Assembly: GCA_902779765.1 (NCBI GenBank)
Contig: CACZCQ010000009.1
Location: 17,967 to 81,966, forward strand
Reading direction: 5' to 3'
DNA: 64,000 bases
DNA from: an uncultured Bacteroidia bacterium
GTDB taxonomy: Bacteria; Bacteroidota; Bacteroidia; Bacteroidales; UBA932
Below the pieces are notes generated by a model, which saw nothing but the letters and a program-made list of their open reading frames with translations, was not told the DNA's origin and did no database searches. The first letter of the stretch is position 1. Each line of letters begins with the position of its first letter. This document shows, piece by piece, positions 1 through 64,000 of this stretch. The translations under genes were made by a program, and so were the position numbers.

Positions 1-1
1 C

Positions 2-2005
2 CCAGACGGCACTGGTCCTGAAGGCTACCGTTCCATTTTCAGTCACGATGAGGAGGTGGTACGGCCGGGATATTATTCGGTACTGCTGAAGGAATATGGA
101 ATAAAGGCGGAAGTAACTGCTACCGAGCGTGTTGCATATGACAGGTTCACTTTCCCCAAGGATCCTCACAGCCGTATAATCTTCAATATCGGCAGCAGGA
201 TGGGTGAGAGCGGGGCCGTGAAGGACGCCTCCGTGGAACTCCTTCCCGACGGAACCGTCGAAGGATGGGTGATCACGCTTCCCGAGTATGTGAAGAAATA
301 TCAGCCCGGAGCCGAGGTCCCGATTTATTTTTCCGCTTCCTTGGACAAGGAGGCTGCGAAGGTATGGGCTTTCAACGGTCCGGATGCCATTGAAGGAGTG
401 AACAAGGCTACGGGTGTCGGGGCAGGTCTTTGCCTTGAATTCGAAACGGTGCAGGACGAGGCGGTGACGGTCAAGGTGGGAATATCCTATACTTCGGTGG
501 AGAATGCCCGCCTGAACCTGGAGAAGGAGGCCGCTTCGCTTCCTTTCGACCGGGTCAAGAAGGATGCCCTGAGGACCTGGGAGCGCTATCTCGGCCGGAT
601 TAAGGTCAAAGGTAAGTCCAGGGAGGACAAGGTAAAGTTCTATACCGGGCTTTATCATGCCCTGCTCGGCAGGGGAGTATGCAGCGACGTCAACGGAGCG
701 TATCCGAAACACGACGGCTCGATCGGACAGATACCTCTCAGGGACAGCAGCCCTGAATTCAGGCTCTACAATACGGATGGTGTATGGGGAGCGCAGTGGA
801 ACCTGGTACAGGTGTGGGCCATGGCTTATCCCGAGCATCTCTCGGAATATATCAAATCCCACCTGCAGATATACAAGGACAGCGGCTGGCTTGGAGACGG
901 AGTCGCCAATTCGCGCTATGTGTCTGGGGTAGGAACCAACCAGCTTTCACTGGTCATTGCCGCTGCCTATGAATGCGGAATACGTGATTTCGACATAGAC
1001 CTTGCCTATGAGGCGTGCCGGAAGAACGAACTCGAAGGGAAGGACCGTCCCTTCGGAGCGGGCAAGACCGACACGGACCTGTTCGTTAAATATGGCTATG
1101 TCCCCCATGCCGACAGCGGAGAAGGAGCGGACGAGATGTTCATGTTCTCCGCTTCCCACACCCTGGAGTATGCATTCTCCGCCTATGCCGTGGCACAGTT
1201 GGCGAAGCAGCTGGGACATCAGGCAGATTATGAGCAGCTTATAAGGCTTTCGAAAGGATGGGAGCAGATCTATGACGACGAGCTGGACCTGGTCCGTCCG
1301 AAGAAGGCGGACGGCAGTTTCATCGAGGATTTCGATCCGATGCAGGTATGGCGCGGGTTCCAGGAGGGCAATGCCTGGCAATACACATTCTATGTACCCC
1401 ACGATGTCGAGACCCTGGTCGGCAAGGTCGGTCACGAAGTCTTCAGCGCCCGTCTGGACAGCATATTCACCCTTTCCCGTCCGAAGATTTTCAGCGGGGG
1501 AACGGTAGTCGAGGCTTTTGCCGGGCTTCAGACCCTGTATAACCATGGCAATCAGCCCTGCCTGCATATCTCCTGGCTTTTCAATGAAGCCCGGAGACCT
1601 TCCCTGACCCAGAAATGGGTGCGTGCGATCCTGGACGAGTTTTACGGTACCGAAGGAATACACGGTTACGGATATGGCCAGGATGAGGACCAGGGACAGC
1701 TGGGCGCCTGGTATGTACAGTCTTCCATCGGACTGTTCGACGTGAAGGGCCTCACGGCTGCCGACCCTTCTTTCTCCATAGGCTCACCTCAGTTCGACAA
1801 GGTGGTTGTCAAGCTCAACCATAAGTATTATAAAGGAAGGAGATTCAAGATAAAGACTGCCGGGAACTCGAAGCGCAACACCTATGTCCAGGATTTCCGT
1901 TTGAACGGCAGGGGTCTCCATTCAACCAGGCTCCCGTTCAGTGACTTCGCCAGGGGAGGCAAGCTCAAACTTACCCTCTCGGACACTCCTGTCGACGAAT
2001 ACTGA
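2..2005 (+). CDS. GH92 family alpha-mannosidase, 5' end outside window
   Basis: C-terminal 667 residues of a glycoside hydrolase family 92 enzyme, a calcium-dependent exo-acting alpha-mannosidase family. The frame is open from base 2 with no start codon needed, and the first residues (SHDEEVVRPGYYS) match the beta-sandwich domain of GH92. The catalytic barrel carries the family signature near the end (GYGQDEDQGQLGAW), whose acidic residues form the base region. The C-terminus (RNTYVQDFRLNGRGL) is complete. The signal peptide would lie upstream, so export is inferred from the family. The gene converges on the response regulator gene with an 8-bp gap. Linkage specificity cannot be read from sequence. 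A second, longer GH92 lies at 13345-16536. Confidence 0.92.
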   Translation, partial: PDGTGPEGYRSIFSHDEEVVRPGYYSVLLKEYGIKAEVTATERVAYDRFTFPKDPHSRIIFNIGSRMGESGAVKDASVELLPDGTVEGWVITLPEYVKKYQPGAEVPIYFSASLDKEAAKVWAFNGPDAIEGVNKATGVGAGLCLEFETVQDEAVTVKVGISYTSVENARLNLEKEAASLPFDRVKKDALRTWERYLGRIKVKGKSREDKVKFYTGLYHALLGRGVCSDVNGAYPKHDGSIGQIPLRDSSPEFRLYNTDGVWGAQWNLVQVWAMAYPEHLSEYIKSHLQIYKDSGWLGDGVANSRYVSGVGTNQLSLVIAAAYECGIRDFDIDLAYEACRKNELEGKDRPFGAGKTDTDLFVKYGYVPHADSGEGADEMFMFSASHTLEYAFSAYAVAQLAKQLGHQADYEQLIRLSKGWEQIYDDELDLVRPKKADGSFIEDFDPMQVWRGFQEGNAWQYTFYVPHDVETLVGKVGHEVFSARLDSIFTLSRPKIFSGGTVVEAFAGLQTLYNHGNQPCLHISWLFNEARRPSLTQKWVRAILDEFYGTEGIHGYGYGQDEDQGQLGAWYVQSSIGLFDVKGLTAADPSFSIGSPQFDKVVVKLNHKYYKGRRFKIKTAGNSKRNTYVQDFRLNGRGLHSTRLPFSDFARGGKLKLTLSDTPVDEY

Positions 2006-2013
2006 CTCCGGCC

Positions 2014-2655
2014 CTAGATGGAAATGATACTGTGGTCGATGGACCATCTTACAAGCTCGAGGGAAGAATTGATCCCGAGCTTCTTGAAGATATTGTCCTT
2101 ATGGGAATTGACGGTGTTGATGGAGATGTCCAGGCGCCGGCTGATATCCTTGGCGGACAAACCTCGTGCGCAAAGTTCCAGTATCTCGCTCTCCCTCTTT
2201 GTGAAATTTGTTTTCAAACCCTTCCTGGCGTTACTGAAATCCCGAAGGATTCTGGCGATGTCCCGGCCGTAATATTCGAGTCCGTCTGCAACATATTCTA
2301 TCGCAGTCTTGAGTTCCTCCGGAGAAACCGACTTGTTTATAAATCCGTCAATCCCTATCCTGACCAGTTCGGAGATGGTCTCCCTGGTCGTTTCGGCCGA
2401 AAGCACCAGTATTCTCATGGTACTTCCCTGTTTTCGCAGTTCCCTTGCGATCTCCACTCCGCTTTCACCGGGAAGGATTAGGTCAAGGAGAATTACGTCT
2501 GCAACCTTTTCTTTCATAAGGCTGCGCAGAGCCTCGGCGCAGTCGGCGGTACCCACGACATCGAACCTCCCCCTGTCGGCAGACAGGGTTGTCTGAAGAC
2601 CCAGTCTTACGAGCGGATGGTCTTCAACGATTATGATCCTGATAGGAGAGACCAT
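2014..2655 (-). CDS. NarL/FixJ-type response regulator
   Basis: 213-residue two-component response regulator. The receiver domain (about 1-125) has the acidic pair E11-D12, phosphoacceptor D58 (VILLDLILPG) and a conserved lysine after VNKS-like FINKS. A LuxR-type helix-turn-helix follows (about 145-205; LTKRESEILELCARG, then VNSHKDNIFKKLGI). It lies 4 bp downstream of the histidine kinase gene, so the two are almost certainly co-transcribed and form a cognate pair. The target genes are not shown by the sequence. The first residues MVSPIRIIIVEDHP fit a native start. Confidence 0.93.
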   Translation of the reverse strand: MVSPIRIIIVEDHPLVRLGLQTTLSADRGRFDVVGTADCAEALRSLMKEKVADVILLDLILPGESGVEIARELRKQGSTMRILVLSAETTRETISELVRIGIDGFINKSVSPEELKTAIEYVADGLEYYGRDIARILRDFSNARKGLKTNFTKRESEILELCARGLSAKDISRRLDISINTVNSHKDNIFKKLGINSSLELVRWSIDHSIISI

Positions 2656-2659
2656 ACTT

Positions 2660-3469
2660 TCAAGAGTCCTTTTTCACTGTAAAACAGAAAGTGGAACCTT
2701 CACCGACCTTGCTGATAATATCCACCGTTCCTCCATATGCTTCGACAATCTGTTTCGCGACCACGAGTCCGAGTCCGCAACCTGTCTCTCCGGCAGTTCC
2801 CTTGGTGGTATAGGGTTCTTTTGCAGAACACAGTCTGGGTATATTCTCGGGAGGAATTCCGATTCCACGGTCCGATACCATGATTTTCACGGAGCCGTCT
2901 CCGGTATCCCTGGAATCTACCGTGACCAAACCGCCTTTTTTCGAGAATTTGATCGCATTGCTGACAAGGTTCCTGATGACGGTCGCAATCATGTTACGGT
3001 CTATCAATACGAAGCACCCCGGATCTACATCATTCCGAATCTCTACCTCTTTTATCGTGGACTGGTCCTTAAGAACTATAAAGGTATCGTCTACGAAATC
3101 CCTCAGGTTCGAGCGGGTGAGGTCGTCAAAGCTACCCATTGTATTCAGCTGCCTGAAGCTGAATATATTGTCCAGAAGTTGGGCAATGGAAGACGAAGAA
3201 CGGTAAATTTCAGTGATATGCCGTTTGACCGTTTCCTTGGGCAGGGTGTCAAATGAATCCTTCAGATTCTTCAATATCAGGATCTGCGCTTGAAGCGGGT
3301 TCTTCACTTCGTGCGCCACGAGTACGTAGAATTGATCCTGGACAGTGAATCTCTGCCTCTGTTTCCTGTTCTCACGCGAAAGGTGCGATACCTTGGCTGT
3401 CAGTAAGCCTACCAAGGCCAGCAGGATAATGATTATGGATACAGATAAAAATCCCATGACAAGATACAC
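2660..3469 (-). CDS. Membrane-anchored sensor histidine kinase
   Basis: 269-residue kinase with one N-terminal membrane helix (about 5-25) and a short linker, followed directly by HisKA with the H-box at H53 (VAHEVKNPLQAQ). The ATPase domain shows the N-box (RNLVSNAIKFS), G1 (DRGIGIPPEN) and G2 (GCGLGLVVAKQIVE). There is no recognisable extracellular or PAS sensor domain, so the signal may be sensed in the membrane or through a partner. The neighbouring PD40-SPOR protein, 37 bp upstream on the same strand, is a candidate partner by position only. It pairs with the response regulator encoded immediately downstream. Confidence 0.93.
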   Translation of the reverse strand: MYLVMGFLSVSIIIILLALVGLLTAKVSHLSRENRKQRQRFTVQDQFYVLVAHEVKNPLQAQILILKNLKDSFDTLPKETVKRHITEIYRSSSSIAQLLDNIFSFRQLNTMGSFDDLTRSNLRDFVDDTFIVLKDQSTIKEVEIRNDVDPGCFVLIDRNMIATVIRNLVSNAIKFSKKGGLVTVDSRDTGDGSVKIMVSDRGIGIPPENIPRLCSAKEPYTTKGTAGETGCGLGLVVAKQIVEAYGGTVDIISKVGEGSTFCFTVKKDS

Positions 3470-3506
3470 AGGTGGTTAAAGTATAAGCAATTTTACAAGA
3501 CGGCGG

Positions 3507-5354
3507 TCAGGCCGCTTGTTCAGACAAAGATAAGAAATTATTCCCAATGCCGGCAGACTTGAGGGCTTCTATAAGCTCTTCGGCATCGGATTTCTCCTCG
3601 AAAGGTCCGACCTTGAAAACCACCGAACCGTTTTCCATGCTCTTGATCAGGTCCTTGTCGGAATTGTTCCGGATCACTTCCATCGCTGAATCAGGAAGGG
3701 TCTGTCCCTTCTCCGGATAAATGATCACGGTATACAGCCTCTGGGATTCGAGTTTCCTTGCAGCGGAAACGCTGATGCTGCGGCCATCCTGCCAGGCTAT
3801 GATCTCCGCTGTCCGGAAACCTCTCTTCTTGACCTTGTTGAGGTTTGAGAGGACGTCCTTGTAGGAACGGAAGACACCGGCGGAATAGATGTACCTGGAA
3901 CCTCCCGCCGTCCTTTCGAATACCGGGCTCAAGCCCTTGATATCGGCGACTGTCGCCTTCCTGGACTGGGTGAAGAGCTGGATCTGGTATACGATCCCGT
4001 CAGGGATGTCGTTGTTCTCGGCGAACCGGCCTTCCTGCAGGATCTTGAATGAATAGTCGAACTTGACCTTGGGTTTGTGCATCTTCAGGTCAGGGGCGGG
4101 GCCGTAGCTGTTCCTTGAGAATGTGTAGCCGGATGAGGCTCCGACCACTTCCTTGTCTGCCTTGGCCTGGAGTTTTGAGGCGTCGATGACTATTCCGTTA
4201 GCCAGGAATTCCATTTCGATGTCCTGAAGTTCCTTGACGGAGGCCTGGAGGGCTTTGTTCAAACCCGGAAGAAGCAGTTCCTTGGCCTGGATCGCCTCTG
4301 AAAGGGAGGCTTTTTCGTCATCGGCCGCGGTGGAATATTCATTCCTCAGTCCGTCCAGTTCGCGGTTGAAACGGCTGACCGAGTCCCGCAGCGCGCGGAC
4401 TTCCTTGATCTTGTCGATATAGCGGCGGGTGTCATCCCCTGTCTTGCCCGGGTCTTCGACGGCGGAGCCGTTGTCCATCCTGGACGGGTCCCCGGCGGGA
4501 ACGAGAGCTGAAAGTTCCCGGAGTTCCTTTATGTCGGAAATGGCCTTGCGGACAGGCATCCCGTCATATTCGAGGACGTATATGCAGACACTGTCCCTGG
4601 GGCAGTCCCTGTTCGATGCAAAGATCGAATACTTGCCGTCTTCGGTATTGATGAACAGGAAATCGTCATAAGGGGATGAATATGGGAATCCCATGTTGAC
4701 GGGGACGTCCCAATCCTTTGTCTCCTCGTTCCATTGCGACATGTAAAGGTCATATCCACCCATCCCGTATAGGCCCTTCGATGCGAAATACAAGGACTTC
4801 CCGTCAGGGGAAAGCATAGGGTAGATTTCGTCGGAGGAGCTGGTCAGCTGTTCGTTGATGAGCATCGGGGCCGACCATAGCGAATCTGCCAGGAAGGTCC
4901 TGTAGATGTTGCGGATTCCGTCTTCGTCGGCTGCCGAGTAGTAAATGTCCTTCGCACCTTCTGGAATATATACAGCGCGCGCGAGGGCGTTCCCTCCAAG
5001 GGAGTCAAGCTGGTTGGGAGTTTTCCTCCATCCCTTGTTGGCAAGGGGATAGAACAGGAAGAAGTCCTGGAGCGGGAAGGTCTGCCTGGCTACCACAACC
5101 GGCTGGCTGCAGAAGTCCATCATGCTCCTGCCGTTCTGAACCATTATGAGCATGTCTTCAACCTTGGCCCTAGCCGTAGAATCCTGTTCGATGGCTTTTT
5201 GGCAGAAGGCAAGGGCGGAAGGGAAGTCGTATGCAAGCCGTGCTGAGTCAGCCTTTGCCAGGAGACTCTCCACCGGGGCTTGGGCTCCTGCCCTGAAACC
5301 GCACAGGGAGGCGGTGAAAAGTATCAGAAGATAAACTAAAGCCTTCTTTTTCAT
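3507..5354 (-). CDS. Secreted TPR/PD40-repeat protein with SPOR-like C-terminus
   Basis: 615 residues. A Sec signal peptide (about 1-25) precedes a TPR-like helical stretch (about 28-75). WD40/PD40 beta-propeller-like repeats follow (about 105-270), visible as IYYSAADEDG, YPMLSPDGKSLYFASKG and SIFASNRD. A coiled-coil region rich in Lys, Glu and Leu spans about 310-400. The C-terminal part carries two stretches resembling SPOR-type modules (about 460-535 and 540-610; YQIQLFTQSR, FKVGPFEEKSDAEELIEAL). SPOR domains bind denuded peptidoglycan, so a periplasmic or outer-membrane role at the wall is likely. The architecture recalls Bacteroidota PD40 outer-membrane proteins. The exact function is unknown. 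It is probably in one operon with the kinase and regulator downstream. Confidence 0.75.
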   Translation of the reverse strand: MKKKALVYLLILFTASLCGFRAGAQAPVESLLAKADSARLAYDFPSALAFCQKAIEQDSTARAKVEDMLIMVQNGRSMMDFCSQPVVVARQTFPLQDFFLFYPLANKGWRKTPNQLDSLGGNALARAVYIPEGAKDIYYSAADEDGIRNIYRTFLADSLWSAPMLINEQLTSSSDEIYPMLSPDGKSLYFASKGLYGMGGYDLYMSQWNEETKDWDVPVNMGFPYSSPYDDFLFINTEDGKYSIFASNRDCPRDSVCIYVLEYDGMPVRKAISDIKELRELSALVPAGDPSRMDNGSAVEDPGKTGDDTRRYIDKIKEVRALRDSVSRFNRELDGLRNEYSTAADDEKASLSEAIQAKELLLPGLNKALQASVKELQDIEMEFLANGIVIDASKLQAKADKEVVGASSGYTFSRNSYGPAPDLKMHKPKVKFDYSFKILQEGRFAENNDIPDGIVYQIQLFTQSRKATVADIKGLSPVFERTAGGSRYIYSAGVFRSYKDVLSNLNKVKKRGFRTAEIIAWQDGRSISVSAARKLESQRLYTVIIYPEKGQTLPDSAMEVIRNNSDKDLIKSMENGSVVFKVGPFEEKSDAEELIEALKSAGIGNNFLSLSEQAA

Positions 5355-5430
5355 TCCAGGAATCCGGGATCAATGTATCTGCAAAAATAAGAAATACTTG
5401 GCAGATAATTTCTTTCTTAGAAAAAAATGC

Positions 5431-5438
5431 TAAATTTG
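5431..5438 (+). promoter_or_regulatory. Bacteroidota -7 box TAAATTTG upstream of secDF
   Basis: Exact match to the TAnnTTTG box in an AT-rich intergenic region, 55 bp before the secDF start. No convincing -33 element was found at the usual spacing. Confidence 0.55.
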
Positions 5439-5493
5439 TACCCTTATTTTTGTGAGTAATAGTTAAAACAATAAATAAATAAAGTAAAAAGTT

Positions 5494-8400
5494 ATGCAAA
5501 GTAAAGGTTGGATAAGGCTTGTCGCCATCTTGTTAGCGATCGCTTCCCTTTGGCAGCTTTCCTTCACAGCGGTGACGGCTATCCAGGAAAAGAAGGCAGA
5601 GAAGTTTGCGGAGAAGGCTGCAGTCGCCGCCATGAACACCGCCTCTTTTGCCAAGATTCCCACCGAGGCCCAGGCTTACTATCTGGACTCGATCAGGAAA
5701 GACCAGAACAGGGTCTACATTGATTCCATTTCTTCGAAGAAGGTTTATCTCTGGAACACCTACAAGGATTGCAAGGCCAAGGAAATCAACCTCGGTCTGG
5801 ACCTCAAGGGCGGTATGAACGTCATGCTGCAGGTCCAGCTCCAGGACCTTGTGACCGCTCTTTCAGGCGACAGCAAGTCTCCTGAGTTCCTCAAGGCCCT
5901 CGCTCTTGCGAAGGAGCGCAGCGTCAATTCCAGGGACGATTTCATAACACTGTTCGGCAACGCCTGGAAGGAAGTTTCCAACGGCCAGAGGCTCGCACAG
6001 GTATTCGGAACCTATGAAATGAAGGACAAGATCAAGCCGGAATCCACCGATGCTGAAGTCCTCAATGTCATCCGCGCCGAGTCCGAGAGCGCAGTTGCCA
6101 ACTCCTTCAACGTTCTCAGGAACCGTATCGACCGTTTCGGTGTCACCCAGCCTTCCATCCAGAAGCTTGGAAACAGCGGACGTATCCTCGTCGAACTTCC
6201 CGGTGTCAAGGAGCCTGAGCGTGTCAGGAAACTCCTCCAGGGAACGGCTTCCCTCGAGTTCTGGGAGACTTTCACGAACCAGGAGATCTCCGGTTATCTT
6301 GCAGAGGCCAACGCCAAGCTCGCAGAGATCCTTGCCGATGAGTCCGAGACTCCCGCCGAGGCTCCCGAGGCTGAGACCGTGACCGAAAGCGCCGACACCC
6401 TCCTCAATGCCGAAATCGCCCAGAACCAGGGTAATGAAGAGGCTATCGAGGCTTACAGGAAGCAGAATCCCCTGTTCGCCGTCCTGACCCCTTCCCAGTA
6501 CACCGGCAACGCTTGCATCGGTTTTGCGAACGCCATCGACACTGCCAGGATCAACAAGTACCTTGCAATGCCTCAGGTCGCCGAGATATTCCCGGCCGAG
6601 TTCCGTCCCATGTGGTCGGTGAAGCCGTCTGAATATATCGACGCCGAAAACGTATTCGAACTCATCGCCATCAAGTCCACTTCCAGGGACGGAAAGGCGA
6701 AACTCGACGGCGGTGTCGTCACAGACGCCCGCGTCGTCTATGACCACGGTACCAACGGAGAGCCTTCAGTCTCCATGAGCATGAACGCCGAAGGCGCCAA
6801 CATCTGGGCCCGCATGACCGGTGACAATGTCGGAAGGCAGATCGCCATCGTCCTCGACGGTATGGTGTATTCCTATCCGAACGTCAACAGCGCCATCACC
6901 GGAGGTCAGTCCTCCATCACCGGACACTTCACTCCGGATGAGGCTACCGACCTCGTGAACGTTCTCAAGTCCGGTAAGCTTCCCGCCCCTGCCACCATCA
7001 TCCAGGAGCAGGTAGTGGGACCTTCCCTCGGTGCAAAGTCGATCAAGGCCGGTATGATTTCCTTCCTGATCGCCTTCCTGCTCGTCCTCGTCTACATGAT
7101 ATTCTTCTATCAGGGCGCAGGTATCGCAGCTGACATCGCCCTCCTCTGCAACGTGCTTCTCCTCTTTGGAGTCCTCGTTTCCTTCGGAGCAGTCCTGACC
7201 CTGCCTGGTATTGCCGGTTTGGTCTTGACCATGGGTATGGCTGTGGATGCGAACGTGATCATATATGAACGTGTCAAGGAGGAGCTTGCCGCCGGCAAGG
7301 GCCTGAGCAAGGCTGTGGCCGACGGTTACAAGAACGCTTATTCCGCCATCATCGACGGACAGGTGACCACCCTCCTCACCGGTATCGTGCTCTTCGTGTT
7401 CGGTTCCGGTCCCGTCCAGGGCTTCGCCACCACGCTCATCATCGGTATCATCACTTCCGTTCTCACTTCCATCTTCATCACCCGTCTGATCTTCGATGAC
7501 CGTATCAAGAAGGGAAAGAACATCACGTTCGAGAACAGGTTCACCAAGAACTTCCTCAAGAACACCCACTTCGACTTCATCGGCGCACGCAAGTGGTCCT
7601 ATATCATTTCCGGTGCCCTCATCCTCATCTCCCTGGTTTCCATCTTCACCAAGGGCTTTACCTACGGTGTCGACTTCACCGGTGGCCGTACCTATGTCGT
7701 CCGCTTTGACAAGCCGGTCACTGCCGAGGAAATCCGCCAGGCTGCCATCGCCGAGTTCGACGGTGCCGTCGAGGTCAAGCAGTTCGGTGGTGAGAGCCAG
7801 ATGAAGGTCACTACCCAGTACAAGAACAACGAGGAATCCTCCGAGGTTGACGCAGAGGTCGAGAGCAAGCTCTACAACGCCCTCAAGCCGTTCTTCGCCG
7901 AGGATCTCAGCCTCAACGAGTTCAAGTCCACGCTTGACAACGCCAACGGTATCATCTCCTCCGACAAGGTCGGTCCTACGATCGCCAACGATATCAAGAG
8001 GGATGCCATCATCGCCGTCATCCTGGCCCTCATGGTGATCTTCGCCTATATCGCCTTCAGGTTCAGGGGATGGACTTGGGGTCTCGGTGGAGTTGTTTCA
8101 CTGGCCCATACCGCTATCATCGTCATCGGTTTCTTCTCATTGTTCTCCGGTATCCTGCCGTTCAACCTTGACGTTGACCAGACGTTCATCGCGGCTATCC
8201 TGACTATCATCGGATATGCTATCAACGATAACGTGGTTATCTTCGACCGTATCCGTGAGTACAGGACCCTGCATCCGAACACCGACATCAAGACCAACAC
8301 CAACCTGGCGTTGAACGCTACCCTTACCCGTACGGTCAACACTTCGGTCTCCACCCTCGTTACCATGCTCGCAATCGCGATCTGGGGAGGTGAGTCCATC

Positions 8401-8541
8401 AGGGGTCTTGCAGTCGCACTTATCGTCGGTATCTGCATCGGAACTTATGCATCCATCTTCATCGGTACCCCGGTGATGTACGATGCCACCATCGCACGTC
8501 AGAAGAAACTTGCTGATTCTTCCAAGAAATCTTCCAAGTAA
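5494..8541 (+). CDS. secDF: Fused protein translocase subunit SecDF
   Basis: 1015-residue fusion of SecD and SecF, RND-type membrane proteins that use the proton gradient to complete preprotein export through SecYEG. The SecD half has an N-terminal helix (about 8-28), the periplasmic domain with the GLDLKGGMN motif (about 97-105) and a helix cluster with GMAVDANVIIYERVKEE. The SecF half starts near residue 680, shows the VDFTGGRTYVVRF motif and ends with a second helix cluster (IGYAINDNVVIFDRIREY). The fused form is usual in Bacteroidota. A region around residues 285-330 is rich in Glu and Ala, probably a flexible loop. A strong terminator follows, so it is transcribed alone. Confidence 0.97.
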   Translation: MQSKGWIRLVAILLAIASLWQLSFTAVTAIQEKKAEKFAEKAAVAAMNTASFAKIPTEAQAYYLDSIRKDQNRVYIDSISSKKVYLWNTYKDCKAKEINLGLDLKGGMNVMLQVQLQDLVTALSGDSKSPEFLKALALAKERSVNSRDDFITLFGNAWKEVSNGQRLAQVFGTYEMKDKIKPESTDAEVLNVIRAESESAVANSFNVLRNRIDRFGVTQPSIQKLGNSGRILVELPGVKEPERVRKLLQGTASLEFWETFTNQEISGYLAEANAKLAEILADESETPAEAPEAETVTESADTLLNAEIAQNQGNEEAIEAYRKQNPLFAVLTPSQYTGNACIGFANAIDTARINKYLAMPQVAEIFPAEFRPMWSVKPSEYIDAENVFELIAIKSTSRDGKAKLDGGVVTDARVVYDHGTNGEPSVSMSMNAEGANIWARMTGDNVGRQIAIVLDGMVYSYPNVNSAITGGQSSITGHFTPDEATDLVNVLKSGKLPAPATIIQEQVVGPSLGAKSIKAGMISFLIAFLLVLVYMIFFYQGAGIAADIALLCNVLLLFGVLVSFGAVLTLPGIAGLVLTMGMAVDANVIIYERVKEELAAGKGLSKAVADGYKNAYSAIIDGQVTTLLTGIVLFVFGSGPVQGFATTLIIGIITSVLTSIFITRLIFDDRIKKGKNITFENRFTKNFLKNTHFDFIGARKWSYIISGALILISLVSIFTKGFTYGVDFTGGRTYVVRFDKPVTAEEIRQAAIAEFDGAVEVKQFGGESQMKVTTQYKNNEESSEVDAEVESKLYNALKPFFAEDLSLNEFKSTLDNANGIISSDKVGPTIANDIKRDAIIAVILALMVIFAYIAFRFRGWTWGLGGVVSLAHTAIIVIGFFSLFSGILPFNLDVDQTFIAAILTIIGYAINDNVVIFDRIREYRTLHPNTDIKTNTNLALNATLTRTVNTSVSTLVTMLAIAIWGGESIRGLAVALIVGICIGTYASIFIGTPVMYDATIARQKKLADSSKKSSK

Positions 8542-8562
8542 GGAACACATAAATCACACAGA

Positions 8563-8592
8563 GCGCCGGCCCTCATAAGCCGGCGCTTTATA
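8563..8592 (+). terminator. Rho-independent terminator after secDF
   Basis: Perfect 8-bp GC-rich stem (GCGCCGGC / GCCGGCGC) with an 8-nt loop, followed by TTTATAT, 21 bp after the secDF stop and before aspA. Confidence 0.85.
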
Positions 8593-8605
8593 TAAACTGA
8601 TAATC

Positions 8606-9997
8606 ATGACTGAAAAATTCAGAATCGAATCCGACCTCCTTGGTGAGCTCCAGGTTCCCGCCGATGCCTATTATGGCGTCCAGACCCAAAGGGCCTTGAA
8701 CAACTACAAGATCTCCAACACCAGGATGTGCGACTACCCCGACTACGTGGTCGCCATGGCTTGCATCAAGCTTGCCGCCGCCGAGACCAACAAGGAACTC
8801 GGAGCCCTGGATCCGGTTATCGCAGATGCGATAGTGGCTGCCTGCAAGGAAATCATCGACGGCAGGTTCCATGACCAGTTCCCCGTGGACATGATGCAGG
8901 GCGGTGCCGGAACATCCGTAAACATGAATGCCAACGAGGTGATTGCAAACCGTGCCCTCGAAATCATGGGTCACGAGAAGGGCGAATACAAGTTCTGCTC
9001 TCCCAACGACCATGTGAACTGCGCCCAGTCCACCAATGACGCCTATCCTTCGGCTTTCAGGTATGCCTTCATCAGGATGAACAGGAAACTCGTCAGGAGC
9101 CTTCAGAACCTGATCGACGCTTTCAGGGCCAAAGGAGAAGAATTCAAGGACGTGATCAAGATGGGCCGTACCCAGCTTCAGGACGCCGTCCCCATGACAT
9201 CCGGCCAGGAATTCCACGCCTTTGCCACCAACCTCGGTGAAGAGATTCTCAACCTTGAAAGGAACGTCAACCTTCTCTATGAAATCAATATGGGCGGAAC
9301 AGCAATCGGTACCGGCCTGAACGCGAAGCCCGGATTCGCCGAGCTCTGCGCCAGGAAGCTTACCGAACTTACTGGTGAGAAGTTCATCGCAGCTCCCGAC
9401 CTTGTCGAGGCTACTCCCGACACAGGAGCTTACGTAAGTTATTCAGGAGCCCTCAAGAGGCTGGCAGTCAAGCTTTCAAAGATCTGCAACGACCTCAGGC
9501 TCATGGCTTCCGGTCCGCGATGCGGCTTGAAGGAGATCAACCTCCCTCCCAAGGCTCCGGGATCTTCCATCATGCCCGGAAAGGTCAATCCTGTCATCCC
9601 GGAAGTGACCAACCAGGTCTGCTTCAAGGTCATAGGCAACGATACCACGGTTTCCTTCGCAGCAGAGGCGGGACAGCTTCAGCTCAATGTCATGGAACCG
9701 GTGATCGCCGAGTCCGTAATGGAGAGCATCACCTGGCTGACCAATGCGATGAACACCCTCCGTACCGAATGCATCGAGGGAATCACCGTCAACAAGGATC
9801 GCTGCTACGACATGGTCAAAAACAGCATCGGTATCGTCACTGCCCTCAACCCGATCATAGGCTACAAGGCCAGCACCAAGATCGCCAAGGAGGCCCTGGA
9901 GACCAACCGTTCGGTCTACGACATCGTCCTTGAACAGGGAATCATGACAAAGGATGCCCTTGACGCAGCCCTCGATCCGAGGAACATGATCGGATAA
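8606..9997 (+). CDS. aspA: Aspartate ammonia-lyase
   Basis: 463-residue member of the fumarase/aspartase superfamily, deaminating L-aspartate to fumarate and ammonia. Across its length it follows aspartase rather than fumarase: RIESDLLGELQVPADAYYGV at the N-terminus, QGGAGTSVNMNANEV, PNDHVNCAQSTNDAYPS, and the flexible catalytic loop GSSIMPGKVNP with its catalytic serine. The length fits the family (about 470). In anaerobic Bacteroidales fumarate can feed fumarate reductase, so this gene may link nitrogen metabolism to respiration. It stands alone between two terminators. Class II fumarase is the alternative, less likely because of the overall match to aspartase. Confidence 0.93.
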   Translation: MTEKFRIESDLLGELQVPADAYYGVQTQRALNNYKISNTRMCDYPDYVVAMACIKLAAAETNKELGALDPVIADAIVAACKEIIDGRFHDQFPVDMMQGGAGTSVNMNANEVIANRALEIMGHEKGEYKFCSPNDHVNCAQSTNDAYPSAFRYAFIRMNRKLVRSLQNLIDAFRAKGEEFKDVIKMGRTQLQDAVPMTSGQEFHAFATNLGEEILNLERNVNLLYEINMGGTAIGTGLNAKPGFAELCARKLTELTGEKFIAAPDLVEATPDTGAYVSYSGALKRLAVKLSKICNDLRLMASGPRCGLKEINLPPKAPGSSIMPGKVNPVIPEVTNQVCFKVIGNDTTVSFAAEAGQLQLNVMEPVIAESVMESITWLTNAMNTLRTECIEGITVNKDRCYDMVKNSIGIVTALNPIIGYKASTKIAKEALETNRSVYDIVLEQGIMTKDALDAALDPRNMIG

Positions 9998-10016
9998 TCC
10001 CTAATAGCGGATATAA

Positions 10017-10057
10017 GAAAAGCCGGCCCCTGAGTTTGTCGAAGGGCCGGCTTTTTT
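10017..10057. terminator. Bidirectional terminator between aspA and eno
   Basis: 9-bp stem AGCCGGCCC (10021-10029) / GGGCCGGCT (10044-10052) flanked by A-run and T-run, so it can serve both convergent genes. The loop contains CTGAGTTTGTCGAA. Confidence 0.87.
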
Positions 10058-10074
10058 CATCAAAAGGAAGGATC

Positions 10075-11409
<1,335 letters not shown>

Positions 11410-11428
11410 TTACGTTCAACCCAAAAGA

Positions 11429-11436
11429 CAAAGATA
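11429..11436 (-). promoter_or_regulatory. -7 box TATCTTTG of eno
   Basis: Exact TAnnTTTG match on the minus strand, 46 bp upstream of the eno start codon. Confidence 0.6.
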
Positions 11437-11459
11437 GTCATTATTCCTCAATTATTTGA

Positions 11460-11467
11460 TAAATTTG
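11460..11467 (+). promoter_or_regulatory. -7 box TAAATTTG ending 8 bp before a start codon
   Basis: Exact TAnnTTTG match. With transcription starting about 5 nt after the box, the leader of the gene at 11476 would be only a few nucleotides. The same string TAAATTTGTCTTTAT recurs before the PBP1A gene at 58715. Confidence 0.55.
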
Positions 11468-11475
11468 TCTTTATC

Positions 11476-13329
11476 ATGAAACTGAAATATCCAATCCTAC
11501 TGCTTGCCTTTCTGTCTGGCGTCCTGGTGTCAAGCGGCCAGGAGAGACTCCGCCGCGACCAGAGTTTCCTCGGAATCCATTTTGATTTCCATGCCAATCC
11601 CTCCTGCACGGGAGTGGGTGCCAACACTACCCCGGAAATGATCGGGACGATCCTGGACATGGTCCATCCCGACTATATCCAGGTTGACTGCAAGGGACAC
11701 CCCGGTTATTCCAGCTATCCCACTGAGGTTGGGAATCCTGTTCCGGACATCGTGGGGGATCCGCTCGCGGTCTGGAGGAAGGTTACGGCTGAGAGAGGCG
11801 TATCCCTCTATCTGCATTATTCCGGAGTCTGGGATTCCAGGGCTGTGGATCTCCATCCCGACTGGGCGGTCAAGGACAGGGACGGGAATCCCAGCAAGAC
11901 CATCACATCCGTTTTCGGGCCATATGTGGACAAGCTGTTGGTCCCCCAGCTCAAGGAACTTGCCGGCAAGTATGGGGTCGACGGTGTCTGGGTGGACGGC
12001 GAGTGCTGGGCTACCAGCATCGATTACGGCGAAAAGGCCGTCAGGCTGTTCAAGGAACAGACCGGAATGGACGCACCCCTCTCTCCCGAGGACCCGGGAT
12101 GGTTCGAATGGAAGCAGTTCCACAGGGAGGCATTCCGCAACTACCTGCGTCACTATATCTCGGCCGTACGGTCGGAGTATCCCGATTTCCAGATATGCAG
12201 CAACTGGTCCTACACGCACCATATGCCGGAGCCGGTGTCCGCTCCCATGGACTTCCTTTCCGGTGATTATGCGCCCACGAATAGCGTGAATTCCGCGAGG
12301 GTCGCGGCAAGGTATCTTTCCGCCCAGGGCATTCCGTGGGACCTTATGGCGTGGAGCTTCAGCAATGACAGCAAGCAGCCGGGCCAGAAGCCTTCGGCCC
12401 AGCTCATGAGGGAAGCTGCCGTGACGCTATCCCAGGGAGGCGGTTTCCAGGCCTATTACACCCAGAACCGGGACGGTTCGGTCAAGTTGGAGAAACTCAA
12501 GTCGATGGCAGACGTGGCCGTATTCGCAAGGGCGAGGCAGCCGTACTGCCACCACTCCGTCTCCGTGCCGCAGGTCGCCGTGCTGCTCTCCACCTACAAT
12601 TACCAGCACCATCTCATTCCGGGCAATCCCGGGGCCTTGTTCCCCAACGATGCCGGCGGTGCCGGAGGAGTACTGGAATGTCTGCTGGACAGCCAGTACA
12701 GCGTGGACCTGCTCGGTGAAGGTTCATTGCAGCCCGATATGGGGCGTTTCCCCCTGATCGTCATTCCGGAGTGCGAGACCCTGTCGGAAGTGTTCCGCGA
12801 CGACCTGCTTGAATATGTCCGTGGCGGAGGTTCTCTGCTCGTCATCGGAGAGGAGATGTCCGGGTCATTCTCCAAGGCTTCAGGAATAAGTCTCCAGGGA
12901 GACAAGTGGTTCACGGCAGGATTCGGCTCAGGAAAGATAGGATTCATCCCGACAAGGATTTCCGGCGACTATGACTCCGGCAGGAATCCCGAGATGATCC
13001 GTTCCGGCGTGAAAGCCGTGGTCGGCGAACTGTTCCCCGCCCCCCTGGTCGAACTCAAGTCTTCCCCTTTCGTGGAAATGTCCGTCAGGAAACACGATGG
13101 GAAACTCCAGGTCCATCTGGTCAACACTTCCGGTGACCATAGACACACCGTATTCTTCGAATCGATCGAACCCGTCCGCAATATCGAGGTGGCAGTCCGT
13201 CTGGACAGGGAGCCGGAACGGATAGTCTGCCAACCTGATGGCAGGGATATCAAATTCGATTACAAGAATGGAAAGGCGGTCTTCAGGATCGACAGCCTTG
13301 ATATTTACGATATCATAGAAATAGAATAG
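11476..13329 (+). CDS. Secreted GHL6-like TIM-barrel glycoside hydrolase
   Basis: 617 residues. A Sec signal peptide (about 1-21) precedes a TIM-barrel domain (about 30-330) with GIHFDFHANP, IQVDCKGHPGYSSYP and HYSGVWDSRAVDLHPDW. These motifs resemble the hypothetical glycosyl hydrolase 6 (GHL6) and alpha-L-fucosidase-like families. Candidate catalytic acids are in VDGVWVDGECWA. The region around 370-490 (VAVLLSTYNY, FPLIVIPECETLS, GGSLLVIGEEM) looks like the class-I glutaminase-type trimerisation domain found after GH42 and GHL6 barrels. A beta-rich C-terminal domain follows. Substrate unknown; fucose- or galactose-containing glycans are a guess. It converges on the GH92 gene with a 15-bp gap. 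Confidence 0.72.
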   Translation: MKLKYPILLLAFLSGVLVSSGQERLRRDQSFLGIHFDFHANPSCTGVGANTTPEMIGTILDMVHPDYIQVDCKGHPGYSSYPTEVGNPVPDIVGDPLAVWRKVTAERGVSLYLHYSGVWDSRAVDLHPDWAVKDRDGNPSKTITSVFGPYVDKLLVPQLKELAGKYGVDGVWVDGECWATSIDYGEKAVRLFKEQTGMDAPLSPEDPGWFEWKQFHREAFRNYLRHYISAVRSEYPDFQICSNWSYTHHMPEPVSAPMDFLSGDYAPTNSVNSARVAARYLSAQGIPWDLMAWSFSNDSKQPGQKPSAQLMREAAVTLSQGGGFQAYYTQNRDGSVKLEKLKSMADVAVFARARQPYCHHSVSVPQVAVLLSTYNYQHHLIPGNPGALFPNDAGGAGGVLECLLDSQYSVDLLGEGSLQPDMGRFPLIVIPECETLSEVFRDDLLEYVRGGGSLLVIGEEMSGSFSKASGISLQGDKWFTAGFGSGKIGFIPTRISGDYDSGRNPEMIRSGVKAVVGELFPAPLVELKSSPFVEMSVRKHDGKLQVHLVNTSGDHRHTVFFESIEPVRNIEVAVRLDREPERIVCQPDGRDIKFDYKNGKAVFRIDSLDIYDIIEIE

Positions 13330-13344
13330 CCGGGCCTGAGTTTC

Positions 13345-16300
13345 TTATTGGAGTCCCCACTCCTTGTTGGGCTCCGGTCCCATTACCAGTTCCAGGGTTC
13401 CTCCTCCGAGTAATTCGGAGGCAGGGAACTTGAAAGAATTCCATTCCTTTCCATTGAGTTTGGCGGACTGGACATAGATGTTCTTCCTTGATGCTCCGTC
13501 AGCCTTTATGACGAACCGGTCCCCACGTCCTTCCCTTCCGTCGAGATGTATCACCGTCTCCGGGAATATCGGACTTGCGATTTCATATTGAGGATCGGTA
13601 TTGCATCCTCCGTCTATCTGGAAAAGTCCCAGCGAAGTCATTACCGCCCAGGCGCTCATCTGTCCCTGGTCCTCGTCTCCGAGGTAGGCGTTGGCAACTC
13701 CGTAGCCGTAGTACCTGTCAAGGATGGAACGGCTCCATCGCTGAGTGTTCCAAGGCTGGCCGGCGTAATTGAACAGATAGGCGAAATGCATTGATTGCTG
13801 GTTTCCCTGAACTACCGGATGGTCCCAGTATTGGTCGTTGGGCGCATTGTATCGCCAAGCCTCATCCTGGTTGAATCCCCAGAGCAGCCGTTCAGTAAAC
13901 CTTTCACGGCCAATCATTTCAACGAGGGCCGGGACATCCTGGGGGACGAAAAACGTAAGCTGCCATGCGTTTCCTTCGACGTACTGTTGGTTGGCTCCGC
14001 TTCTGAACGGATCGAACCCTTCCATCCAGTTCCCGTCACTGTCTTTCATGTGGCAGTAACCATCGTCATCAATTACGTTTTTCCACCAGTAACCCCGGTC
14101 GTTGAAGATTCTATGGACATCGTCCTTCCCGAGGGACTTTGCCAGCTGCCCTACGGTCCAGTCATCGAAAGAATATTCCATGGTGTTCGAGAACCGTCCT
14201 TTGTCATAGGGTACATACCGGTATTTCATGTAATGCACGAGGTCGCGGTTCCCGGCGAAACCTTTGAATATTTTCCCCGCCGGAGTTGTCTGCATCTTCA
14301 CCGCCGCTTCCAGAGCTTTCTCAGGGTCGAAACCCCTTATACCCATCTGCCAGGCGCTGACAATGAGAGGTATCTCATGCTCCGCAACCATGACCGGGAT
14401 GTAGTTCAGGCCGGCAGGGCCCTTTGCAAGCCAGCCGTCAGCCTCATACATGGCAAGCTGTGACCTTGCCCATCTGCGTGACCATTCCGGAGTGACCAGG
14501 TTCCAGAATTGATTGAGATTCCAGAATGTGTTCCAGAAAGCATCGCACCCCAGCATCATGTCCTCTTCCGGATTCTCCACCCTGCGGACGCTCCCGTCGG
14601 TGGATATCCATTCACCGTTGACATCACTCCAGATGTTCCGGCTGCAAACCGCCCTGTACATGTTGTTGTAGAACCTTGACTTCTCCAAGGCGTCGTCCGA
14701 CTCGATCTCAATCCTTGCAAAGATGTCATTCCAGGTCGCTATGTTATTGTTCATCACGGCTTCGAAGTCCCATCCGAAAGGTACGGAGACCTCTTTCTCC
14801 AGGTTATCGGCAGCATTGGCTACGCTGACCAGGGAGATCCCGCTCCGGACCTGGACCTTTTCTCCATCTTCAGGATCGAATACCGCAAACACCCCGGCTG
14901 CATCGCATTCTCCCCAGTTGAATCCGGAGATGTCTTCAAATATCTTTCCGTCAGACCAGCAGCCTATCCTTTTGACCGGCCTGTCAAATTCAATTACGAA
15001 GTGGAGGCGGTAATCCTGGTCGGCGTCCCTGCTCCACACGTTTGGAGAGAATTCGTGGCAGTATCCTTCCAATCTCGTGTCGGAGATTTTCGTGATGTTA
15101 GCGTCCTTGATGATGATACCATATTCCGCCTGCGGCTTGAATTCCAGGATTATCCTTCCTTCGCCACGGTCGGCAGTGAACGTGAACCTTTCGAAGCCGC
15201 AACGGGTAGTGGCAGTGATTTCAGCCAGGATGTCGTAATCAGTCAACCTTGCGCTGTAATAACCTATTCCTGCCTTTTCCGACCGTTTGTCAATCCTTGA
15301 CCTATAGCCCTCGTCATCCTTCCTTTGATCTCCGACCTTCGTCTTGAGCGGACCGTTGGCAGCCATTATCCCAAGGCCAGCCATGGTCCATTCATGGATA
15401 TGGCTGAAACAACCGATGCTTTCGAATGACGGTTGGTATCCGGCCTGCCATCCGGAATTCTGGTTGTCCGGACTCATTTTCACCATGCTGAATGGCATCC
15501 ACGGGCCGGGAGCTATCATCCAACGTGAATGGGCCGTACCGGTCCTGGTGTCAACATATGCGGCCGGGGTCTGGTTTTGCCGAGGCGAGCGAAGGACTGT
15601 ACCGGAAGCCACCTTCCTGCCATCCACCAGAACCTTGTATCTGCTTTTTACCGATTCCTTGACCGCAGCCATCGGAGCTTCCAGGATGTAACGTCCCTGC
15701 TCTATGGTTTTCCGCATGATGCTCTTTCCGTCCACCTTGATTTCGAGGGAAGGGTCTCCTTCCAGATGCTCGATATCCACCAGCAGGGGTTGGATATCAT
15801 CCCCAAGCTGATAACCGGCAGCTCTGACATCGCGTACGAACACTCCATGCGGACGCCTTACCCTTATGCGTGACGGACCGAGAAGTTCGATTTGGTCGAA
15901 CAGGATCCAGGAACCGTCCAGTACGCTTATGGTCAAGATGTTCGGTCCTTTTCGAAGGTCCTCTCCATCCAGCGGCATCTCTATGGTACATGCGGAAGCA
16001 CCGGAAAGGTTTCCGGTTATTCCCATGGTGTCAGTCACCGGCTCTGTCGTGCCAGGTGCCGGAAGCGACGAAAAGTCCGTTCCTTCCTTTGTGAGCTGGA
16101 CCTTATGGTCCTTTTCATTCAGGCTTATCTTGACAAGGGGAAGGAACTTCGTGGCATGGTCGGCAAGATGGATCTTGAGGACATATTCCCCTTTATCGAT
16201 AGGTTTTCGCCCCAGGTCGAAAAGGATGTTCACACAATGTGTCCTCCAACCAGCCGTAGACCAGGTACCGCCCCAAGTGTCTGCCGGGCCTGGCAAGACA

Positions 16301-16536
16301 TAAGGGAAGTCCTTGGCCGGGTCGGACCAGCCGAGGAGGAAGAACTTGTCCTCGAAACCGAAATCGTGTTCGATGAAGTCCTTGAATCCGTCGGGGGAAA
16401 GGGCGAATCCTTCCGGAGAACCGTCTTTTTCGCCTATCTGCCAGATGATCCTGTCTGATTTTCGGGCGGTGGCGTCGATCGATGTCAGACAAGCTATTAT
16501 TACTAACGCCGATAAAGCTTTCAAGAAGTATTTCAT
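13345..16536 (-). CDS. Large GH92 family alpha-mannosidase with extra N-terminal domains
   Basis: 1063 residues. N-terminal signal peptide (about 1-24; IIAC at 13-16 could also be a lipobox). Residues about 30-230 form a beta-sandwich resembling rhamnogalacturonan-lyase/CBM-like domains (IWQIGEKDGSPEGF, YVLKIHLADH). The GH92 part begins near 325 (YVDTRTGTAHSRWMIAPGP) and carries FSHIHEWTMAGLG and the catalytic signature LGDEDQGQMSAW. Typical GH92 enzymes are about 750 residues, so some 300 residues are extra and may bind carbohydrate. It is the last gene of a minus-strand operon: esterase, CBM9-like, deoxyribosyltransferase-like, GH92. Exo-alpha-mannosidase activity is expected from the family; the linkage is not predictable. 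Confidence 0.9.
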   Translation of the reverse strand: MKYFLKALSALVIIACLTSIDATARKSDRIIWQIGEKDGSPEGFALSPDGFKDFIEHDFGFEDKFFLLGWSDPAKDFPYVLPGPADTWGGTWSTAGWRTHCVNILFDLGRKPIDKGEYVLKIHLADHATKFLPLVKISLNEKDHKVQLTKEGTDFSSLPAPGTTEPVTDTMGITGNLSGASACTIEMPLDGEDLRKGPNILTISVLDGSWILFDQIELLGPSRIRVRRPHGVFVRDVRAAGYQLGDDIQPLLVDIEHLEGDPSLEIKVDGKSIMRKTIEQGRYILEAPMAAVKESVKSRYKVLVDGRKVASGTVLRSPRQNQTPAAYVDTRTGTAHSRWMIAPGPWMPFSMVKMSPDNQNSGWQAGYQPSFESIGCFSHIHEWTMAGLGIMAANGPLKTKVGDQRKDDEGYRSRIDKRSEKAGIGYYSARLTDYDILAEITATTRCGFERFTFTADRGEGRIILEFKPQAEYGIIIKDANITKISDTRLEGYCHEFSPNVWSRDADQDYRLHFVIEFDRPVKRIGCWSDGKIFEDISGFNWGECDAAGVFAVFDPEDGEKVQVRSGISLVSVANAADNLEKEVSVPFGWDFEAVMNNNIATWNDIFARIEIESDDALEKSRFYNNMYRAVCSRNIWSDVNGEWISTDGSVRRVENPEEDMMLGCDAFWNTFWNLNQFWNLVTPEWSRRWARSQLAMYEADGWLAKGPAGLNYIPVMVAEHEIPLIVSAWQMGIRGFDPEKALEAAVKMQTTPAGKIFKGFAGNRDLVHYMKYRYVPYDKGRFSNTMEYSFDDWTVGQLAKSLGKDDVHRIFNDRGYWWKNVIDDDGYCHMKDSDGNWMEGFDPFRSGANQQYVEGNAWQLTFFVPQDVPALVEMIGRERFTERLLWGFNQDEAWRYNAPNDQYWDHPVVQGNQQSMHFAYLFNYAGQPWNTQRWSRSILDRYYGYGVANAYLGDEDQGQMSAWAVMTSLGLFQIDGGCNTDPQYEIASPIFPETVIHLDGREGRGDRFVIKADGASRKNIYVQSAKLNGKEWNSFKFPASELLGGGTLELVMGPEPNKEWGLQ

Positions 16537-16557
16537 ATGGCAGATCAGCCGTTCGTT

Positions 16558-16980
16558 TTAGAGGGCTTCAAGGAGGTCGTCCATCGAGCCGACAACCTTG
16601 TCGAAGATCTTGTACATCAGTTCGGGCTCCTGCTTTTCAGGAATATAGACCACCGTCTTCAGGCCGCGGCCGGCAAACCAGCCGGCCTCCGCGTGTGCGG
16701 ACCTGCCGCAGGGAAGGACCAGTACGCAGGCGTCTGCCCATAGCATCGCATCCAAGTCTGCCTTGAATCCTTTTTCCGCCACCGGATGGTCCAGGTTGCG
16801 GATATATTCCCCGACACTCCATTCCTGCCAGTCTTCCCCTACGTCCGACCAGTGGAAGCCCCCGGGATTGTCCTTTGGATTCCTGAAATCGTACACTTCG
16901 TGGCCCGCTTCGCGCAACCGGGTAACCACTTCCGGTTGGTAGGCGTTCCGCCAGCTTGAGGCGACATATACCTTGGCCAT
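16558..16980 (-). CDS. Nucleoside 2-deoxyribosyltransferase-like protein
   Basis: 140 residues, cytosolic, no signal peptide. MAKVYVASSWRN at the start and the segment WADACVLVLPCGRSAHAEAG fit the nucleoside 2-deoxyribosyltransferase fold. The glutamate in HAEAGW sits where the family has its nucleophile. Family members exchange bases on deoxynucleosides; many homologues of this short type are uncharacterised, so the substrate is uncertain. It lies 4 bp downstream of a secreted CBM9-like gene and 21 bp upstream of the GH92 gene, an odd position for a cytosolic enzyme. Confidence 0.7.
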   Translation of the reverse strand: MAKVYVASSWRNAYQPEVVTRLREAGHEVYDFRNPKDNPGGFHWSDVGEDWQEWSVGEYIRNLDHPVAEKGFKADLDAMLWADACVLVLPCGRSAHAEAGWFAGRGLKTVVYIPEKQEPELMYKIFDKVVGSMDDLLEAL

Positions 16981-16984
16981 ATCC

Positions 16985-17725
16985 TTAAGGGAGTTTGGGA
17001 ACTACGCCGTCACGGTCTATGAAGCGGATGAATCCCCATCTGTCAGGAAGGTGGATATCCACTACGCCGGTAGGGGACCATACCCAGTTCTCTTCGGGTT
17101 TGGTGAGCCACTCCACGCGGGAGAAATTCGCCCTCCAGACCTTGTTGGCCCTGGGATCGTCTCCTCCCCGTTTCATCGAGGCGAAGGGAATGCTCATCTC
17201 CACGGTCCATCCCTCGTCGACATCATTGGACTTGTTCAGTGTTCCGTGTACCTTGACTGCGAGCTGCAGTCCCTTGAAATCCCACGGCATGATGTAGGTG
17301 CCGCCTTTCCTGTACGGTTTCTCCATCAACAGGTCCATTACGGTACCCAGGGCGTTGGTCTCCAGCTCGTAGTACAGTTTCTCGTCACAGAAAGGGTTGA
17401 GGAAGACCTCGAAATCGTTGTCGTGGTAGACTATGTCGTCATGGTCCTTGACAAGTGCCTTCACATCGGGTTCCTCGAGTACGGCCGAAATGTAGAGATT
17501 CTCATAATCCCAAAGCATCCTCATGGTGGTCAGGTACTTGGGTGCAGCGTGACCTTTGCCGCGGATGTCTCCGAACTCGGTGCACGGAATCGCCGCTTCC
17601 CAGGCTTTCTCCTTCAGTTTCCCGTCAATCTTGATTATCCCCTCTGCCCTGTGGCAGTCGTATACGGGCTGTCCGAGGGCCAGCACCGGTATAAGGGAAA
17701 GCACGATAAGCAATACTCTTCTCAT
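16985..17725 (-). CDS. Secreted CBM9-like carbohydrate-binding protein
   Basis: 246 residues with a Sec signal peptide (about 1-18, LALGQ). The rest is one family 9-like carbohydrate-binding module: IIKIDGKLKEKAWEAAI, then LWDYENLYISAVLEEPDV, HDNDFEVFLNP, and GWTVEMSIPFASM, the order usual for this domain. CBM9 binds sugar chain ends; as a lone secreted domain it may capture glycan or act as an accessory subunit. It is 6 bp downstream of the secreted esterase gene and 4 bp upstream of the deoxyribosyltransferase-like gene, so an operon is clear. Confidence 0.85.
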   Translation of the reverse strand: MRRVLLIVLSLIPVLALGQPVYDCHRAEGIIKIDGKLKEKAWEAAIPCTEFGDIRGKGHAAPKYLTTMRMLWDYENLYISAVLEEPDVKALVKDHDDIVYHDNDFEVFLNPFCDEKLYYELETNALGTVMDLLMEKPYRKGGTYIMPWDFKGLQLAVKVHGTLNKSNDVDEGWTVEMSIPFASMKRGGDDPRANKVWRANFSRVEWLTKPEENWVWSPTGVVDIHLPDRWGFIRFIDRDGVVPKLP

Positions 17726-17731
17726 ATTGGT

Positions 17732-18589
17732 TTATTTGAAATTCCTGGAGGCGAATGGCAGGGCGTTCCGAAGGGCGAGGTGCCAGTATTCCCAATTGTG
17801 GACTCCGTTGCGGATTCGCAGTTCGCTCTTTACATTCCTGGCCTTCATCTTCATGTGAAGTTCGAAAGACAGCCTGACAAGGAAGTCGTCGTCACCGCAA
17901 TCTATGAACCATTTGACTGTACGCAATGCTTCAAGCGTGGCATCATCCGCATTGTCGATGAAGTCGAGGGCGGAATGTTCGCGGACGGCCTGGCAGACAT
18001 AGTACAGCTTGTCCTTCTTCGTATTGTTCCCTCCTACCTGTCCCGACTCATTGTCGAGCCAGGCGCTCATGGCATAGCAGCTGGAGAACATGTCAGGATG
18101 CCTCTGGCAGTAAACGGTGCTTCCGCCACCTCCCATGGAAAGGCCCATGACGGCCCTGTGACCCTTGTCTCCGATTATCCTGTATTTCTTTTCGACGGCA
18201 GGGAGGAACTCCTTGAAAAAGAAATCCTCATAGTTCCATCCAGGCATGTTGAAATATCCGTTCCAGACATTATGGGTATCGGGGTGTCCGGCATTCGGCA
18301 TTATGATTACCATCTCCTCCGCCTCTCCACTGGCGATAAGCTCGTCTGCAACAAGTTGCATCGAGCCGTTCCTTGCCCAGGTCTGGTAAGTGTCGCTGAG
18401 TCCGTGGAGCAGATAGACGACCGGGTACTGCCTGTCGGTCTTGTCGAAGCCGCTGGGGAGATATACATTGTATTTGACATCCGCGCCGAGGATCCGGCTC
18501 TGGAGACTGTCGGTAACGACCTTGCCCGCCCTCGCAGCTATGGCGGGGACGAGGAGCGCGATCATGACCAGGGAGAAGAATCTTTTCAT
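17732..18589 (-). CDS. Secreted esterase, Esterase-D/feruloyl esterase type
   Basis: 285 residues using the ATG at 18589, which gives a Sec signal peptide (MKRFFSLVMIALLVPAIAARA); a longer frame upstream lacks one and runs into the divergent promoter. Alpha/beta hydrolase with VVYLLHGLSDTYQTW (oxyanion region), nucleophile motif GLSMGG, acid in FIDCGDDDF and catalytic histidine in NGVHNWEYW. This is the putative esterase family that includes feruloyl and acetyl-xylan esterases; the actual ester is unknown. First gene of the glycan operon running to 13345. It is divergent from the GH36 gene with 63 bp between start codons. Confidence 0.88.
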   Translation of the reverse strand: MKRFFSLVMIALLVPAIAARAGKVVTDSLQSRILGADVKYNVYLPSGFDKTDRQYPVVYLLHGLSDTYQTWARNGSMQLVADELIASGEAEEMVIIMPNAGHPDTHNVWNGYFNMPGWNYEDFFFKEFLPAVEKKYRIIGDKGHRAVMGLSMGGGGSTVYCQRHPDMFSSCYAMSAWLDNESGQVGGNNTKKDKLYYVCQAVREHSALDFIDNADDATLEALRTVKWFIDCGDDDFLVRLSFELHMKMKARNVKSELRIRNGVHNWEYWHLALRNALPFASRNFK

Positions 18590-18621
18590 ATTTTTGATTG
18601 TGAACATATAAAAATAGTGAT

Positions 18622-18629
18622 TATATTTG
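18622..18629 (+). promoter_or_regulatory. -7 box TATATTTG of the GH36 gene
   Basis: Exact TAnnTTTG match 24 bp upstream of the GH36 start, within the 63-bp divergent region shared with the esterase operon. A near match (TATTTTTA) lies on the other strand at about 18609-18616. Confidence 0.55.
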
Positions 18630-18652
18630 ATAAACCGCATAAAATCTCGCTT

Positions 18653-20776
18653 ATGAAAAAGGGGCATCTGCTGTTTGTTCTTTGCATCATATTGTTTGCC
18701 GGTTGTTCCAAAACCCCTGAGACAGTTCCCACCGACCGCCCCTGCGCCGACCTTGAATCCGCCGCGAGGATGTTCGGTGCCTGGACCGACGATCCGGCAT
18801 CCATTCCGGTGTCTTTCATATATGGCGAAACCGTCCACGACGGACTGAAAGGACTGGAATTGTTGTCCAGCACCGTTTCAAATACCGCTGCCGGCCGGAA
18901 CCTCAAAGCGGTTTTCCGTCTCGACACGGATATCTTGCTTACCGTAGACGCCTTGCTGAACACCGAGTTCGGCGAGACTGAATATACCGTCTGGATCGAG
19001 AACAGGGGCTCCGCTCCGAGCAAGGAGATCAAGGAATTCCTAAGCGCCGTGATTCCTTTCGAAGGTGAGGATCCGATGCTGAGAGGATGCCTCGGGGACC
19101 ATACCAACCTTTACGCCGACTACCAGACGGAACTCAGGGACACGACCGTGTCTTTCGTCTCGTCCAACGGCCGTGCGACCCACATAGTATTCCCTTATTT
19201 CGACCTTGTGCATGGGAACGGCGGCACCCTCCTGGCCATTGGCTGGGCCGGCACCTGGCGGGCTGAATTCACAGTCGAAGGTTCCACGACTTTATGGAAG
19301 GCAGGGAACTGCAATGATTTCGACTCGGTCCTGATGCCGGGTGAGAAGGTCCGCTCCGCCCTCGTCGTGATGCTTCCGTACAAGGGCCGCGACCGGGACG
19401 ACGCCACCAATCTCTGGAGGGAATGGTTCCTCAAGTACAACATGCCCCGCGCCGATGCCGAAGGCAACCGTATACAGCCGTTCTCGACAACCTGTTTTGC
19501 CGCTGACACCGGACTTCCAAATTCCGACGGATCCATCTCGGAGCGTTTCTATACCTGGAAGCGGACCCTCGAGAGGCTCATCTATGAAGACGTGATACCG
19601 GATTTCAGGTGGTTCGATGCCGGGTGGTATTTCGACCCCAGGGGAGAGACCGTCCCTTACGACTGGTACGGAACCGTTGGGACCTGGGACCTGGATACGG
19701 TAAAGTGGCCGGGGAAGACCTTCCTGGAGTCCAACGAGGCCTGCCACAAGGCCGGGATGAAGGTTCTGGTCTGGTTCGAGCCCGAGAGCGTATGCGACGT
19801 GGAAGACCTTGCCCGGAACTACGGATATGATCCGGAGTGGGCGGACCATTACCGCAACAACCGCTACACCAACAACCTGGGGAACCACGACTGTCTGGAA
19901 TGGACCCTCGGGAGGATTACAAAAATGATGGGCGAGAACGGTGTCGACCTGTTCAGGGAGGACAACAATTCGAATCCGGTCAAGGCCTGGAGCGGTTTCG
20001 ACGGGAAGGAGGCCGAGAAGACCGGACTGCCGAGGAAGGGAATTACGGAGAACCTTGCCATCCAGGGCCATTACGAACTGTGGGACAGGATCATAGACTT
20101 CTGCGCCCGGAACGGGAAATGCACCTTCATCGACAACTGTGCTTCCGGAGGTGGCCGCAACGACATCGAATCTTTGAGGAGAAGCCTTCCCTTCATGCGC
20201 AGCGACGCCGACCGCACCACCACGGCGCTCCGTCTTTCGATGACTACATCCTACTGCCGCTGGATACCGTTCCACGGGGCGAATACCAAGGAATCCCAGG
20301 ACGAGCTTGCTCCCGGAGTCGCCGGCGGAAGCACCTTCTACATCACCAGGGCATCCTGGCTGCCGGTGTACAATATTTCCGAAGTATTCACCCACGATGT
20401 CGAACTGGATTACGACCGCCTCCGCGCGACCTTCGGCGAGTGGAAGAAGTACAACCACCTTCTTGTCAAGGATATGTATCCTCTGACTCCATGGCACCGC
20501 CACGACGACGACTCCCACTGGACCGCCATAGCATGGCATGACCGCAAGACCGGGGAAGGCGTGCTCCAGGCATTCCGTCAGGAGACCTGCCCCGATCCGG
20601 AATATGTGGCCGTGCTGAAGTTCCTCGACGGGACTACTGAATATACCCTTACCAACGAAGATACCGGAGAGGTCCAAACAAGGACCGGTTCCGACCTTGC
20701 TTCCGAAGGAATAAGGATCACACTTCCGGAACCCAAATCCTCTGCCGTTTGGCACATCGTTCCGGCCGATAAATAG
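18653..20776 (+). CDS. Lipoprotein GH36-type alpha-galactosidase
   Basis: 707 residues. The start at 18653 gives a lipoprotein signal with lipobox FAGC (Cys18); the frame stays open far upstream, but that part is antisense to the esterase, CBM9-like and deoxyribosyltransferase-like genes. An N-terminal beta-sandwich (about 30-290) precedes a TIM barrel. The barrel shows WFDAGWYFDP, LVWFEPESVCD, DLFREDNNSNP (candidate nucleophile Asp), the NCASGGGRND signature, and SDADR, where the acid/base aspartate is expected. A C-terminal beta domain ends the protein. The usual activity is release of alpha-galactose, though alpha-N-acetylgalactosaminidases share the fold. It is followed after 26 bp by the tandem esterase. 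Confidence 0.87.
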   Translation: MKKGHLLFVLCIILFAGCSKTPETVPTDRPCADLESAARMFGAWTDDPASIPVSFIYGETVHDGLKGLELLSSTVSNTAAGRNLKAVFRLDTDILLTVDALLNTEFGETEYTVWIENRGSAPSKEIKEFLSAVIPFEGEDPMLRGCLGDHTNLYADYQTELRDTTVSFVSSNGRATHIVFPYFDLVHGNGGTLLAIGWAGTWRAEFTVEGSTTLWKAGNCNDFDSVLMPGEKVRSALVVMLPYKGRDRDDATNLWREWFLKYNMPRADAEGNRIQPFSTTCFAADTGLPNSDGSISERFYTWKRTLERLIYEDVIPDFRWFDAGWYFDPRGETVPYDWYGTVGTWDLDTVKWPGKTFLESNEACHKAGMKVLVWFEPESVCDVEDLARNYGYDPEWADHYRNNRYTNNLGNHDCLEWTLGRITKMMGENGVDLFREDNNSNPVKAWSGFDGKEAEKTGLPRKGITENLAIQGHYELWDRIIDFCARNGKCTFIDNCASGGGRNDIESLRRSLPFMRSDADRTTTALRLSMTTSYCRWIPFHGANTKESQDELAPGVAGGSTFYITRASWLPVYNISEVFTHDVELDYDRLRATFGEWKKYNHLLVKDMYPLTPWHRHDDDSHWTAIAWHDRKTGEGVLQAFRQETCPDPEYVAVLKFLDGTTEYTLTNEDTGEVQTRTGSDLASEGIRITLPEPKSSAVWHIVPADK

Positions 20777-20802
20777 TCTGCAATGTTTAATCCCAAAAGA
20801 AT

Positions 20803-22533
20803 ATGAAAAAGTATTTAGGACTGCTGCTCTTGTTCAGCGTGCTCCAGCTTTCGGCTTTGGAGCGTGAGCCGATATGGCCGAAGGGCAAGATGCCCGATGC
20901 CCAGAAGCATCAGATCGCGGCGATGACGAATGAAGTCTCGCAGGACGGTTTCAATCCGGATAAGTTCCGTACGGCTTATCTGGAATGGTTTGACGCTCCT
21001 GACAAATCTATCCGCAAGGACGTCTGCATGATCCTCATTTCCGGAGGTTCATACCAGAACTGCTGCGATGTGGGTCTTATAGACTACTGGCAGAAAGAAT
21101 TGACTAAGAGGGGTGTACAGTGTGTGAATTTCGTGTACCGCACTCCCCGTCCAGTCGGCCTGCCGATCTACCAGACTGCGTGGGAGGACGGACAGCGCGC
21201 TGTCAGGATGGTCCGCAGCGAAGCGAAGAAACGCGGATTCGATCCCGAGAAGATAGGAACCGTGTCCATGTCGGCCGGCTCGCATCTGGCCTTGCTGCTG
21301 GCCACCAGCTCCCAGACTCCTGCCTATGAACCGATTGACAAACTGGACGAAGTTCCCTGCCATATCAACTGGGCGATCGTCAACGCTCCGGCCTACGCGA
21401 CAACCGATGGTGAAACCGGTATCCCGGCCACGAGGGAAGGCTATGGCATCGACGTAAAACTCAGCGATGTCTTCAAATTCGACGAAAAGACCTGCCCGAT
21501 GAGCCTGCACCATGGCGGAAAGGATCCTTATCCGCCCGAAGGTTCGACTCTGGTGTACCGTCAGCTGAGAAGAATGGGTATTCCCGCCGAACTACACCTC
21601 TATGCCGACAAGGGTCACGGAGCATTCGGATTCGAACGCGGCATCGAGTTCATGACCCAGATGGGTTTCCTCGGCCCCGTCGCGGAGACGGAGATGATCA
21701 TGGACCGCTTCCCCAGTGACGGCGACCGCGCCGGTCACATCGTCGAGGATATCTGGCCCGAGGGCAAGATGCCGGATCCCCAGCCCAACCAGTGCAAGCC
21801 GTACATCGAGTGGCATATCCCCGCACAGCTCAAGACCAAGGCAATCCAGATCATCTATTCCGGAGGATCATATACCGGTAACGATCCCGATGGTTTCGAA
21901 GTGGCTCCTGCCAGGCGTTATCTCAACGCGATGGGTGTGACGGTCGTCACGATGAAATACCGTACTCCCCGCCCCACGACAGGTCTGGCAAAGCATACGA
22001 CCGCATGGCAGGACCTTCAGAGGGCCATCCGCATCGTAAGGAGCGAGGCTGAAAGCCGCGGCCTAGACCCGAACCGTATCGGAATAATGGGCTCGTCTGC
22101 CGGAGGCCATCTCACCCTGATGGGTGTCACTTCTTCACGGCACAAGTCCTACTATCCGATCGATGATATCGACAAGCTTTCCTGCAAGGTCCAGTGGGGT
22201 ATCGGAATCTATCCTGCCTATTCGCTTACCGACGGGGCCGAGAGTCCTAACAAGGGTGGCGGCAACGATGATTCCGCTGTCCTGGTTCCTGAATTCTCCT
22301 TCGACCTTGACACGGCTCCGATGTTGTTCATCCACGGTGATGCAGACAGCTGGGCGGCCATGAATTCCGTGAAGACTTGGGAGAAGATGAGGGCGATGGG
22401 CATCCAGTCGGAACTCCATACGCTGGCTCTCCGGCCGCACTGTTTCCAGAGGGACGCCTCTCCCGGTACGGGCAGCTACACCTGGCTTGACAGGATAGGT
22501 GAATACCTCCAGCCTTTCATCAAGGAAGATTAG
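20803..22533 (+). CDS. Exported protein with two tandem alpha/beta-hydrolase domains
   Basis: 576 residues with a signal peptide (about 1-19) and two homologous hydrolase domains (about 20-300 and 315-576). Each begins with a parallel segment (PIWPKGKMPD and DIWPEGKMPD) and has a GGSY oxyanion-type motif followed by YRTPRP. The putative nucleophiles are Ser157 in VSMSAGS and Ser432 in GSSAGGH; only the second keeps the usual first glycine of GxSxG. Histidines at DKGHGAFG (domain 1) and RPHCFQRD (domain 2) could complete the triads. Such domains resemble acetyl-xylan esterase/BD-FAE proteins. Substrate unknown. It follows the GH36 gene by 26 bp, and its end overlaps the convergent glycerate kinase gene by 14 bp. 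Confidence 0.8.
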   Translation: MKKYLGLLLLFSVLQLSALEREPIWPKGKMPDAQKHQIAAMTNEVSQDGFNPDKFRTAYLEWFDAPDKSIRKDVCMILISGGSYQNCCDVGLIDYWQKELTKRGVQCVNFVYRTPRPVGLPIYQTAWEDGQRAVRMVRSEAKKRGFDPEKIGTVSMSAGSHLALLLATSSQTPAYEPIDKLDEVPCHINWAIVNAPAYATTDGETGIPATREGYGIDVKLSDVFKFDEKTCPMSLHHGGKDPYPPEGSTLVYRQLRRMGIPAELHLYADKGHGAFGFERGIEFMTQMGFLGPVAETEMIMDRFPSDGDRAGHIVEDIWPEGKMPDPQPNQCKPYIEWHIPAQLKTKAIQIIYSGGSYTGNDPDGFEVAPARRYLNAMGVTVVTMKYRTPRPTTGLAKHTTAWQDLQRAIRIVRSEAESRGLDPNRIGIMGSSAGGHLTLMGVTSSRHKSYYPIDDIDKLSCKVQWGIGIYPAYSLTDGAESPNKGGGNDDSAVLVPEFSFDLDTAPMLFIHGDADSWAAMNSVKTWEKMRAMGIQSELHTLALRPHCFQRDASPGTGSYTWLDRIGEYLQPFIKED

Positions 22534-23659
22534 AAAGGTATTCCCTAACGGTTTCGAATACATTCCGCCGGGCGACTTCAGGACGCATTGCCGTTTCGAG
22601 GGTCATGTCCGGCGGATTTATGCACAGGACATCCTTGAACCCAACCTGTTCCAGCAGTTCCTTGTCTCTCACCTTTCCGGCGATCGCGACTGTCGGAATA
22701 CCGAGTTTTGAAGCGCGTCGCAGCACTGAATATGGAGCCTTTCCCAAGAGGGTCTGGGAATCCAGCCTTCCTTCCCCGGTTATGACCAGGTCCGCTCCTT
22801 CTGCAATGGTATCGAAACCTGCCGCATCCAGCACCATCTCCGCTCCGGGAAGCAGATCCGAATGGAGGAAGGCCTTGAAGGCACCTCCCAATCCTCCTGC
22901 CGCCCCGGCCCCGGCGACGGTCTTCACATCGGTCCCGGTGGCTTTCCTTATGACTTCGGCAAAGGATTCCATTCCGGCGTCGAGGATCTCGACCTGCCGG
23001 GCCCCTGCTCCTTTCTGCGGGGCGAATATATGGGCTGCCCCTTCAGGTCCGCAGAAGGGAGTATCCACATCGCATGCTGTCTTGAAAGTGCAGCCCAGCA
23101 GACGTGGATCCTTCCCGTTGTCGTCTATATGGAATATCTTTCCAAGTGAAGATCCAACCGGTGGCAGTTCTTTCCCCTCTGAATCCAGGAACCTCCATCC
23201 AAGGGCGGACAGCATGCCGATTCCGGCATCATTCGTCGCACTCCCGCCTATTCCAGTCAGGAAGGTCCTGCAGCCACGGTCCAGGGCGTCAGAAATCAGC
23301 TGACCCGTTCCGAACGTGGTAGTATTCAAAGGATTCCTGAGCGCGGGCGGTACGAGGGTAAGTCCGCTGGCCTTCGACATCTCTATGACTGCGGCAGGAC
23401 CTTTCCCGGGGATGTCCACGATGGCATATTCCGAATGGATTACGTTGCCCAGAGGGTCCTTGACTTCCACCTGTATCCTGTTTCCTCCCAGGGAGTTGAA
23501 AAGGGCGTCGAGGGTTCCTTCCCCTCCGTCGGCCATTTCCAGGCATACGGTCCTGCAGTCTGGAAACACCGAGACTACGGCCTGGGCTACGGCGGCGGCA
23601 ACCTCCCCGGACCTTAGTGATCCTTTGAAGGAGTCGGATGCTACCACGATCTTTTTCAT
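22520..23659 (-). CDS. Glycerate kinase (GarK/GlxK family)
   Basis: 379 residues from the ATG at 23659 (MKKIVVASDSFKGSLRS), 7 bp after the LOG-family gene; longer frames run into that gene. The N-terminal motif and MADGGEGTLDAL, GIGGSATNDAGIGMLSALG and VITGEGRLDSQTLLGKAP are the signature stretches of the type-1 glycerate kinase family, which phosphorylates D-glycerate to a phosphoglycerate and so feeds glycolysis. Length fits the family. It forms an operon with the LOG gene and ends tail-to-tail within the esterase gene on the other strand. Confidence 0.92.
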   Translation of the reverse strand: MKKIVVASDSFKGSLRSGEVAAAVAQAVVSVFPDCRTVCLEMADGGEGTLDALFNSLGGNRIQVEVKDPLGNVIHSEYAIVDIPGKGPAAVIEMSKASGLTLVPPALRNPLNTTTFGTGQLISDALDRGCRTFLTGIGGSATNDAGIGMLSALGWRFLDSEGKELPPVGSSLGKIFHIDDNGKDPRLLGCTFKTACDVDTPFCGPEGAAHIFAPQKGAGARQVEILDAGMESFAEVIRKATGTDVKTVAGAGAAGGLGGAFKAFLHSDLLPGAEMVLDAAGFDTIAEGADLVITGEGRLDSQTLLGKAPYSVLRRASKLGIPTVAIAGKVRDKELLEQVGFKDVLCINPPDMTLETAMRPEVARRNVFETVREYLSNLP

Positions 23660-23666
23660 GAGGGAC

Positions 23667-24791
23667 CTATTGTTCCGTGAACGACATGATGCAGGCGATA
23701 GCCTCGTCCGGATCGTCGGTGATGTCAAGGAGAAGTGACTTGTATACTCCGCGAGCCACAAGATCCTTCAGGAGAGGATAGAGCGGAATCTCCCTGGAGT
23801 AGTAATCCTCTCCAAGGAATACCATCGGACTGGGATAACCGAAGGATTGGTAATGGTTCTGGGCGGCATCCTGGAATACCTCCTGGATGGTTCCGGCGGA
23901 ACCGGGAGAATAGATGATTCCTCCCTTGGCGGCGGAGAGAAGGATGTCTTCCCTGACACTGTTCATGAAGTATTTTGCTATGTCCGTGGCGAATGGTGTG
24001 GCAGGTTCGTGTCCATAGAACCAGGTCGGGATACCGAGGCTGCGGTAAATGTCCTGAGGATATTTCTTCCTCACTTCAAATGCGGTTCGCAACCATCCTT
24101 CATCCCGGAAAGTCGGTGCTACGGATATCATCTCCAGGGCATCTTCCACCTCTTCCTCTTTTCTTCCCGCCATCCATGCGCCGAAGTGGGTGGCCTCCAT
24201 GGCTCCGGGACCGCCTCCGGATGCCATGATCTTCCCCCTTTCCGTCAGGGCCTTGCTGATGTAAGCGACTTTCTTGAAAGACTCGTCCGTCCTCTTCAGG
24301 GCATGTCCTCCCATTACGGCTACCACCTGGCGTTCCTCGAAGCGGCTCAGGAAATCCTCCATGGCATCGGCTATGGCGTGGTCGTGAAGGGACCGTGCCA
24401 GGGTCTCCTTGATGTTGTCGCTCTGTTTTCCCTTCTCCACATAGTCCGAGTACACCCTTTGGTCGAAACAGGTGGCGAAAGAATCCTCGTGCTCCGGATC
24501 GTAACCTGCGTAGAGAGATTCACCTGTGTAGAGGTTGCTCCTGAACACGTTGTAGGTCATGCCCATCCGAGGGAATACCAGGCATGACGTCCCGATTCCG
24601 TCCTCCATCTCTTTCGGGATGTCACAGCCGAAGAAGCAGCAGTCGGTGAACCGGTGTCTCGCTGCGACATACTGCGGGGCGAGGTTGAAATTGATATACT
24701 GGAAAACGTAATGGTTGATGAAGCCTGAGCTGTCCGAAGCCGGGAGTTCGTTAAGGTTCTTGATCTGCTTGTAAGAAGACGAAGTGGACAT
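23667..24791 (-). CDS. LOG-family Rossmann-fold protein
   Basis: 374 residues, cytosolic. The C-terminal two-thirds is a LOG/lysine-decarboxylase-like Rossmann domain: VVAVMGGHAL, then ASGGGPGAMEATHFGAWMAG and SPGSAGTIQEVFQDAAQNH, which corresponds to the PGGxGTxxE motif. LOG proteins cleave nucleoside 5'-monophosphates, including cytokinin precursors, and some bacterial members are nucleotide pyrophosphohydrolases. The N-terminal 140 residues are an extension absent from short LOG proteins. The motif begins SPGSAGT rather than PGGxGT, so activity should not be assumed. First gene of a two-gene operon with glycerate kinase. Confidence 0.82.
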   Translation of the reverse strand: MSTSSSYKQIKNLNELPASDSSGFINHYVFQYINFNLAPQYVAARHRFTDCCFFGCDIPKEMEDGIGTSCLVFPRMGMTYNVFRSNLYTGESLYAGYDPEHEDSFATCFDQRVYSDYVEKGKQSDNIKETLARSLHDHAIADAMEDFLSRFEERQVVAVMGGHALKRTDESFKKVAYISKALTERGKIMASGGGPGAMEATHFGAWMAGRKEEEVEDALEMISVAPTFRDEGWLRTAFEVRKKYPQDIYRSLGIPTWFYGHEPATPFATDIAKYFMNSVREDILLSAAKGGIIYSPGSAGTIQEVFQDAAQNHYQSFGYPSPMVFLGEDYYSREIPLYPLLKDLVARGVYKSLLLDITDDPDEAIACIMSFTEQ

Positions 24792-24833
24792 GTGGTTGGT
24801 TGATTGATCAGAACACTAAGTTACGAAAATTAT

Positions 24834-24841
24834 TATTTTTG
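24834..24841 (+). promoter_or_regulatory. -7 box TATTTTTG upstream of the DUF1080-PHP gene
   Basis: Exact TAnnTTTG match 16 bp before the start codon at 24858, which would give a leader of about 12 nt. Confidence 0.5.
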
Positions 24842-24857
24842 TAAAAAATCAGACACG

Positions 24858-26792
24858 ATGAAGACTATTGATTCGATACCGGCTTCGGTCCTGCGCCTGG
24901 CAGTTATTCTTGCTGCATCCTTGATGGTTCTCTCCTGCGGGAACCGCGAAGTGACCCTTGGTGAGGGACAGACACGCCAGTTGAAGGGCGATTATGAGAA
25001 TTTCATACTGAACGGAGAATTCCTTACGGAGGAAGGTTCTCAGGCTGAAATAGCATTCCATGACGATGGAACCGGAAGCGGCTACAAGGTCCTGCTTCAC
25101 GGAGGCCCGATCGACGGAACCATCAAGAGCGGATCGCTCCTGCATGTCCGTAACCTGTACCGTTCCCTGGCTGAAGACGGACAGTGGACACCTCTTGAAG
25201 TCGCTGTCCGCGGGAAGAACATTTCCGTGAAGGTCAAGGGTGTCGATGTGGTCTGCTATACCGAGCCCTCAGAACCATGGAGACTTCCTCAATATGAGAA
25301 GATGCGTTTAGGGCATGGTTCCGTCAGCCTTTCCGGAGACAAAGGGACGGTCCGTTTCCGTAACCTGAAACTCAGGCGCCTCGGAGCGGATGACGTGAAT
25401 CCCGCCGACACCCTTCCTCCGGTCGACGAGACCACGGACAAGGCAATCAGGCTCCAGCAGGAAGATTTCCCCGTGATCGACTGGCACGTCCATCTCAAGG
25501 GGGGACTGACAGCCGGGATGGCGCACGCAATGTCCATGAATTACGGAATCAATTACGGCGTCGCTCCCAATGCAGGGGCCGGCGGAGTCGGCAGGATGCT
25601 GGCAAATGACGAGGAGGTATACGAATACTACAACGAGGTGAAGGACCTTCCCTTCCTCTGCGGAGTCCAGGGAGAGGGCCGCAAGTGGACGGCAGATTTC
25701 TCATCCGAAGCTCTCGGCACCTTCGACTACCTGTTCACCGACGCCATGACGGTTGTTGACCACAAAGGCCGGCTTTCCAGGATATATCGCAACGAAGAGG
25801 TCGTGAAGGAACCCCTTACCGACCAGCAGTACATGGACATGATCGTGGACCAGACCGTGAAGATACTCTCCAATGAACCTGCGGATTTCTTTGCGAATGC
25901 GTTCTTCCTCCCGGAATTCCTGGATGACCGTTTTGACGAGATGTGGACCCCCGAAAGGGTCGACCGCGTGCTGGACGTGATGCAGGAGAACGGAATAGCC
26001 CTGGAAATCAGCGCCCGCTACCTGATTCCCAACGAATACATCATCCGCGAGGCCAAGGCCAGGGGTATCAAGTTCACCTTCGGAACCAACAACGTGGATG
26101 CTGATTTCGGACGTCTGGAGTACAGCATTGACATGGCCAGGGAGTGTGGCCTGACCGTGGCTGACATGTGGTTCCCGAACCTCAGCACACGTGCCTCAAG
26201 ACCCACTGTGATCTATAACCATTTCGCCGACCAGGGGAAGGTTACCCTGTTCAACGGTACCGACCTGAACGGATGGGTGCCGGTCACCGAATCCGAATCG
26301 GAGGAGCCGGTATTCAAGGTTGAGGATGGTTGCATCGTGGTTTCAGGCAAACCCAACGGCTATCTGAGGACCGCCCGCCAGTATGGCGACTATTCACTTC
26401 ACGTGGAGTGGAAGTGGATTGGCGAAGGCACCAACAGCGGTATATTCCAGAGGGTGCAGGAAGGCGACAAGGTCTGGCCTGCAGCCTACGAGTGCCAGCT
26501 TATGGCAGGCAGGGCCGGTGATATGGTCTCCCTCGGAGGAGCCCGCATAGCCGAGGTGCCGTACGACCCTGAAGTCAAGTTCCCCATGAAGAAGAGGGTC
26601 CATCAGGGCGCGGCCATCGAACTTCCCGACGGGGAATGGAACAGGGCCGAGATCATCTGCAAGGGCAACAAGATGATCGTCTACATCAACGGCAGTCTTG
26701 AGAATGAGGCTACTCTTTCACTCACGCAGGGATACATAGCCCTCCAGAGCGAAGGAGGCCCCCTCGCTTTCAGGAATATCTACCTGGAATAG
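24858..26792 (+). CDS. Lipoprotein with DUF1080-PHP-DUF1080 domain order
   Basis: 644 residues. The ATG at 24858 gives a lipoprotein signal (VLSC, Cys27); an earlier in-frame ATG at 24804 would overlap the promoter. Residues about 35-190 are a beta-sandwich like 3-keto-disaccharide hydrolase/DUF1080 (LLHVRNLYRS, GTVRFRNLKLRR). Residues about 205-455 look like a PHP-type metal-dependent domain starting with VIDWHVHLKGG; the segment FTFGTNNVDAD sits where PHP proteins usually have a D-A-H motif. Residues about 460-644 are a second, clear DUF1080 domain (LFNGTDLNGW, GTNSGIFQRV, EWNRAEIICKGN). DUF1080 proteins act on glycans. The role of the combination is unknown. Confidence 0.78.
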   Translation: MKTIDSIPASVLRLAVILAASLMVLSCGNREVTLGEGQTRQLKGDYENFILNGEFLTEEGSQAEIAFHDDGTGSGYKVLLHGGPIDGTIKSGSLLHVRNLYRSLAEDGQWTPLEVAVRGKNISVKVKGVDVVCYTEPSEPWRLPQYEKMRLGHGSVSLSGDKGTVRFRNLKLRRLGADDVNPADTLPPVDETTDKAIRLQQEDFPVIDWHVHLKGGLTAGMAHAMSMNYGINYGVAPNAGAGGVGRMLANDEEVYEYYNEVKDLPFLCGVQGEGRKWTADFSSEALGTFDYLFTDAMTVVDHKGRLSRIYRNEEVVKEPLTDQQYMDMIVDQTVKILSNEPADFFANAFFLPEFLDDRFDEMWTPERVDRVLDVMQENGIALEISARYLIPNEYIIREAKARGIKFTFGTNNVDADFGRLEYSIDMARECGLTVADMWFPNLSTRASRPTVIYNHFADQGKVTLFNGTDLNGWVPVTESESEEPVFKVEDGCIVVSGKPNGYLRTARQYGDYSLHVEWKWIGEGTNSGIFQRVQEGDKVWPAAYECQLMAGRAGDMVSLGGARIAEVPYDPEVKFPMKKRVHQGAAIELPDGEWNRAEIICKGNKMIVYINGSLENEATLSLTQGYIALQSEGGPLAFRNIYLE

Positions 26793-26801
26793 GAACCGGG
26801 A

Positions 26802-27683
26802 TTATTTGGTCTCGATAATGAGTGTTTCTCCTGCGTCAAGGGCAGCTTTGAGGTCCTTGGCGTGGGAGGTTACCTTGCACAGGCTCACATCTTCGCCTTC
26901 GACATCCTTCACTCTCAGTCGGGCGATCTCCTGTTTGGCAGTCCTGCCGGCAACGATCTTGCTGCTGAACACCTGCAATACCACTCCTTCGCTCAAGCCG
27001 TTTGCGGATCCGAGGTCGATGTAGACCTCTTTCTGCTTGTCGTTCTTGATACCGGCCCTTTCGATGATGCTTCCGGTGAGCGGGAAGATATTGTTGAAAC
27101 ACATGCGAACCTTTTTTGACAGGGCTTCAAGGGCTTTGTTCATTGCCCCTTCAGCCGTCTCTATCCAGGACACGTCCGATTCGGTTATGTTGAAAGAGGG
27201 GCTGGCCACCACCGACCCGTCGTGCGCGTCCTTGAGCTGGAGGGTAACCGCAATCTGTCCGCGGAAATAAGTCCTGGAGCGGGTCTTCTTCTCACCTTTG
27301 ACTTCATAGGTTTCCACTTCCGTCTTGTTGGTCGTGGTCATGTTGGTGATGTCTCCGTCCACATAGATGACGTATGGATATTCAAGATCCTCCTCGGTCA
27401 GTCCGTCAACCACCTTGAGCCGGTATGCATTGGACATTCCCTGGACAATGGCAGCACGTACCGCATTCTCATAACCGAGCATCTCCTTGCTGGTCTGTCC
27501 GGCAAGGACGGCGACTGCGACCTCGCCGATTACCTCACCGACACTGTTTTTCTTGACTTTCGGCTTGTAGTCCAGCTTGTTCATCGAAGCTACGATGGTA
27601 GGATTGATCTCGTCCTGGGCGACGGAGGAGGCGGCTACGCAGAGTATGCCCGCAAGCGCCATTAAAAGTTTCCTGATATTCAT
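26802..27683 (-). CDS. Exported CsgG-like protein of unknown function
   Basis: 293 residues from the ATG at 27683, which gives a Sec signal peptide (MNIRKLLMALAGILCVAASSVAQ). The body (AVRAAIVQGMSNAYRLKVVDGL, YVIYVDGDITNMTTT, VTLQLKDAHDGSVVASPSFN) is reminiscent of CsgG/LpoB-type periplasmic domains. The C-terminal part (VYIDLGSANGLSEGVVLQVF) resembles FlgT C-terminal/SH3-like modules. CsgG-like proteins in Bacteroidota are often surface-export or envelope factors, but no function can be assigned here. The promoter box at 27705-27712 supports the chosen start. Confidence 0.65.
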   Translation of the reverse strand: MNIRKLLMALAGILCVAASSVAQDEINPTIVASMNKLDYKPKVKKNSVGEVIGEVAVAVLAGQTSKEMLGYENAVRAAIVQGMSNAYRLKVVDGLTEEDLEYPYVIYVDGDITNMTTTNKTEVETYEVKGEKKTRSRTYFRGQIAVTLQLKDAHDGSVVASPSFNITESDVSWIETAEGAMNKALEALSKKVRMCFNNIFPLTGSIIERAGIKNDKQKEVYIDLGSANGLSEGVVLQVFSSKIVAGRTAKQEIARLRVKDVEGEDVSLCKVTSHAKDLKAALDAGETLIIETK

Positions 27684-27704
27684 TCCTGTCTGATTATTAT
27701 GATG

Positions 27705-27712
27705 CAAAGATA
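27705..27712 (-). promoter_or_regulatory. -7 box TATCTTTG of the CsgG-like gene
   Basis: Exact TAnnTTTG match on the minus strand, 21 bp upstream of the start at 27683. Confidence 0.6.
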
Positions 27713-27762
27713 ATTCATTATTCGTGATAATGCCAACGGATTCCGGGTCCTTATCATTTTTG

Positions 27763-27770
27763 TATATTTG
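27763..27770 (+). promoter_or_regulatory. -7 box TATATTTG ending 5 bp before a start codon
   Basis: Exact TAnnTTTG match. The ATG at 27776 is 5 bp after the box, so transcription probably starts at or next to the A of the start codon, giving a leaderless message. Confidence 0.6.
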
Positions 27771-27775
27771 TAAAT

Positions 27776-29872
27776 ATGGGAAAGGCAATCAACTATATCC
27801 GGGCGTTAGCGGTTGTGGCCGTCGCAGCCTGCAGTTGCGGAAGTAACGGCGGGTGGGACGGTGTCGGCGTCATCGCCGGAGCGGAGGCCACAACGGACGG
27901 TTGCGTGTACCTCGCGCATAACACCGACCTTGACGGTAAGCAGATGCTCAATATCTACAATGTTCCGGCGGGGGAGGACCGGTGTGCCAGCCTGTGGTTC
28001 GAATTCCCCGGCGAGGCGGCTTCCGACAGTTACATGAATGAATACGGCGTCTGCCTCGCTACCGTAGGTCCGCACTTCCGGGGGAACCGTGCCGCCAAGG
28101 AAAAGGTCTACTCCGTCCGGACAGCCGTGGCACGGAAGGCCCATTCTGCTGCGGAAGCCGTGGAGATAATAAGCAGGATGACTGATTCCCTGGGTGTAAA
28201 GGATACGGGACGGACTTACCTTGTGGCGGACCAGCATGAAGGCTGGATCTGCGAAGTGAAGAAAGGAGGGCGGATCGACGCCAGGCGTGTGCCTGACGAC
28301 GGGATAGTCTATGTCCCGGACAAATATACCCCGGAATGGGAAGGGAAGATCCATCGCAGGGACCTGTCCCAGATGTTCTCGATACCTCCTTTCAGGAGTG
28401 ACAAAACCGTCCTCACCCAGGTCTTCGCCCTGGACCGCAGGTTTTATCCCAGGAAGGGCTCCATCGTATGGGTCGGACATCCAGGGCAGTTCGCCGCCAA
28501 CCAGACCCCCTGGACGGTGGGCACCGAAGCCTCCGGGATATATCACCGTTTCGGTTCTGCGGACGAAGCCTTAGGTAAGCATTTTACTGACGTCGGGAGG
28601 TGGCGGGAACGCTACCCCGACCATTTCTGGTGGCACTACACCGACCCTTCGGCCGATATTGACGTAGTCCCTCACGATTTCGTCGTGTATGTTCCGAAAC
28701 AGCCCCAGGATGAATCCAAGAGGGATTTCTCGGCGATAGGGGATACTTTAAACGACCATTTCCATGTCCTTGAAGATCCTGCCAGAGGCCTGTTGTACGC
28801 TTTCTGGACCCAGGGATCGCATGAGGCCTGCGAAGACGAACATATCGCCTTCTCCAAGAGTCCGGACGGCGGCAGGACCTGGACCGATCCGGTCCTGCTG
28901 GCCGGCTCCCACGACCGGGTCAATCCGGTTCCAGTGGCCGGATGGCAACAGCCCATGCTCTCAAAAAGCGGCCGGCTCTATTGTCTCTGGAACCAGGAAA
29001 CGACTGTGAAACAGCATCTTTGCGGACTTATGTACGGGAGGTATTCGGACGATGCAGGAGAGACATGGAGCGAACCTGAAATGGTCCCGTTCCCCGGGAG
29101 GATGGATTCCGATCCGGAAGACCCGTCCATACCCCCGTCTTGGTGCAACTGGCAGCGTCCGCTCCGCCTCGGCGAAGACGGAAAATACCTTGTGGGCTGC
29201 TCCCGGCACGGCAAGGCGCCCTACGACGAGAGCGCCGGCTGCAAGGTGGAATTCTGGCAATATGAGAACATAGACGAGGACCCCGAGGTCCGTGACATAA
29301 GGATTTCCTTCTTCTCCACCGGCCGGCAGTCGTTCGATGCTACCAAGGTGGATACGGATATCGAATATGTTCCCAGGGAAGGGCCCGCAATCGAGGAGGC
29401 TTCCATAGTCGGTCTTCCCGACGGTCGGCTGTTCGCCCTGATGAGATCCTCCCTCGGTCATCCGGTCTGGTCGCAGAGCAGCGACAACGGGCGCACCTGG
29501 TCGACGCCGAAATTACTCCTGGACAGGGATGGAGGTACGGCTTTCAAGCACCCGAGGTCTCCGTGCCCCATTTATGACCTGAACGGTCCCGAAGCCCGCA
29601 GCGGTAAGTATTTCGCCTTGATACACAACACTTTTGACTTCGACGGAATAACCGCCTACCAGATCCGCGGTCCGCTGTACAAGATAGAAGGCACGTTCGT
29701 GCCGGATGCCGAGCAGCCGATATGGTTCTCTACCCCTGAACTCTTCTCGCCCAGGGATATGGGAAATTCGTTCTACACGAGTTATACCTTTGCCGACGGG
29801 AAGGGAATCCTGTGGTTCAACGACTACAAATTCTATCTTTTCGGCCGGGTTATGACTCAGGACCGTCCATAG
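27776..29872 (+). CDS. C69-peptidase-like/BNR sialidase-like fusion lipoprotein
   Basis: 698 residues with a lipoprotein-like signal (VAAC, Cys19). Residues about 28-300 follow secreted dipeptidase family C69: GAEATTDGCVYLAHNTD, MNEYGVCLAT, then TYLVADQHEGWICEVKKGG. The N-terminal nucleophile cysteine expected six residues before GAEATTDG is a glycine, so this half is probably not a peptidase. Residues about 325-690 are a six-blade BNR domain with three Asp boxes (SPDGGRTW, SDDAGETW, SSDNGRTW), as in exo-sialidases (BNR_2). No FRIP motif was seen, so sialidase activity is unproven. It may bind or cleave host or dietary glycans. It ends tail-to-tail with the oxidoreductase gene, overlapping 23 bp. 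Confidence 0.78.
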   Translation: MGKAINYIRALAVVAVAACSCGSNGGWDGVGVIAGAEATTDGCVYLAHNTDLDGKQMLNIYNVPAGEDRCASLWFEFPGEAASDSYMNEYGVCLATVGPHFRGNRAAKEKVYSVRTAVARKAHSAAEAVEIISRMTDSLGVKDTGRTYLVADQHEGWICEVKKGGRIDARRVPDDGIVYVPDKYTPEWEGKIHRRDLSQMFSIPPFRSDKTVLTQVFALDRRFYPRKGSIVWVGHPGQFAANQTPWTVGTEASGIYHRFGSADEALGKHFTDVGRWRERYPDHFWWHYTDPSADIDVVPHDFVVYVPKQPQDESKRDFSAIGDTLNDHFHVLEDPARGLLYAFWTQGSHEACEDEHIAFSKSPDGGRTWTDPVLLAGSHDRVNPVPVAGWQQPMLSKSGRLYCLWNQETTVKQHLCGLMYGRYSDDAGETWSEPEMVPFPGRMDSDPEDPSIPPSWCNWQRPLRLGEDGKYLVGCSRHGKAPYDESAGCKVEFWQYENIDEDPEVRDIRISFFSTGRQSFDATKVDTDIEYVPREGPAIEEASIVGLPDGRLFALMRSSLGHPVWSQSSDNGRTWSTPKLLLDRDGGTAFKHPRSPCPIYDLNGPEARSGKYFALIHNTFDFDGITAYQIRGPLYKIEGTFVPDAEQPIWFSTPELFSPRDMGNSFYTSYTFADGKGILWFNDYKFYLFGRVMTQDRP

Positions 29873-30842
29873 GATAACGGACACCCCATTCCTTCCTCAG
29901 GGAGTCCATCAGTTCCATGATGAAAAGGATTTCCGAATGTGGCATCTGGGGCGGCTCGATCAAGCCTTTCCCAATCGAATCCCGGCAGGCCAGGAATTCA
30001 TATTCATAACCCGAGATACATTCCGGTACGGTCAGTTCTTCCCGTAGGATACCCCCAAGGGCATATACCTGGATCACGTGGGGGTTGTTGACATTGTCTA
30101 CGACTATGTAACCTTCCGAACCGGCGATAACCCCCGTGTTGTAGCCGGCACAACATGCTGAACTCTGGATGTTGGCCATTATCCCTCCGGACAGCGTCAT
30201 GCTGACCGATTCGGTCAGGTCGACCCCGCTCTCGGACAGGATGCACTGGGAGTCGATCTTTTCGATCGGGTTTGGACAGAACATCCTCACGAAGTTGATT
30301 GCATATACCCCGAGGTCGAGGAGGGCGCCTCCGCACAGCTCCGGACGGATGATCCTGGGCTTGTGTTCTATGCTGTAGGCGAGGGTGGCTGAGATCATCC
30401 GCATCCTGCCGATCCTTCCGTCGTCGATGAGCTTGCGGATGATTCCCAGGGCTGGCTGGTAGCGGGTCCATACGGCCTCTCCCACGAAGACTCCTTTCTT
30501 CCTGGACAGGTCAAGGACCGCCCTGGTCTGGGCAGAGTTGGCCATGAAAGCCTTTTCCACCAGGCAGGCCTTTCCTTTCCCGATGGCCTCCATGGTCACT
30601 TCGAAGTGATGGGAATGGGGGGTGGCTACATAGACCAGGTCGATGTCGGGATCATCCAGCAATTCGCTGTAAGAGCCATATGCCCTGGGAACGTTGAATT
30701 CCCTTGCGAAGTTTTCCGCTTTCCCGAAGGACCTCGAACCGACGGCCAGGATGTCCACGCCATCGGTCTCGGCTATGGTCCTGGCTATCTTCCCTCCGAT
30801 ATGCCCGGCTCCTATGATTCCGACTTTCATTGATGTATTCAT
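29850..30842 (-). CDS. Gfo/Idh/MocA family oxidoreductase
   Basis: 330 residues. The N-terminal Rossmann domain has VGIIGAGHIGGKIARTI (nucleotide binding) and the family motif is VEKAFMANSAQ, where EKP is the common form; proline is replaced by alanine. GGALLDLGVYAINFVRMF marks the C-terminal substrate domain. The overall pattern resembles the dihydrodiol dehydrogenase/D-xylose 1-dehydrogenase group, which oxidises sugars or related alcohols with NAD(P). Substrate unknown. Start could be 30842 or the ATG at 30830 (MKVGIIGAG). It sits 4 bp downstream of the DUF389 gene. Confidence 0.88.
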   Translation of the reverse strand: MNTSMKVGIIGAGHIGGKIARTIAETDGVDILAVGSRSFGKAENFAREFNVPRAYGSYSELLDDPDIDLVYVATPHSHHFEVTMEAIGKGKACLVEKAFMANSAQTRAVLDLSRKKGVFVGEAVWTRYQPALGIIRKLIDDGRIGRMRMISATLAYSIEHKPRIIRPELCGGALLDLGVYAINFVRMFCPNPIEKIDSQCILSESGVDLTESVSMTLSGGIMANIQSSACCAGYNTGVIAGSEGYIVVDNVNNPHVIQVYALGGILREELTVPECISGYEYEFLACRDSIGKGLIEPPQMPHSEILFIMELMDSLRKEWGVRYPMDGPES

Positions 30843-30846
30843 ATTC

Positions 30847-32004
30847 CTATTCTTTGTTTTCAGGTTCCCGGGTTCCCTCGGCCAGGGATTTTACTACTTC
30901 CGATAGAGAATCGAGACGAGCTTGCAACTTCACTATACGCGCATCCTTGCTGGACAGTTCCTGTTCCGTCTTGTCGTAGATGCCTTTTATGAGGGATCTC
31001 ATCTCGTTTTCGGTCATTCCAAAAGCCTTTTCCTTGATTATCAGCTGTTTCTGCTTAATCCCATGCTCTGCGGCCGACTTGGTCAGGATGTCCCGTTTCT
31101 CCTGGGACATCCGCTCTCCGGTAACGGATATCTCCACCTTCTGGCCGTGGTCCCTGAATGTCCGGTAGTCATAGATATATGTGCGCCCAACCAGTTTGTT
31201 CTCACTTACGAAAGCCTGGACATCCCTTTCGAAATTGCTCGCCTTTATCAAGTTGAAGGCGGTGAAGATACTCGGAAGGGTCACGATGAGCACGATGCAG
31301 GTCATCAGGTTTCTCCTTCGTGTCGCACGATCCTGGTCAATTCCTTTAACCGTATTGAAATTCAGGTATTTCACCATCACATAAGTGGCCAGGATAATGA
31401 ATACGGTATTGATGATGAACAGATACAGGGCTCCGAAGAAGAAATGCGGGTTGAGATGGGCAAGGCCGTAACCGGCGGTGCAGAGAGGAGGCATGAGGGC
31501 GGTGGCGATCGCAACTCCTGACAGTACGGTCCCGCGCTCCTTCCTGCTGTTTTCCAGGATTCCGGCCAGTCCGCCGAACAGGGCGATGAGAACATCATAT
31601 ATGGTAGGGCTCGTCCTGGCCACCAGTTCGGTAGGGTTCACCAACCTGAGGGGTGAAAGGAGGAAGAAAAGGGTGGATGCCGCGACGGAGATCAGCACCA
31701 TCACCAAAAAGCTCTTCAGGGCGTTTTTCAGCAATTCGAAATCATTGGTCCCTATCGCCAGTCCGATGCCGATGATCGGTCCCATCAAAGGGGAGATGAG
31801 CATCGCGCCGATGATGACCGCCGTGGAATTCACGTTAAGTCCTACTGACGCAATGATGATCGAGAAGGCCAGGATCCATGCGTTCGGACCCCTGAACCAG
31901 ATAGCATCCTTTATCCGCTTTGCGGCATTCTCTGTATCGATATCATCATCGATATTGACATAATGCTGGATGACCCTGCGATAATATTCTTTATTCCATT
32001 TCAT
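30847..32004 (-). CDS. DUF389 (TIGR00341-type) membrane protein
   Basis: 385 residues. After a soluble N-terminus (about 1-35), about six membrane helices (about 40-235) contain the DUF389 hallmark stretches NSTAVIIGAMLISPLMGPI and GVAIATALMPPLCTAGYGLA. A soluble C-terminal region follows, with a predicted coiled coil at the end (KDARIVKLQARLDSLSEVV). DUF389 proteins are uncharacterised membrane proteins, possibly transporters. Flanked by the oxidoreductase (4-bp gap) and an AlkZ-related gene (13-bp gap), so co-transcription is likely without an obvious common role. Confidence 0.88.
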   Translation of the reverse strand: MKWNKEYYRRVIQHYVNIDDDIDTENAAKRIKDAIWFRGPNAWILAFSIIIASVGLNVNSTAVIIGAMLISPLMGPIIGIGLAIGTNDFELLKNALKSFLVMVLISVAASTLFFLLSPLRLVNPTELVARTSPTIYDVLIALFGGLAGILENSRKERGTVLSGVAIATALMPPLCTAGYGLAHLNPHFFFGALYLFIINTVFIILATYVMVKYLNFNTVKGIDQDRATRRRNLMTCIVLIVTLPSIFTAFNLIKASNFERDVQAFVSENKLVGRTYIYDYRTFRDHGQKVEISVTGERMSQEKRDILTKSAAEHGIKQKQLIIKEKAFGMTENEMRSLIKGIYDKTEQELSSKDARIVKLQARLDSLSEVVKSLAEGTREPENKE

Positions 32005-32017
32005 GGTAGTCTGTGTG

Positions 32018-32725
32018 TCAGGCGATTATTTTGCGTATGTCGTTTTCCGTTGCTTCAGGGAACGATCCACGGATATGTTCCACGAGTTTTAAGAAGGATT
32101 CTTCAGGAGTACAGTGGCATTTCAGAGTGGTCCCCCCTATGCGCCAGGGCCCGAATTCTTCCTCGGGGCGTTCGAACAGGGATTCCGGAGTGCAGTATGA
32201 GGCGGTCTGCCAGCCCTTGTATTCCAGGTTGGGTCCCCTGTAAACCCGCTGGATATCTCCGATCACTATCCTTGTGCCCTGCATCAGCCCGGCAAGGACG
32301 GAGTCAGCCTTGCTCTTCTTGACTCCGAGCAGTTCCCTGACCTGCCTGGCCGTACAGGAACCGTCCTTCCCTATTAAGTGCAGGACCTTCTTGCCTTCTT
32401 TGGACGGCTTATGCTTTTCTTGCGACAGCCGCCAGTTCCTGAGGTGGGCGTACCACTCCGGTGTGGCGAAAGACGCTTTCCCTCCGCAGAGGAACTTCCC
32501 GTAGACGATCTCTCCGCTTTGCACCACGTCCACTTTCCAGTCCCATGGGCCGAGCTGCTCGTCAGTCAGCCAGAACCCTGGCGGCGTCAGTTCCTCGATT
32601 GAATATCCCCTCACGGGATTCTCGAAGAACGGAATGATCCCGATGGCCTTGATCGCCTCGAGCATCGATATGCTGTCGGTAACCTTGACCCCGTAGGGAT
32701 TGCCGCTATGACGGAAAATGGACAT
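32018..32725 (-). CDS. AlkZ-related winged-helix protein
   Basis: 235 residues, cytosolic. The fold appears rich in winged-helix elements: LHLIGKDGSCTARQVRELLG (about 115-134) reads like a DNA-binding helix-turn-helix, and FFENPVRGYSIEELTPPGFW near the N-terminus recalls proteins annotated as AlkZ-related. AlkZ is a DNA glycosylase acting on crosslinks, but this protein is shorter than canonical AlkZ (about 370 residues) and I cannot identify the catalytic QxQ motif. The assignment is tentative. It lies between DUF389 and DUF4153 genes on the same strand. Confidence 0.45.
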   Translation of the reverse strand: MSIFRHSGNPYGVKVTDSISMLEAIKAIGIIPFFENPVRGYSIEELTPPGFWLTDEQLGPWDWKVDVVQSGEIVYGKFLCGGKASFATPEWYAHLRNWRLSQEKHKPSKEGKKVLHLIGKDGSCTARQVRELLGVKKSKADSVLAGLMQGTRIVIGDIQRVYRGPNLEYKGWQTASYCTPESLFERPEEEFGPWRIGGTTLKCHCTPEESFLKLVEHIRGSFPEATENDIRKIIA

Positions 32726-32746
32726 CTCGGTTCTTTGTAATCAGCG

Positions 32747-34195
32747 TCATGGTTTACGGAACAGCATCGCTCCGGACGCGATGAAGTTGATGCTTTCTGA
32801 GCCGCGCCTGTCTTCAATCATGCTGAACACGGCCATGTAGCTGTCATTCCTGTAGATGAGCTTGCCGGCAGGGTCATTACCTTCGTCTTCAAGCATCTCG
32901 AGTATATTGCACTCAAGGAGGGGTTCCGTCCTCGTTTCGTCCTTGTAGAATACTGCCTTGGCTGAATCCTCGTAATAATGATATTCGGAACGTGGAATGA
33001 ACAGGGTATATCCTCCCAGGTCCACGGGTCCCTCGATGTCGTTGACCGACGAGATCCGTGGCTCGATTATCCTGGCGGTGTTATCTTCAAGTCCTTCCGC
33101 CACCTCCACGGGCCTGTTCCGCTGGCTCCGCGTTTCAAAATCCTTCGCCCTTATTCCGGGAATGTAAGTGAACAGGATGGCAGCTGCAGCCAGGATGAGT
33201 GTCATCAGCTGGAAATTCCTTGAACGCTTCCAGGCCAGCATCGCGACGAATACGGTCACCAGGATGGTCAGAAGCAGAAGGTAGAACCTGGGTTCAGTAA
33301 AGCCGTACTCCCCGATGCGGCGAAGCACCCCCGTCCAGAGCAGGACCAGAGGGGGAATGAGGATTACAGGAAGGGCCTTGTAGAACCACTCGAAATGTCT
33401 CTTCCCTATCTGGAGGCGGAACAGGTGGCAGAGGAGAGCTATGGCCGTGAAAGTGAGTACCATATAGGCCACGCCACCGTTCGGAAGTTCCCAGTGGAAG
33501 AGTATCCTGGCAATGTAGGCATACAGTATCAGGGCATATATGACCAAGGCCGGAGACAGGATGAAATCTACTGCAATCTGCAGGAATTTGCTCTCCTTCG
33601 TGTCCACATCAGGGCGGCTGACGGACCAGCAGCAGAGCAGCGGGATCACGACCAGGGCGATGAAGGCGTTGGGCCAGGTGAACCATTCATCCCTCAGTTC
33701 CAGGTCGAACAGGAAATTGACGGAGGCGATGATTGCCGACACGATACCCATGAGCAAGGCTCCTATGACAAGTCCCAAAGCCACTTTCAGGGCCATGTTC
33801 AGTATATTCCTTCCGTATGCTCCGTTGTCGAGCGGGCGCTCTCCGATGACCAGGAGTATCAGGGCCAGGATATATGCTATGCCAACGTTCCATCCCGGGT
33901 CCTTCGTCCCCCATAGCAGCAGGGGTATCCATAGGAACCACGAGAGGAAATAGAGGACCTTCATCGCCTTGTTTTCCCTGCTGAACTTGTGCAGGGTGAA
34001 AAGCAGCACGTAGTTGGGGAAGAACCAGACGAACATGCCCGGCATCCCGGATCCTCCGGACAGCGTCTCAACCTTTTTCCAGAACACGAACAACAGGAAA
34101 TACACAAGCCCCAGAAGCGTTTCCAGGGGATATTCCCTGACGCTTCCTGCCAGGCCTCGGCCAAAGTTCTTTATGCTCTCCGAAAGTCTTGACAT
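32747..34195 (-). CDS. DUF4153 multi-spanning membrane protein
   Basis: 482 residues. About ten hydrophobic segments cover residues 25-345, including LLGLVYFLLFVFW, VGIAYILALILLVIGERPL and ALGLVIGALLMGIVSAIIA. A soluble C-terminal domain (about 355-482) ends with a beta-rich segment. The pattern fits the DUF4153 family, whose function is unknown. It is 4 bp downstream of a lipoprotein gene, so the two are probably made together. Confidence 0.75.
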   Translation of the reverse strand: MSRLSESIKNFGRGLAGSVREYPLETLLGLVYFLLFVFWKKVETLSGGSGMPGMFVWFFPNYVLLFTLHKFSRENKAMKVLYFLSWFLWIPLLLWGTKDPGWNVGIAYILALILLVIGERPLDNGAYGRNILNMALKVALGLVIGALLMGIVSAIIASVNFLFDLELRDEWFTWPNAFIALVVIPLLCCWSVSRPDVDTKESKFLQIAVDFILSPALVIYALILYAYIARILFHWELPNGGVAYMVLTFTAIALLCHLFRLQIGKRHFEWFYKALPVILIPPLVLLWTGVLRRIGEYGFTEPRFYLLLLTILVTVFVAMLAWKRSRNFQLMTLILAAAAILFTYIPGIRAKDFETRSQRNRPVEVAEGLEDNTARIIEPRISSVNDIEGPVDLGGYTLFIPRSEYHYYEDSAKAVFYKDETRTEPLLECNILEMLEDEGNDPAGKLIYRNDSYMAVFSMIEDRRGSESINFIASGAMLFRKP

Positions 34196-34199
34196 CCTT

Positions 34200-35009
34200 C
34201 TATTCGGTGGAGAAGTTTGCCTTTATGAAAACAGTTTCTCCTTGTTCGGCATCGTTGCCGTCGGTCCAGACAAGTTCGCCTTCTTCATTGAGACGGAACG
34301 TTCCCTTTCCTTCGGTGTAAATGGTTTCTTCTTTATATTCCTTGTCTCCCTGACGCTCGTACCGGCGGATCTTGTAGGAGCCGTCATCATAGGCCAGCCC
34401 TCCTTCCCCGTCCTGGACAGCTGTCATTTCCCAGATTTCGTATTGTGCCAGTCCTTCTTCACGCCAGCCGATGCATACCTTGTAACCTTCCCCTTCGCGG
34501 GTGAAGGCTGCCACGATCCTTTCAGCTGTCTTCTCGGCCCATTCTCCTGAATAATCCCTGTGGGACTTGATGAAGTCCAGGCACTGCTGCTTGGTGTCAT
34601 CGAAATCGTCCAGCAGGTAACGGCCGCCGTCCTTGACTAGTTTAACTGTGTGGAGGGTATTGTCCTGTAGGGTTATCTTCGCTATGAGGCTGTCACCTTT
34701 CTGCTTGACCGACTTGACCTTGAATTCGGGTTCTCCGTCCTGCCCGGAGACGAAATAGTAGAGGAACTCTTCGTCACCGATCATGCCGTCGTTTTCCGGT
34801 ATTGAGTTCAGGGCACCGGAATAGGCCTTGAAATAGCTTTGTGTCAGGTTCTCCCCTGCATCTTCCTTCAGTCCGTGGTCCGGGATGTATTTGCACATGT
34901 CCAGTACGACGGCTTTCAGTTCCTTGTCTGTACGGCTTCCGCAGGAACTCGCGGAGAATGATATGACGGCCATAACCGCCGCGGCCAGGATGATTCTTGT
35001 GATTCGCAT
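34200..35009 (-). CDS. Uncharacterised lipoprotein
   Basis: 269 residues with a lipoprotein signal (SASSC, Cys23). The mature part is hydrophilic and beta-rich, rich in Asp, Glu and Lys, with LKDDG/VKDGGRYLLDDFDDTKQ-like segments resembling DUF3828-type nutrient or binding domains of Bacteroidota, but I do not recognise a family with confidence. It is the first gene of a unit continuing into the DUF4153 gene (4-bp gap). A near promoter match (TATTTTCG, minus strand, about 35038-35045) lies upstream. Confidence 0.7.
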   Translation of the reverse strand: MRITRIILAAAVMAVISFSASSCGSRTDKELKAVVLDMCKYIPDHGLKEDAGENLTQSYFKAYSGALNSIPENDGMIGDEEFLYYFVSGQDGEPEFKVKSVKQKGDSLIAKITLQDNTLHTVKLVKDGGRYLLDDFDDTKQQCLDFIKSHRDYSGEWAEKTAERIVAAFTREGEGYKVCIGWREEGLAQYEIWEMTAVQDGEGGLAYDDGSYKIRRYERQGDKEYKEETIYTEGKGTFRLNEEGELVWTDGNDAEQGETVFIKANFSTE

Positions 35010-35083
35010 TTCTCTTCAGATATTGCTTCACTAGCGAAAATAATCAATTATTCGCGAACTACCATTATTTCTGTGATCAGAGA

Positions 35084-35184
35084 TGTGCAAGGTGTAATTT
35101 CAGTGCCTGGACCTTGCACACAATTATGCTTTAGGGTTATGTGTTGTGTTCAAGGTCTCCTGCATTTTGTTACATCTTGTACAT
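35084..35184. repeat. Left REP-like doublet (A-left 35084-35120, B-left 35146-35184)
   Basis: A-left has perfect 10-bp arms (TGTGCAAGGT / ACCTTGCACA) around a 17-nt middle. After 26 bp, B-left spans 39 bp with arms related to CAAGGT / ACaTCTTGTAC and is an inverted, diverged version of A. A-left matches A-right at 34 of 35 positions; B-left matches B-right at 31 of 39. Confidence 0.85.
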
Positions 35185-35247
35185 TATTCTTGCTTCAGAA
35201 AAGGATAATGCTTACATTGATCCCGTAAACCAAATAGTAAACTAATT

Positions 35248-35664
35248 ATGAAAAAGCTTCTTGAAGTATTTATTGATGAAGAAGGCAATCTGGACCTTCG
35301 ATGTGAAAATGAGTCAATTATAGACCATAATTTTTCTTTTAAGAACCCTAAAAAATCCCAGTCTTTCTTTCGGAGGATCCTTGCCGGCATGATTGACAAG
35401 ATGTGGGAAAAGAGGGCGACCGGTATCAGCAAGGTAATAAGGCTTTTGAGCATGGCGGAAATCTGCGCTTGTGCAGAGCCTTATGCCCAGGCCGAGGAAT
35501 TCTGGTCTACGATGATGTTCAACTGTATTCCTTCCACCGAGAAATATGCTGATTCCCTGAAAATGAAATATGGGTATAATCCTTCTGCCAAACAGCGTCC
35601 TGTCACATTTGGCGACTGTGGTCTTTTCGAATCGGGTATGTTCACAAGGAAAGGAATGAACTGA
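35248..35664 (+). CDS. Uncharacterised partner gene of the RAYT transposase
   Basis: 138 residues, no signal peptide, family not recognised. It begins MKKLLEVFIDEEGNLDL and contains a helical, basic middle (RRILAGMIDKMWEKRATGISK) followed by several cysteines (AEICACAEPYA). The stop codon overlaps the transposase start as TGATG, so the two are translationally coupled. It lies 63 bp after the left REP doublet. Possible roles, by position only, are DNA binding or regulation of transposition; a fragment of an unrelated gene is also possible. Confidence 0.6.
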   Translation: MKKLLEVFIDEEGNLDLRCENESIIDHNFSFKNPKKSQSFFRRILAGMIDKMWEKRATGISKVIRLLSMAEICACAEPYAQAEEFWSTMMFNCIPSTEKYADSLKMKYGYNPSAKQRPVTFGDCGLFESGMFTRKGMN

Positions 35665-36587
35665 TGGGACTGATTCGACCTGTATCAAGAAGGCTTCCGG
35701 ATGGTACCTTCAGAGAAGTCCTTCCTTTCCATGTCAGTTTCGAAGGGTTGGAAAAAGCGATAATCTGCAGGGATGAAGGGGATTGCGACACATTGGTCAA
35801 ATGCATTTTCGTGTGTTCCAAAAGGAAGAACGTGATTGTAATTATTTACGCCGTGGTCTCCAATCATGCCCATGTTGCTGTCCTGGCAGGGAAGTTCACT
35901 GAAGCCAAGGCATTTGGAGAAGAAGTGAAACGGACGTATTCCCAACTATTCAGAAAGAAGTACGGCGAATCCAAAATCTTGCGTGGAACAGATGTCAACG
36001 TTCAATCCATAGACACGGATTGGTATCTTAGAAACGTATTGGCCTACATTCCCCGGAATGCATATGACAACGGTGCGGAGAGTTTGCTGGATTACAAATG
36101 GAGCGGGTTCCGTGCCTTTTTCAGAAGAATCCCGGATAATAGCCGGCTCAGACCCGTGTCAAAACTGACTCATAGGGAATGGCGGGAGATTATGCATACG
36201 GGAGATGATTTGAGTGATGTCCCGTGGAAACTCAATTCTGATGATGAACTGGAGCCGGGGAGCGCTTGTGACAATGATTATCTGGAAAAGGCTTTCGGGA
36301 ATGACGAGACGTTTTTCTACCGGTGCATAGGTTCGGTGAATGTGTCGGAAATGACCCAGAAGCTTGTAGTGTCTCCTCGGAAAATGAAGACGGATGAAGA
36401 GTTTTACAAGGAAATAGATGATGTTTCAATCAGATGGTTCATGACAGGAGTTGCCAACCTGCCGATGTCCAAAAAGGCCAGGTTGATACCATATGTTTAT
36501 CATACGATGAAAACGACGGTGCCCCAAATGGCCCGAGGTTTTGGCGTTTCCAGGGAGGATATCAGGCGTCTCTTGTGCAAGGTGTGA
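35664..36587 (+). CDS. REP-associated tyrosine transposase-like protein (RAYT, Y1/HUH)
   Basis: 307 residues. The HUH metal-binding motif is AVVSNHAHVAV, and the segment YLRNVLAYIPRNAYDNG supplies the candidate catalytic tyrosine followed by a YxxxNP-like stretch and DYKWSGFRAF, as in RAYT proteins (IS200-related). A C-terminal extension (about 225-307) ends in a helix-turn-helix (VPQMARGFGVSREDIRRLL) that may recognise the palindromes. The last codons and the stop (LLCKV) lie inside the right-hand REP A copy. Product of a coupled operon with the 138-residue protein. Confidence 0.82.
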   Translation: MGLIRPVSRRLPDGTFREVLPFHVSFEGLEKAIICRDEGDCDTLVKCIFVCSKRKNVIVIIYAVVSNHAHVAVLAGKFTEAKAFGEEVKRTYSQLFRKKYGESKILRGTDVNVQSIDTDWYLRNVLAYIPRNAYDNGAESLLDYKWSGFRAFFRRIPDNSRLRPVSKLTHREWREIMHTGDDLSDVPWKLNSDDELEPGSACDNDYLEKAFGNDETFFYRCIGSVNVSEMTQKLVVSPRKMKTDEEFYKEIDDVSIRWFMTGVANLPMSKKARLIPYVYHTMKTTVPQMARGFGVSREDIRRLLCKV

Positions 36588-36674
36588 TTTCAGTGCCTGG
36601 ACCTTGCACGTTGAGAGAAGGAGGTGATAAGATTTGTGCGCAAGGTCCCCGGTTTGTTGTTACACCTTGTACAT
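36574..36674. repeat. Right REP-like doublet (A-right 36574-36609, B-right 36636-36674)
   Basis: A-right (arms TGTGCAAGGT / ACCTTGCAC) overlaps the end of the transposase gene. The spacer to B-right is 26 bp, exactly as on the left although its sequence differs. B-right read in reverse shares CAAGGTGT and GGACCTTGC with A. Confidence 0.85.
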
Positions 36675-36679
36675 AAATA

Positions 36680-36706
36680 ACCAGGGAAAGGCTTGGTTTC
36701 CCTGGT
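36680..36706. terminator. Palindrome downstream of the exonuclease gene
   Basis: Perfect 10-bp inverted repeat ACCAGGGAAA / TTTCCCTGGT with a 7-nt loop. The T-run is weak on either strand, so it is a possible terminator for the minus-strand gene ending at 36731, or a further element-end structure. Confidence 0.45.
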
Positions 36707-36730
36707 GAAAAATGTTCTTTCTGCCGTGAG

Positions 36731-37675
36731 CTACTTCTTTGGCAACTGGAGGATCACCTTGACGGGGAAGTGATCCGAGGGAGTACGGGCTTGGTAAGCC
36801 TGGAAGGATATTTCCTTGGGGAAGTTGCCGTTCTCGTACTTCTGGGCCTCGGGAGTCATGGTGCGGTATGTGTCAGTCAGGACGCCGTAACGGATCACCC
36901 TTGTCTGCGGAGACACGAAGACGTGGTCTATCCTGCTGTTGGTAAAGCTGTTGGGATCAAATCCATTGGCGGTACCGTCCATCGCGTAGCGGATCTCGCA
37001 GACCTCATAGCTGTCTGCAAGGACACCGCTTTCGACAAACACGTTATAGATGGGATTGGTCTGGTCCACGTTGAAGTCACCGGTCAGGACCACCGGCTTG
37101 CCTTTGCAGATCTCGCGGATCTTGCTGACCACGAGCTTCGCGCTTTCCATCCTGGCCTGTACTCCGATATGGTCCATGTGCAGGCTGAAATAGTAGAAAT
37201 CCTGTTTGGTTTCCTTGGACTTGAAATGTCCCCAGGTGCAGATACGGTTCATCGCGGCGTCCCAGCCAACGCTGGGTATCTCCGGAGTCTGGGACAGCCA
37301 GAAGTCACCATGGTCCAGTAGGTCGAACAGTCCGGTATTGTAGAAGATTGCAGAATGCTCGCCCTTATGTACGCCGTCATCGCGTCCAAGGCCGATATAG
37401 TCATATCCGGGGAGTTGGGCTTTCATCTGCTCCAACTGGTTGATCTTTCCTTCCTGGGTCCCGAATATCTGAAAGTCGTGGAAAAGGATGAGCTGGGTGA
37501 TGACAGGGCATCGCTGGCCCCAACCGTTTCCCCGGAGGGAATCTCCGCGATTCTCGTAGCGGATGTTGAAAGAGCCGACCTGCAAGGTGGTTGCACGGCG
37601 GGATGCACCGCAACCGGAAATCAGTGTGACTGCAAGCGCAGCAGTCAGCACGGAAAGGAATCTTGTGGGTTTCAT
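36731..37675 (-). CDS. Lipoprotein of the endonuclease/exonuclease/phosphatase family
   Basis: 314 residues from the ATG at 37675, which gives lipobox ISGC (Cys22); upstream in-frame residues lack a signal. Family motifs are in order: VGSFNIRYEN, FGTQEG (metal-binding glutamate), SLHMDHIGVQAR, LTGDFNVDQTNP and the C-terminal RIDHVFVS with the catalytic Asp-His, then PSDHFPVKV. These match the DNase I/synaptojanin-like superfamily, which cleaves phosphodiesters or phosphate esters. As an envelope lipoprotein it could act on extracellular nucleic acid or phosphorylated sugars. Near promoter matches lie just upstream. Confidence 0.9.
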   Translation of the reverse strand: MKPTRFLSVLTAALAVTLISGCGASRRATTLQVGSFNIRYENRGDSLRGNGWGQRCPVITQLILFHDFQIFGTQEGKINQLEQMKAQLPGYDYIGLGRDDGVHKGEHSAIFYNTGLFDLLDHGDFWLSQTPEIPSVGWDAAMNRICTWGHFKSKETKQDFYYFSLHMDHIGVQARMESAKLVVSKIREICKGKPVVLTGDFNVDQTNPIYNVFVESGVLADSYEVCEIRYAMDGTANGFDPNSFTNSRIDHVFVSPQTRVIRYGVLTDTYRTMTPEAQKYENGNFPKEISFQAYQARTPSDHFPVKVILQLPKK

Positions 37676-37746
37676 TATGGTGAGGATTTGATATTCAGCG
37701 AAAGTAAAGGTAATAAATACTAACTTTACAGACAAATCCGAATACC

Positions 37747-38952
37747 ATGATTTCAATATTCACTCTGACTTCTCCGCTTCACGACAAGGCCACCGTCGAT
37801 GCCGTCACCAGGGAATTCCTCGACTCTTTGGGTCTTGAATATTCATTCAAGGGAGACGATTTCAGCGACTACGGAAGCGACCTGTCGCTGATCTATGTGC
37901 GCACGGGAGGGACCGAAGGTCTTTTCAAGGAGCTGCTGCCTACCTTGCAGGGGCTTTCGCGTCAGACCATCCTGCTGCTCACTTCAGGAAAGAGCAACTC
38001 GCTGGCTGCCTCGATGGAGATACTGTCCTATCTGCGCAGGGAAGGCCAGAGAGGTGAAATCCTGCATGGCAGCCCGGCATATATACGGTCACGCCTGGAA
38101 GCGGTTTCAAGGATTAAGACCGCCCGACGTTCCCTTGAGTACACTACTCTCGGAATCGTGGGTCATCCCTCTGACTGGCTGATTTCCAGCGATTTCGACC
38201 GTGAGACAATTTTCGACCGTCTCGGGATCAACCTCCAGTATATTCCCATGGAAGAATTCATGGAGGAATACTCATCCCTGACTGACGACCTCCAAAGGTC
38301 CCGGGAGGCTACCGGCGAGGCTTATATGGGGTCGTCGACCGCCGTCAAGCAGGCCGTTCCCGGAGCGTTCAGGCTTTATGAAGCCTTCCGTACCCTCGTA
38401 TCTGAATATGGGCTCTCCGGCCTTACGGTCAGATGCTTCGACCTTCTCGGTTCCGTCCACAACACCGGATGCCTCGCCCTTGCCAGGCTGAATTCCGAAG
38501 GTATCGTAGCAGGTTGCGAAGGAGATGTCCCGGCGATGCTTTCGATGATGATAGGACGTGCCGTGACTGGTGTCAGCGGCTTCCAGGCCAATCCGTCCAG
38601 AATCGATCCCGAGAGCGGCGAGATGGTCTTTTCGCATTGCACTGTCCCTCTCGACATGGTCTCCTCCTTCAAGCTGGACACCCATTTCGAATCGGGGATA
38701 GGAGTAGGAATACGTGGACATATTCCTGAAGGGCCGGTGACTGTGTTCAAAGTGGCGGGAGACCTTTCCAGGCATTTTGCCTGTGAGGGTGAACTCATAC
38801 GGAACGAAGCCAAACCGGACCTCTGCCGCACCCAGGTGGTGGTTCGCCTGCCCGCAGGCGCAGCAAGTTATTTCCTGACCGACCCTATCGGCAACCACCA
38901 CATCATCCTTCCGGGTCACGTTGCAGCCGAACTTGAGGAACTGTTGAAATAA
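37747..38952 (+). CDS. L-fucose/L-arabinose isomerase-fold protein
   Basis: 401 residues, cytosolic. The N-terminal two-thirds resembles the substrate and cofactor domains of FucI/AraA-type ketol isomerases (LSLIYVRTGGTEGLF, LLLTSGKSNSLAASMEIL), and the C-terminal part shows CEGDVPAMLSMMIGRAVTG and GHIPEGPVTVFKV, typical of FucI-like proteins. It is shorter than true FucI (about 590 residues), so it belongs to the related uncharacterised group. The substrate is unknown. A FlK-like thioesterase gene starts 6 bp downstream. The near box TAACTTTA lies just upstream. Confidence 0.75.
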   Translation: MISIFTLTSPLHDKATVDAVTREFLDSLGLEYSFKGDDFSDYGSDLSLIYVRTGGTEGLFKELLPTLQGLSRQTILLLTSGKSNSLAASMEILSYLRREGQRGEILHGSPAYIRSRLEAVSRIKTARRSLEYTTLGIVGHPSDWLISSDFDRETIFDRLGINLQYIPMEEFMEEYSSLTDDLQRSREATGEAYMGSSTAVKQAVPGAFRLYEAFRTLVSEYGLSGLTVRCFDLLGSVHNTGCLALARLNSEGIVAGCEGDVPAMLSMMIGRAVTGVSGFQANPSRIDPESGEMVFSHCTVPLDMVSSFKLDTHFESGIGVGIRGHIPEGPVTVFKVAGDLSRHFACEGELIRNEAKPDLCRTQVVVRLPAGAASYFLTDPIGNHHIILPGHVAAELEELLK

Positions 38953-38958
38953 TTGAAT

Positions 38959-39345
38959 ATGTTGGAATTAGGAATAAAAGGCTACCAGGAAGAAACAGTC
39001 ACTCCTGAGCTACTCGCCTGCCACATCGGCAGCGGAACCGTGAGGGTCTTCGCGACCCCGCTGATGATCACCCTTATGGAGAGGACCTGCCGGCTCAGCG
39101 TCCAGCCCTATCTTGATGCCGGTTACGAGACGGTAGGCACACACGTCAACGTGTCCCACTTGAGCGCCACTCCCGAAGGGATGAGGGTCTGGTGCGATTC
39201 AGAGCTTGTCGGAATCGACGGACGCAGGCTCATATTCAAGGTCGTAGCCCGTGACGACAAGGGCATAATCGGAGAAGGTACCCACGAACGTTTCATCGTG
39301 AACGTCGCCCGCTTCCAGGCAAAGACCGATACGAAACTGGAATAG
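38959..39345 (+). CDS. Hotdog-fold thioesterase, FlK-like
   Basis: 128 residues. The ATG at 38959 (MLELGIKGYQ) is preferred over a TTG two codons earlier. The Thr-Glu-His pattern of fluoroacetyl-CoA thioesterase-like proteins is present: ATPLMITLMERTC supplies Thr and Glu, and VGTHVNVSHLSATPEG the His. The family hydrolyses acyl-CoA thioesters; the natural substrate of this homologue is unknown. Encoded 6 bp after the isomerase-fold gene, so the pair is likely an operon and a shared pathway is possible. Confidence 0.82.
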   Translation: MLELGIKGYQEETVTPELLACHIGSGTVRVFATPLMITLMERTCRLSVQPYLDAGYETVGTHVNVSHLSATPEGMRVWCDSELVGIDGRRLIFKVVARDDKGIIGEGTHERFIVNVARFQAKTDTKLE

Positions 39346-39375
39346 TCCGTATCCGGTTCGTTTCTGGCGGGAAGG

Positions 39376-39455
39376 CGGCATTTTTGCCCACAAATTGCTG
39401 CCAGATGCGTCCAATCAGCTTTCCTGGCAGCAAATTTGCCCTCAAAATGCTGCCG
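39376..39455. repeat. Large imperfect inverted repeat before tRNA-Leu
   Basis: Two arms of about 29-32 bp (39376-39404 and 39424-39455), each holding a CTGCCAG-type segment, a CAAATT block and a CGGCA-type end, are separated by about 19 bp. In RNA this would form a long bulged hairpin. It lies 31 bp after the thioesterase stop and 9 bp before the tRNA promoter. It could be a terminator-like structure or a palindromic repeat element. Confidence 0.6.
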
Positions 39456-39463
39456 ATCATGGA

Positions 39464-39496
39464 TTTGGGAGGATTCATGCTTTTTTACTACCTTTG
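39464..39496 (+). promoter_or_regulatory. Promoter of tRNA-Leu(UAA)
   Basis: TTTG (39464-39467) and TACCTTTG (39489-39496) separated by 21 bp, matching the Bacteroidota -33/-7 pattern, with the tRNA starting 24 bp after the box. Confidence 0.75.
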
Positions 39497-39519
39497 TGAC
39501 GGCGTAATCGTTACGCCAC

Positions 39520-39838
39520 GCCTTGGTGGTGGAATGGTAGACACGAGGGACTTAAACAGATTTGAGTGCGCTTTCCGAAAGGAAAGATGTAGAATGTCGT
39601 AAATTCAAGGAAGCCTTAACGGGTCAGGCCGATGGTAATCTTGAGCCAAGCCTCCGGATGGAGGAAGGTGCAGAGACTAGACACGACACACCTAAAGATT
39701 GTTGATCCATGGTGAAGGAATAGTCCAGACTACAAACGGTCATTTCAGGCATATCGCCGGACCGGTGGTAAAAACCATAGTGGTAAGAAAATCCCTTGGC
39801 CCGAAACGGCCGTGCGGGTTCGAGTCCCGCCCGAGGCA
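39520..39838 (+). tRNA. tRNA-Leu(UAA) split by a group I intron
   Basis: Exons 39520-39553 and 39788-39838 join to an 85-nt leucine tRNA. The acceptor stem is GCCTTGG / CCGAGGC with one T-G pair and discriminator A39838. The D stem is GTG/CAC; the anticodon stem AGGGA/TCCCT encloses loop CTTAAAA with anticodon TAA. The long variable arm is GGCC/GGCC and the T arm GCGGG TTCGAGT CCCGC. The 3' CCA is not encoded. The gene is broken between positions 34 and 35 of the anticodon, so a tRNA finder that does not model this intron may miss it. Promoter and terminator are both present, so it is probably expressed as a single-gene unit. Confidence 0.93.
39554..39787 (+). ncRNA. Group I self-splicing intron in tRNA-Leu(UAA)
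   Basis: 234-nt intron inserted after the first anticodon base, the same site as the cyanobacterial and plastid trnL(UAA) intron. The 5' exon end ACTT can pair with GAGT at 39564-39567 (internal guide, with the diagnostic T-G at the splice site), and the intron ends in G39787. Core strings recall the IC3 introns: TCTTGAGCCAAGCC (about 39639-39652) and GTGCAGAGACTAGAC, later ATAGTCC. P2 is CTTTCC-GAAA-GGAAAG (39571-39586), a GNRA hairpin; TTCAAG (39604-39609) pairs with CTTGAG (39640-39645); P6-like CCTCC/GGAGG (39651-39664); P7 GACTA/TAGTC (39675-39679 / 39721-39725). There is no room for a homing endonuclease. Confidence 0.93.
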
Positions 39839-39844
39839 CTAATC

Positions 39845-39897
39845 AGACCTTGCAAGTTGTTGATTTATAAACACTTTGCAAGGTTTGTTTTTTTGTT
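39845..39897 (+). terminator. Terminator of tRNA-Leu
   Basis: A hairpin with a 9-bp core stem ACCTTGCAA (39847-39855) / TTGCAAGGT (39876-39884), extended by further pairs into the loop, followed by TTGTTTTTTTG. Confidence 0.85.
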
Positions 39898-39906
39898 CAG
39901 TTTTGC

Positions 39907-40053
39907 GTGAAGCGGTACTGGTTGATTATTAATAAATTAGATAATTGTCCTGTGCGGAAAAAGGCAATAGGATACTTGTATAAGGTATTGAATATCAGAC
40001 TATTGCGCAATACGATTGCCAGTGTGGTTGGAATCGAAATCGGCAGTCATTGA
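39907..40053 (+). CDS. Short open frame, possible truncated acetyltransferase start
   Basis: 48 codons beginning with GTG (VKRYWLIINKLDNC) and ending VVGIEIGSH. The residue mix looks like protein rather than noise, and the end resembles the segment just before the hexapeptide repeats of serine O-acetyltransferase-type enzymes, where the sequence would normally continue. It may be the remnant of a longer gene, or a chance frame in AT-rich DNA between the tRNA terminator and the TfoX-like gene. The remaining intergenic sequence holds nothing else I can support. Confidence 0.25.
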   Translation: MKRYWLIINKLDNCPVRKKAIGYLYKVLNIRLLRNTIASVVGIEIGSH

Positions 40054-40058
40054 TAGAA

Positions 40059-40580
40059 CTATTCCAGTGACTTGTAGGCATCCACGGCATCACGGAAGGT
40101 CTTTCCGGCATTCTCTCTCAGCCAGCGCTGGAATCCAACTTTGAAGCGGAAACCCTTACCGAGATGCCGTTCAAAGAAGACCCGTAGTTCCTGGGAACAT
40201 ACAAGGCCATGAGGAATGGTTTCATCCAGTGAGGAAGGGGCGTGTCTTTTCTTTTCTGTCATCGGATTCCTTTTGGACTTCGGCTTTGGAAGGGCGAGAA
40301 CGGTCGCTTTTGTAATGGCTGCCAGATATTCCCTGTCATCCACGTCGGTAATCAGGAAATGTTCTTTGGCCCCCGGGTAAGGAGAGCGCATCACCACCTC
40401 TTTCAATTGCGCCGCGCCCTGATACGTGGGCTTGATATACAGACTGTTATCGCAGATCAAACCGAACAAGATGCCGTCACAGTAGATGCAATAGTCTCCC
40501 ATCATCTTCTTAACGACGATTTCCCCGGCGTCCGAACACTGGTCAATGATGTATTGTACGAAGTCTGGATTGCAAGCCAT
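40059..40580 (-). CDS. TfoX N-terminal-domain protein
   Basis: 173 residues from the ATG at 40580 (MACNPDFVQYIIDQC), which leaves a 5-bp gap to the gene before it; an upstream start would overlap that gene. Residues about 1-105 form a TfoX/Sxy N-terminal domain (VVKKMMGDYCIYCDGILFGL, YPGAKEHFLI). The C-terminal part (about 130-173; FFERHLGKGFRFKVGFQRWL) resembles a DUF6434-type domain. Sxy controls competence in gammaproteobacteria, but lone TfoX_N proteins elsewhere have no clear role. Last gene of a four-gene operon starting at 42025. Confidence 0.8.
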   Translation of the reverse strand: MACNPDFVQYIIDQCSDAGEIVVKKMMGDYCIYCDGILFGLICDNSLYIKPTYQGAAQLKEVVMRSPYPGAKEHFLITDVDDREYLAAITKATVLALPKPKSKRNPMTEKKRHAPSSLDETIPHGLVCSQELRVFFERHLGKGFRFKVGFQRWLRENAGKTFRDAVDAYKSLE

Positions 40581-40585
40581 ATGTA

Positions 40586-41218
40586 TTACATCTTTTTTAT
40601 CGGGTGCCGTATAACGGTCTTCCAATTCTCCGGGGCGACCTTGCGGGCGTCGGAGAGATAAATCTCGTGGTGAAGACGTGTCGCAGAAAGATCATTCACA
40701 TAGCCATTCTCTGCCAGGAACTTATCCATGAGTGCAACCGATGCCGGTTCGTTGTCATAAGGGCCTATGTGCATGATCTGAACACAGAGACCCTCGTCAA
40801 TCGTCAGGAACTCCGCACAGGAGCAATCTGTCTTTTTCTTCTTGGAGGCGGTCTGGACCGCCCAGTCAAAATCGGCCTTGGTTATAAAGTCCGGCAGACG
40901 GATGACGGAAATCCAGCAGAAGGTCGATTTGTCAGTATAATCTATACCGTCAACGCCTTCCTGCCACCAGAACCCTTCCAGCGGCGGAACCACATAGTCG
41001 TAGAAGCCTTCGATACGATGGTCCGTCTTGTAGCTCATCTTCAAGGTGTAGGCAATGGAATACAGGATGCCGATGGCCTTTTGATATGCGCCATCTTCAT
41101 CGTTGGGATTGCCCTTGCCGCGCACGGCAATGTAATTCGCCTTAGGAACAGTCACTATAACCGGTTTTTCTGGCGGGAGATAAAACTCCTTGTATTCCTT
41201 CTTGAAATCAAAGGCCAT
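40586..41218 (-). CDS. GyrI-like small-molecule-binding domain protein
   Basis: 210 residues. VTVPKANYIAVRGKGNP near the N-terminus and CVQIMHIGPYDNEPASVALMDKF in two parts match GyrI-like (SOUL/BmrR effector-binding) proteins of the YdeE/SbmC superfamily, and WISVIRLPDFITKADFDWA lies between. The family binds small hydrophobic molecules or, in E. coli, DNA gyrase; there is no DNA-binding domain here. The start overlaps the end of the CDP-alcohol phosphatidyltransferase gene by 11 bp, a sign of coupled translation. Confidence 0.85.
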   Translation of the reverse strand: MAFDFKKEYKEFYLPPEKPVIVTVPKANYIAVRGKGNPNDEDGAYQKAIGILYSIAYTLKMSYKTDHRIEGFYDYVVPPLEGFWWQEGVDGIDYTDKSTFCWISVIRLPDFITKADFDWAVQTASKKKKTDCSCAEFLTIDEGLCVQIMHIGPYDNEPASVALMDKFLAENGYVNDLSATRLHHEIYLSDARKVAPENWKTVIRHPIKKM

Positions 41219-41732
41219 TTTTATGAGTTTTTAAGTAGGAATAAACGTCCTTCGTTCTGATGAAATGCCCCTCCTGTACGGCGGCAAACGTGGCTATAGC
41301 TGCCACAATGGCAATAGGAATCACAGACCGGAACATGGCCGGAACCGCCAGAAAAAGAAGTATGCCGGTCAGTTTATTAGCCAATGTGTGAGGGAAACAG
41401 AATCGTTTGCAGACGACCAGGGCTGAGACCTGGTTCACAACCTTGATGAAGACAATCACCCCGGCCCAGGTCCAAAGCCAAACGGGAATCTCCACCGCCG
41501 GAATCAATCGGACTGCGCAGCAGGCCACGAATACGAGGTCGGAAACACTATCCAGAACGGCTCCGGCTTCAGTCTCCGCATGGAGTTTCCTGGCCAGCCA
41601 GCCGTCAATCATATCACTGATTCCACACAAAGCATAGAGCACCCAGAACGGCCATCCTGTCACATCGCAAAACAGCAGGCCGATGGAGCCTGCTATCCTT
41701 AGTATCGATATGACATTCGGCAAAAGCATCAT
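41208..41732 (-). CDS. CDP-alcohol phosphatidyltransferase family protein
   Basis: 174 residues with about five membrane helices. The CDP-alcohol motif D-G-AR-G-D-D is complete: DMIDGWLARKLHAETEAG, then AVLDSVSD. These enzymes join a CDP-diacylglycerol or CDP-alcohol to an alcohol, as in phosphatidylglycerol or phosphatidylinositol synthesis. The product cannot be told; the protein is short, like PgsA-type members. It overlaps both neighbours (4 bp upstream, 11 bp downstream). Its operon mates are not lipid genes, so its role is unclear. Confidence 0.85.
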   Translation of the reverse strand: MMLLPNVISILRIAGSIGLLFCDVTGWPFWVLYALCGISDMIDGWLARKLHAETEAGAVLDSVSDLVFVACCAVRLIPAVEIPVWLWTWAGVIVFIKVVNQVSALVVCKRFCFPHTLANKLTGILLFLAVPAMFRSVIPIAIVAAIATFAAVQEGHFIRTKDVYSYLKTHKNGL

Positions 41733-42025
41733 ATCACTTCAATGTAGAAACTCACCGGCCTGAAGCCGTCGTTACAGCTGATCATGGCGCTCATCGGATT
41801 CTTCATCCATCCGTCATAGAAGTTTCCCTCGCCACGGGCCAGTGCCTCGACGAATTCCCTCATGGAGCCCCAGGCAGAAAGACACATCCCTTCAGGACAT
41901 TGACCGTCAATCGAAATCCACTCCTGCCCCTCCTGCACATCGCAAGTGTGTTCGATAGGGTTCTCATATTTCGCCATCAAATCCGGATACGAAGTCTTCC
42001 TGATGGCAGTGATTCTGATTTTCAT
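41729..42025 (-). CDS. TIGR04076 family protein
   Basis: 98 residues, cytosolic: MKIRITAIRKTSYPDLMAKY at the start, then QCPEGMCLSAWGSMREFVEAL with two cysteines and a C-terminal ISCNDGFRPVSFYIEVI. This matches the TIGR04076 family, small cysteine-containing proteins of unknown function. First gene of the four-gene minus-strand operon; its stop overlaps the next start by 4 bp. The promoter box lies 19 bp upstream. Confidence 0.8.
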   Translation of the reverse strand: MKIRITAIRKTSYPDLMAKYENPIEHTCDVQEGQEWISIDGQCPEGMCLSAWGSMREFVEALARGEGNFYDGWMKNPMSAMISCNDGFRPVSFYIEVI

Positions 42026-42044
42026 TTGAATACTACAGTTCTCT

Positions 42045-42052
42045 CAAAGGTA
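42045..42052 (-). promoter_or_regulatory. -7 box TACCTTTG of the TIGR04076 operon
   Basis: Exact TAnnTTTG match on the minus strand, 19 bp from the start codon at 42025. Confidence 0.6.
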
Positions 42053-42090
42053 ACCATTTTTTGATACACTCGGACACATCCCTGGGCACA

Positions 42091-42120
42091 AAAAAAGACA
42101 GCGATGAAGCTGTCTTTTTC
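42091..42120. terminator. Bidirectional terminator
   Basis: Stem AAAAAAGACAGC / GCTGTCTTTTTC with a 6-nt loop. The A and T runs lie within the arms. It follows the lipoprotein gene on the minus strand. Confidence 0.85.
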
Positions 42121-42139
42121 ATGTCGGATAGTCTTTCGT

Positions 42140-42577
42140 TTATTTGTACCGGCGGAAGGCATATGTGGTGCTGCCGCCCAAGGATTCTTTCTGGATGACC
42201 AGTCTCCTGCGGTTCATCTCAAGGACATTGTATGTCCCTGACAGGCGCATTTCATAGCGGAGGCCCTGGGTGAGCCAGAGCGTCTTCGTGAAACTGATCT
42301 GCTTCCTGGAGGCGCTGTAAGAGAACTGTGAACCGTCGACATCCACATCCTTGAGGTCAAACTTCGTGAAACTGCCCTTCTTGGCAAGGGCGATCCGTGG
42401 TTCGCTCAGGGAAAGATAGAAATGGACGCCGGAGTAATCGACCTGATTCTTGGATTCCAGTGCCCACACTCCGTAAATGGATCCCGTAACGTCTCCGGTA
42501 TGGTTGATCCTGGACACTCCGCAGGATGTGAACAAGGCCGCGCAGGCGATGACAGCCGCAAACAATATCTTCTTCAT
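42140..42577 (-). CDS. Small lipoprotein, possibly lipocalin-like
   Basis: 145 residues with lipobox FTSC (Cys19). The mature part is beta-rich, starting GSIYGVWALESKNQVDYSG and ending RRRLVIQKESLGGSTTYAFRR, a pattern seen in lipocalin-like Bacteroidota lipoproteins; the family is not certain. It follows the M49-like gene by 11 bp and is followed by a terminator, so it is the last gene of that unit. Confidence 0.65.
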   Translation of the reverse strand: MKKILFAAVIACAALFTSCGVSRINHTGDVTGSIYGVWALESKNQVDYSGVHFYLSLSEPRIALAKKGSFTKFDLKDVDVDGSQFSYSASRKQISFTKTLWLTQGLRYEMRLSGTYNVLEMNRRRLVIQKESLGGSTTYAFRRYK

Positions 42578-42588
42578 GTTATGCAGGC

Positions 42589-44211
42589 CTAGTGCTTGAA
42601 GTTCAATCTGATGTCTGCGGGAATCTGCTCAAGGCGCAGGTTGCGGAGGTCTTCCTCATAGTCTGCGCTGTGTTTCGAGTATTTGCTCTCGAATGCCTGG
42701 GCACCTTCACGGTCGCCGGTGGCCTGTGTCTTGAGGACGAAGGCGGTGAGGTCGGACAGGGCATTCTCCATCTTGTCAAGGTTCAGTATGTACTGTCCGG
42801 ACGGCTTATGCTCGAAGGCACCGGCTTCGTTGAGGTAATTGAATATGATTACGCTGCAGCGACCGAGAGCCGAAGCTTCTCCGAAGCGCTCGGAGCGGAC
42901 AAGGGATGCGAAGAAGGTGGTAAGGGCATCGTCCCTGTAGAAATAGTGGTTGCGGATGTCGAAATGCTTCTGAAGCTTGCATACAAGGAGTACTCCGGCG
43001 GCATTCGACTTAATCTCTTCAAAGGTTGCCGCGCTGCTTCCAAGGGCCTGTTCCACGCTGCCTTTGCCGTTGACGGTTTCCTTTACGCCAAGACCGTGGG
43101 CCACCTCACGGAACACGATGTTCCAGAAGAAGGCGTCGGGGGAAAGGTGCTCGGCGGTTTCAGCATCCAGGAGACGTTCGCCCGTGGGTTTGATAATGCT
43201 GTTGTACTTGGCGCGGATAACGTTCTGAAGCAATATGGTACGGGTTCCGCGGTCACGCTGGACATCGGCGTCGAAGGGCAGGTTCAAGGCAATGACCTTG
43301 ACACCGGCGTTTGCCTTTCCGGCATAGTAGAGGGCGTCGCAGGAGAAGATGTTCGAGCCTGTTCCGGGTTGGAAGGTCTTATATTCCGGATCACCGGGAA
43401 GGTCTTCCTGCAGCTCCCCTATACGGGACACATACTGCATGAGCTCGTCGGTCTGCGTCAGGTTCTTCAGCAGGACGTAGGCCTCATAGGAGCGCTTGAT
43501 GCCAAGAAGCTGGTCGTCAGTGACCTCGTTTGGACCGATGACAAGGTCCATCTTGCTGTCGTCCATATCCAGCCAGGCAAGTGCACTCTCGTAATAGTTG
43601 TCCGTCTTGAGGGCTTCTATTTTTTTCAGGAGATATTCCCTCACGCTGGGCTTGATGGTGACATCGGCAGCAACTTTCAGGGAATTCTCGATCTTTTCGA
43701 TATAGGGCTTGTAAGCGTCGTGATACCATACGGCTTCCAGGGAGCCGTCGGCGGCGCGGCGGACGAGTGTATATGGACTGTCCTTGTCAGGATTGTCCCA
43801 GGCTTCGAACTCCTCCACCGTCATGTCGGCAGGATAGAAACCGGCTCCGGCAGGACGGTCTCCATAGCCTTCCACGAATGACTTGCCGTCTGCACGGTCC
43901 CAGGGACCGTAATTGATCTCGGCAAAGGTCTTCTGGAGAGGATCTTCGATTCCATTGAGCAGTGCCTGTTTGTCGCCGAAGTACTGCTGCCAGTAGATGG
44001 AATCGACCACGTCGGCGGCGTAACGGTAGAGTCTGAGGACTTCCTTCCCGTTATCGGTAATGCCGCTCAGGTCGGGAGCTTCAAAGGTGACCACGGCATA
44101 ATCCGCCACTTTGCGGGCAAAGGGGGATTCGGGCGCTTGCTTGCAAGATACCGCTAATGCAAGTGACAAGGCTGCAAGGAGTAAATACTTTTTCATGATA
44201 GGCTTTTTCAT
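42589..44211 (-). CDS. Lipoprotein M49 (dipeptidyl-peptidase III)-like, zinc motif altered
   Basis: 540 residues with a lipoprotein signal (AVSC). Start 44211 is chosen; the ATG at 44196 (MKKYLLLAAL) is an equal alternative. The protein follows the Bacteroidota M49-like group: KTFAEINYGPWDR, FYPADMTVEEFEAW, and then VFREVAHGLGVKETVNGKG. Relatives, from memory, have HEVAHGLG here. The first zinc ligand (residue 368) is Arg (CGT, one base from His), and EEIKSNAAG replaces the usual EExKAD-type segment. Metal binding is therefore doubtful and the protein may be inactive. Same operon as the small lipoprotein. Confidence 0.8.
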   Translation of the reverse strand: MKKPIMKKYLLLAALSLALAVSCKQAPESPFARKVADYAVVTFEAPDLSGITDNGKEVLRLYRYAADVVDSIYWQQYFGDKQALLNGIEDPLQKTFAEINYGPWDRADGKSFVEGYGDRPAGAGFYPADMTVEEFEAWDNPDKDSPYTLVRRAADGSLEAVWYHDAYKPYIEKIENSLKVAADVTIKPSVREYLLKKIEALKTDNYYESALAWLDMDDSKMDLVIGPNEVTDDQLLGIKRSYEAYVLLKNLTQTDELMQYVSRIGELQEDLPGDPEYKTFQPGTGSNIFSCDALYYAGKANAGVKVIALNLPFDADVQRDRGTRTILLQNVIRAKYNSIIKPTGERLLDAETAEHLSPDAFFWNIVFREVAHGLGVKETVNGKGSVEQALGSSAATFEEIKSNAAGVLLVCKLQKHFDIRNHYFYRDDALTTFFASLVRSERFGEASALGRCSVIIFNYLNEAGAFEHKPSGQYILNLDKMENALSDLTAFVLKTQATGDREGAQAFESKYSKHSADYEEDLRNLRLEQIPADIRLNFKH

Positions 44212-44224
44212 GATTATTATTTTA

Positions 44225-44232
44225 CAAAAATA
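44225..44232 (-). promoter_or_regulatory. -7 box TATTTTTG of the M49-like gene
   Basis: Exact TAnnTTTG match on the minus strand, 13 bp before the start at 44211 and 28 bp before the alternative at 44196. Confidence 0.55.
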
Positions 44233-44285
44233 CACAAAAAAAGCAGAATGTTTTCTATATTGCAGTATCGTTTAAAACTAATACC

Positions 44286-44543
44286 ATGAACATCATCCTA
44301 ACATTGCTTTTCGGAGCCATCGCTGGCTGGCTTGCCGGTTTCTTTGTAGTAAAGGACAAGGGCGGCCTCATCTGGAACATCATCATCGGTCTCCTCGGCG
44401 GCTTCGTCGGTGGCTGGCTGCTCGGCCTCATCGGAGCAGGCGGATCCTTCTGGTCACAGTGGTACGGCCAGATCATCAGCGCCGTCATTGGTGCTGTGGT
44501 CCTTCTGTGGGTCTGGAACATGATCAAGAAGGCCCTGAAGTAA
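44286..44543 (+). CDS. GlsB/YeaQ/YmgE family membrane protein
   Basis: 85 residues, three glycine-rich membrane segments: GAIAGWLAGFFVV (about 10-22), IWNIIIGLLGGFVGGWLLGL (about 29-48) and ISAVIGAVVLLWVWNMI (about 64-80). This is the transglycosylase-associated/GlsB stress protein family, small inner-membrane proteins linked to general stress in other bacteria. A single-gene unit converging on the AlkD-like gene with a 7-bp gap. Confidence 0.9.
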   Translation: MNIILTLLFGAIAGWLAGFFVVKDKGGLIWNIIIGLLGGFVGGWLLGLIGAGGSFWSQWYGQIISAVIGAVVLLWVWNMIKKALK

Positions 44544-44550
44544 GGCCTGT

Positions 44551-45252
44551 CTATTGCCTGCTGCCAAGTATCGCTAGCCGTTCCCTTTCCGGGAATTTCT
44601 CAATGGCATAGCGCAGCATCGTACGGGGCATGGAAGCCGCCCGATGGTCCAGGAAGACCCGCAGGGCGTCCATGTCCCGTTTCCCTGCTTCCCTCAACAG
44701 CCATCCCACGGCCTTGTGGATAAGGTCGTGAGGGTGGTTGAGCAGTATATCGGCTATCGCGAAGGTGTCGTCCAGCTGGCCCTGCCTGATGAAAGCCATT
44801 GTGCTCACCATTCCTATGCGCTGCTCCCAGATGCTCTTCCCGTCGGATGCCAAACGGTACAGGAGACTCCGGTCCTTGTCCAGCAGCCAGTCTCCCAGCA
44901 GGTTGTAGCAGGAAAGGTCCACGAGGTCCCAGTTGTTGATACAGTCGGTGTGCGAGAGGTAGAAATCGATGCACCGGCTCCGCAATGACATATCCTTCCT
45001 GGCGTGGGAATATATTTCCACGAGTGCCAGCAGGCCGGCGAGCCGGATTTCATGATATTCGCTGGCGAGGCATTCCTCAAGCTCGTCGAATCCGGTCTGT
45101 TTCCAGCATTCCTTGACCACTCCTCGGGTCACCGGAACCTTTATTCCGAGGAACCTGTCCCCTTCTCCGTACTGTCCGGGGCCGGTCTTGAAGAATCTGG
45201 ACAGTCCTTCTACCTGTGAAGGGTCCGCCTTAGCCAGCATCTGTTCTATCAT
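44551..45252 (-). CDS. AlkD-like DNA alkylation repair protein
   Basis: 233 residues built of HEAT-like helical repeats. VKECWKQTGFDELEECLASE, INNWDLVDLSCYNLLGDWLL and HPHDLIHKAVGWLLREAGKRD match the AlkD family, DNA glycosylases that excise alkylated bases. The aspartate in NNWDLVD and the tryptophans fit the base-excision site. Cytosolic. It is the last of nine closely spaced genes starting at mreB, though its role is unrelated to the wall. Confidence 0.9.
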   Translation of the reverse strand: MIEQMLAKADPSQVEGLSRFFKTGPGQYGEGDRFLGIKVPVTRGVVKECWKQTGFDELEECLASEYHEIRLAGLLALVEIYSHARKDMSLRSRCIDFYLSHTDCINNWDLVDLSCYNLLGDWLLDKDRSLLYRLASDGKSIWEQRIGMVSTMAFIRQGQLDDTFAIADILLNHPHDLIHKAVGWLLREAGKRDMDALRVFLDHRAASMPRTMLRYAIEKFPERERLAILGSRQ

Positions 45253-45256
45253 ATCG

Positions 45257-46354
45257 TCATTTCTTATGCTTCTCTCCCAGCACGCACCAGCGTATCACGG
45301 GGATCCTGCGGATAATCTCGTAGATCAGCGGGGAAAGGGTGAATACCGCGACACCAAGGATGAGGTACATTGCCACGGGCGGAAGGTCGGTATAGACCTT
45401 CATCATGTACCCGAGGCTGGCTATGACGAGATAGTGGACTATATATATGCCGAAACTGGAGCGGGTCATGTAGCCGGCGAAGGCGGAAGTCCTGTCGAAG
45501 CGGGTGCGGAACCAGGCGATCATGGCAAGGCACATAAGCCATCCGTAGAGGCAGTTTAGGGGACTGCCCAGGTACTGAGGAGAGGTGTTGTCCTGTCCGA
45601 ATGTGGTGACAATCAAAGCAATTCCTGTCGCTGCGGCGCAGCCTAGAAGGGGAATCCATATCCTGCCCAGCCTGTCCTGAACCTGCTCGTGGGAGAATAC
45701 GAAATAACCCAGCAGGAAGGGGATCAGGTAGAAAACAGGTTTATACAGATTCAGAAGGCCGTCCGGGCTTTCCGGCCGTGGATTGCGTATGAGGGTCTGC
45801 TCCCCGGCCCAGAACAATACGCCCAGAAGGATTATCCATACGATGCCGAGTTTGCCGCACCACTCATGGAAACGGTTCTCCGGGTCCAGTTTGCGTATAA
45901 GCAGCAGAATCAGCGAGAACAACCACAGGTCCTGTATGAACCAGAGCGGTCCCGTCCCGCTGACGGCCCACATCAGGTACCGGCCGATTCCCGGCATGCC
46001 GTCGAAGACTCCGCTCTTTGCAGCTACCGCCGTATTGAAGTATCCCACCATCCAATGGAAAACCAGCAGGCCGATGGTTCCGGGCACCAGCAGTTTCCGT
46101 GTACGGGCCTTGAACCAATCCTTGGCCGGATACTTTTCCAATGCATATCTGGCGCTGATGCCGGCCAGAAGGAACAGGAGCGGCATGAACCAGGGATAGA
46201 GGATATACATCATCACATCCTGGTACTGAGGCCCGTCACCGAACCCGCCGATGCCTCCGAAGACACCCTTGTTGTTGTAGAAATAGATTACGTGGTAGAG
46301 CAGTACGAGCAGCACTGTCACCCAGCGCAGATTGTCCAGCCAGTGTTTTCTCAT
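45257..46354 (-). CDS. Acyltransferase 3 family membrane protein
   Basis: 365 residues with about ten membrane helices. The start RKHWLDNLRWVTVLLVLLYH carries the arginine and histidine pattern of the acyltransferase-3/OpgC family, and FNTAVAAKSG and FGIYIVHYLVIASLG follow. These proteins move acetyl or succinyl groups onto exported glycans. The acceptor is unknown; nearness to wall genes makes peptidoglycan or a surface glycan possible, as inference only. Gaps: 5 bp to the esterase gene, 4 bp to the AlkD-like gene. Confidence 0.85.
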   Translation of the reverse strand: MRKHWLDNLRWVTVLLVLLYHVIYFYNNKGVFGGIGGFGDGPQYQDVMMYILYPWFMPLLFLLAGISARYALEKYPAKDWFKARTRKLLVPGTIGLLVFHWMVGYFNTAVAAKSGVFDGMPGIGRYLMWAVSGTGPLWFIQDLWLFSLILLLIRKLDPENRFHEWCGKLGIVWIILLGVLFWAGEQTLIRNPRPESPDGLLNLYKPVFYLIPFLLGYFVFSHEQVQDRLGRIWIPLLGCAAATGIALIVTTFGQDNTSPQYLGSPLNCLYGWLMCLAMIAWFRTRFDRTSAFAGYMTRSSFGIYIVHYLVIASLGYMMKVYTDLPPVAMYLILGVAVFTLSPLIYEIIRRIPVIRWCVLGEKHKK

Positions 46355-46359
46355 ATCTT

Positions 46360-47784
46360 CTATGGTGCCGTTATCGTCTCAGGCTGCATGGGCCCCATGG
46401 CGGAGACCGCAGCTCCGTCGCCGTCAAGTCCGAAGTGCATGAACAAGGGGCTCTCTTCCGTGCAGGGAGTCCATGGACCGCCGTCGGTTCCGTTGGGATC
46501 TCCGCAGGCCGCGAAGTTGGTCCAGCAGGTGATCATCTGCTCTGCAAGGTCATAGTCTCCTTCAGTGAACGGCCTCCAGCAGAAGCGGAGGGACTTGAAC
46601 ATGAACCAGAGTTCGGATGAGTGGAAAGCGCCTTTCAGCACGTCCGGACGGCCGTCGGTGGGAAGCCTGCGGTCGAATCGGTAGGCATAGGCCTTGCCTC
46701 CTGCCTTCTGCCTTTCAGCACAGAACCGGTCGATACCGCTTGCCAGCGCAGGCATGTCATCCAGGGTGCATCCAATCATATATGGGATATCGGCTATACG
46801 TCCGCCCAAGGCTGCTTCCGAGAATGTTTCGGAAAGGGCATGGCCGTCTGTAACGGGGGCTGTCACTCCCTGGACGTTCAGCCCGGTTGCATTCCTGTAG
46901 CGGGATACCAGGGTCAGCAGGTCTTTCGGAGGAATTGCACGCATTTCCTCAAGGGTTTTGCAACCTGCCCAGTCCATAAGGTTCCTGCCGGATTCTTCAG
47001 CCAGGGACAAAGGGGTTCCTCCCAGGAGCTGGCTTTCCCGTATTCCGCCTCCGCTCTGGATTATCGCACCTGCGATCAGGTCTTTAGAAAGAGGCGAGGT
47101 CACCAATGTCTGTACGCTCATCGCTCCCGCGCTCTGGCCCATGACCGTGATATGGTCGGGATCGCCTCCAAAGACTGAAATATTGTCTTTGACCCATTTC
47201 AGGGCGGCCACCTGGTCCAGCATACCGTAATTTCCGCTGACCCCGTCAGGACTCTCGGCACTCAGCCCGGGATGGGCCAGGAAACCGAGGAGACCCAGCC
47301 GGTAATTGAAGGTGACGAGCACACCTCCGTGTTTCGCCCATTCTTCGCCGTCCATTTCCGGCTCGAAGCCCCATCCGGCGACATATCCGCCTCCGTGGAC
47401 CCATAAGGTGACGGGAAGTTTGGCTTCCGGGTTTCCGGCAGCCGGTGTCCATATATTCAGGTAAAGACAGTCCTCGCTGAACTCTGGGTCGCCGTCGAAG
47501 AAGAATTCGGGTGTATAACCTCCCGGAGTGTGGGAATTCTGCCAGGCCGGGTGCCCCCAGGTATCGCAGATGCGAAGGCTGCCCCAGTTTTTAACAGGCT
47601 GAGGAGCCTTCCAGCGAAGGTCTCCCACTGGCGGGGCTGCGTATGGGATGCCTTTGTAGACAGTTACCCCGGGTGTTTCAGTAAGAACGCCTTTGACCAG
47701 GCCTCCTTCGACCCTGAGGATGGGATTGACGGGCTTGCAGGCTGCCAGCGCTGCCAGCGCCAGGATAATAAACAACCGTTTCAT
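46360..47784 (-). CDS. Type-B carboxylesterase lipoprotein
   Basis: 474 residues with lipobox LAAC (Cys16). Family signatures are present: VYKGIPYAAPPVGDLRWKAP, EDCLYLNIWTP, VTLWVHGGGYVAGWG (oxyanion hole) and nucleophile GQSAGAMS. A candidate catalytic histidine is in GAFHSSELWFMF. The family hydrolyses carboxyl esters. In this setting it may remove acyl groups from plant glycans alongside the adjacent arabinofuranosidase. The gene begins directly after the GH51 stop codon with no gap. Confidence 0.9.
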   Translation of the reverse strand: MKRLFIILALAALAACKPVNPILRVEGGLVKGVLTETPGVTVYKGIPYAAPPVGDLRWKAPQPVKNWGSLRICDTWGHPAWQNSHTPGGYTPEFFFDGDPEFSEDCLYLNIWTPAAGNPEAKLPVTLWVHGGGYVAGWGFEPEMDGEEWAKHGGVLVTFNYRLGLLGFLAHPGLSAESPDGVSGNYGMLDQVAALKWVKDNISVFGGDPDHITVMGQSAGAMSVQTLVTSPLSKDLIAGAIIQSGGGIRESQLLGGTPLSLAEESGRNLMDWAGCKTLEEMRAIPPKDLLTLVSRYRNATGLNVQGVTAPVTDGHALSETFSEAALGGRIADIPYMIGCTLDDMPALASGIDRFCAERQKAGGKAYAYRFDRRLPTDGRPDVLKGAFHSSELWFMFKSLRFCWRPFTEGDYDLAEQMITCWTNFAACGDPNGTDGGPWTPCTEESPLFMHFGLDGDGAAVSAMGPMQPETITAP

Positions 47785-49326
47785 CTATCTGACCTCCAAT
47801 ACTACTACGGAAGCAGGGGGCAGCGTTACCTTCAACGTGCGCCCTGACATTTTGAAATCCTTGAATGGTACGGGTGACACGGCGGTCTTGCCGCCGAATT
47901 CATTGTGCGACTTGACAGCCTCGATGCCCTTCCCCTTTCCACGGAGTATCTCTCCGGACACCACGGCGGGTTTCAAGGCGTCGAATTCCAGGTCGACTGT
48001 CTTGCTTTCGTCTACCGACGGATTCGCCAGCGAGACATGCAGGGCGTCTGACTTGGAAGCGCTGACGCTCAGGGTGGGGAACAGCCTTCCGGACTTAGAT
48101 GCGAGGGAATCGGACGGCATGGTCACCGGCACCGAGGTTGCATCCTGATGGACGTTGTACATCCTGAATACGTGATATGTCGGAGTCAGGACTATCTCGG
48201 AGCCCTTGGTCAGGATCATGGCCTGCAGGACGTTGACCATCTGGGCAATGTTCGCCATCTTCAGGCGGGCGGTGTGCTTGTTGAATATGTTGAGGGACAT
48301 GGCGGCCACCATGGCGTCCCTCATGCTGTTCTGCTGGTAGAGATGGCCGGGATTCGTCCCGGGCTCCACGTCGAACCAGGTGCCCCACTCGTCGAGCAGC
48401 AGGTCTATCCTGCGGTTCGGGTCGTAGAGGTCCATTATAGCTTCGTGGTTGTGGAGGACCTCTTCTATCTCGACCGCCTTCCCGAGGATGTCATAGTACT
48501 CGTCCTCGTCGAAGTCTGTGGCCGAACCCTTGTGCCCCCAGTTCATCACGGTATAATAGTGCAATGACAGTCCGGAGATATTGCTCCTGACATTGTTCAT
48601 GAGGACCCTTGTCCAGTTGTAGTCGTAGTCGGAAGCACCGCTGGCCACCTTGTAAAGGCGGTTGCCGTCATAGTTTCTGCAATAGGTCGCATATCTTCTG
48701 TACTGGTCCGAATAGAACTCGGGAGTCATGTTTCCTCCGCATCCCCAGCTTTCGTTGCCGACTCCAAGGTACTTTACCTTCCAGGGATCCTTCCTTCCAT
48801 TGGCCGCACGCAGGTCGGCCATGGTACCGCCTTTAGCGGTCATGTATTCAACCCACTTGGCCAGTTCTTCGACCGAACCCGAACCCACGTTGCCGGAAAT
48901 GTACGGTTCGATTCCTAGCATCTCGCAGAAGTTCAGGAACTCGTGCGTGCCGAAGGAGTTGTCCTCGACAGTCCCGCCCCAGTTGGAGTTGATCATCTTC
49001 GGACGTTCTGAGAGCGGGCCGATCCCGTCCCTCCAATGGTATTCGTCGGCGAAGCATCCGCCCGGCCAGCGGAGTACAGGCACCTTGAGCTCGCGGATCG
49101 CTTCCACAAGATCCTTCCTGTAGCCGTCGACGTTGGGGATGGGAGAGTCCTTGCCGACCCAGATGCCGTCGTAGATGCATCTCCCGAGGTGCTCTGCGAA
49201 CTGGCCGTAGATTTCCTTAGGAATCACCGGCTGGTCGGCGGCGGTCTCGTGCACGGCGACCTTAACCTGCGCTAAAAGGGCGGCCCCGAAAAGGGCAGCG
49301 ATCAATGTGGTCAGAGTCTTTTTCAT
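47785..49326 (-). CDS. abfA: GH51 alpha-L-arabinofuranosidase
   Basis: 513 residues with a Sec signal peptide (about 1-19). The GH51 barrel has [20 protein letters not shown], acid/base Glu192 in [11 protein letters not shown] and nucleophile Glu313 in [11 protein letters not shown] beta-sandwich C-terminal domain follows. The enzyme removes terminal arabinofuranose from arabinoxylan or arabinan; a signal peptide indicates periplasmic or surface action, while many GH51 enzymes are intracellular. It starts 4 bp after the rodA stop, an unusual setting. Alternative: another GH51 specificity such as endoglucanase, unlikely from the motifs. Confidence 0.94.
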
Positions 49327-49330
49327 ATCG

Positions 49331-50779
49331 CTAATAGTATTTCTTTTCCTGACGGTAGAGGGCTATGAATATGAATATGAGCACTGTGAAAGCCCAAAGG
49401 GACGAACCTCCGTAGCTCAGCAGCGGCAGCGGGATGCCGATGACCGGCATCAGTCCTATCGTCATTCCGATGTTGATGAACAGGTGCATGAATATGCAAG
49501 CGGCCACACAGTAGCCGTATATCCTGGTGAAGGCCTCCCGGCTCTTCTCGGCATCCACTATTATCCTCCAGATCAGGTATACATACAGGAGGATGACGAT
49601 GAAGCATCCGAGGAATCCCCACTCTTCCCCGACTGTGCAGAAGATGAAGTCCGTGCTTTGCTCCGGAACGAAACCGAAAGTGGTTTGGGTGCCGTTCAGG
49701 AATCCCTTGCCAGTAAGCCCTCCGGAACCGATGGCGATCATGCTCTGGTTTACGTTGTAGCCGACGCCGGCGGGGTCCTCCTTCATTCCGAGCAGGACTT
49801 CGATTCTCTTGCGCTGGTGGTCCTGCAGGATGTTGTTGAATATGAAATCAGTGGAGAATATCAAGGCTATTCCGGCGATGAGCCCCAGGGCGGACATCGT
49901 CAGATGCATCCTGCGGTCCTTGTATCCCTTGATCAGGAAGTATGGAAGGGCGCAAACGCATATTCCGATAAGGATGTAGATGGGCTTCAACCTTGCCAGG
50001 AAGGACTCCGGGGCGGTAACCTTTCCGAGTATCCACGGCATCAGGCAGAACAGTATCAGGGCGGCCAGGTTCACCCATCCTATGACGCCCATCCTCCCGG
50101 TGCAAACCACTCCGATAGCCATGAGCACTCCGATCAGTACGAGCAAGGAGACATAAGGCGAGGCCGTCAATGTCAGGATGAACAGGAGGATGGCCAGGAA
50201 TATGCTGAAGAGCCACCATCCGGAGAATCCCTCCCGGTACATCACGAATATGAATCCGGCATATACCAGGGCTGATCCGGTCTCGCTTTCAGCAAGTATG
50301 ACGAGCATCGGCACTCCGATGACGATTGCCGTCATCAGGAAATCCTTGAACCTGGTGATCCTGTAGTTGGTCTGGCTCATCAGGGTGGCCAGCAGAAGGG
50401 ATGTTGTTATCTTGGATATCTCCGCCGGCTGGAACTTGACGGGACCGAATTCGAACCACGAATGGGAACCCTTCACATCCTTGGATACGAATATCACCAC
50501 GACCAGCAACCCCAGCACGAACAGGTACATAGGCAGCGAGGCGCTTTCCCAGAACTGGGGGTTTATCACGAACAGTATGACCGCCGCCAGCACGAATGAA
50601 GTCAGTATCCAGACGAACTGTTTTCCGCAGCGGAAATTGAAATCGAATATGCTTGCAGGGCCTTCTGAATGGATCGAGGCGTATATGTTCACCCAGCCGA
50701 TGATGATCAGGAGCAGGTAGGAAATAACCAGCTTCCAGTCGATCGACTGCTTGACGCCTCTGTCAGAAAAATTGCCCAT
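49331..50779 (-). CDS. rodA: Rod shape-determining protein RodA
   Basis: 482 residues, SEDS family, about twelve membrane segments. It polymerises peptidoglycan glycan strands during elongation with PBP2. [21 protein letters not shown], then [17 protein letters not shown] and the C-terminal [15 protein letters not shown] are SEDS hallmarks. The position next to mrdA identifies it as RodA rather than FtsW. It is longer than E. coli RodA (370), as is common in Bacteroidota, with extra loops around residues 240-320. Gap of 6 bp to mrdA. Confidence 0.95.
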
Positions 50780-50785
50780 ATCCCG

Positions 50786-52630
50786 TCAATAAGCTTTTAC
50801 CCTCGACATCAGGTTTCCGTCCATCACCCTCTTCTCAAGTTCAGGCCTGGAGGTCTCTCCGTTGAGGTATTTCTCGATAAGCAGTGAAGCGATGGGGGCG
50901 GCCCAGGTGGCTCCGAAACCTGCATTCTCCACATATGCGGCCACGGCGATCTTGGGATCGTCCATCGGCGCGAAACAGATGAACACCGAGTTGTCTGCTC
51001 CCCTGGGGTTCTGGGCCGTTCCGGTCTTGCCGCAGATGTCCAGACCCTTCACCTCTGCTATCGCGGCCGTACAACCTGTTCCGGGGCCATTGTTCACAGC
51101 TCTCCACATGCCCTTGATAACTTTCTTGAAGTTGGTCGTGTCGACCATAGTGTATTGCCTCTCATAGTACTGGGGTTCGATCTCGACTCCCTCGGACGCC
51201 TTCACAATGTGGGGAATCTTGTACCAGCCCCTGTTGGCCACTGTGGCCGCCAGGTTGGCGATCTGGAGCGGGGTCACACCGACCTCTCCCTGGCCGATGG
51301 AGATGGAGATGATGGTCGTGAATTTCCATCCTCCCTTTCCGTAGCGTTTGTTGTACAGGTTGGATGTCGGAAGCGTGCCGCCTAGCTCTGCGGGGAAGTC
51401 ACTGCCCAGCTTCCGCCCGAAACCGAAACTCTGGACATAGTCATGCCATTTGTCCAGTGCCTCGTCTATGTTCTTGTATTTCCTGTTCTCGAGGATGTTC
51501 TTCAGGACGTAGCAGAAGAAGCCGTTGCAGGACATCATGATGGCCTCTTCAAGTTTCAGGGGGGAGCGGTGTCCATGGCAGCCGAGCTTGTGGTTTCCGA
51601 AGTGGTAGCCATGGTTGCAGGGATATGCCATCTCGGTGTTGAGGGTGCCTTCCTGAAGGCCGATGAGTCCGTTGACGAGCTTGAATACCGAGCCGGGAGG
51701 ATAAGGAGCCTGAACCGCACGGTTGAACATCGGCTTGTGCGGGTCCTTGATAATCTCGTTGTAGTGCTGGCTTATGTCGGCGAGCATGCTGACGTCAACA
51801 CCCGGACTGGATACCAGGGAGAGGATCTCACCCGTCTTAGGTTCGATCGCCACAAGGCTTCCGACCTTGTTCTGCATGAGCTGCTGCCCGTATTGCTGGA
51901 GGTCGGCGTCGATGGTGGTGACGATGTCGTGGCCGGGAACGGCTTCCTTGTCCATCTCTCCGTCCTTGTAAGGACGTTCGATCTGGTTGCGAGAATTCCT
52001 GAGGTAGATATGGTAGCCCTTTTCTCCGCGAAGGTCCTTTTCCCTTGCCGCTTCGATACCGGTCTTTCCGGCGTAGTCTCCGGGACGGTATTCGTCAGGA
52101 TGGGCTTCGATATACTTCTGGTCCACTTCGGAAACATATCCCAGAAGGTTTCCGCCGGCGTTCACAGGGTAGTCCCGGATACTCCTGACCTGGCCCCTGA
52201 AGCCGGGGAAATTGTACTGGAGTTCAGCGAACTTCATGTAGGTTTCAGGCTTGATCTGCTTGAGCATCACGATACTCTGGTAGCCGATCTTTTTCCTGTT
52301 CCGCTCGTACTCGGCCATCTTGTCCCTGATGAAATCGGGACTTATGTCCAGGGTGGCCGCGAGCATCAGGGTGTCGAAAGGAGTGACTTCCTTCGGAGTG
52401 ACGAGTATGTCGTAAGTGACCTTGTTGCTTACTATGATCTTGCCGTTGCGGTCGTAGATGATGCCCCTGGTGGGGTAGATGATATCGTAGACCATCGAAT
52501 TGTTCGAAGCGTTGATCTTGTACTTGTCTTCGATGATCTGGATATAGAACAGCTTGCCTAGCAGGATGGCGGCGACCACCACCAGTCCGATCAGCATGAC
52601 CCGGCTCCTGTTGTTACCTTCTGTCGTCAT
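50786..52630 (-). CDS. mrdA: Penicillin-binding protein 2 (elongation transpeptidase)
   Basis: 614 residues: membrane anchor (about 10-30), PBP dimer domain (PTRGIIYDRNGKIIVSNKV, GNLLGYVSEVDQKY), then transpeptidase domain with PPGSVFKLVNGL (SxxK serine), SCNG (SxN) and CGKTGTAQNPRG (KTG). It cross-links peptidoglycan at the lateral wall with RodA as partner. Its start overlaps mreD by 17 bp, as expected for a tightly coupled mre operon. Two more wall enzymes lie in the window (PBP1A and Ddl). Confidence 0.96.
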   Translation of the reverse strand: MTTEGNNRSRVMLIGLVVVAAILLGKLFYIQIIEDKYKINASNNSMVYDIIYPTRGIIYDRNGKIIVSNKVTYDILVTPKEVTPFDTLMLAATLDISPDFIRDKMAEYERNRKKIGYQSIVMLKQIKPETYMKFAELQYNFPGFRGQVRSIRDYPVNAGGNLLGYVSEVDQKYIEAHPDEYRPGDYAGKTGIEAAREKDLRGEKGYHIYLRNSRNQIERPYKDGEMDKEAVPGHDIVTTIDADLQQYGQQLMQNKVGSLVAIEPKTGEILSLVSSPGVDVSMLADISQHYNEIIKDPHKPMFNRAVQAPYPPGSVFKLVNGLIGLQEGTLNTEMAYPCNHGYHFGNHKLGCHGHRSPLKLEEAIMMSCNGFFCYVLKNILENRKYKNIDEALDKWHDYVQSFGFGRKLGSDFPAELGGTLPTSNLYNKRYGKGGWKFTTIISISIGQGEVGVTPLQIANLAATVANRGWYKIPHIVKASEGVEIEPQYYERQYTMVDTTNFKKVIKGMWRAVNNGPGTGCTAAIAEVKGLDICGKTGTAQNPRGADNSVFICFAPMDDPKIAVAAYVENAGFGATWAAPIASLLIEKYLNGETSRPELEKRVMDGNLMSRVKAY

Positions 52631-53123
52631 AGCTGAGCAGGTTGACGACCAGGATGGATACGATGTAGCTGGCTACGAGTGACAGACCTGTCTTGGCACC
52701 GATGAACCACAGGGGCCTGGTGCCTGCGCAGTCCGCAAGTATGTATATGACCAGGAACAGCGCGGTCAGGATGAGTATCGCGAAGGACATCCTTGCGAAG
52801 CCATATTTCTTGATGGTCAGGTTCTCTTTCTGCTCGAAGGGTTCGATCCCGAAGATCATGCCTATCAAGGTCTTCCTGACGAAGGCCACGGGGACCAGGG
52901 ACATGGCGTTGATGCCAAGGGTGCCCTCCGCCAGCCAGTCCACGGCCAGTCCCGTCGCGAACGCGATCACCATTGCCCAGAAGGTGTTCACCTTGGTGGG
53001 TATGCACAGGATCATGACCGGAAGGATCGTCAGCATCACCAGGGGAGTGAAGTGGAAGTAATTGCTCAGGATCATCTGGGCGATCACGAGAAGGATATAT
53101 GTGAATGCGAACGTCTTTCTCAT
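52614..53123 (-). CDS. mreD: Rod shape-determining protein MreD
   Basis: 169 residues with about five membrane helices, of the MreD type, the membrane subunit of the elongasome. The sequence is weakly conserved; identification rests on length, topology and position between mreC and mrdA. AFATGLAVDWLAEGTLGIN is the best family-like segment. It overlaps mreC by 4 bp and mrdA by 17 bp. Confidence 0.9.
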   Translation of the reverse strand: MRKTFAFTYILLVIAQMILSNYFHFTPLVMLTILPVMILCIPTKVNTFWAMVIAFATGLAVDWLAEGTLGINAMSLVPVAFVRKTLIGMIFGIEPFEQKENLTIKKYGFARMSFAILILTALFLVIYILADCAGTRPLWFIGAKTGLSLVASYIVSILVVNLLSYDDRR

Positions 53124-53959
53124 TTCTTGCTGCCCTCCTCTTCCTCGCGGTTCTCGATCTCTTCGATTTCCTTGATCCTGGTGTTTTCTATGATAGTGAC
53201 ATATTTCAGGGCGCTATGGTCCTGGAACAGCCTGACGCTGATCTCGTTGGTGGCTCCGTTGATTACTTTGGCCTCTCCTGCGATCCCGAGCGGGATGTCC
53301 GGAGGGAATATGGCGGAATAACCGCTGGTATATACGGTGTCGCCCGGGTTGTACTTGAACTGGAGAGGGATCTCTTTCAGGACCGCCCCGTTTGTCTTCA
53401 GGCCGTCCCAGGCCAGGGGACCCACGGCTCCCGTCGTGTCCAGCCTCGCGCTGATGTTGAGCTCCTTGTTGAGGAAGGAGATCGCGAATGAATAATGCTT
53501 GCTTACGGCATCCACGATTCCGATGACGCCCTTCGATGAGATTATTCCTGAATTCTCCACGACACCGTCTTCGCTTCCCTTGTCCAGGATCAGGTAATTG
53601 TGCTGGCTGTTCGTTCCGGACTTGATGATCGTGGCCGGGATGTAATTGAAGCCGTCCTCCTTGAGCTCGGGCCTGAATGCCGGATCGGACTCGATCGCCG
53701 CCTGCCTGTACCCGCGGACTATCCCCCTCAGGCGTTCGTTTTCGAGGGAAAGCTCATCGTTCTGTTTCCTTAGTGAGAAATAGTTCCCGACAGCCTGGGT
53801 CGTCCCCCAAGTCTTGGCCATGAAACCGTGGGAAATCCTGGTCAGCCAGAGCCTCTGAAGCTCGTTGTTGTGGGACAACATCGAGATTGCCGCGATCTCC
53901 AGAAGGATGAAGACCACGGCGTAGAAGATCTTGGAAACGACCGGTTTCTCCTTGGGCAT
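53120..53959 (-). CDS. mreC: Rod shape-determining protein MreC
   Basis: 279 residues from the ATG at 53959, which overlaps the mreB stop as TAATG; longer frames run into mreB. One membrane helix (about 12-30), a coiled coil (about 65-90, NDELSLENERLR), and the periplasmic beta domain with IKSGTNSQHNYLILDKGS, NSGIISSKGVIGIVD and YTSGYSAIFPPDIPLGIA. MreC scaffolds PBP2 and MreB. The highly charged C-terminal tail (IKEIEEIENREEEEGSKK) is a local feature. Confidence 0.94.
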   Translation of the reverse strand: MPKEKPVVSKIFYAVVFILLEIAAISMLSHNNELQRLWLTRISHGFMAKTWGTTQAVGNYFSLRKQNDELSLENERLRGIVRGYRQAAIESDPAFRPELKEDGFNYIPATIIKSGTNSQHNYLILDKGSEDGVVENSGIISSKGVIGIVDAVSKHYSFAISFLNKELNISARLDTTGAVGPLAWDGLKTNGAVLKEIPLQFKYNPGDTVYTSGYSAIFPPDIPLGIAGEAKVINGATNEISVRLFQDHSALKYVTIIENTRIKEIEEIENREEEEGSKK

Positions 53960-54981
53960 TACCTCATGAGGAATGAGTAGTTGGAAGTCTTCTTCAATGC
54001 GATGCATGTTCCCCTGGCCACGGCCCTGAGCGGGTCTTCGGCTACATGGAACTGGATGTTCACCTTGTCGGTGAACCTCTTTGCAAGACCGCGCAGGAGG
54101 GCGCCGCCTCCGGAAAGGAATATTCCGTTCTCGACAATGTCGGAGTAGAGCTCGGGAGGAGTCTGCTCAAGGACATGCAGTATGGATGCCTCCAGCTTGG
54201 CGACGGACTTGTCAAGGCAGTGTGCGATTTCCTGGTAGGTGACCGTGGCTTCGACCGGATGGGCTGTCATGAGGTTCGGACCGTTTACCTTGAACGGCTC
54301 CGGTTCCTCGTCGAGGTCGGGAATAACGGCTCCGACGGCGATCTTTATCTTCTCAGCAGTGGTCTCGCCGATCTTGATGTTGTGCTGCTGGCGCATGTAA
54401 TACTGGATGTCGGTATTGAACACGTCACCTGCGGTCGGGATGCTTTCCTGTTCGACTATGCCTCCCAGCGAAATCACTGCGATCTCGGCGGTACCACCGC
54501 CTATGTCAACGACCATGTTGCCCTTCGGGGCTTCCACGTCGAGTCCGATACCCAGGGCGGCTGCCATAGGTTCGTAGATGAGATACACGTCCCTTCCTCC
54601 GGCGTGCTCGCAGGAGTCACGGACGGCCCTGATCTCGACCTGGGTACTGCCGGAAGGGATACCTACGACGATCTTGAGATTGGGCGAGAACAAGGATTTC
54701 TTCTTGTTGTTGACCTGTTTGATAAATCCCTTGATCATCATCTCGGCCGCATTGAAGTCGGCGATGACACCGTTGCGCAGGGGGCGGATGGTCTTGATCC
54801 CGGGATTGGTGTGCTCATGCATCAGCTTGGCCTGCTGGCCGATAGCTATGCATTTCTGGGTGTTGTTGTCGATTGCCACTATGCTCGGCTCGTCCAGCAC
54901 TATGTCGTCATTGCGGAAAATGACGGTGTTGGCGGTACCGAGGTCCATTGCTATTTCTTGTGTAAGAAATGAAAATGCCAT
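53959..54981 (-). CDS. mreB: Rod shape-determining protein MreB
   Basis: 340-residue bacterial actin. MDLGTANTVIFRNDDIVLDEP, then PLRNGVIADFNAAE, VVGIPSGSTQVEIRAV, VVDIGGGTAEIAVISLGG and FLSGGGALLRGL are the nucleotide-binding stretches of MreB. It forms filaments under the membrane that direct lateral wall growth. First gene of the nine-gene run down to 44551. The divergent ispD gene starts 64 bp away; only a weak box (TATATTTA) is visible for this strand. Confidence 0.97.
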   Translation of the reverse strand: MAFSFLTQEIAMDLGTANTVIFRNDDIVLDEPSIVAIDNNTQKCIAIGQQAKLMHEHTNPGIKTIRPLRNGVIADFNAAEMMIKGFIKQVNNKKKSLFSPNLKIVVGIPSGSTQVEIRAVRDSCEHAGGRDVYLIYEPMAAALGIGLDVEAPKGNMVVDIGGGTAEIAVISLGGIVEQESIPTAGDVFNTDIQYYMRQQHNIKIGETTAEKIKIAVGAVIPDLDEEPEPFKVNGPNLMTAHPVEATVTYQEIAHCLDKSVAKLEASILHVLEQTPPELYSDIVENGIFLSGGGALLRGLAKRFTDKVNIQFHVAEDPLRAVARGTCIALKKTSNYSFLMR

Positions 54982-55026
54982 GATTTTTAATGTCTAAAAT
55001 ACAAGTTGTAAATATACAAAAAAACT

Positions 55027-55034
55027 TATATTTG
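55027..55034 (+). promoter_or_regulatory. -7 box TATATTTG of ispD
   Basis: Exact TAnnTTTG match 11 bp before the ispD start, giving a leader of about 6 nt. Confidence 0.6.
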
Positions 55035-55045
55035 TAAGGAATAAT

Positions 55046-55783
55046 ATGGGCCGGTATAACAAAATATTAATAGTGATGGCCGCTGGAAGCGGCTCCAGGA
55101 TGGGTGCTTCGATTCCCAAGCAATTCCTCGACCTCGACGGCAAGCCTATCCTCCGCAGGACCATCGAGACATTCGTCTCCGCCGTACCGGACATCAGGGT
55201 CGTCACGGTCCTTCCGAAGGAACATATCGGTTTCTGGAAGGAGTATTGCCTGTCCAATGATTTCAACTGCCCCCAGCTTCTGGTCGCCGGCGGAATCACA
55301 AGGTTCCATTCTGTAAGGAACGCGTTGGAAAGAGTACCGGATGATGCGATAGTGGCGATTCACGACGGTGTCAGGCCGCTCATTTCCACCGGGCTCATAA
55401 AGACCATGTTCGACCGTATGGAGCAGGCCGGAATCCGTGCCCTGATACCGGTGGTTCCATCGGTAGATACGCTCAAGGTATTGGACAGAAGGACATTGTC
55501 CTCAGGAGAAGAGGTTTTGGAAGATTCCGGCGAGGAGGTGGACAGGAGCAGGATATTCGGTGCCCAGACGCCTCAGATGTTCCTTTCCCGCGACATCAAG
55601 GAAGCTTATTCCCAGGCATTCGACACTTCATTCACCGACGATGCTTCCGTGGCCCGTAAAAAAGGAATATCCCTCTCCTACTGTGCAGGAGAGAGATATA
55701 ACTTCAAAATCACTTCACCCGAAGATCTCGCTCTCGCGAGGATGGTCATTTCTTCTTGGACTCGCCCGGGGTCTGGTAGCTAG
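55046..55783 (+). CDS. ispD: 2-C-methyl-D-erythritol 4-phosphate cytidylyltransferase
   Basis: 245 residues. The nucleotide-binding signature AAGSGSRMGASIPKQFL is at the N-terminus, followed by IVAIHDGVRPLIS and AQTPQMFLSRDIKEAY, then the C-terminal TDDASVARKKG and FKITSPEDLALAR. It transfers CMP to MEP in the non-mevalonate isoprenoid pathway. Length fits the family (about 230). A short linker SSGEEVLEDSGEEVDRS is inserted around residues 152-168. It ends tail-to-tail inside the Lrp-family gene, a 38-bp overlap. Confidence 0.95.
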   Translation: MGRYNKILIVMAAGSGSRMGASIPKQFLDLDGKPILRRTIETFVSAVPDIRVVTVLPKEHIGFWKEYCLSNDFNCPQLLVAGGITRFHSVRNALERVPDDAIVAIHDGVRPLISTGLIKTMFDRMEQAGIRALIPVVPSVDTLKVLDRRTLSSGEEVLEDSGEEVDRSRIFGAQTPQMFLSRDIKEAYSQAFDTSFTDDASVARKKGISLSYCAGERYNFKITSPEDLALARMVISSWTRPGSGS

Positions 55784-56255
55784 TGTGCTTGTAATCCTTG
55801 ACCCATACCTGGCGCTCGATGGCCTGGTCCAGCGAGATCATCGTTTCGGTTGACTGGATGTAGGGGATCTTCTGCATGGTGTTCAGAAGTACTTCCATCA
55901 GGTGATCGTTGTCGAAGCAGTAGACCTTTACGAGCAGGGCGGCATTGCCGGTTACGAAATGACACTCTACGATCTCGGCTATCTTCTTAAGATTTGCAAC
56001 GACTTCCGGATACTTGTTAGCCTCTGAGAGAGTGACGCTTATGAAAGCGCAGACATTCAGTCCCAACGCCTGCGGTTTCACCAGAAGCCTGGAGCCCGTT
56101 ATTACCCCGTTCGCCTCCAACCTCTTGACTCTCTGATGAATAGCTGCACCGGAAACACCGCATTCCCTTGCAATTTCCAGGAAGGGCATCCTGGCGTTGT
56201 TCACCAGGAAAGACAAGATTTTCTGATCGATCTGGTCAATGTGATAAGTTGCCAT
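55746..56255 (-). CDS. Lrp/AsnC family transcriptional regulator
   Basis: 169 residues from the ATG at 56255 (MATYHIDQIDQKIL). An N-terminal winged helix-turn-helix (about 5-60; MPFLEIARECGVSGAAIHQRVKRLEANGVI) is followed by an Lrp ligand/RAM domain (about 65-145; VCAFISVTLSEANKYPEV, VTGNAALLVKVYCFD). The family senses amino acids and regulates their metabolism. A tail (KDYKHTSYQTPGESKKK) extends past the domain. The ligand is unknown. Own promoter box at 56283-56290. Confidence 0.93.
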   Translation of the reverse strand: MATYHIDQIDQKILSFLVNNARMPFLEIARECGVSGAAIHQRVKRLEANGVITGSRLLVKPQALGLNVCAFISVTLSEANKYPEVVANLKKIAEIVECHFVTGNAALLVKVYCFDNDHLMEVLLNTMQKIPYIQSTETMISLDQAIERQVWVKDYKHTSYQTPGESKKK

Positions 56256-56282
56256 TACTTTCGATTTATAACTAGGTAATGG

Positions 56283-56290
56283 CAAAAATA
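56283..56290 (-). promoter_or_regulatory. -7 box TATTTTTG of the Lrp-family gene
   Basis: Exact TAnnTTTG match on the minus strand, 27 bp before the start codon, within the 53-bp gap after topA. Confidence 0.5.
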
Positions 56291-56308
56291 ATTAAAAAAA
56301 TTAAAAAA

Positions 56309-58624
56309 TCAAGACTTTTTAAAGCGTCGGTGCGCTTTTACGGTAGGTTTTGAATTGTCAATGAGTTTTCGACAATCCTCTTCCGACAGGGCTTTGGCAT
56401 CCGTTCCTTTAGGTATCCGGTAGTTGGAACCTGCGTGTTTTATATAAGGACCGTAACGTCCGTTGATGACCTGGATGTCAGCATCCTTGAATTCGAGAAG
56501 CACAGGATTCTCGGCTGTCTTGCCCAACTCCTTCTCGATTATTTCGATGCATTCTTCTACCTTGACCTTGAGAGGATCCTTACCTTTTGGCAGGGATACG
56601 TTCTTGTCTCCGTATTTCAGATATGGACCGAAACGGCCTTTCATCGCGATGATGTCGGTCCCGTTGTACTGGCCGACCGTCCTGGGAAGTTCGAAGAGCT
56701 TGAGGGCCTCTTCCAGGGTTATGGTTTCGATGAGCTGCCCCCTGCCAAGAGAAGCGTACTGGGCATCGCTGCCTTCACCTTTCTGGATGAAAGGACCGAA
56801 TTTGCCGAATTTGGCTATGAGCTTGTTCCCTTCACCGTCCGTACCGAGTTCCCTGGAGATATGGCTGTAGTTGCCGTCATGCAGCACTTCGTCAACCTTC
56901 TTGTGGAAAGGAGTATAGAAGCTGCCGATGACATCGTTCCAAACCAGCTTTCCGTCGGCGATCTGGTCGAAGTCCTTCTCGACGTTGGCAGTGAAATCAT
57001 AGTCCATTATGGAGTCGAAATTCTTCTCGAGATAATCGGTGACGATCATTCCGATCTCCTGGGGGAACAGCTTGCCCCTTTCAGCGCCTACGGTTTCGAC
57101 CTTGGAAGTCTCACTGACCGTGCTGTCTTTCAGGACCAGGTCGGTGACGCTGACCTTGCGTCCTTCCTTGTCCCCCTTGACTATGTATCCGCGGCCGGAT
57201 GTCAGGGTGCTTATGGTAGTTGCGTAAGTCGAAGGACGTCCGATCCCCAGTTCTTCGAGTTTCTTGACGAGTGTCGCTTCCGAATACCTGGGAGGGGCGG
57301 CGGTGAACTTGCATTCCGCGGAGATGGTCTTGCGTTCCATCACGGTGCCGGGCTGAAGGTCCGGGAGTATGATTTCGTTATCGTCGGCTTCCTGGTCGTC
57401 GGTACCCTCGATGTAAAGTTTGAGGAATCCGTCGAAAAGGACCTGGGTGGCCTGCACGCCGAACTTCTCGCTTCTCTTGTCGGATGAGATCTTCATCGTG
57501 GTCAGGAGGACCTTGGCATCCGCCATCTGGGAAGCGACCGTCCTCTTCCATATAAGGTTGTAAAGCTTCTTCTCCTGTGCGGTTCCCTCGATGTCGGTGT
57601 TCTCGATGTATGTCGGGCGTATGGCTTCGTGGGCTTCCTGGGCGCCCCTGCTCTTCGTGCGGAACTGGCGTGTCTTCACGTAATCCTCGCCGTATGCCTC
57701 GGTTATGAATTTCTTGGCAGTTCCGAGAGCCAGGCTCGAAAGGTTGGTCGAGTCCGTCCTCATATATGTTATAAGTCCTCTCTCATACAGGGCCTGGGCC
57801 ACCCTCATCGTCACGCTGACCGGGAAATGCAGTTTCCTGGCCGCCTCCTGCTGGAGGGTTGAAGTCGTGAACGGGGCTGCAGGGAAGCGCACGGCTTCCT
57901 TCTTCTCCACGTCGGTGATCGTGAATGCGGCGCCTATGCAATCGTTGAGGAAGCTCCTTGCCTCTTCGATGTCCTTGAACCTGTTCTCAAGGGTAGCCTT
58001 GACCTTCGTGGATGCAGGAAGACCTTCCGGATGGAAAACACCCTCCACCTTGTAGTAGGACTCGTTGTCGAAGGCCATGATCTCCCTTTCCCTTTCCACG
58101 ACCAGCCTGAGTGCGACTGACTGTACGCGTCCTGCGCTCAGTTTCGGCTGGATCTTCCTCCAGAGGATGGGTGAAAGCTCGAAACCGACAAGCCTGTCCA
58201 GCACCCTTCTTGCCTGCTGGGCGTTCACCAGGTTCATGTCTATGTCGCGGGGATTCTGGACTGCGTTGAGGATGGCATCCTTGGTAATCTCGTGGAACAC
58301 TATCCTCCTGGTCTTGTCCTTGTCCAGACCGAGTGTATCAAGGAGATGCCAGGAAATGGCCTCTCCCTCGCGGTCCTCATCGGAAGCGAGCCAGACGGTA
58401 GTTGCGGCATCGGCCGCCTTCCTGAGCTCCGATACTACTTTCTTCTTGTCCGACGGGATTACATATTCGGGGGTGAAGTTCTTCTCCACGTCTACGCTAA
58501 GCTTCTTGTCCTGAAGGTCCCGGATGTGTCCGAAACTGGATTTTACGGTGAAATCCTTGCCCAGGAATTTCTGGATGGTCTTCGCTTTTGCGGGAGACTC
58601 GACTATAACAAGATTGTCTGCCAT
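56309..58624 (-). CDS. topA: DNA topoisomerase I
   Basis: 771 residues from the ATG at 58624 (MADNLVIVESPAKAKTIQKF); longer frames overlap the PBP1A promoter. The Toprim domain (about 4-120) has the glutamate in VESPAK and DEDREGEAISWH. The active-site tyrosine is in GLITYMRTDSTNLS. Instead of zinc fingers, the C-terminus holds three TOPRIM-C repeats (FGPFIQKGEG, GRFGPYLKYGDKNVSLP, GRYGPYIKHAGSNYRIP), as usual in this phylum. It relaxes negative supercoils. It is divergent from PBP1A. Confidence 0.96.
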   Translation of the reverse strand: MADNLVIVESPAKAKTIQKFLGKDFTVKSSFGHIRDLQDKKLSVDVEKNFTPEYVIPSDKKKVVSELRKAADAATTVWLASDEDREGEAISWHLLDTLGLDKDKTRRIVFHEITKDAILNAVQNPRDIDMNLVNAQQARRVLDRLVGFELSPILWRKIQPKLSAGRVQSVALRLVVEREREIMAFDNESYYKVEGVFHPEGLPASTKVKATLENRFKDIEEARSFLNDCIGAAFTITDVEKKEAVRFPAAPFTTSTLQQEAARKLHFPVSVTMRVAQALYERGLITYMRTDSTNLSSLALGTAKKFITEAYGEDYVKTRQFRTKSRGAQEAHEAIRPTYIENTDIEGTAQEKKLYNLIWKRTVASQMADAKVLLTTMKISSDKRSEKFGVQATQVLFDGFLKLYIEGTDDQEADDNEIILPDLQPGTVMERKTISAECKFTAAPPRYSEATLVKKLEELGIGRPSTYATTISTLTSGRGYIVKGDKEGRKVSVTDLVLKDSTVSETSKVETVGAERGKLFPQEIGMIVTDYLEKNFDSIMDYDFTANVEKDFDQIADGKLVWNDVIGSFYTPFHKKVDEVLHDGNYSHISRELGTDGEGNKLIAKFGKFGPFIQKGEGSDAQYASLGRGQLIETITLEEALKLFELPRTVGQYNGTDIIAMKGRFGPYLKYGDKNVSLPKGKDPLKVKVEECIEIIEKELGKTAENPVLLEFKDADIQVINGRYGPYIKHAGSNYRIPKGTDAKALSEEDCRKLIDNSKPTVKAHRRFKKS

Positions 58625-58714
58625 GTGTTTCTGTTTAGTAAGTTGTTCATAGATAGTTTGAAGTTTCAATCTGCAAAGTAAACCACAAACCGGGCAATTT
58701 TCCAAATTTTGTTT

Positions 58715-58722
58715 TAAATTTG
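58715..58722 (+). promoter_or_regulatory. -7 box TAAATTTG of the PBP1A operon
   Basis: Exact TAnnTTTG match ending 8 bp before the start codon, so the leader is only a few nucleotides. The same 15-base string precedes the GHL6-like gene at 11460. Confidence 0.6.
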
Positions 58723-58730
58723 TCTTTATT

Positions 58731-61082
58731 ATGACTGAAGAGACAAAAAAGAAAATAATCAAGTGGTTCTGGATCCTGATTACGTTTCCGGTACTGTTCC
58801 TGCTGTTCATGATCCTGCTCGTCTGGGTGTTCGCAGGCATCCCTTCTTTCGAGGAACTGGAAAACCCTGACAACAAGCTTGCTACGCAAGTCATAGCCGA
58901 AGGGGGAGAGGTTCTCACGACCTTCCATATAGAGAACAGGACTTATGTCACATACGAGGAACTGTCGCCCAACATCGTCCATGCCGCTGTGGCTACCGAG
59001 GATGCCCGCTTCTACAGGCATTCCGGCATAGACTTCAAGGGATTGGGACGAGTCCTGTTCAAGACCATCCTGATGCGCAAGTCCAACCAGGGAGGAGGAA
59101 GTACCATTACCCAGCAGCTGGCCAAGACGCTTTATCCACGAATGGACACGGGCCGGAAGATTCCGGGCATATACCACTTCAAGATGGTCTGGATCAAATT
59201 GAAGGAGTGGATCACCGCCGTCAAGCTGGAAAGGGACTATACCAAGGATGAGATCATGACCATGTATCTCAATTCGATTTTCTTCGGCAGCAATGCCTAT
59301 GGCATACGTTCCGCTGCGGAGACCTTCTTCGGCAAGACCCCTTCCGAACTCAACATCGAGGAAAGTGCCATGCTGATCGGCATGGCCAACAAGCCCACCC
59401 GTTACAACCCAGCCCTCAATCCCGACAAGGCCCTCTCCAGGAGGAACTTCGTGATCGGCCAGATGGAGAAGGCGGGATATATCGACAAGCACCAGAGGGA
59501 TTCTATCCAGCAGATACCCATCGTCCTTGACTACGAGGTCCAGGACCATAATGCCGGCCGTGCTCCGTATTTCAGGGATATGATCCGCAGGGTCATGACG
59601 GCTAAGAAGCCCCATCGTTCGGATTATAAGGTCCGCGAGGACTACACTGCGGATTCCCTTGCCTGGGCGAACGACCAGCTCTACGGATGGATCGAGAAGA
59701 ACCCTAAGACCGACGGAACCCTTTATGACCTCGACAAGGACGGATTGAGGATATATACGACCATCAACTACAAGATGCAGAAATATGCCGAGGAGGCCGT
59801 TGCAGAGCGCATCAAATCCCTCCAGGCCGATTTCATGAAGGACCTCAAGCACAAGACCCATGCTCCTTTCTCCAACGACATCGACGAGGCGACGAGGGAC
59901 AGGCTGATGAACCAGGCCCGCAGATGGAGCGACCGCTGGCGTATCCTCAAGAAGAGCGGCATGTCCGATTCTCAGATACTGAAGACTTTCTCGGAACCTG
60001 CCAAGATGCGTATATTCGCATATAACCAGAAGGGATATATCGACACCACGATGACCCCTGACGATTCCATCCGCTACTACAAGGGGATGCTGAGGACGGC
60101 ATTCGTGGCGATGGAGCCCGGCACTGGACATGTCAAGGCCTATGTGGGCGGCCCCAACTACAGGTATTTCAAGTATGACAATGTCCGTCAGGGCAAGCGG
60201 CAGGTCGGTTCGACCATCAAGCCGTTCCTGTACACCCTGGCCATGCAGGAGGGAATGACCCCTTGCGACAAGGTGGTCGACCTTCCCCAGACTTTCGAAA
60301 TCCCCGGAGGCGGCACATGGACCCCCAGAAGTACCGACAGCCAGAAATGGATAGGCAGCACGGTCACCCTCAAGTGGGGCCTGACCAACAGTTCCAACAA
60401 CATCTCCGCTTACCTGATGAAGCAGTTCGGACCCTCTGCCATGGCTGACATGATGCGCAGGATGGGCATCCAGAGCCATATCGACGAAGTCCCAGCCCTG
60501 TGTGTCGGTCCGGCCGACATTACGCTCTGGGAGATGGTGGCCGCATACAATACCTTCCCTTCAAAGGGAGTGTATGTCGCCCCTATCTTCGTGACGAGGA
60601 TCGAGGACAGGCAGGGCAATGTCGTCGGCGAATTCACCACGCAGAAGCGTGAGGCCATAGGTGAGAATACGGCGTACCTGATGGTCAACCTGATGCAGGG
60701 TGTCGTGCAGGGCGGAACCGCCAGCAGGCTGCGTTACCGATATAACCTGATGGGCGAGATCGCCGGCAAGACCGGAACCACCAATGACAACTCCGACGGA
60801 TGGTTCATCGGATATACCCCTACCATCGTGGCTGGGGTCTGGACAGGTGCGGAAGACCGCCAGGTCCACTTCCAGTCCGGTTCGCTCGGCCAGGGTGCGA
60901 ACATGTCCCTGCCGACCTGGGGTATCTTCATGCAGAAGGTGATTGCCGACGGAAAGCTCGGTGTCACGGCCAATGACAAGTTCGCGGCTCCCGCTGGAGT
61001 GGTGGACGGCCTCGGTTGCACCGGAGCCGACAATGAAGTCTCGGACCAGCAGGAAAGGATAGAGGATTATTATTTTGAATAG
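58731..61082 (+). CDS. mrcA: Penicillin-binding protein 1A, bifunctional
   Basis: 783 residues: one membrane helix (about 10-35), a GT51 glycosyltransferase domain (about 60-240) with the catalytic glutamate in VATEDARFYRH and GGGSTITQQLAKTLY, then a transpeptidase domain with VGSTIKPFLYTLAM (SxxK), NSSNNISAYLM (SxN) and GKTGTTNDNSDGWF (KTG). It polymerises and cross-links peptidoglycan. First gene of a unit continuing into ddl (9-bp gap) and prmC. Confidence 0.95.
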   Translation: MTEETKKKIIKWFWILITFPVLFLLFMILLVWVFAGIPSFEELENPDNKLATQVIAEGGEVLTTFHIENRTYVTYEELSPNIVHAAVATEDARFYRHSGIDFKGLGRVLFKTILMRKSNQGGGSTITQQLAKTLYPRMDTGRKIPGIYHFKMVWIKLKEWITAVKLERDYTKDEIMTMYLNSIFFGSNAYGIRSAAETFFGKTPSELNIEESAMLIGMANKPTRYNPALNPDKALSRRNFVIGQMEKAGYIDKHQRDSIQQIPIVLDYEVQDHNAGRAPYFRDMIRRVMTAKKPHRSDYKVREDYTADSLAWANDQLYGWIEKNPKTDGTLYDLDKDGLRIYTTINYKMQKYAEEAVAERIKSLQADFMKDLKHKTHAPFSNDIDEATRDRLMNQARRWSDRWRILKKSGMSDSQILKTFSEPAKMRIFAYNQKGYIDTTMTPDDSIRYYKGMLRTAFVAMEPGTGHVKAYVGGPNYRYFKYDNVRQGKRQVGSTIKPFLYTLAMQEGMTPCDKVVDLPQTFEIPGGGTWTPRSTDSQKWIGSTVTLKWGLTNSSNNISAYLMKQFGPSAMADMMRRMGIQSHIDEVPALCVGPADITLWEMVAAYNTFPSKGVYVAPIFVTRIEDRQGNVVGEFTTQKREAIGENTAYLMVNLMQGVVQGGTASRLRYRYNLMGEIAGKTGTTNDNSDGWFIGYTPTIVAGVWTGAEDRQVHFQSGSLGQGANMSLPTWGIFMQKVIADGKLGVTANDKFAAPAGVVDGLGCTGADNEVSDQQERIEDYYFE

Positions 61083-61091
61083 CTTCTTAAT

Positions 61092-62108
61092 ATGGGCAAG
61101 TACAACAACATTGCGATAATCTACGGAAGTGACTCTTCCGAGTGGGAGATATCCTGCCGCAGCGGAGAATTCGTCGCCTCCCGCATCGACGGGGCGAAGT
61201 ACGATGTCTATGAGATTTTCGCCCGCTTCGGGAAGTGGCAGCTGGTTTCCATGAAGAAGAAGGACGCGATAAGGGTCCCTTTCCCCGAAGGATCGAGGCC
61301 GGAGATCGACAAGACGGATTTCTCGGTCAAGGTTTACGGCGAGAAGGTGAAGTTCGACTATGCTTACATAGTGCAGCACGGAACCCCCGGGGAGAACGGA
61401 CTGCTTCAGGGCTATCTTGAGATGCTCGGCGTTCCGTTCAGCAGCTGCAGCGCTTTCGTATCTGCCGTATCTTTCGACAAGTTCTCCTGCAAGAGCTACC
61501 TCCGTGATGTGGATTTCGTGAAGTGCGCCCCCGACATGTTCGTCCGTAACGGGATGGACCTTGAAGATATCGAGCGGAAGGCTGCCGCCAAATTCACTTT
61601 CCCGGTATTCGTCAAACCCACGAACGGCGGTTCAAGCTTCGGAATAACCAGGGTCACCGAGGCATCGAAACTGCCCGAAGCCATCCGTTTCGCTTTCTCG
61701 GAGAGTTCCACCGTGCTGATCGAGCAGGGAATATCCGGCAGGGAGTTCACATGTGCCGCATATGCCGATGCTGAAGGTGTGAAGGCTTTGCCGGTGATCG
61801 AGATCGTTACGGACAACGATTACTTTGATTTCGACGCAAAATACAACGGCAACAGTCAGGAGATCTGCCCGGCGCCCATAGACGAGTCACTCACCAACCA
61901 GATCCAGGAAGTGACAAAGAGGATATATTCCATCCTGGGTTGCGCCGGAGTCGTCAGGATGGATTACATCCACGGTGAAGACGGTCTGTATTTCCTGGAG
62001 ATCAACAACATCCCGGGAATGACCAGCGCGTCCCTCGTGCCCAAGATGATAAGGACTGCGGGACTCGACATCACCGACTTCCTGACCGGTATTATCGAGA
62101 ATTCCTGA
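61092..62108 (+). CDS. ddl: D-alanine-D-alanine ligase
   Basis: 338 residues of the ATP-grasp family. YIVQHGTPGENGLLQGYLEM and VPFSSCSAFVSAVSFDKFSC are near the N-terminus; the glycine-rich loop is NGGSSFGITRV, and the metal-binding end is FLEINNIPGMTSASLVPKM. It joins two D-alanines for peptidoglycan precursors. It lies 9 bp after PBP1A, and its stop overlaps the prmC start as TGATG. Confidence 0.96.
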   Translation: MGKYNNIAIIYGSDSSEWEISCRSGEFVASRIDGAKYDVYEIFARFGKWQLVSMKKKDAIRVPFPEGSRPEIDKTDFSVKVYGEKVKFDYAYIVQHGTPGENGLLQGYLEMLGVPFSSCSAFVSAVSFDKFSCKSYLRDVDFVKCAPDMFVRNGMDLEDIERKAAAKFTFPVFVKPTNGGSSFGITRVTEASKLPEAIRFAFSESSTVLIEQGISGREFTCAAYADAEGVKALPVIEIVTDNDYFDFDAKYNGNSQEICPAPIDESLTNQIQEVTKRIYSILGCAGVVRMDYIHGEDGLYFLEINNIPGMTSASLVPKMIRTAGLDITDFLTGIIENS

Positions 62109-63007
62109 TGCTGCTCAAGGATTTCATCAAGGAAGGAACTTCCAGACTGGAATCCCTTTATCCGACCTCCGAAGCAAGGAATATCGTGCTGATGCTCTGC
62201 GAGGACCGTATCGGCACCAAAAGCTACACCCATCTGGTGGAGCCGGACTATGTTGTCAAGGACAAGTATATCGAACCATTGATGGCTGCCCTTGAACGTC
62301 TTGCTACGGGAGAACCCATCCAATATGTAATAGGAAAGACGGAATTCTGCGGCCATGAATTCAAGGTCACTCCGGATGTGCTCATACCACGGCCTGAAAC
62401 CGAACTTCTGTGCCGGGAGGCGATCAAGGTCGGTTCGAGGCTCCGGAGGATGAGACAGGCCTACGGTGATTCCTATCCTGTTCGGATACTGGACCTCTGC
62501 ACAGGTTCGGGATGCATAGCATGGACCGTGGCACTGAATATCCCCGGGGCGGTCGTTGTAGGTACGGACATATCCGAAAAAGCCATGATGGTCGCGATGG
62601 GGCAGGATTTCCAGGCTAATTTGAAGGAAACAGGAGCCATTGCTCCTCAATTCAAGATTGCGGATGTCCTGGGGGATCCTGATTCCTTCGGTTTCGGGAG
62701 TTTCGACCTGATACTGAGCAATCCTCCGTATATTATGGATTCCGAAAAGGTCAGGATGCGGTCGAATGTACTGGATTTCGAACCTCATTCAGCGTTGTTC
62801 GTCCCTGATGACGATCCCCTGTTGTTCCATCGTGCGATAGCCCGATGGTCTTCCTCCTTGCTGTCATCAGACGGGACGGGGATGACCGAAATCAATGAAC
62901 AACTCGGAGAGCCTGCCAGGAAGGTTTTCGTTGACGCCGGTTTCCAGAATGCCGAAACTGTCAAGGATTTTTACGACAAAGACAGGTTCATTTTCTATTC
63001 CAGATAG
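62108..63007 (+). CDS. prmC: Release factor glutamine methyltransferase PrmC
   Basis: 299 residues. An N-terminal helical domain (about 1-95) precedes a SAM-dependent methyltransferase domain. IPRPETELLCREAIK, LDLCTGSGCIAWTVALN (motif I) and the catalytic SNPPYIMDSEKV match PrmC/HemK, which methylates the GGQ glutamine of peptide release factors. It is coupled to ddl by a one-base overlap and followed by a terminator at 63044. Confidence 0.96.
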   Translation: MLLKDFIKEGTSRLESLYPTSEARNIVLMLCEDRIGTKSYTHLVEPDYVVKDKYIEPLMAALERLATGEPIQYVIGKTEFCGHEFKVTPDVLIPRPETELLCREAIKVGSRLRRMRQAYGDSYPVRILDLCTGSGCIAWTVALNIPGAVVVGTDISEKAMMVAMGQDFQANLKETGAIAPQFKIADVLGDPDSFGFGSFDLILSNPPYIMDSEKVRMRSNVLDFEPHSALFVPDDDPLLFHRAIARWSSSLLSSDGTGMTEINEQLGEPARKVFVDAGFQNAETVKDFYDKDRFIFYSR

Positions 63008-63043
63008 CCGGCAGACAATCCTCTGAAAGGTATTTGCAATATT

Positions 63044-63076
63044 ATCCGTTGAACTGTTTGTCCAACGGATATTTTT
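63044..63076 (+). terminator. Terminator of the PBP1A-ddl-prmC operon
   Basis: 8-bp stem ATCCGTTG (63044-63051) / CAACGGAT (63063-63070) followed by ATTTTTC. Confidence 0.8.
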
Positions 63077-63126
63077 CATTCACTTTGCAGGGAAACGTAA
63101 TTGACAAACTACAAAACTTATTAGTC

Positions 63127-64000
63127 ATGAAAAACTTCAACCTAAGCCTGCGGTCGCACAAACTTGCGACGGTTATGCTGGCCACTGCGGCCGTCTTCTT
63201 CTGTTCCTGCGATTATGATTCAATGGACAGCACTCTCTCACCTACGGGCACTTCACAGTCCGCCCCAAGCCTTTCAGCCACACCCGAATCCGTTGCCCGG
63301 ATGCTTTCCGAGATACCGCTTACCATCGGACAGGTCCGCGAAGTATTCCTGGGAGTGCAGGCTTCCTCAGCCAACGGTTATGATGAGGAATATACTTTCG
63401 GTGATATGCTCTCCAGCCCCGGCAAGGGAGTCGGTGACGATCCTTCGCGGACCAGGTCTGAAGGTCTTCCTGAGGGATCATTCGGTCTGACGCTCGCTGA
63501 CCATGTGGCCGGAAAGTCGGCCACGAGGTCCTCAGGATTCCTCGACGGACTTGCGTCCTCCGGCCTTCAGATTTACTGGCCGTATTCCAGTAACTGGGAC
63601 GGGAAGACCATTCCTGCAATTACCTTCATTCCCGCAGAAGGCAGGGAGGATGCTGCCGGACGGGACGACGGTTGTGAATGAGTTTTATGTCGATGAAACC
63701 TATGCCAGGGAGCATCCGGTCTGGGTCGTCAACTGGAATGAGGATGCCGGTGCGATTACTCCCAGGATGCTGGAAAAGCTTTATCCCAATGGGGTTTCAA
63801 CAAGGGCATATTCTGGGTTCAAAACACTGAAGATCAAGGAATTCAAGGCTCACAGGCAGTATGATTCCTGGTTCTCGGGGGGAAGCGAGTTCTACATCAA
63901 ATGCGGCTCCCTGAAGGCATTCACGGCAGACGTCGTATCCGACCTCAAACTATACGATCCTGAAATCACGGACCTGATGATAAAGGTCAAGAGGGGCCAG
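63127..64000 (+). pseudogene. Lipoprotein gene with an apparent frameshift, 3' end outside window
   Basis: Starts at the ATG at 63127 with a lipoprotein signal (FFCSC). The first frame runs to a stop at 63679-63681 after 184 residues, ending TFIPAEGREDAAG. Another frame takes over within about 63641-63652 and reads RMLPDGTTVVNEFYVDETYA, staying open to the window's end. The two parts read as one protein joined by a one-base shift, with the change located in GGCAGGGAGGATG. It is either a real mutation, an error in the sequence, or two genes. The protein family is not recognised; the region resembles Bacteroidales hypothetical lipoproteins. Confidence 0.75.

Follow-up and report, generated by a model that had tools for sequence, protein, structure and literature searches.

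Introduction

Among bacterial introns, the group I intron of tRNA-Leu(UAA) is the textbook example of an old one, and it typically comes without an endonuclease. We know of no endonuclease in the cyanobacterial tRNA-Leu introns, for which papers by Rudi and Jakobsen are said to have proposed horizontal transfer and a polyphyletic origin. A cyanobacterial tRNA-fMet intron with an anticodon-specific endonuclease of the PD-(D/E)XK fold was reportedly described by Bonocora and Shub in 2001. Putative group I introns have been recorded in tRNA-Leu(TAA) and tRNA-Arg(TCT) of Beggiatoaceae, in a paper that assigns them no type or structure (PMC4853749). For crAss-like and Jug phages, two papers describe group I introns and endonucleases, the described cases lying in protein genes (PMC7886860, PMC12363816), and a 2014 review gives phage group I introns as known in protein genes only (PMC3984707). 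Our literature search, with subscription journals largely outside its reach, found, among the papers listed and as judged by title and abstract, no published Bacteroidota case of such introns, no published Cryptobacteroides intron and no published phage tRNA intron of the group I type. Group I introns of tRNA-Leu(UAA) are known; a mobile form bearing an HNH gene was not found in that search.

Here we describe a group I intron in a 64-kb stretch of DNA (the window) whose host genus we took as Candidatus Cryptobacteroides, Bacteroidales. Judging from sequence comparisons, the intron very likely belongs to a family of group I introns that home to tRNA-Leu(UAA) and are common to phages and Bacteroidota, and the window copy would have lost its endonuclease.

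Results

A split tRNA-Leu(UAA) gene in the window

The tRNA-Leu(UAA) gene was located at 39520-39838 on the plus strand and is interrupted by a group I intron of 234 nt, inserted between U34 and A35. This is the insertion position known in cyanobacteria and plastids. Using ARAGORN and direct reading of the sequence, the 5' exon was placed at 39520-39553 with U34 as its last base and the 3' exon at 39788-39838 with A35 as its first, both on the plus strand as is the intron between them (39554-39787), in which there is no endonuclease gene. The exons of 34 and 51 nt together form an 85-nt leucine tRNA with the anticodon UAA, with CTT joined to AAAATCCC at the predicted exon junction after splicing. 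With its intron option ARAGORN called the same DNA (locus L001) as tRNA-Leu (taa) with a 234-nt intron, placing the 3' end one base further on (+1), and without that option it called 0 tRNAs in the 64-kb window.

The covariance model RF00028 matched 39544-39749 using cmscan, scoring 51.8 bits (E = 2.8e-10), just 1.8 bits over the gathering score of 50. This was the sole Rfam match above threshold in the 64 kb, and the window intron was the sole RF00028 match in the 2.48-Mb genome. A custom model of the intron family, R1, scored the window intron at 170.9 bits, the window being one row of the set from which R1 was built. An earlier note, made from the letters alone, had proposed a group I intron in the tRNA-Leu(UAA) gene of a Bacteroidota genome, 234 nt long and placed between U34 and A35 as in cyanobacteria and plastids, with exons forming a complete 85-nt leucine tRNA. 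The RF00028 match over the gathering score, the check which that note had named, together with the ARAGORN call and a fold shared by 99 introns, bears out all of these points.

Upstream of the gene a promoter-like pair of the Bacteroidota kind, following what we take to be the consensus of that phylum, was read at 39464-39496 on the plus strand (TTTG at 39464-39467 and TACCTTTG at 39489-39496), and a terminator-like hairpin with a T run was read downstream at 39847-39895 on the same strand. As read from the sequence, the pair and the hairpin would bracket tRNA-Leu(UAA) as a single-gene transcript.

Fold and splice sites of the intron

The introns of 98 distinct relatives were aligned with the window intron to give 99 rows. 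A 50-pair group I fold with 12 helices, P7 included, was paired in 97.0% of cells over the 99 introns and in 31-40% of cells when the partner was slid by 1-3 columns, a comparison in which the fold is favoured over the slid controls, having been drawn from one of the 99 rows. Changes on both sides were found at 21 pairs as compared to a shuffled mean of 11.6, with 0 of 500 shuffles as high. Covariation thus supports a group I fold with the P3/P7 pseudoknot, chiefly at P2, P3, P6a, P8 and P9. P4, P5, P6 and P7 were near invariant over the 99 introns, which places them outside the reach of covariation.

All helices lie on the plus strand. P1 (39550-39567) is formed by ACTTAAA at 39550-39556 and TTTGAGT at 39561-39567, that is ACUUAAA and UUUGAGU in the RNA, with a U.G pair at the 5' splice site. 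Both this pair with its GAGT strand and the G that ends the intron (39787) had been predicted by the earlier note. The P2 hairpin, in which 4 of 6 pairs show two-sided changes, follows at 39571-39586. P3 (39596-39687) joins 39596-39600 with 39683-39687; it was 100% paired, and 2 of its 5 pairs show such changes. P4 (39605-39644) pairs 39605-39609 with 39640-39644 and encloses P5 and a 3-bp hairpin, P4 and P5 being invariant. The invariant P6 (39645-39647 with 39667-39669) and P6a, in which 4 of 4 pairs changed on both sides, occupy 39645-39669. P7 (39675-39725), the guanosine-binding helix of group I introns, pairs GACTA at 39675-39679 with TAGTC at 39721-39725 and was 99.8% paired and nearly invariant. 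P8 (39689-39714) pairs CACC at 39689-39692 with GGTG at 39711-39714 and continues into an inner helix that was 77.9% paired, and P9 (39730-39783) pairs CTAC at 39730-39733 with GTGG at 39780-39783, was 94.9% paired and is accompanied by a further hairpin. P5abc is absent from the window intron, with nothing past P5 but the 3-bp hairpin. The absence of P5abc and the short P9 fit the putative IC3 label.

Among the matches listed, 104 of 104 complete introns had ACTT before them, AAAATCC after them and a final G, an identity of sites that is partly built in as the 104 were drawn from 125 loci by exon-like patterns with few mismatches allowed. The 3' strand of P1 was TTGAGT in 103 of these 104 and ATGAGT in one. 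The 104 leave out 16 host loci without one exon by pattern (most of them cut off at that point by the end of the locus) and 5 viral loci with other exons, and they are a sample, not a census (at least 120 rows for the genome-collection pattern).

HNH genes in P1 and their decay

The loop of P1 separated the 104 introns among the matches listed into four classes: 27 with a long HNH frame, 7 with a broken HNH frame, 9 with another insert or remnant, and 61 mini introns, the window's included, with a P1 loop of at most 25 nt. The long HNH frames encode 183-209 residues. In at least one of these 27 'intact' frames, that of L050, the N-terminus is unlike those of its neighbours in a way that a frameshift would produce. 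The HNH protein matched Pfam HNH (1.4e-5) and PHROG 10822 (4.3e-47), and a search of solved structures gave no close relative, with one chain at E = 0.12. Over the 27 HNH genes mean pS was 0.81 and mean pN 0.21, and dN/dS was 0.09 over 5 unsaturated pairs, the only ones among 351. The long HNH genes are under purifying selection.

The HNH frame continues through the 3' strand of P1 into the ribozyme core. It ends after ..EPSL in 12 of 27 introns, and in a further 12 of the 27 it stops at the UAG of P7 with ..VKE as its last residues. The tail that overlaps the core varied less (pS 0.25, pN 0.08), as would be expected where the RNA is constrained. A promoter-like signal, TTTG-N19..21-TAnnTTT[GA], was found before the gene in 19 of the 27 long-HNH introns as compared to 10 of 5400 single-base shuffles.

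A second motif, [CT]TCTTTGA, was found near the 5' splice site in 26 of 27 long-HNH, 6 of 7 broken, 6 of 9 other and 0 of 61 mini introns among the matches listed. The motif resembles a boxA antitermination signal, a reading that was set aside, as in most non-mini introns (43 in all) the motif can pair with GGAAGAGC beside the 3' strand of P1. We prefer to read the motif as a putative P1 extension that would clamp the loop over the boxA reading. When own pairs were compared with swapped pairs over the 27 introns, the extension gave -11.49 and -11.50 kcal/mol respectively, own pairs being no better. In L023, L063, L080, L099 and L128 the P1 insert is of another kind, about 100-180 nt long with pairable ends, TTGACAAA with TTTGTCAA.

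No endonuclease gene was found in the window intron, so the window copy was filed as a stripped relative and not as a mobile intron itself. The introns closest to it by identity were L020 (94.4%), L267 (94.3%), and L092 and L053 (both 93.0%). In a tree of intron cores, which was built from 143 columns with many long branches and unsettled bootstrap and serves for broad grouping only, the window intron paired with L053, an intron with a long HNH frame, at a support of 87/86 (not starred). This kinship would be consistent with loss of the HNH gene in the lineage of the window intron.

Filled and empty sites in Bacteroidota

The earlier note had suggested looking for the same split gene in kindred Bacteroidales, and it is present in the host genus, where R1 matched 42 of 101 genomes. 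These comprised 34 full main-type introns (at least 154 bits), 3 partial and 5 weak matches; as R1 was built from the same intron family, high scores within the family are not independent. RF00028 by itself matched 14 of 37 genomes of the genus, the window's included, an undercount as compared to R1. An empty tRNA-Leu(UAA) site was found in 38 of the same 101 genomes, and neither intron nor empty site in 23 of 101, most genomes being metagenome bins. In two bins, G070 (L160, L176) and G105 (L169, L187), tRNA-Leu(UAA) occurs both with and without the intron, each form on its own contig, which could be either two copies per cell or a mixture of strains.

The five weak matches (G111, G021, G075, G079 and G062; L212-L216) proved to be a different ribozyme with the same exon ends, here called type B. 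ARAGORN named three of these loci Leu(UAA) and two Ser, and we read the Ser calls as a register slip. The intron of one type B locus, L214, holds an HNH gene of the same family as the main type. Beyond the genus, R1 matched 8 of 149 genomes in the host family, 5 of these in two other genera, and 3 of 393 genomes in the order, including the window's own and a phage-like contig with tRNA-Ile(UAU). In the phylum it matched 29 of 395 sampled genomes, the window's included. Some of the phylum loci that were read are tRNA-Leu(UAA), others are tRNA-Arg(UCU) and more. The tRNA-Arg(UCU) introns, of about 194-246 nt, were seen in other families of the phylum (L246, L247, L249, L256, L257, L258, L260 and L263).

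The window locus and locus L171 of G065, which is empty, align collinearly, with 840 bp upstream at 77.5% identity and the intron as a break between the exons. Of 30 genomes chosen for an rpoB tree, 26 were placed, the four left out (G019, G080, G088 and G099, all intron-bearing) being without rpoB. On this tree the intron-bearing G005 groups as sister to the empty G036 (100/100), and the relatives around the window's genome are empty. Presence of the intron needs at least 7 changes, of which the starred branches force at least 4. Shuffled labels gave a mean of 8.6 changes and 85-89 of 500 shuffles were as low, showing neither clear clustering nor clear scatter, so an older intron may have been lost repeatedly. 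Patchy presence at one site with sister genomes empty is the pattern of a mobile intron, and is compatible with losses alone.

Between L184 (G104) and L172 (G118), two genomes far apart by rpoB, the 520 bp directly after tRNA-Leu are 98% identical. These flanks look as if the 3' end of tRNA-Leu might serve as an integration site or lie in a conversion tract.

Kin in phages, viral contigs and plasmids

BLAST of the window gene matched a 735-kb phage, in which the locus (L015) is a mini intron in tRNA-Leu(UAA), and also nine Lak phages. In Prevotella phage Lak-B1 (L016, about 1326-2069) tRNA-Leu(UAA) seemingly carries one group I intron in the D loop and a second at the anticodon. Its D-loop intron scored 46.3 bits with R1, its anticodon intron is similar to type B (78% over 69 nt in the best stretch), and both need removal before a tRNA results. 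A 595-kb phage carries the same HNH family placed in the P6 region, not in P1.

Relatives of the HNH protein are encoded in 139 stretches of IMG/VR, of which 80 were kept. R1 matched 32 of these 80 viral loci, and in 24 of the 80 a split tRNA called by ARAGORN spans the HNH gene with a gap of 686-993 nt (19 distinct by exon ends). The exon ends were ACTT and AAAATC in 23 of the 24. ARAGORN named 17 of the 24 as Leu(UAA) and 7 as Ser, Phe or Stop, and we read these 7 calls as register slips. A search of viral sequences by pattern (at least 120 stretches) was discarded as mostly noise, with an R1 match in 8 of 80 loci at E up to 0.001; ARAGORN found 4 split tRNA-Leu(taa) on those 120 stretches.

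The main-type host HNH proteins form one clade (99) apart from the phage ones in a quick-method tree. The HNH proteins of the type B locus L214 and of L250, from another Bacteroidia family, fall outside this clade, that of L214 beside viral ones. Among the viral cores only L142 falls, weakly, within the host cores of the core tree; its core is 88.7% identical to that of host locus L027, and its HNH protein just 54% identical to that of L113. The tRNA-Leu intron of L142 (4816-5865, minus strand) has a single frame of 287 residues that runs through the core; the HNH domain lies in P1 and an additional stretch in P8.

Several further loci were recorded. The phage-like contig found in the order (L205, G355:C127), which has several tRNAs, bears a related intron at 1427-1713 in tRNA-Ile(UAU), in a CUU/A context like that of tRNA-Leu. 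A CAU-anticodon tRNA of a 348-kb Klebsiella phage (OU509535; L018, 1420-1721) is split by a 228-nt group I intron. In Synechococcus phage S-CRM01 (L211, 1352-2021) a free-standing gene of the same HNH family lies between tRNA-Leu(CAA) and a tRNA called Ile(UAU) by ARAGORN, with no R1 match there. A plasmid search gave 4 Bradyrhizobium records. On a Bradyrhizobium conjugative plasmid (CP094621; L019, 899-1189) tRNA-Leu(UAA) has a 204-nt group I intron, at which no gene is listed.

Homing or vertical inheritance

We weighed the homing element proposed above against an old tRNA-Leu(UAA) intron that is inherited vertically and often lost, and in which the HNH genes are phage-derived passengers that occasionally leave. 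Such an origin accords with the host-side clades in which main-type host introns and HNH proteins fall, with the stripped state of most introns (61 of 104 among the matches listed), and with rpoB label changes not clearly different from shuffles. Against it, type B, another ribozyme, occupies the same site in 5 of the 42 matched genomes, and HNH remnants (7 broken copies among the matches listed, and the relics L083 and L025) mark loss from HNH-bearing forms. The position of the window's genome among empty relatives and the like arrangement of the phage genes also argue against passengers in an inherited intron, and overall we consider this explanation unlikely.

The only tRNA-Leu(UAA) found in the genome

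A tRNA search of the whole genome gave 43 places, and ARAGORN named 44 distinct genes on those 43 loci. The leucine anticodons among the 44 were CAA, CAG, GAG and UAG, and no further tRNA-Leu(UAA) was among them (assembly 97.75% complete, 31 contigs). A pattern for an intact UAA site, with one mismatch allowed, was likewise not found in the window's genome. The earlier note had stated that a separate intact tRNA-Leu(UAA) with this copy unspliced would count against its reading, and the genome-wide search turned up no such gene.

In bacteria, UUA should be read by tRNA-Leu(UAA) alone. UUA makes up 20 of 1268 leucine codons in the 26 long ORFs of the window and occurs in 11 of the 26. As no second tRNA-Leu(UAA) was found, splicing should be essential for reading UUA, unless the assembly misses a gene copy. 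Such a missing copy would also be what allows the locus to be a tRNA pseudogene with a decayed, non-splicing intron, an explanation we regard as very improbable given that the core is intact and conserved, as are the splice sites and both exons, that the genome gave no other tRNA-Leu(UAA), and that the long ORFs use UUA 20 times. An artefact of assembly or binning, in which a phage contig was placed in a bacterial bin, is just as improbable: bins are incomplete and the intron contig of G355 is phage-like, but the window's upstream flank is collinear over 840 bp with empty chromosomal loci of sister genomes, and the split gene stands in place of the intact copy with 2 exceptions among the 42.

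Discussion

Under the homing interpretation that we prefer, the intron of the window would still splice as its fold predicts. In the first step a guanosine bound by P7 would attack 3' of U34, and in the second the freed U34 would attack after the G that ends the intron, so that the exons join to an 85-nt tRNA. The HNH enzyme of the relatives probably lets the intron jump between tRNA genes. It would be expected to cut an intron-free tRNA-Leu(UAA) at the anticodon loop, and repair of the cut site would copy the intron in. Phage tRNA-Leu(UAA) genes with the same HNH family and intron type are the likely pool of transfer partners. Once the site is filled the endonuclease would be superfluous and would decay, and decay after fixation would therefore leave copies that are broken, reduced to relics or stripped, the window's among the last of these.

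A wider proposal can be put forward tentatively, and we lean somewhat against it: tRNA-Leu(UAA) may be a general homing site of phages, from which HNH-armed introns could have entered Bacteroidota chromosomes at least 3 times (the main type, type B and the L250 lineage). If true, stripped and stable bacterial tRNA-Leu introns, perhaps supposedly ancient ones too, would be resting stages of a phage element.

One genus shows, at the same site, a selected HNH gene, stages of its decay and empty sites, and phage tRNA genes carry a like element. This makes it feasible to test by what route tRNA introns move, and whether those of tRNA-Leu are of ancient date or have been gained several times. There is also a consequence for annotation, as essential tRNA genes may go unseen in Cryptobacteroides genomes when ARAGORN is run without its intron option.

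Compared with known systems, the cyanobacterial tRNA-fMet intron is alike in being a tRNA intron with an endonuclease directed at the anticodon region; it differs in the tRNA and in the enzyme, which is reportedly of the PD-(D/E)XK fold whereas the window's family has HNH. The introns of Beggiatoaceae lie in the same tRNA gene and are also non-cyanobacterial, but they belong to Gammaproteobacteria (PMC4853749). The introns of crAss-like and Jug phages likewise combine group I ribozymes with HNH in phages of Bacteroidota, but the cases described there are in protein genes (PMC7886860, PMC12363816). The tRNA-Leu(UAA) introns of cyanobacteria and plastids (treated in PMC5733544) share with the window intron the gene, the U34/A35 site, the U.G pair in P1, a small core without P5abc, and a length of about 200-250 nt when stripped. 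Unlike the cyanobacterial tRNA-Leu introns, this family has Bacteroidota and phages as its hosts, and relatives of the window intron carry an HNH gene in P1.
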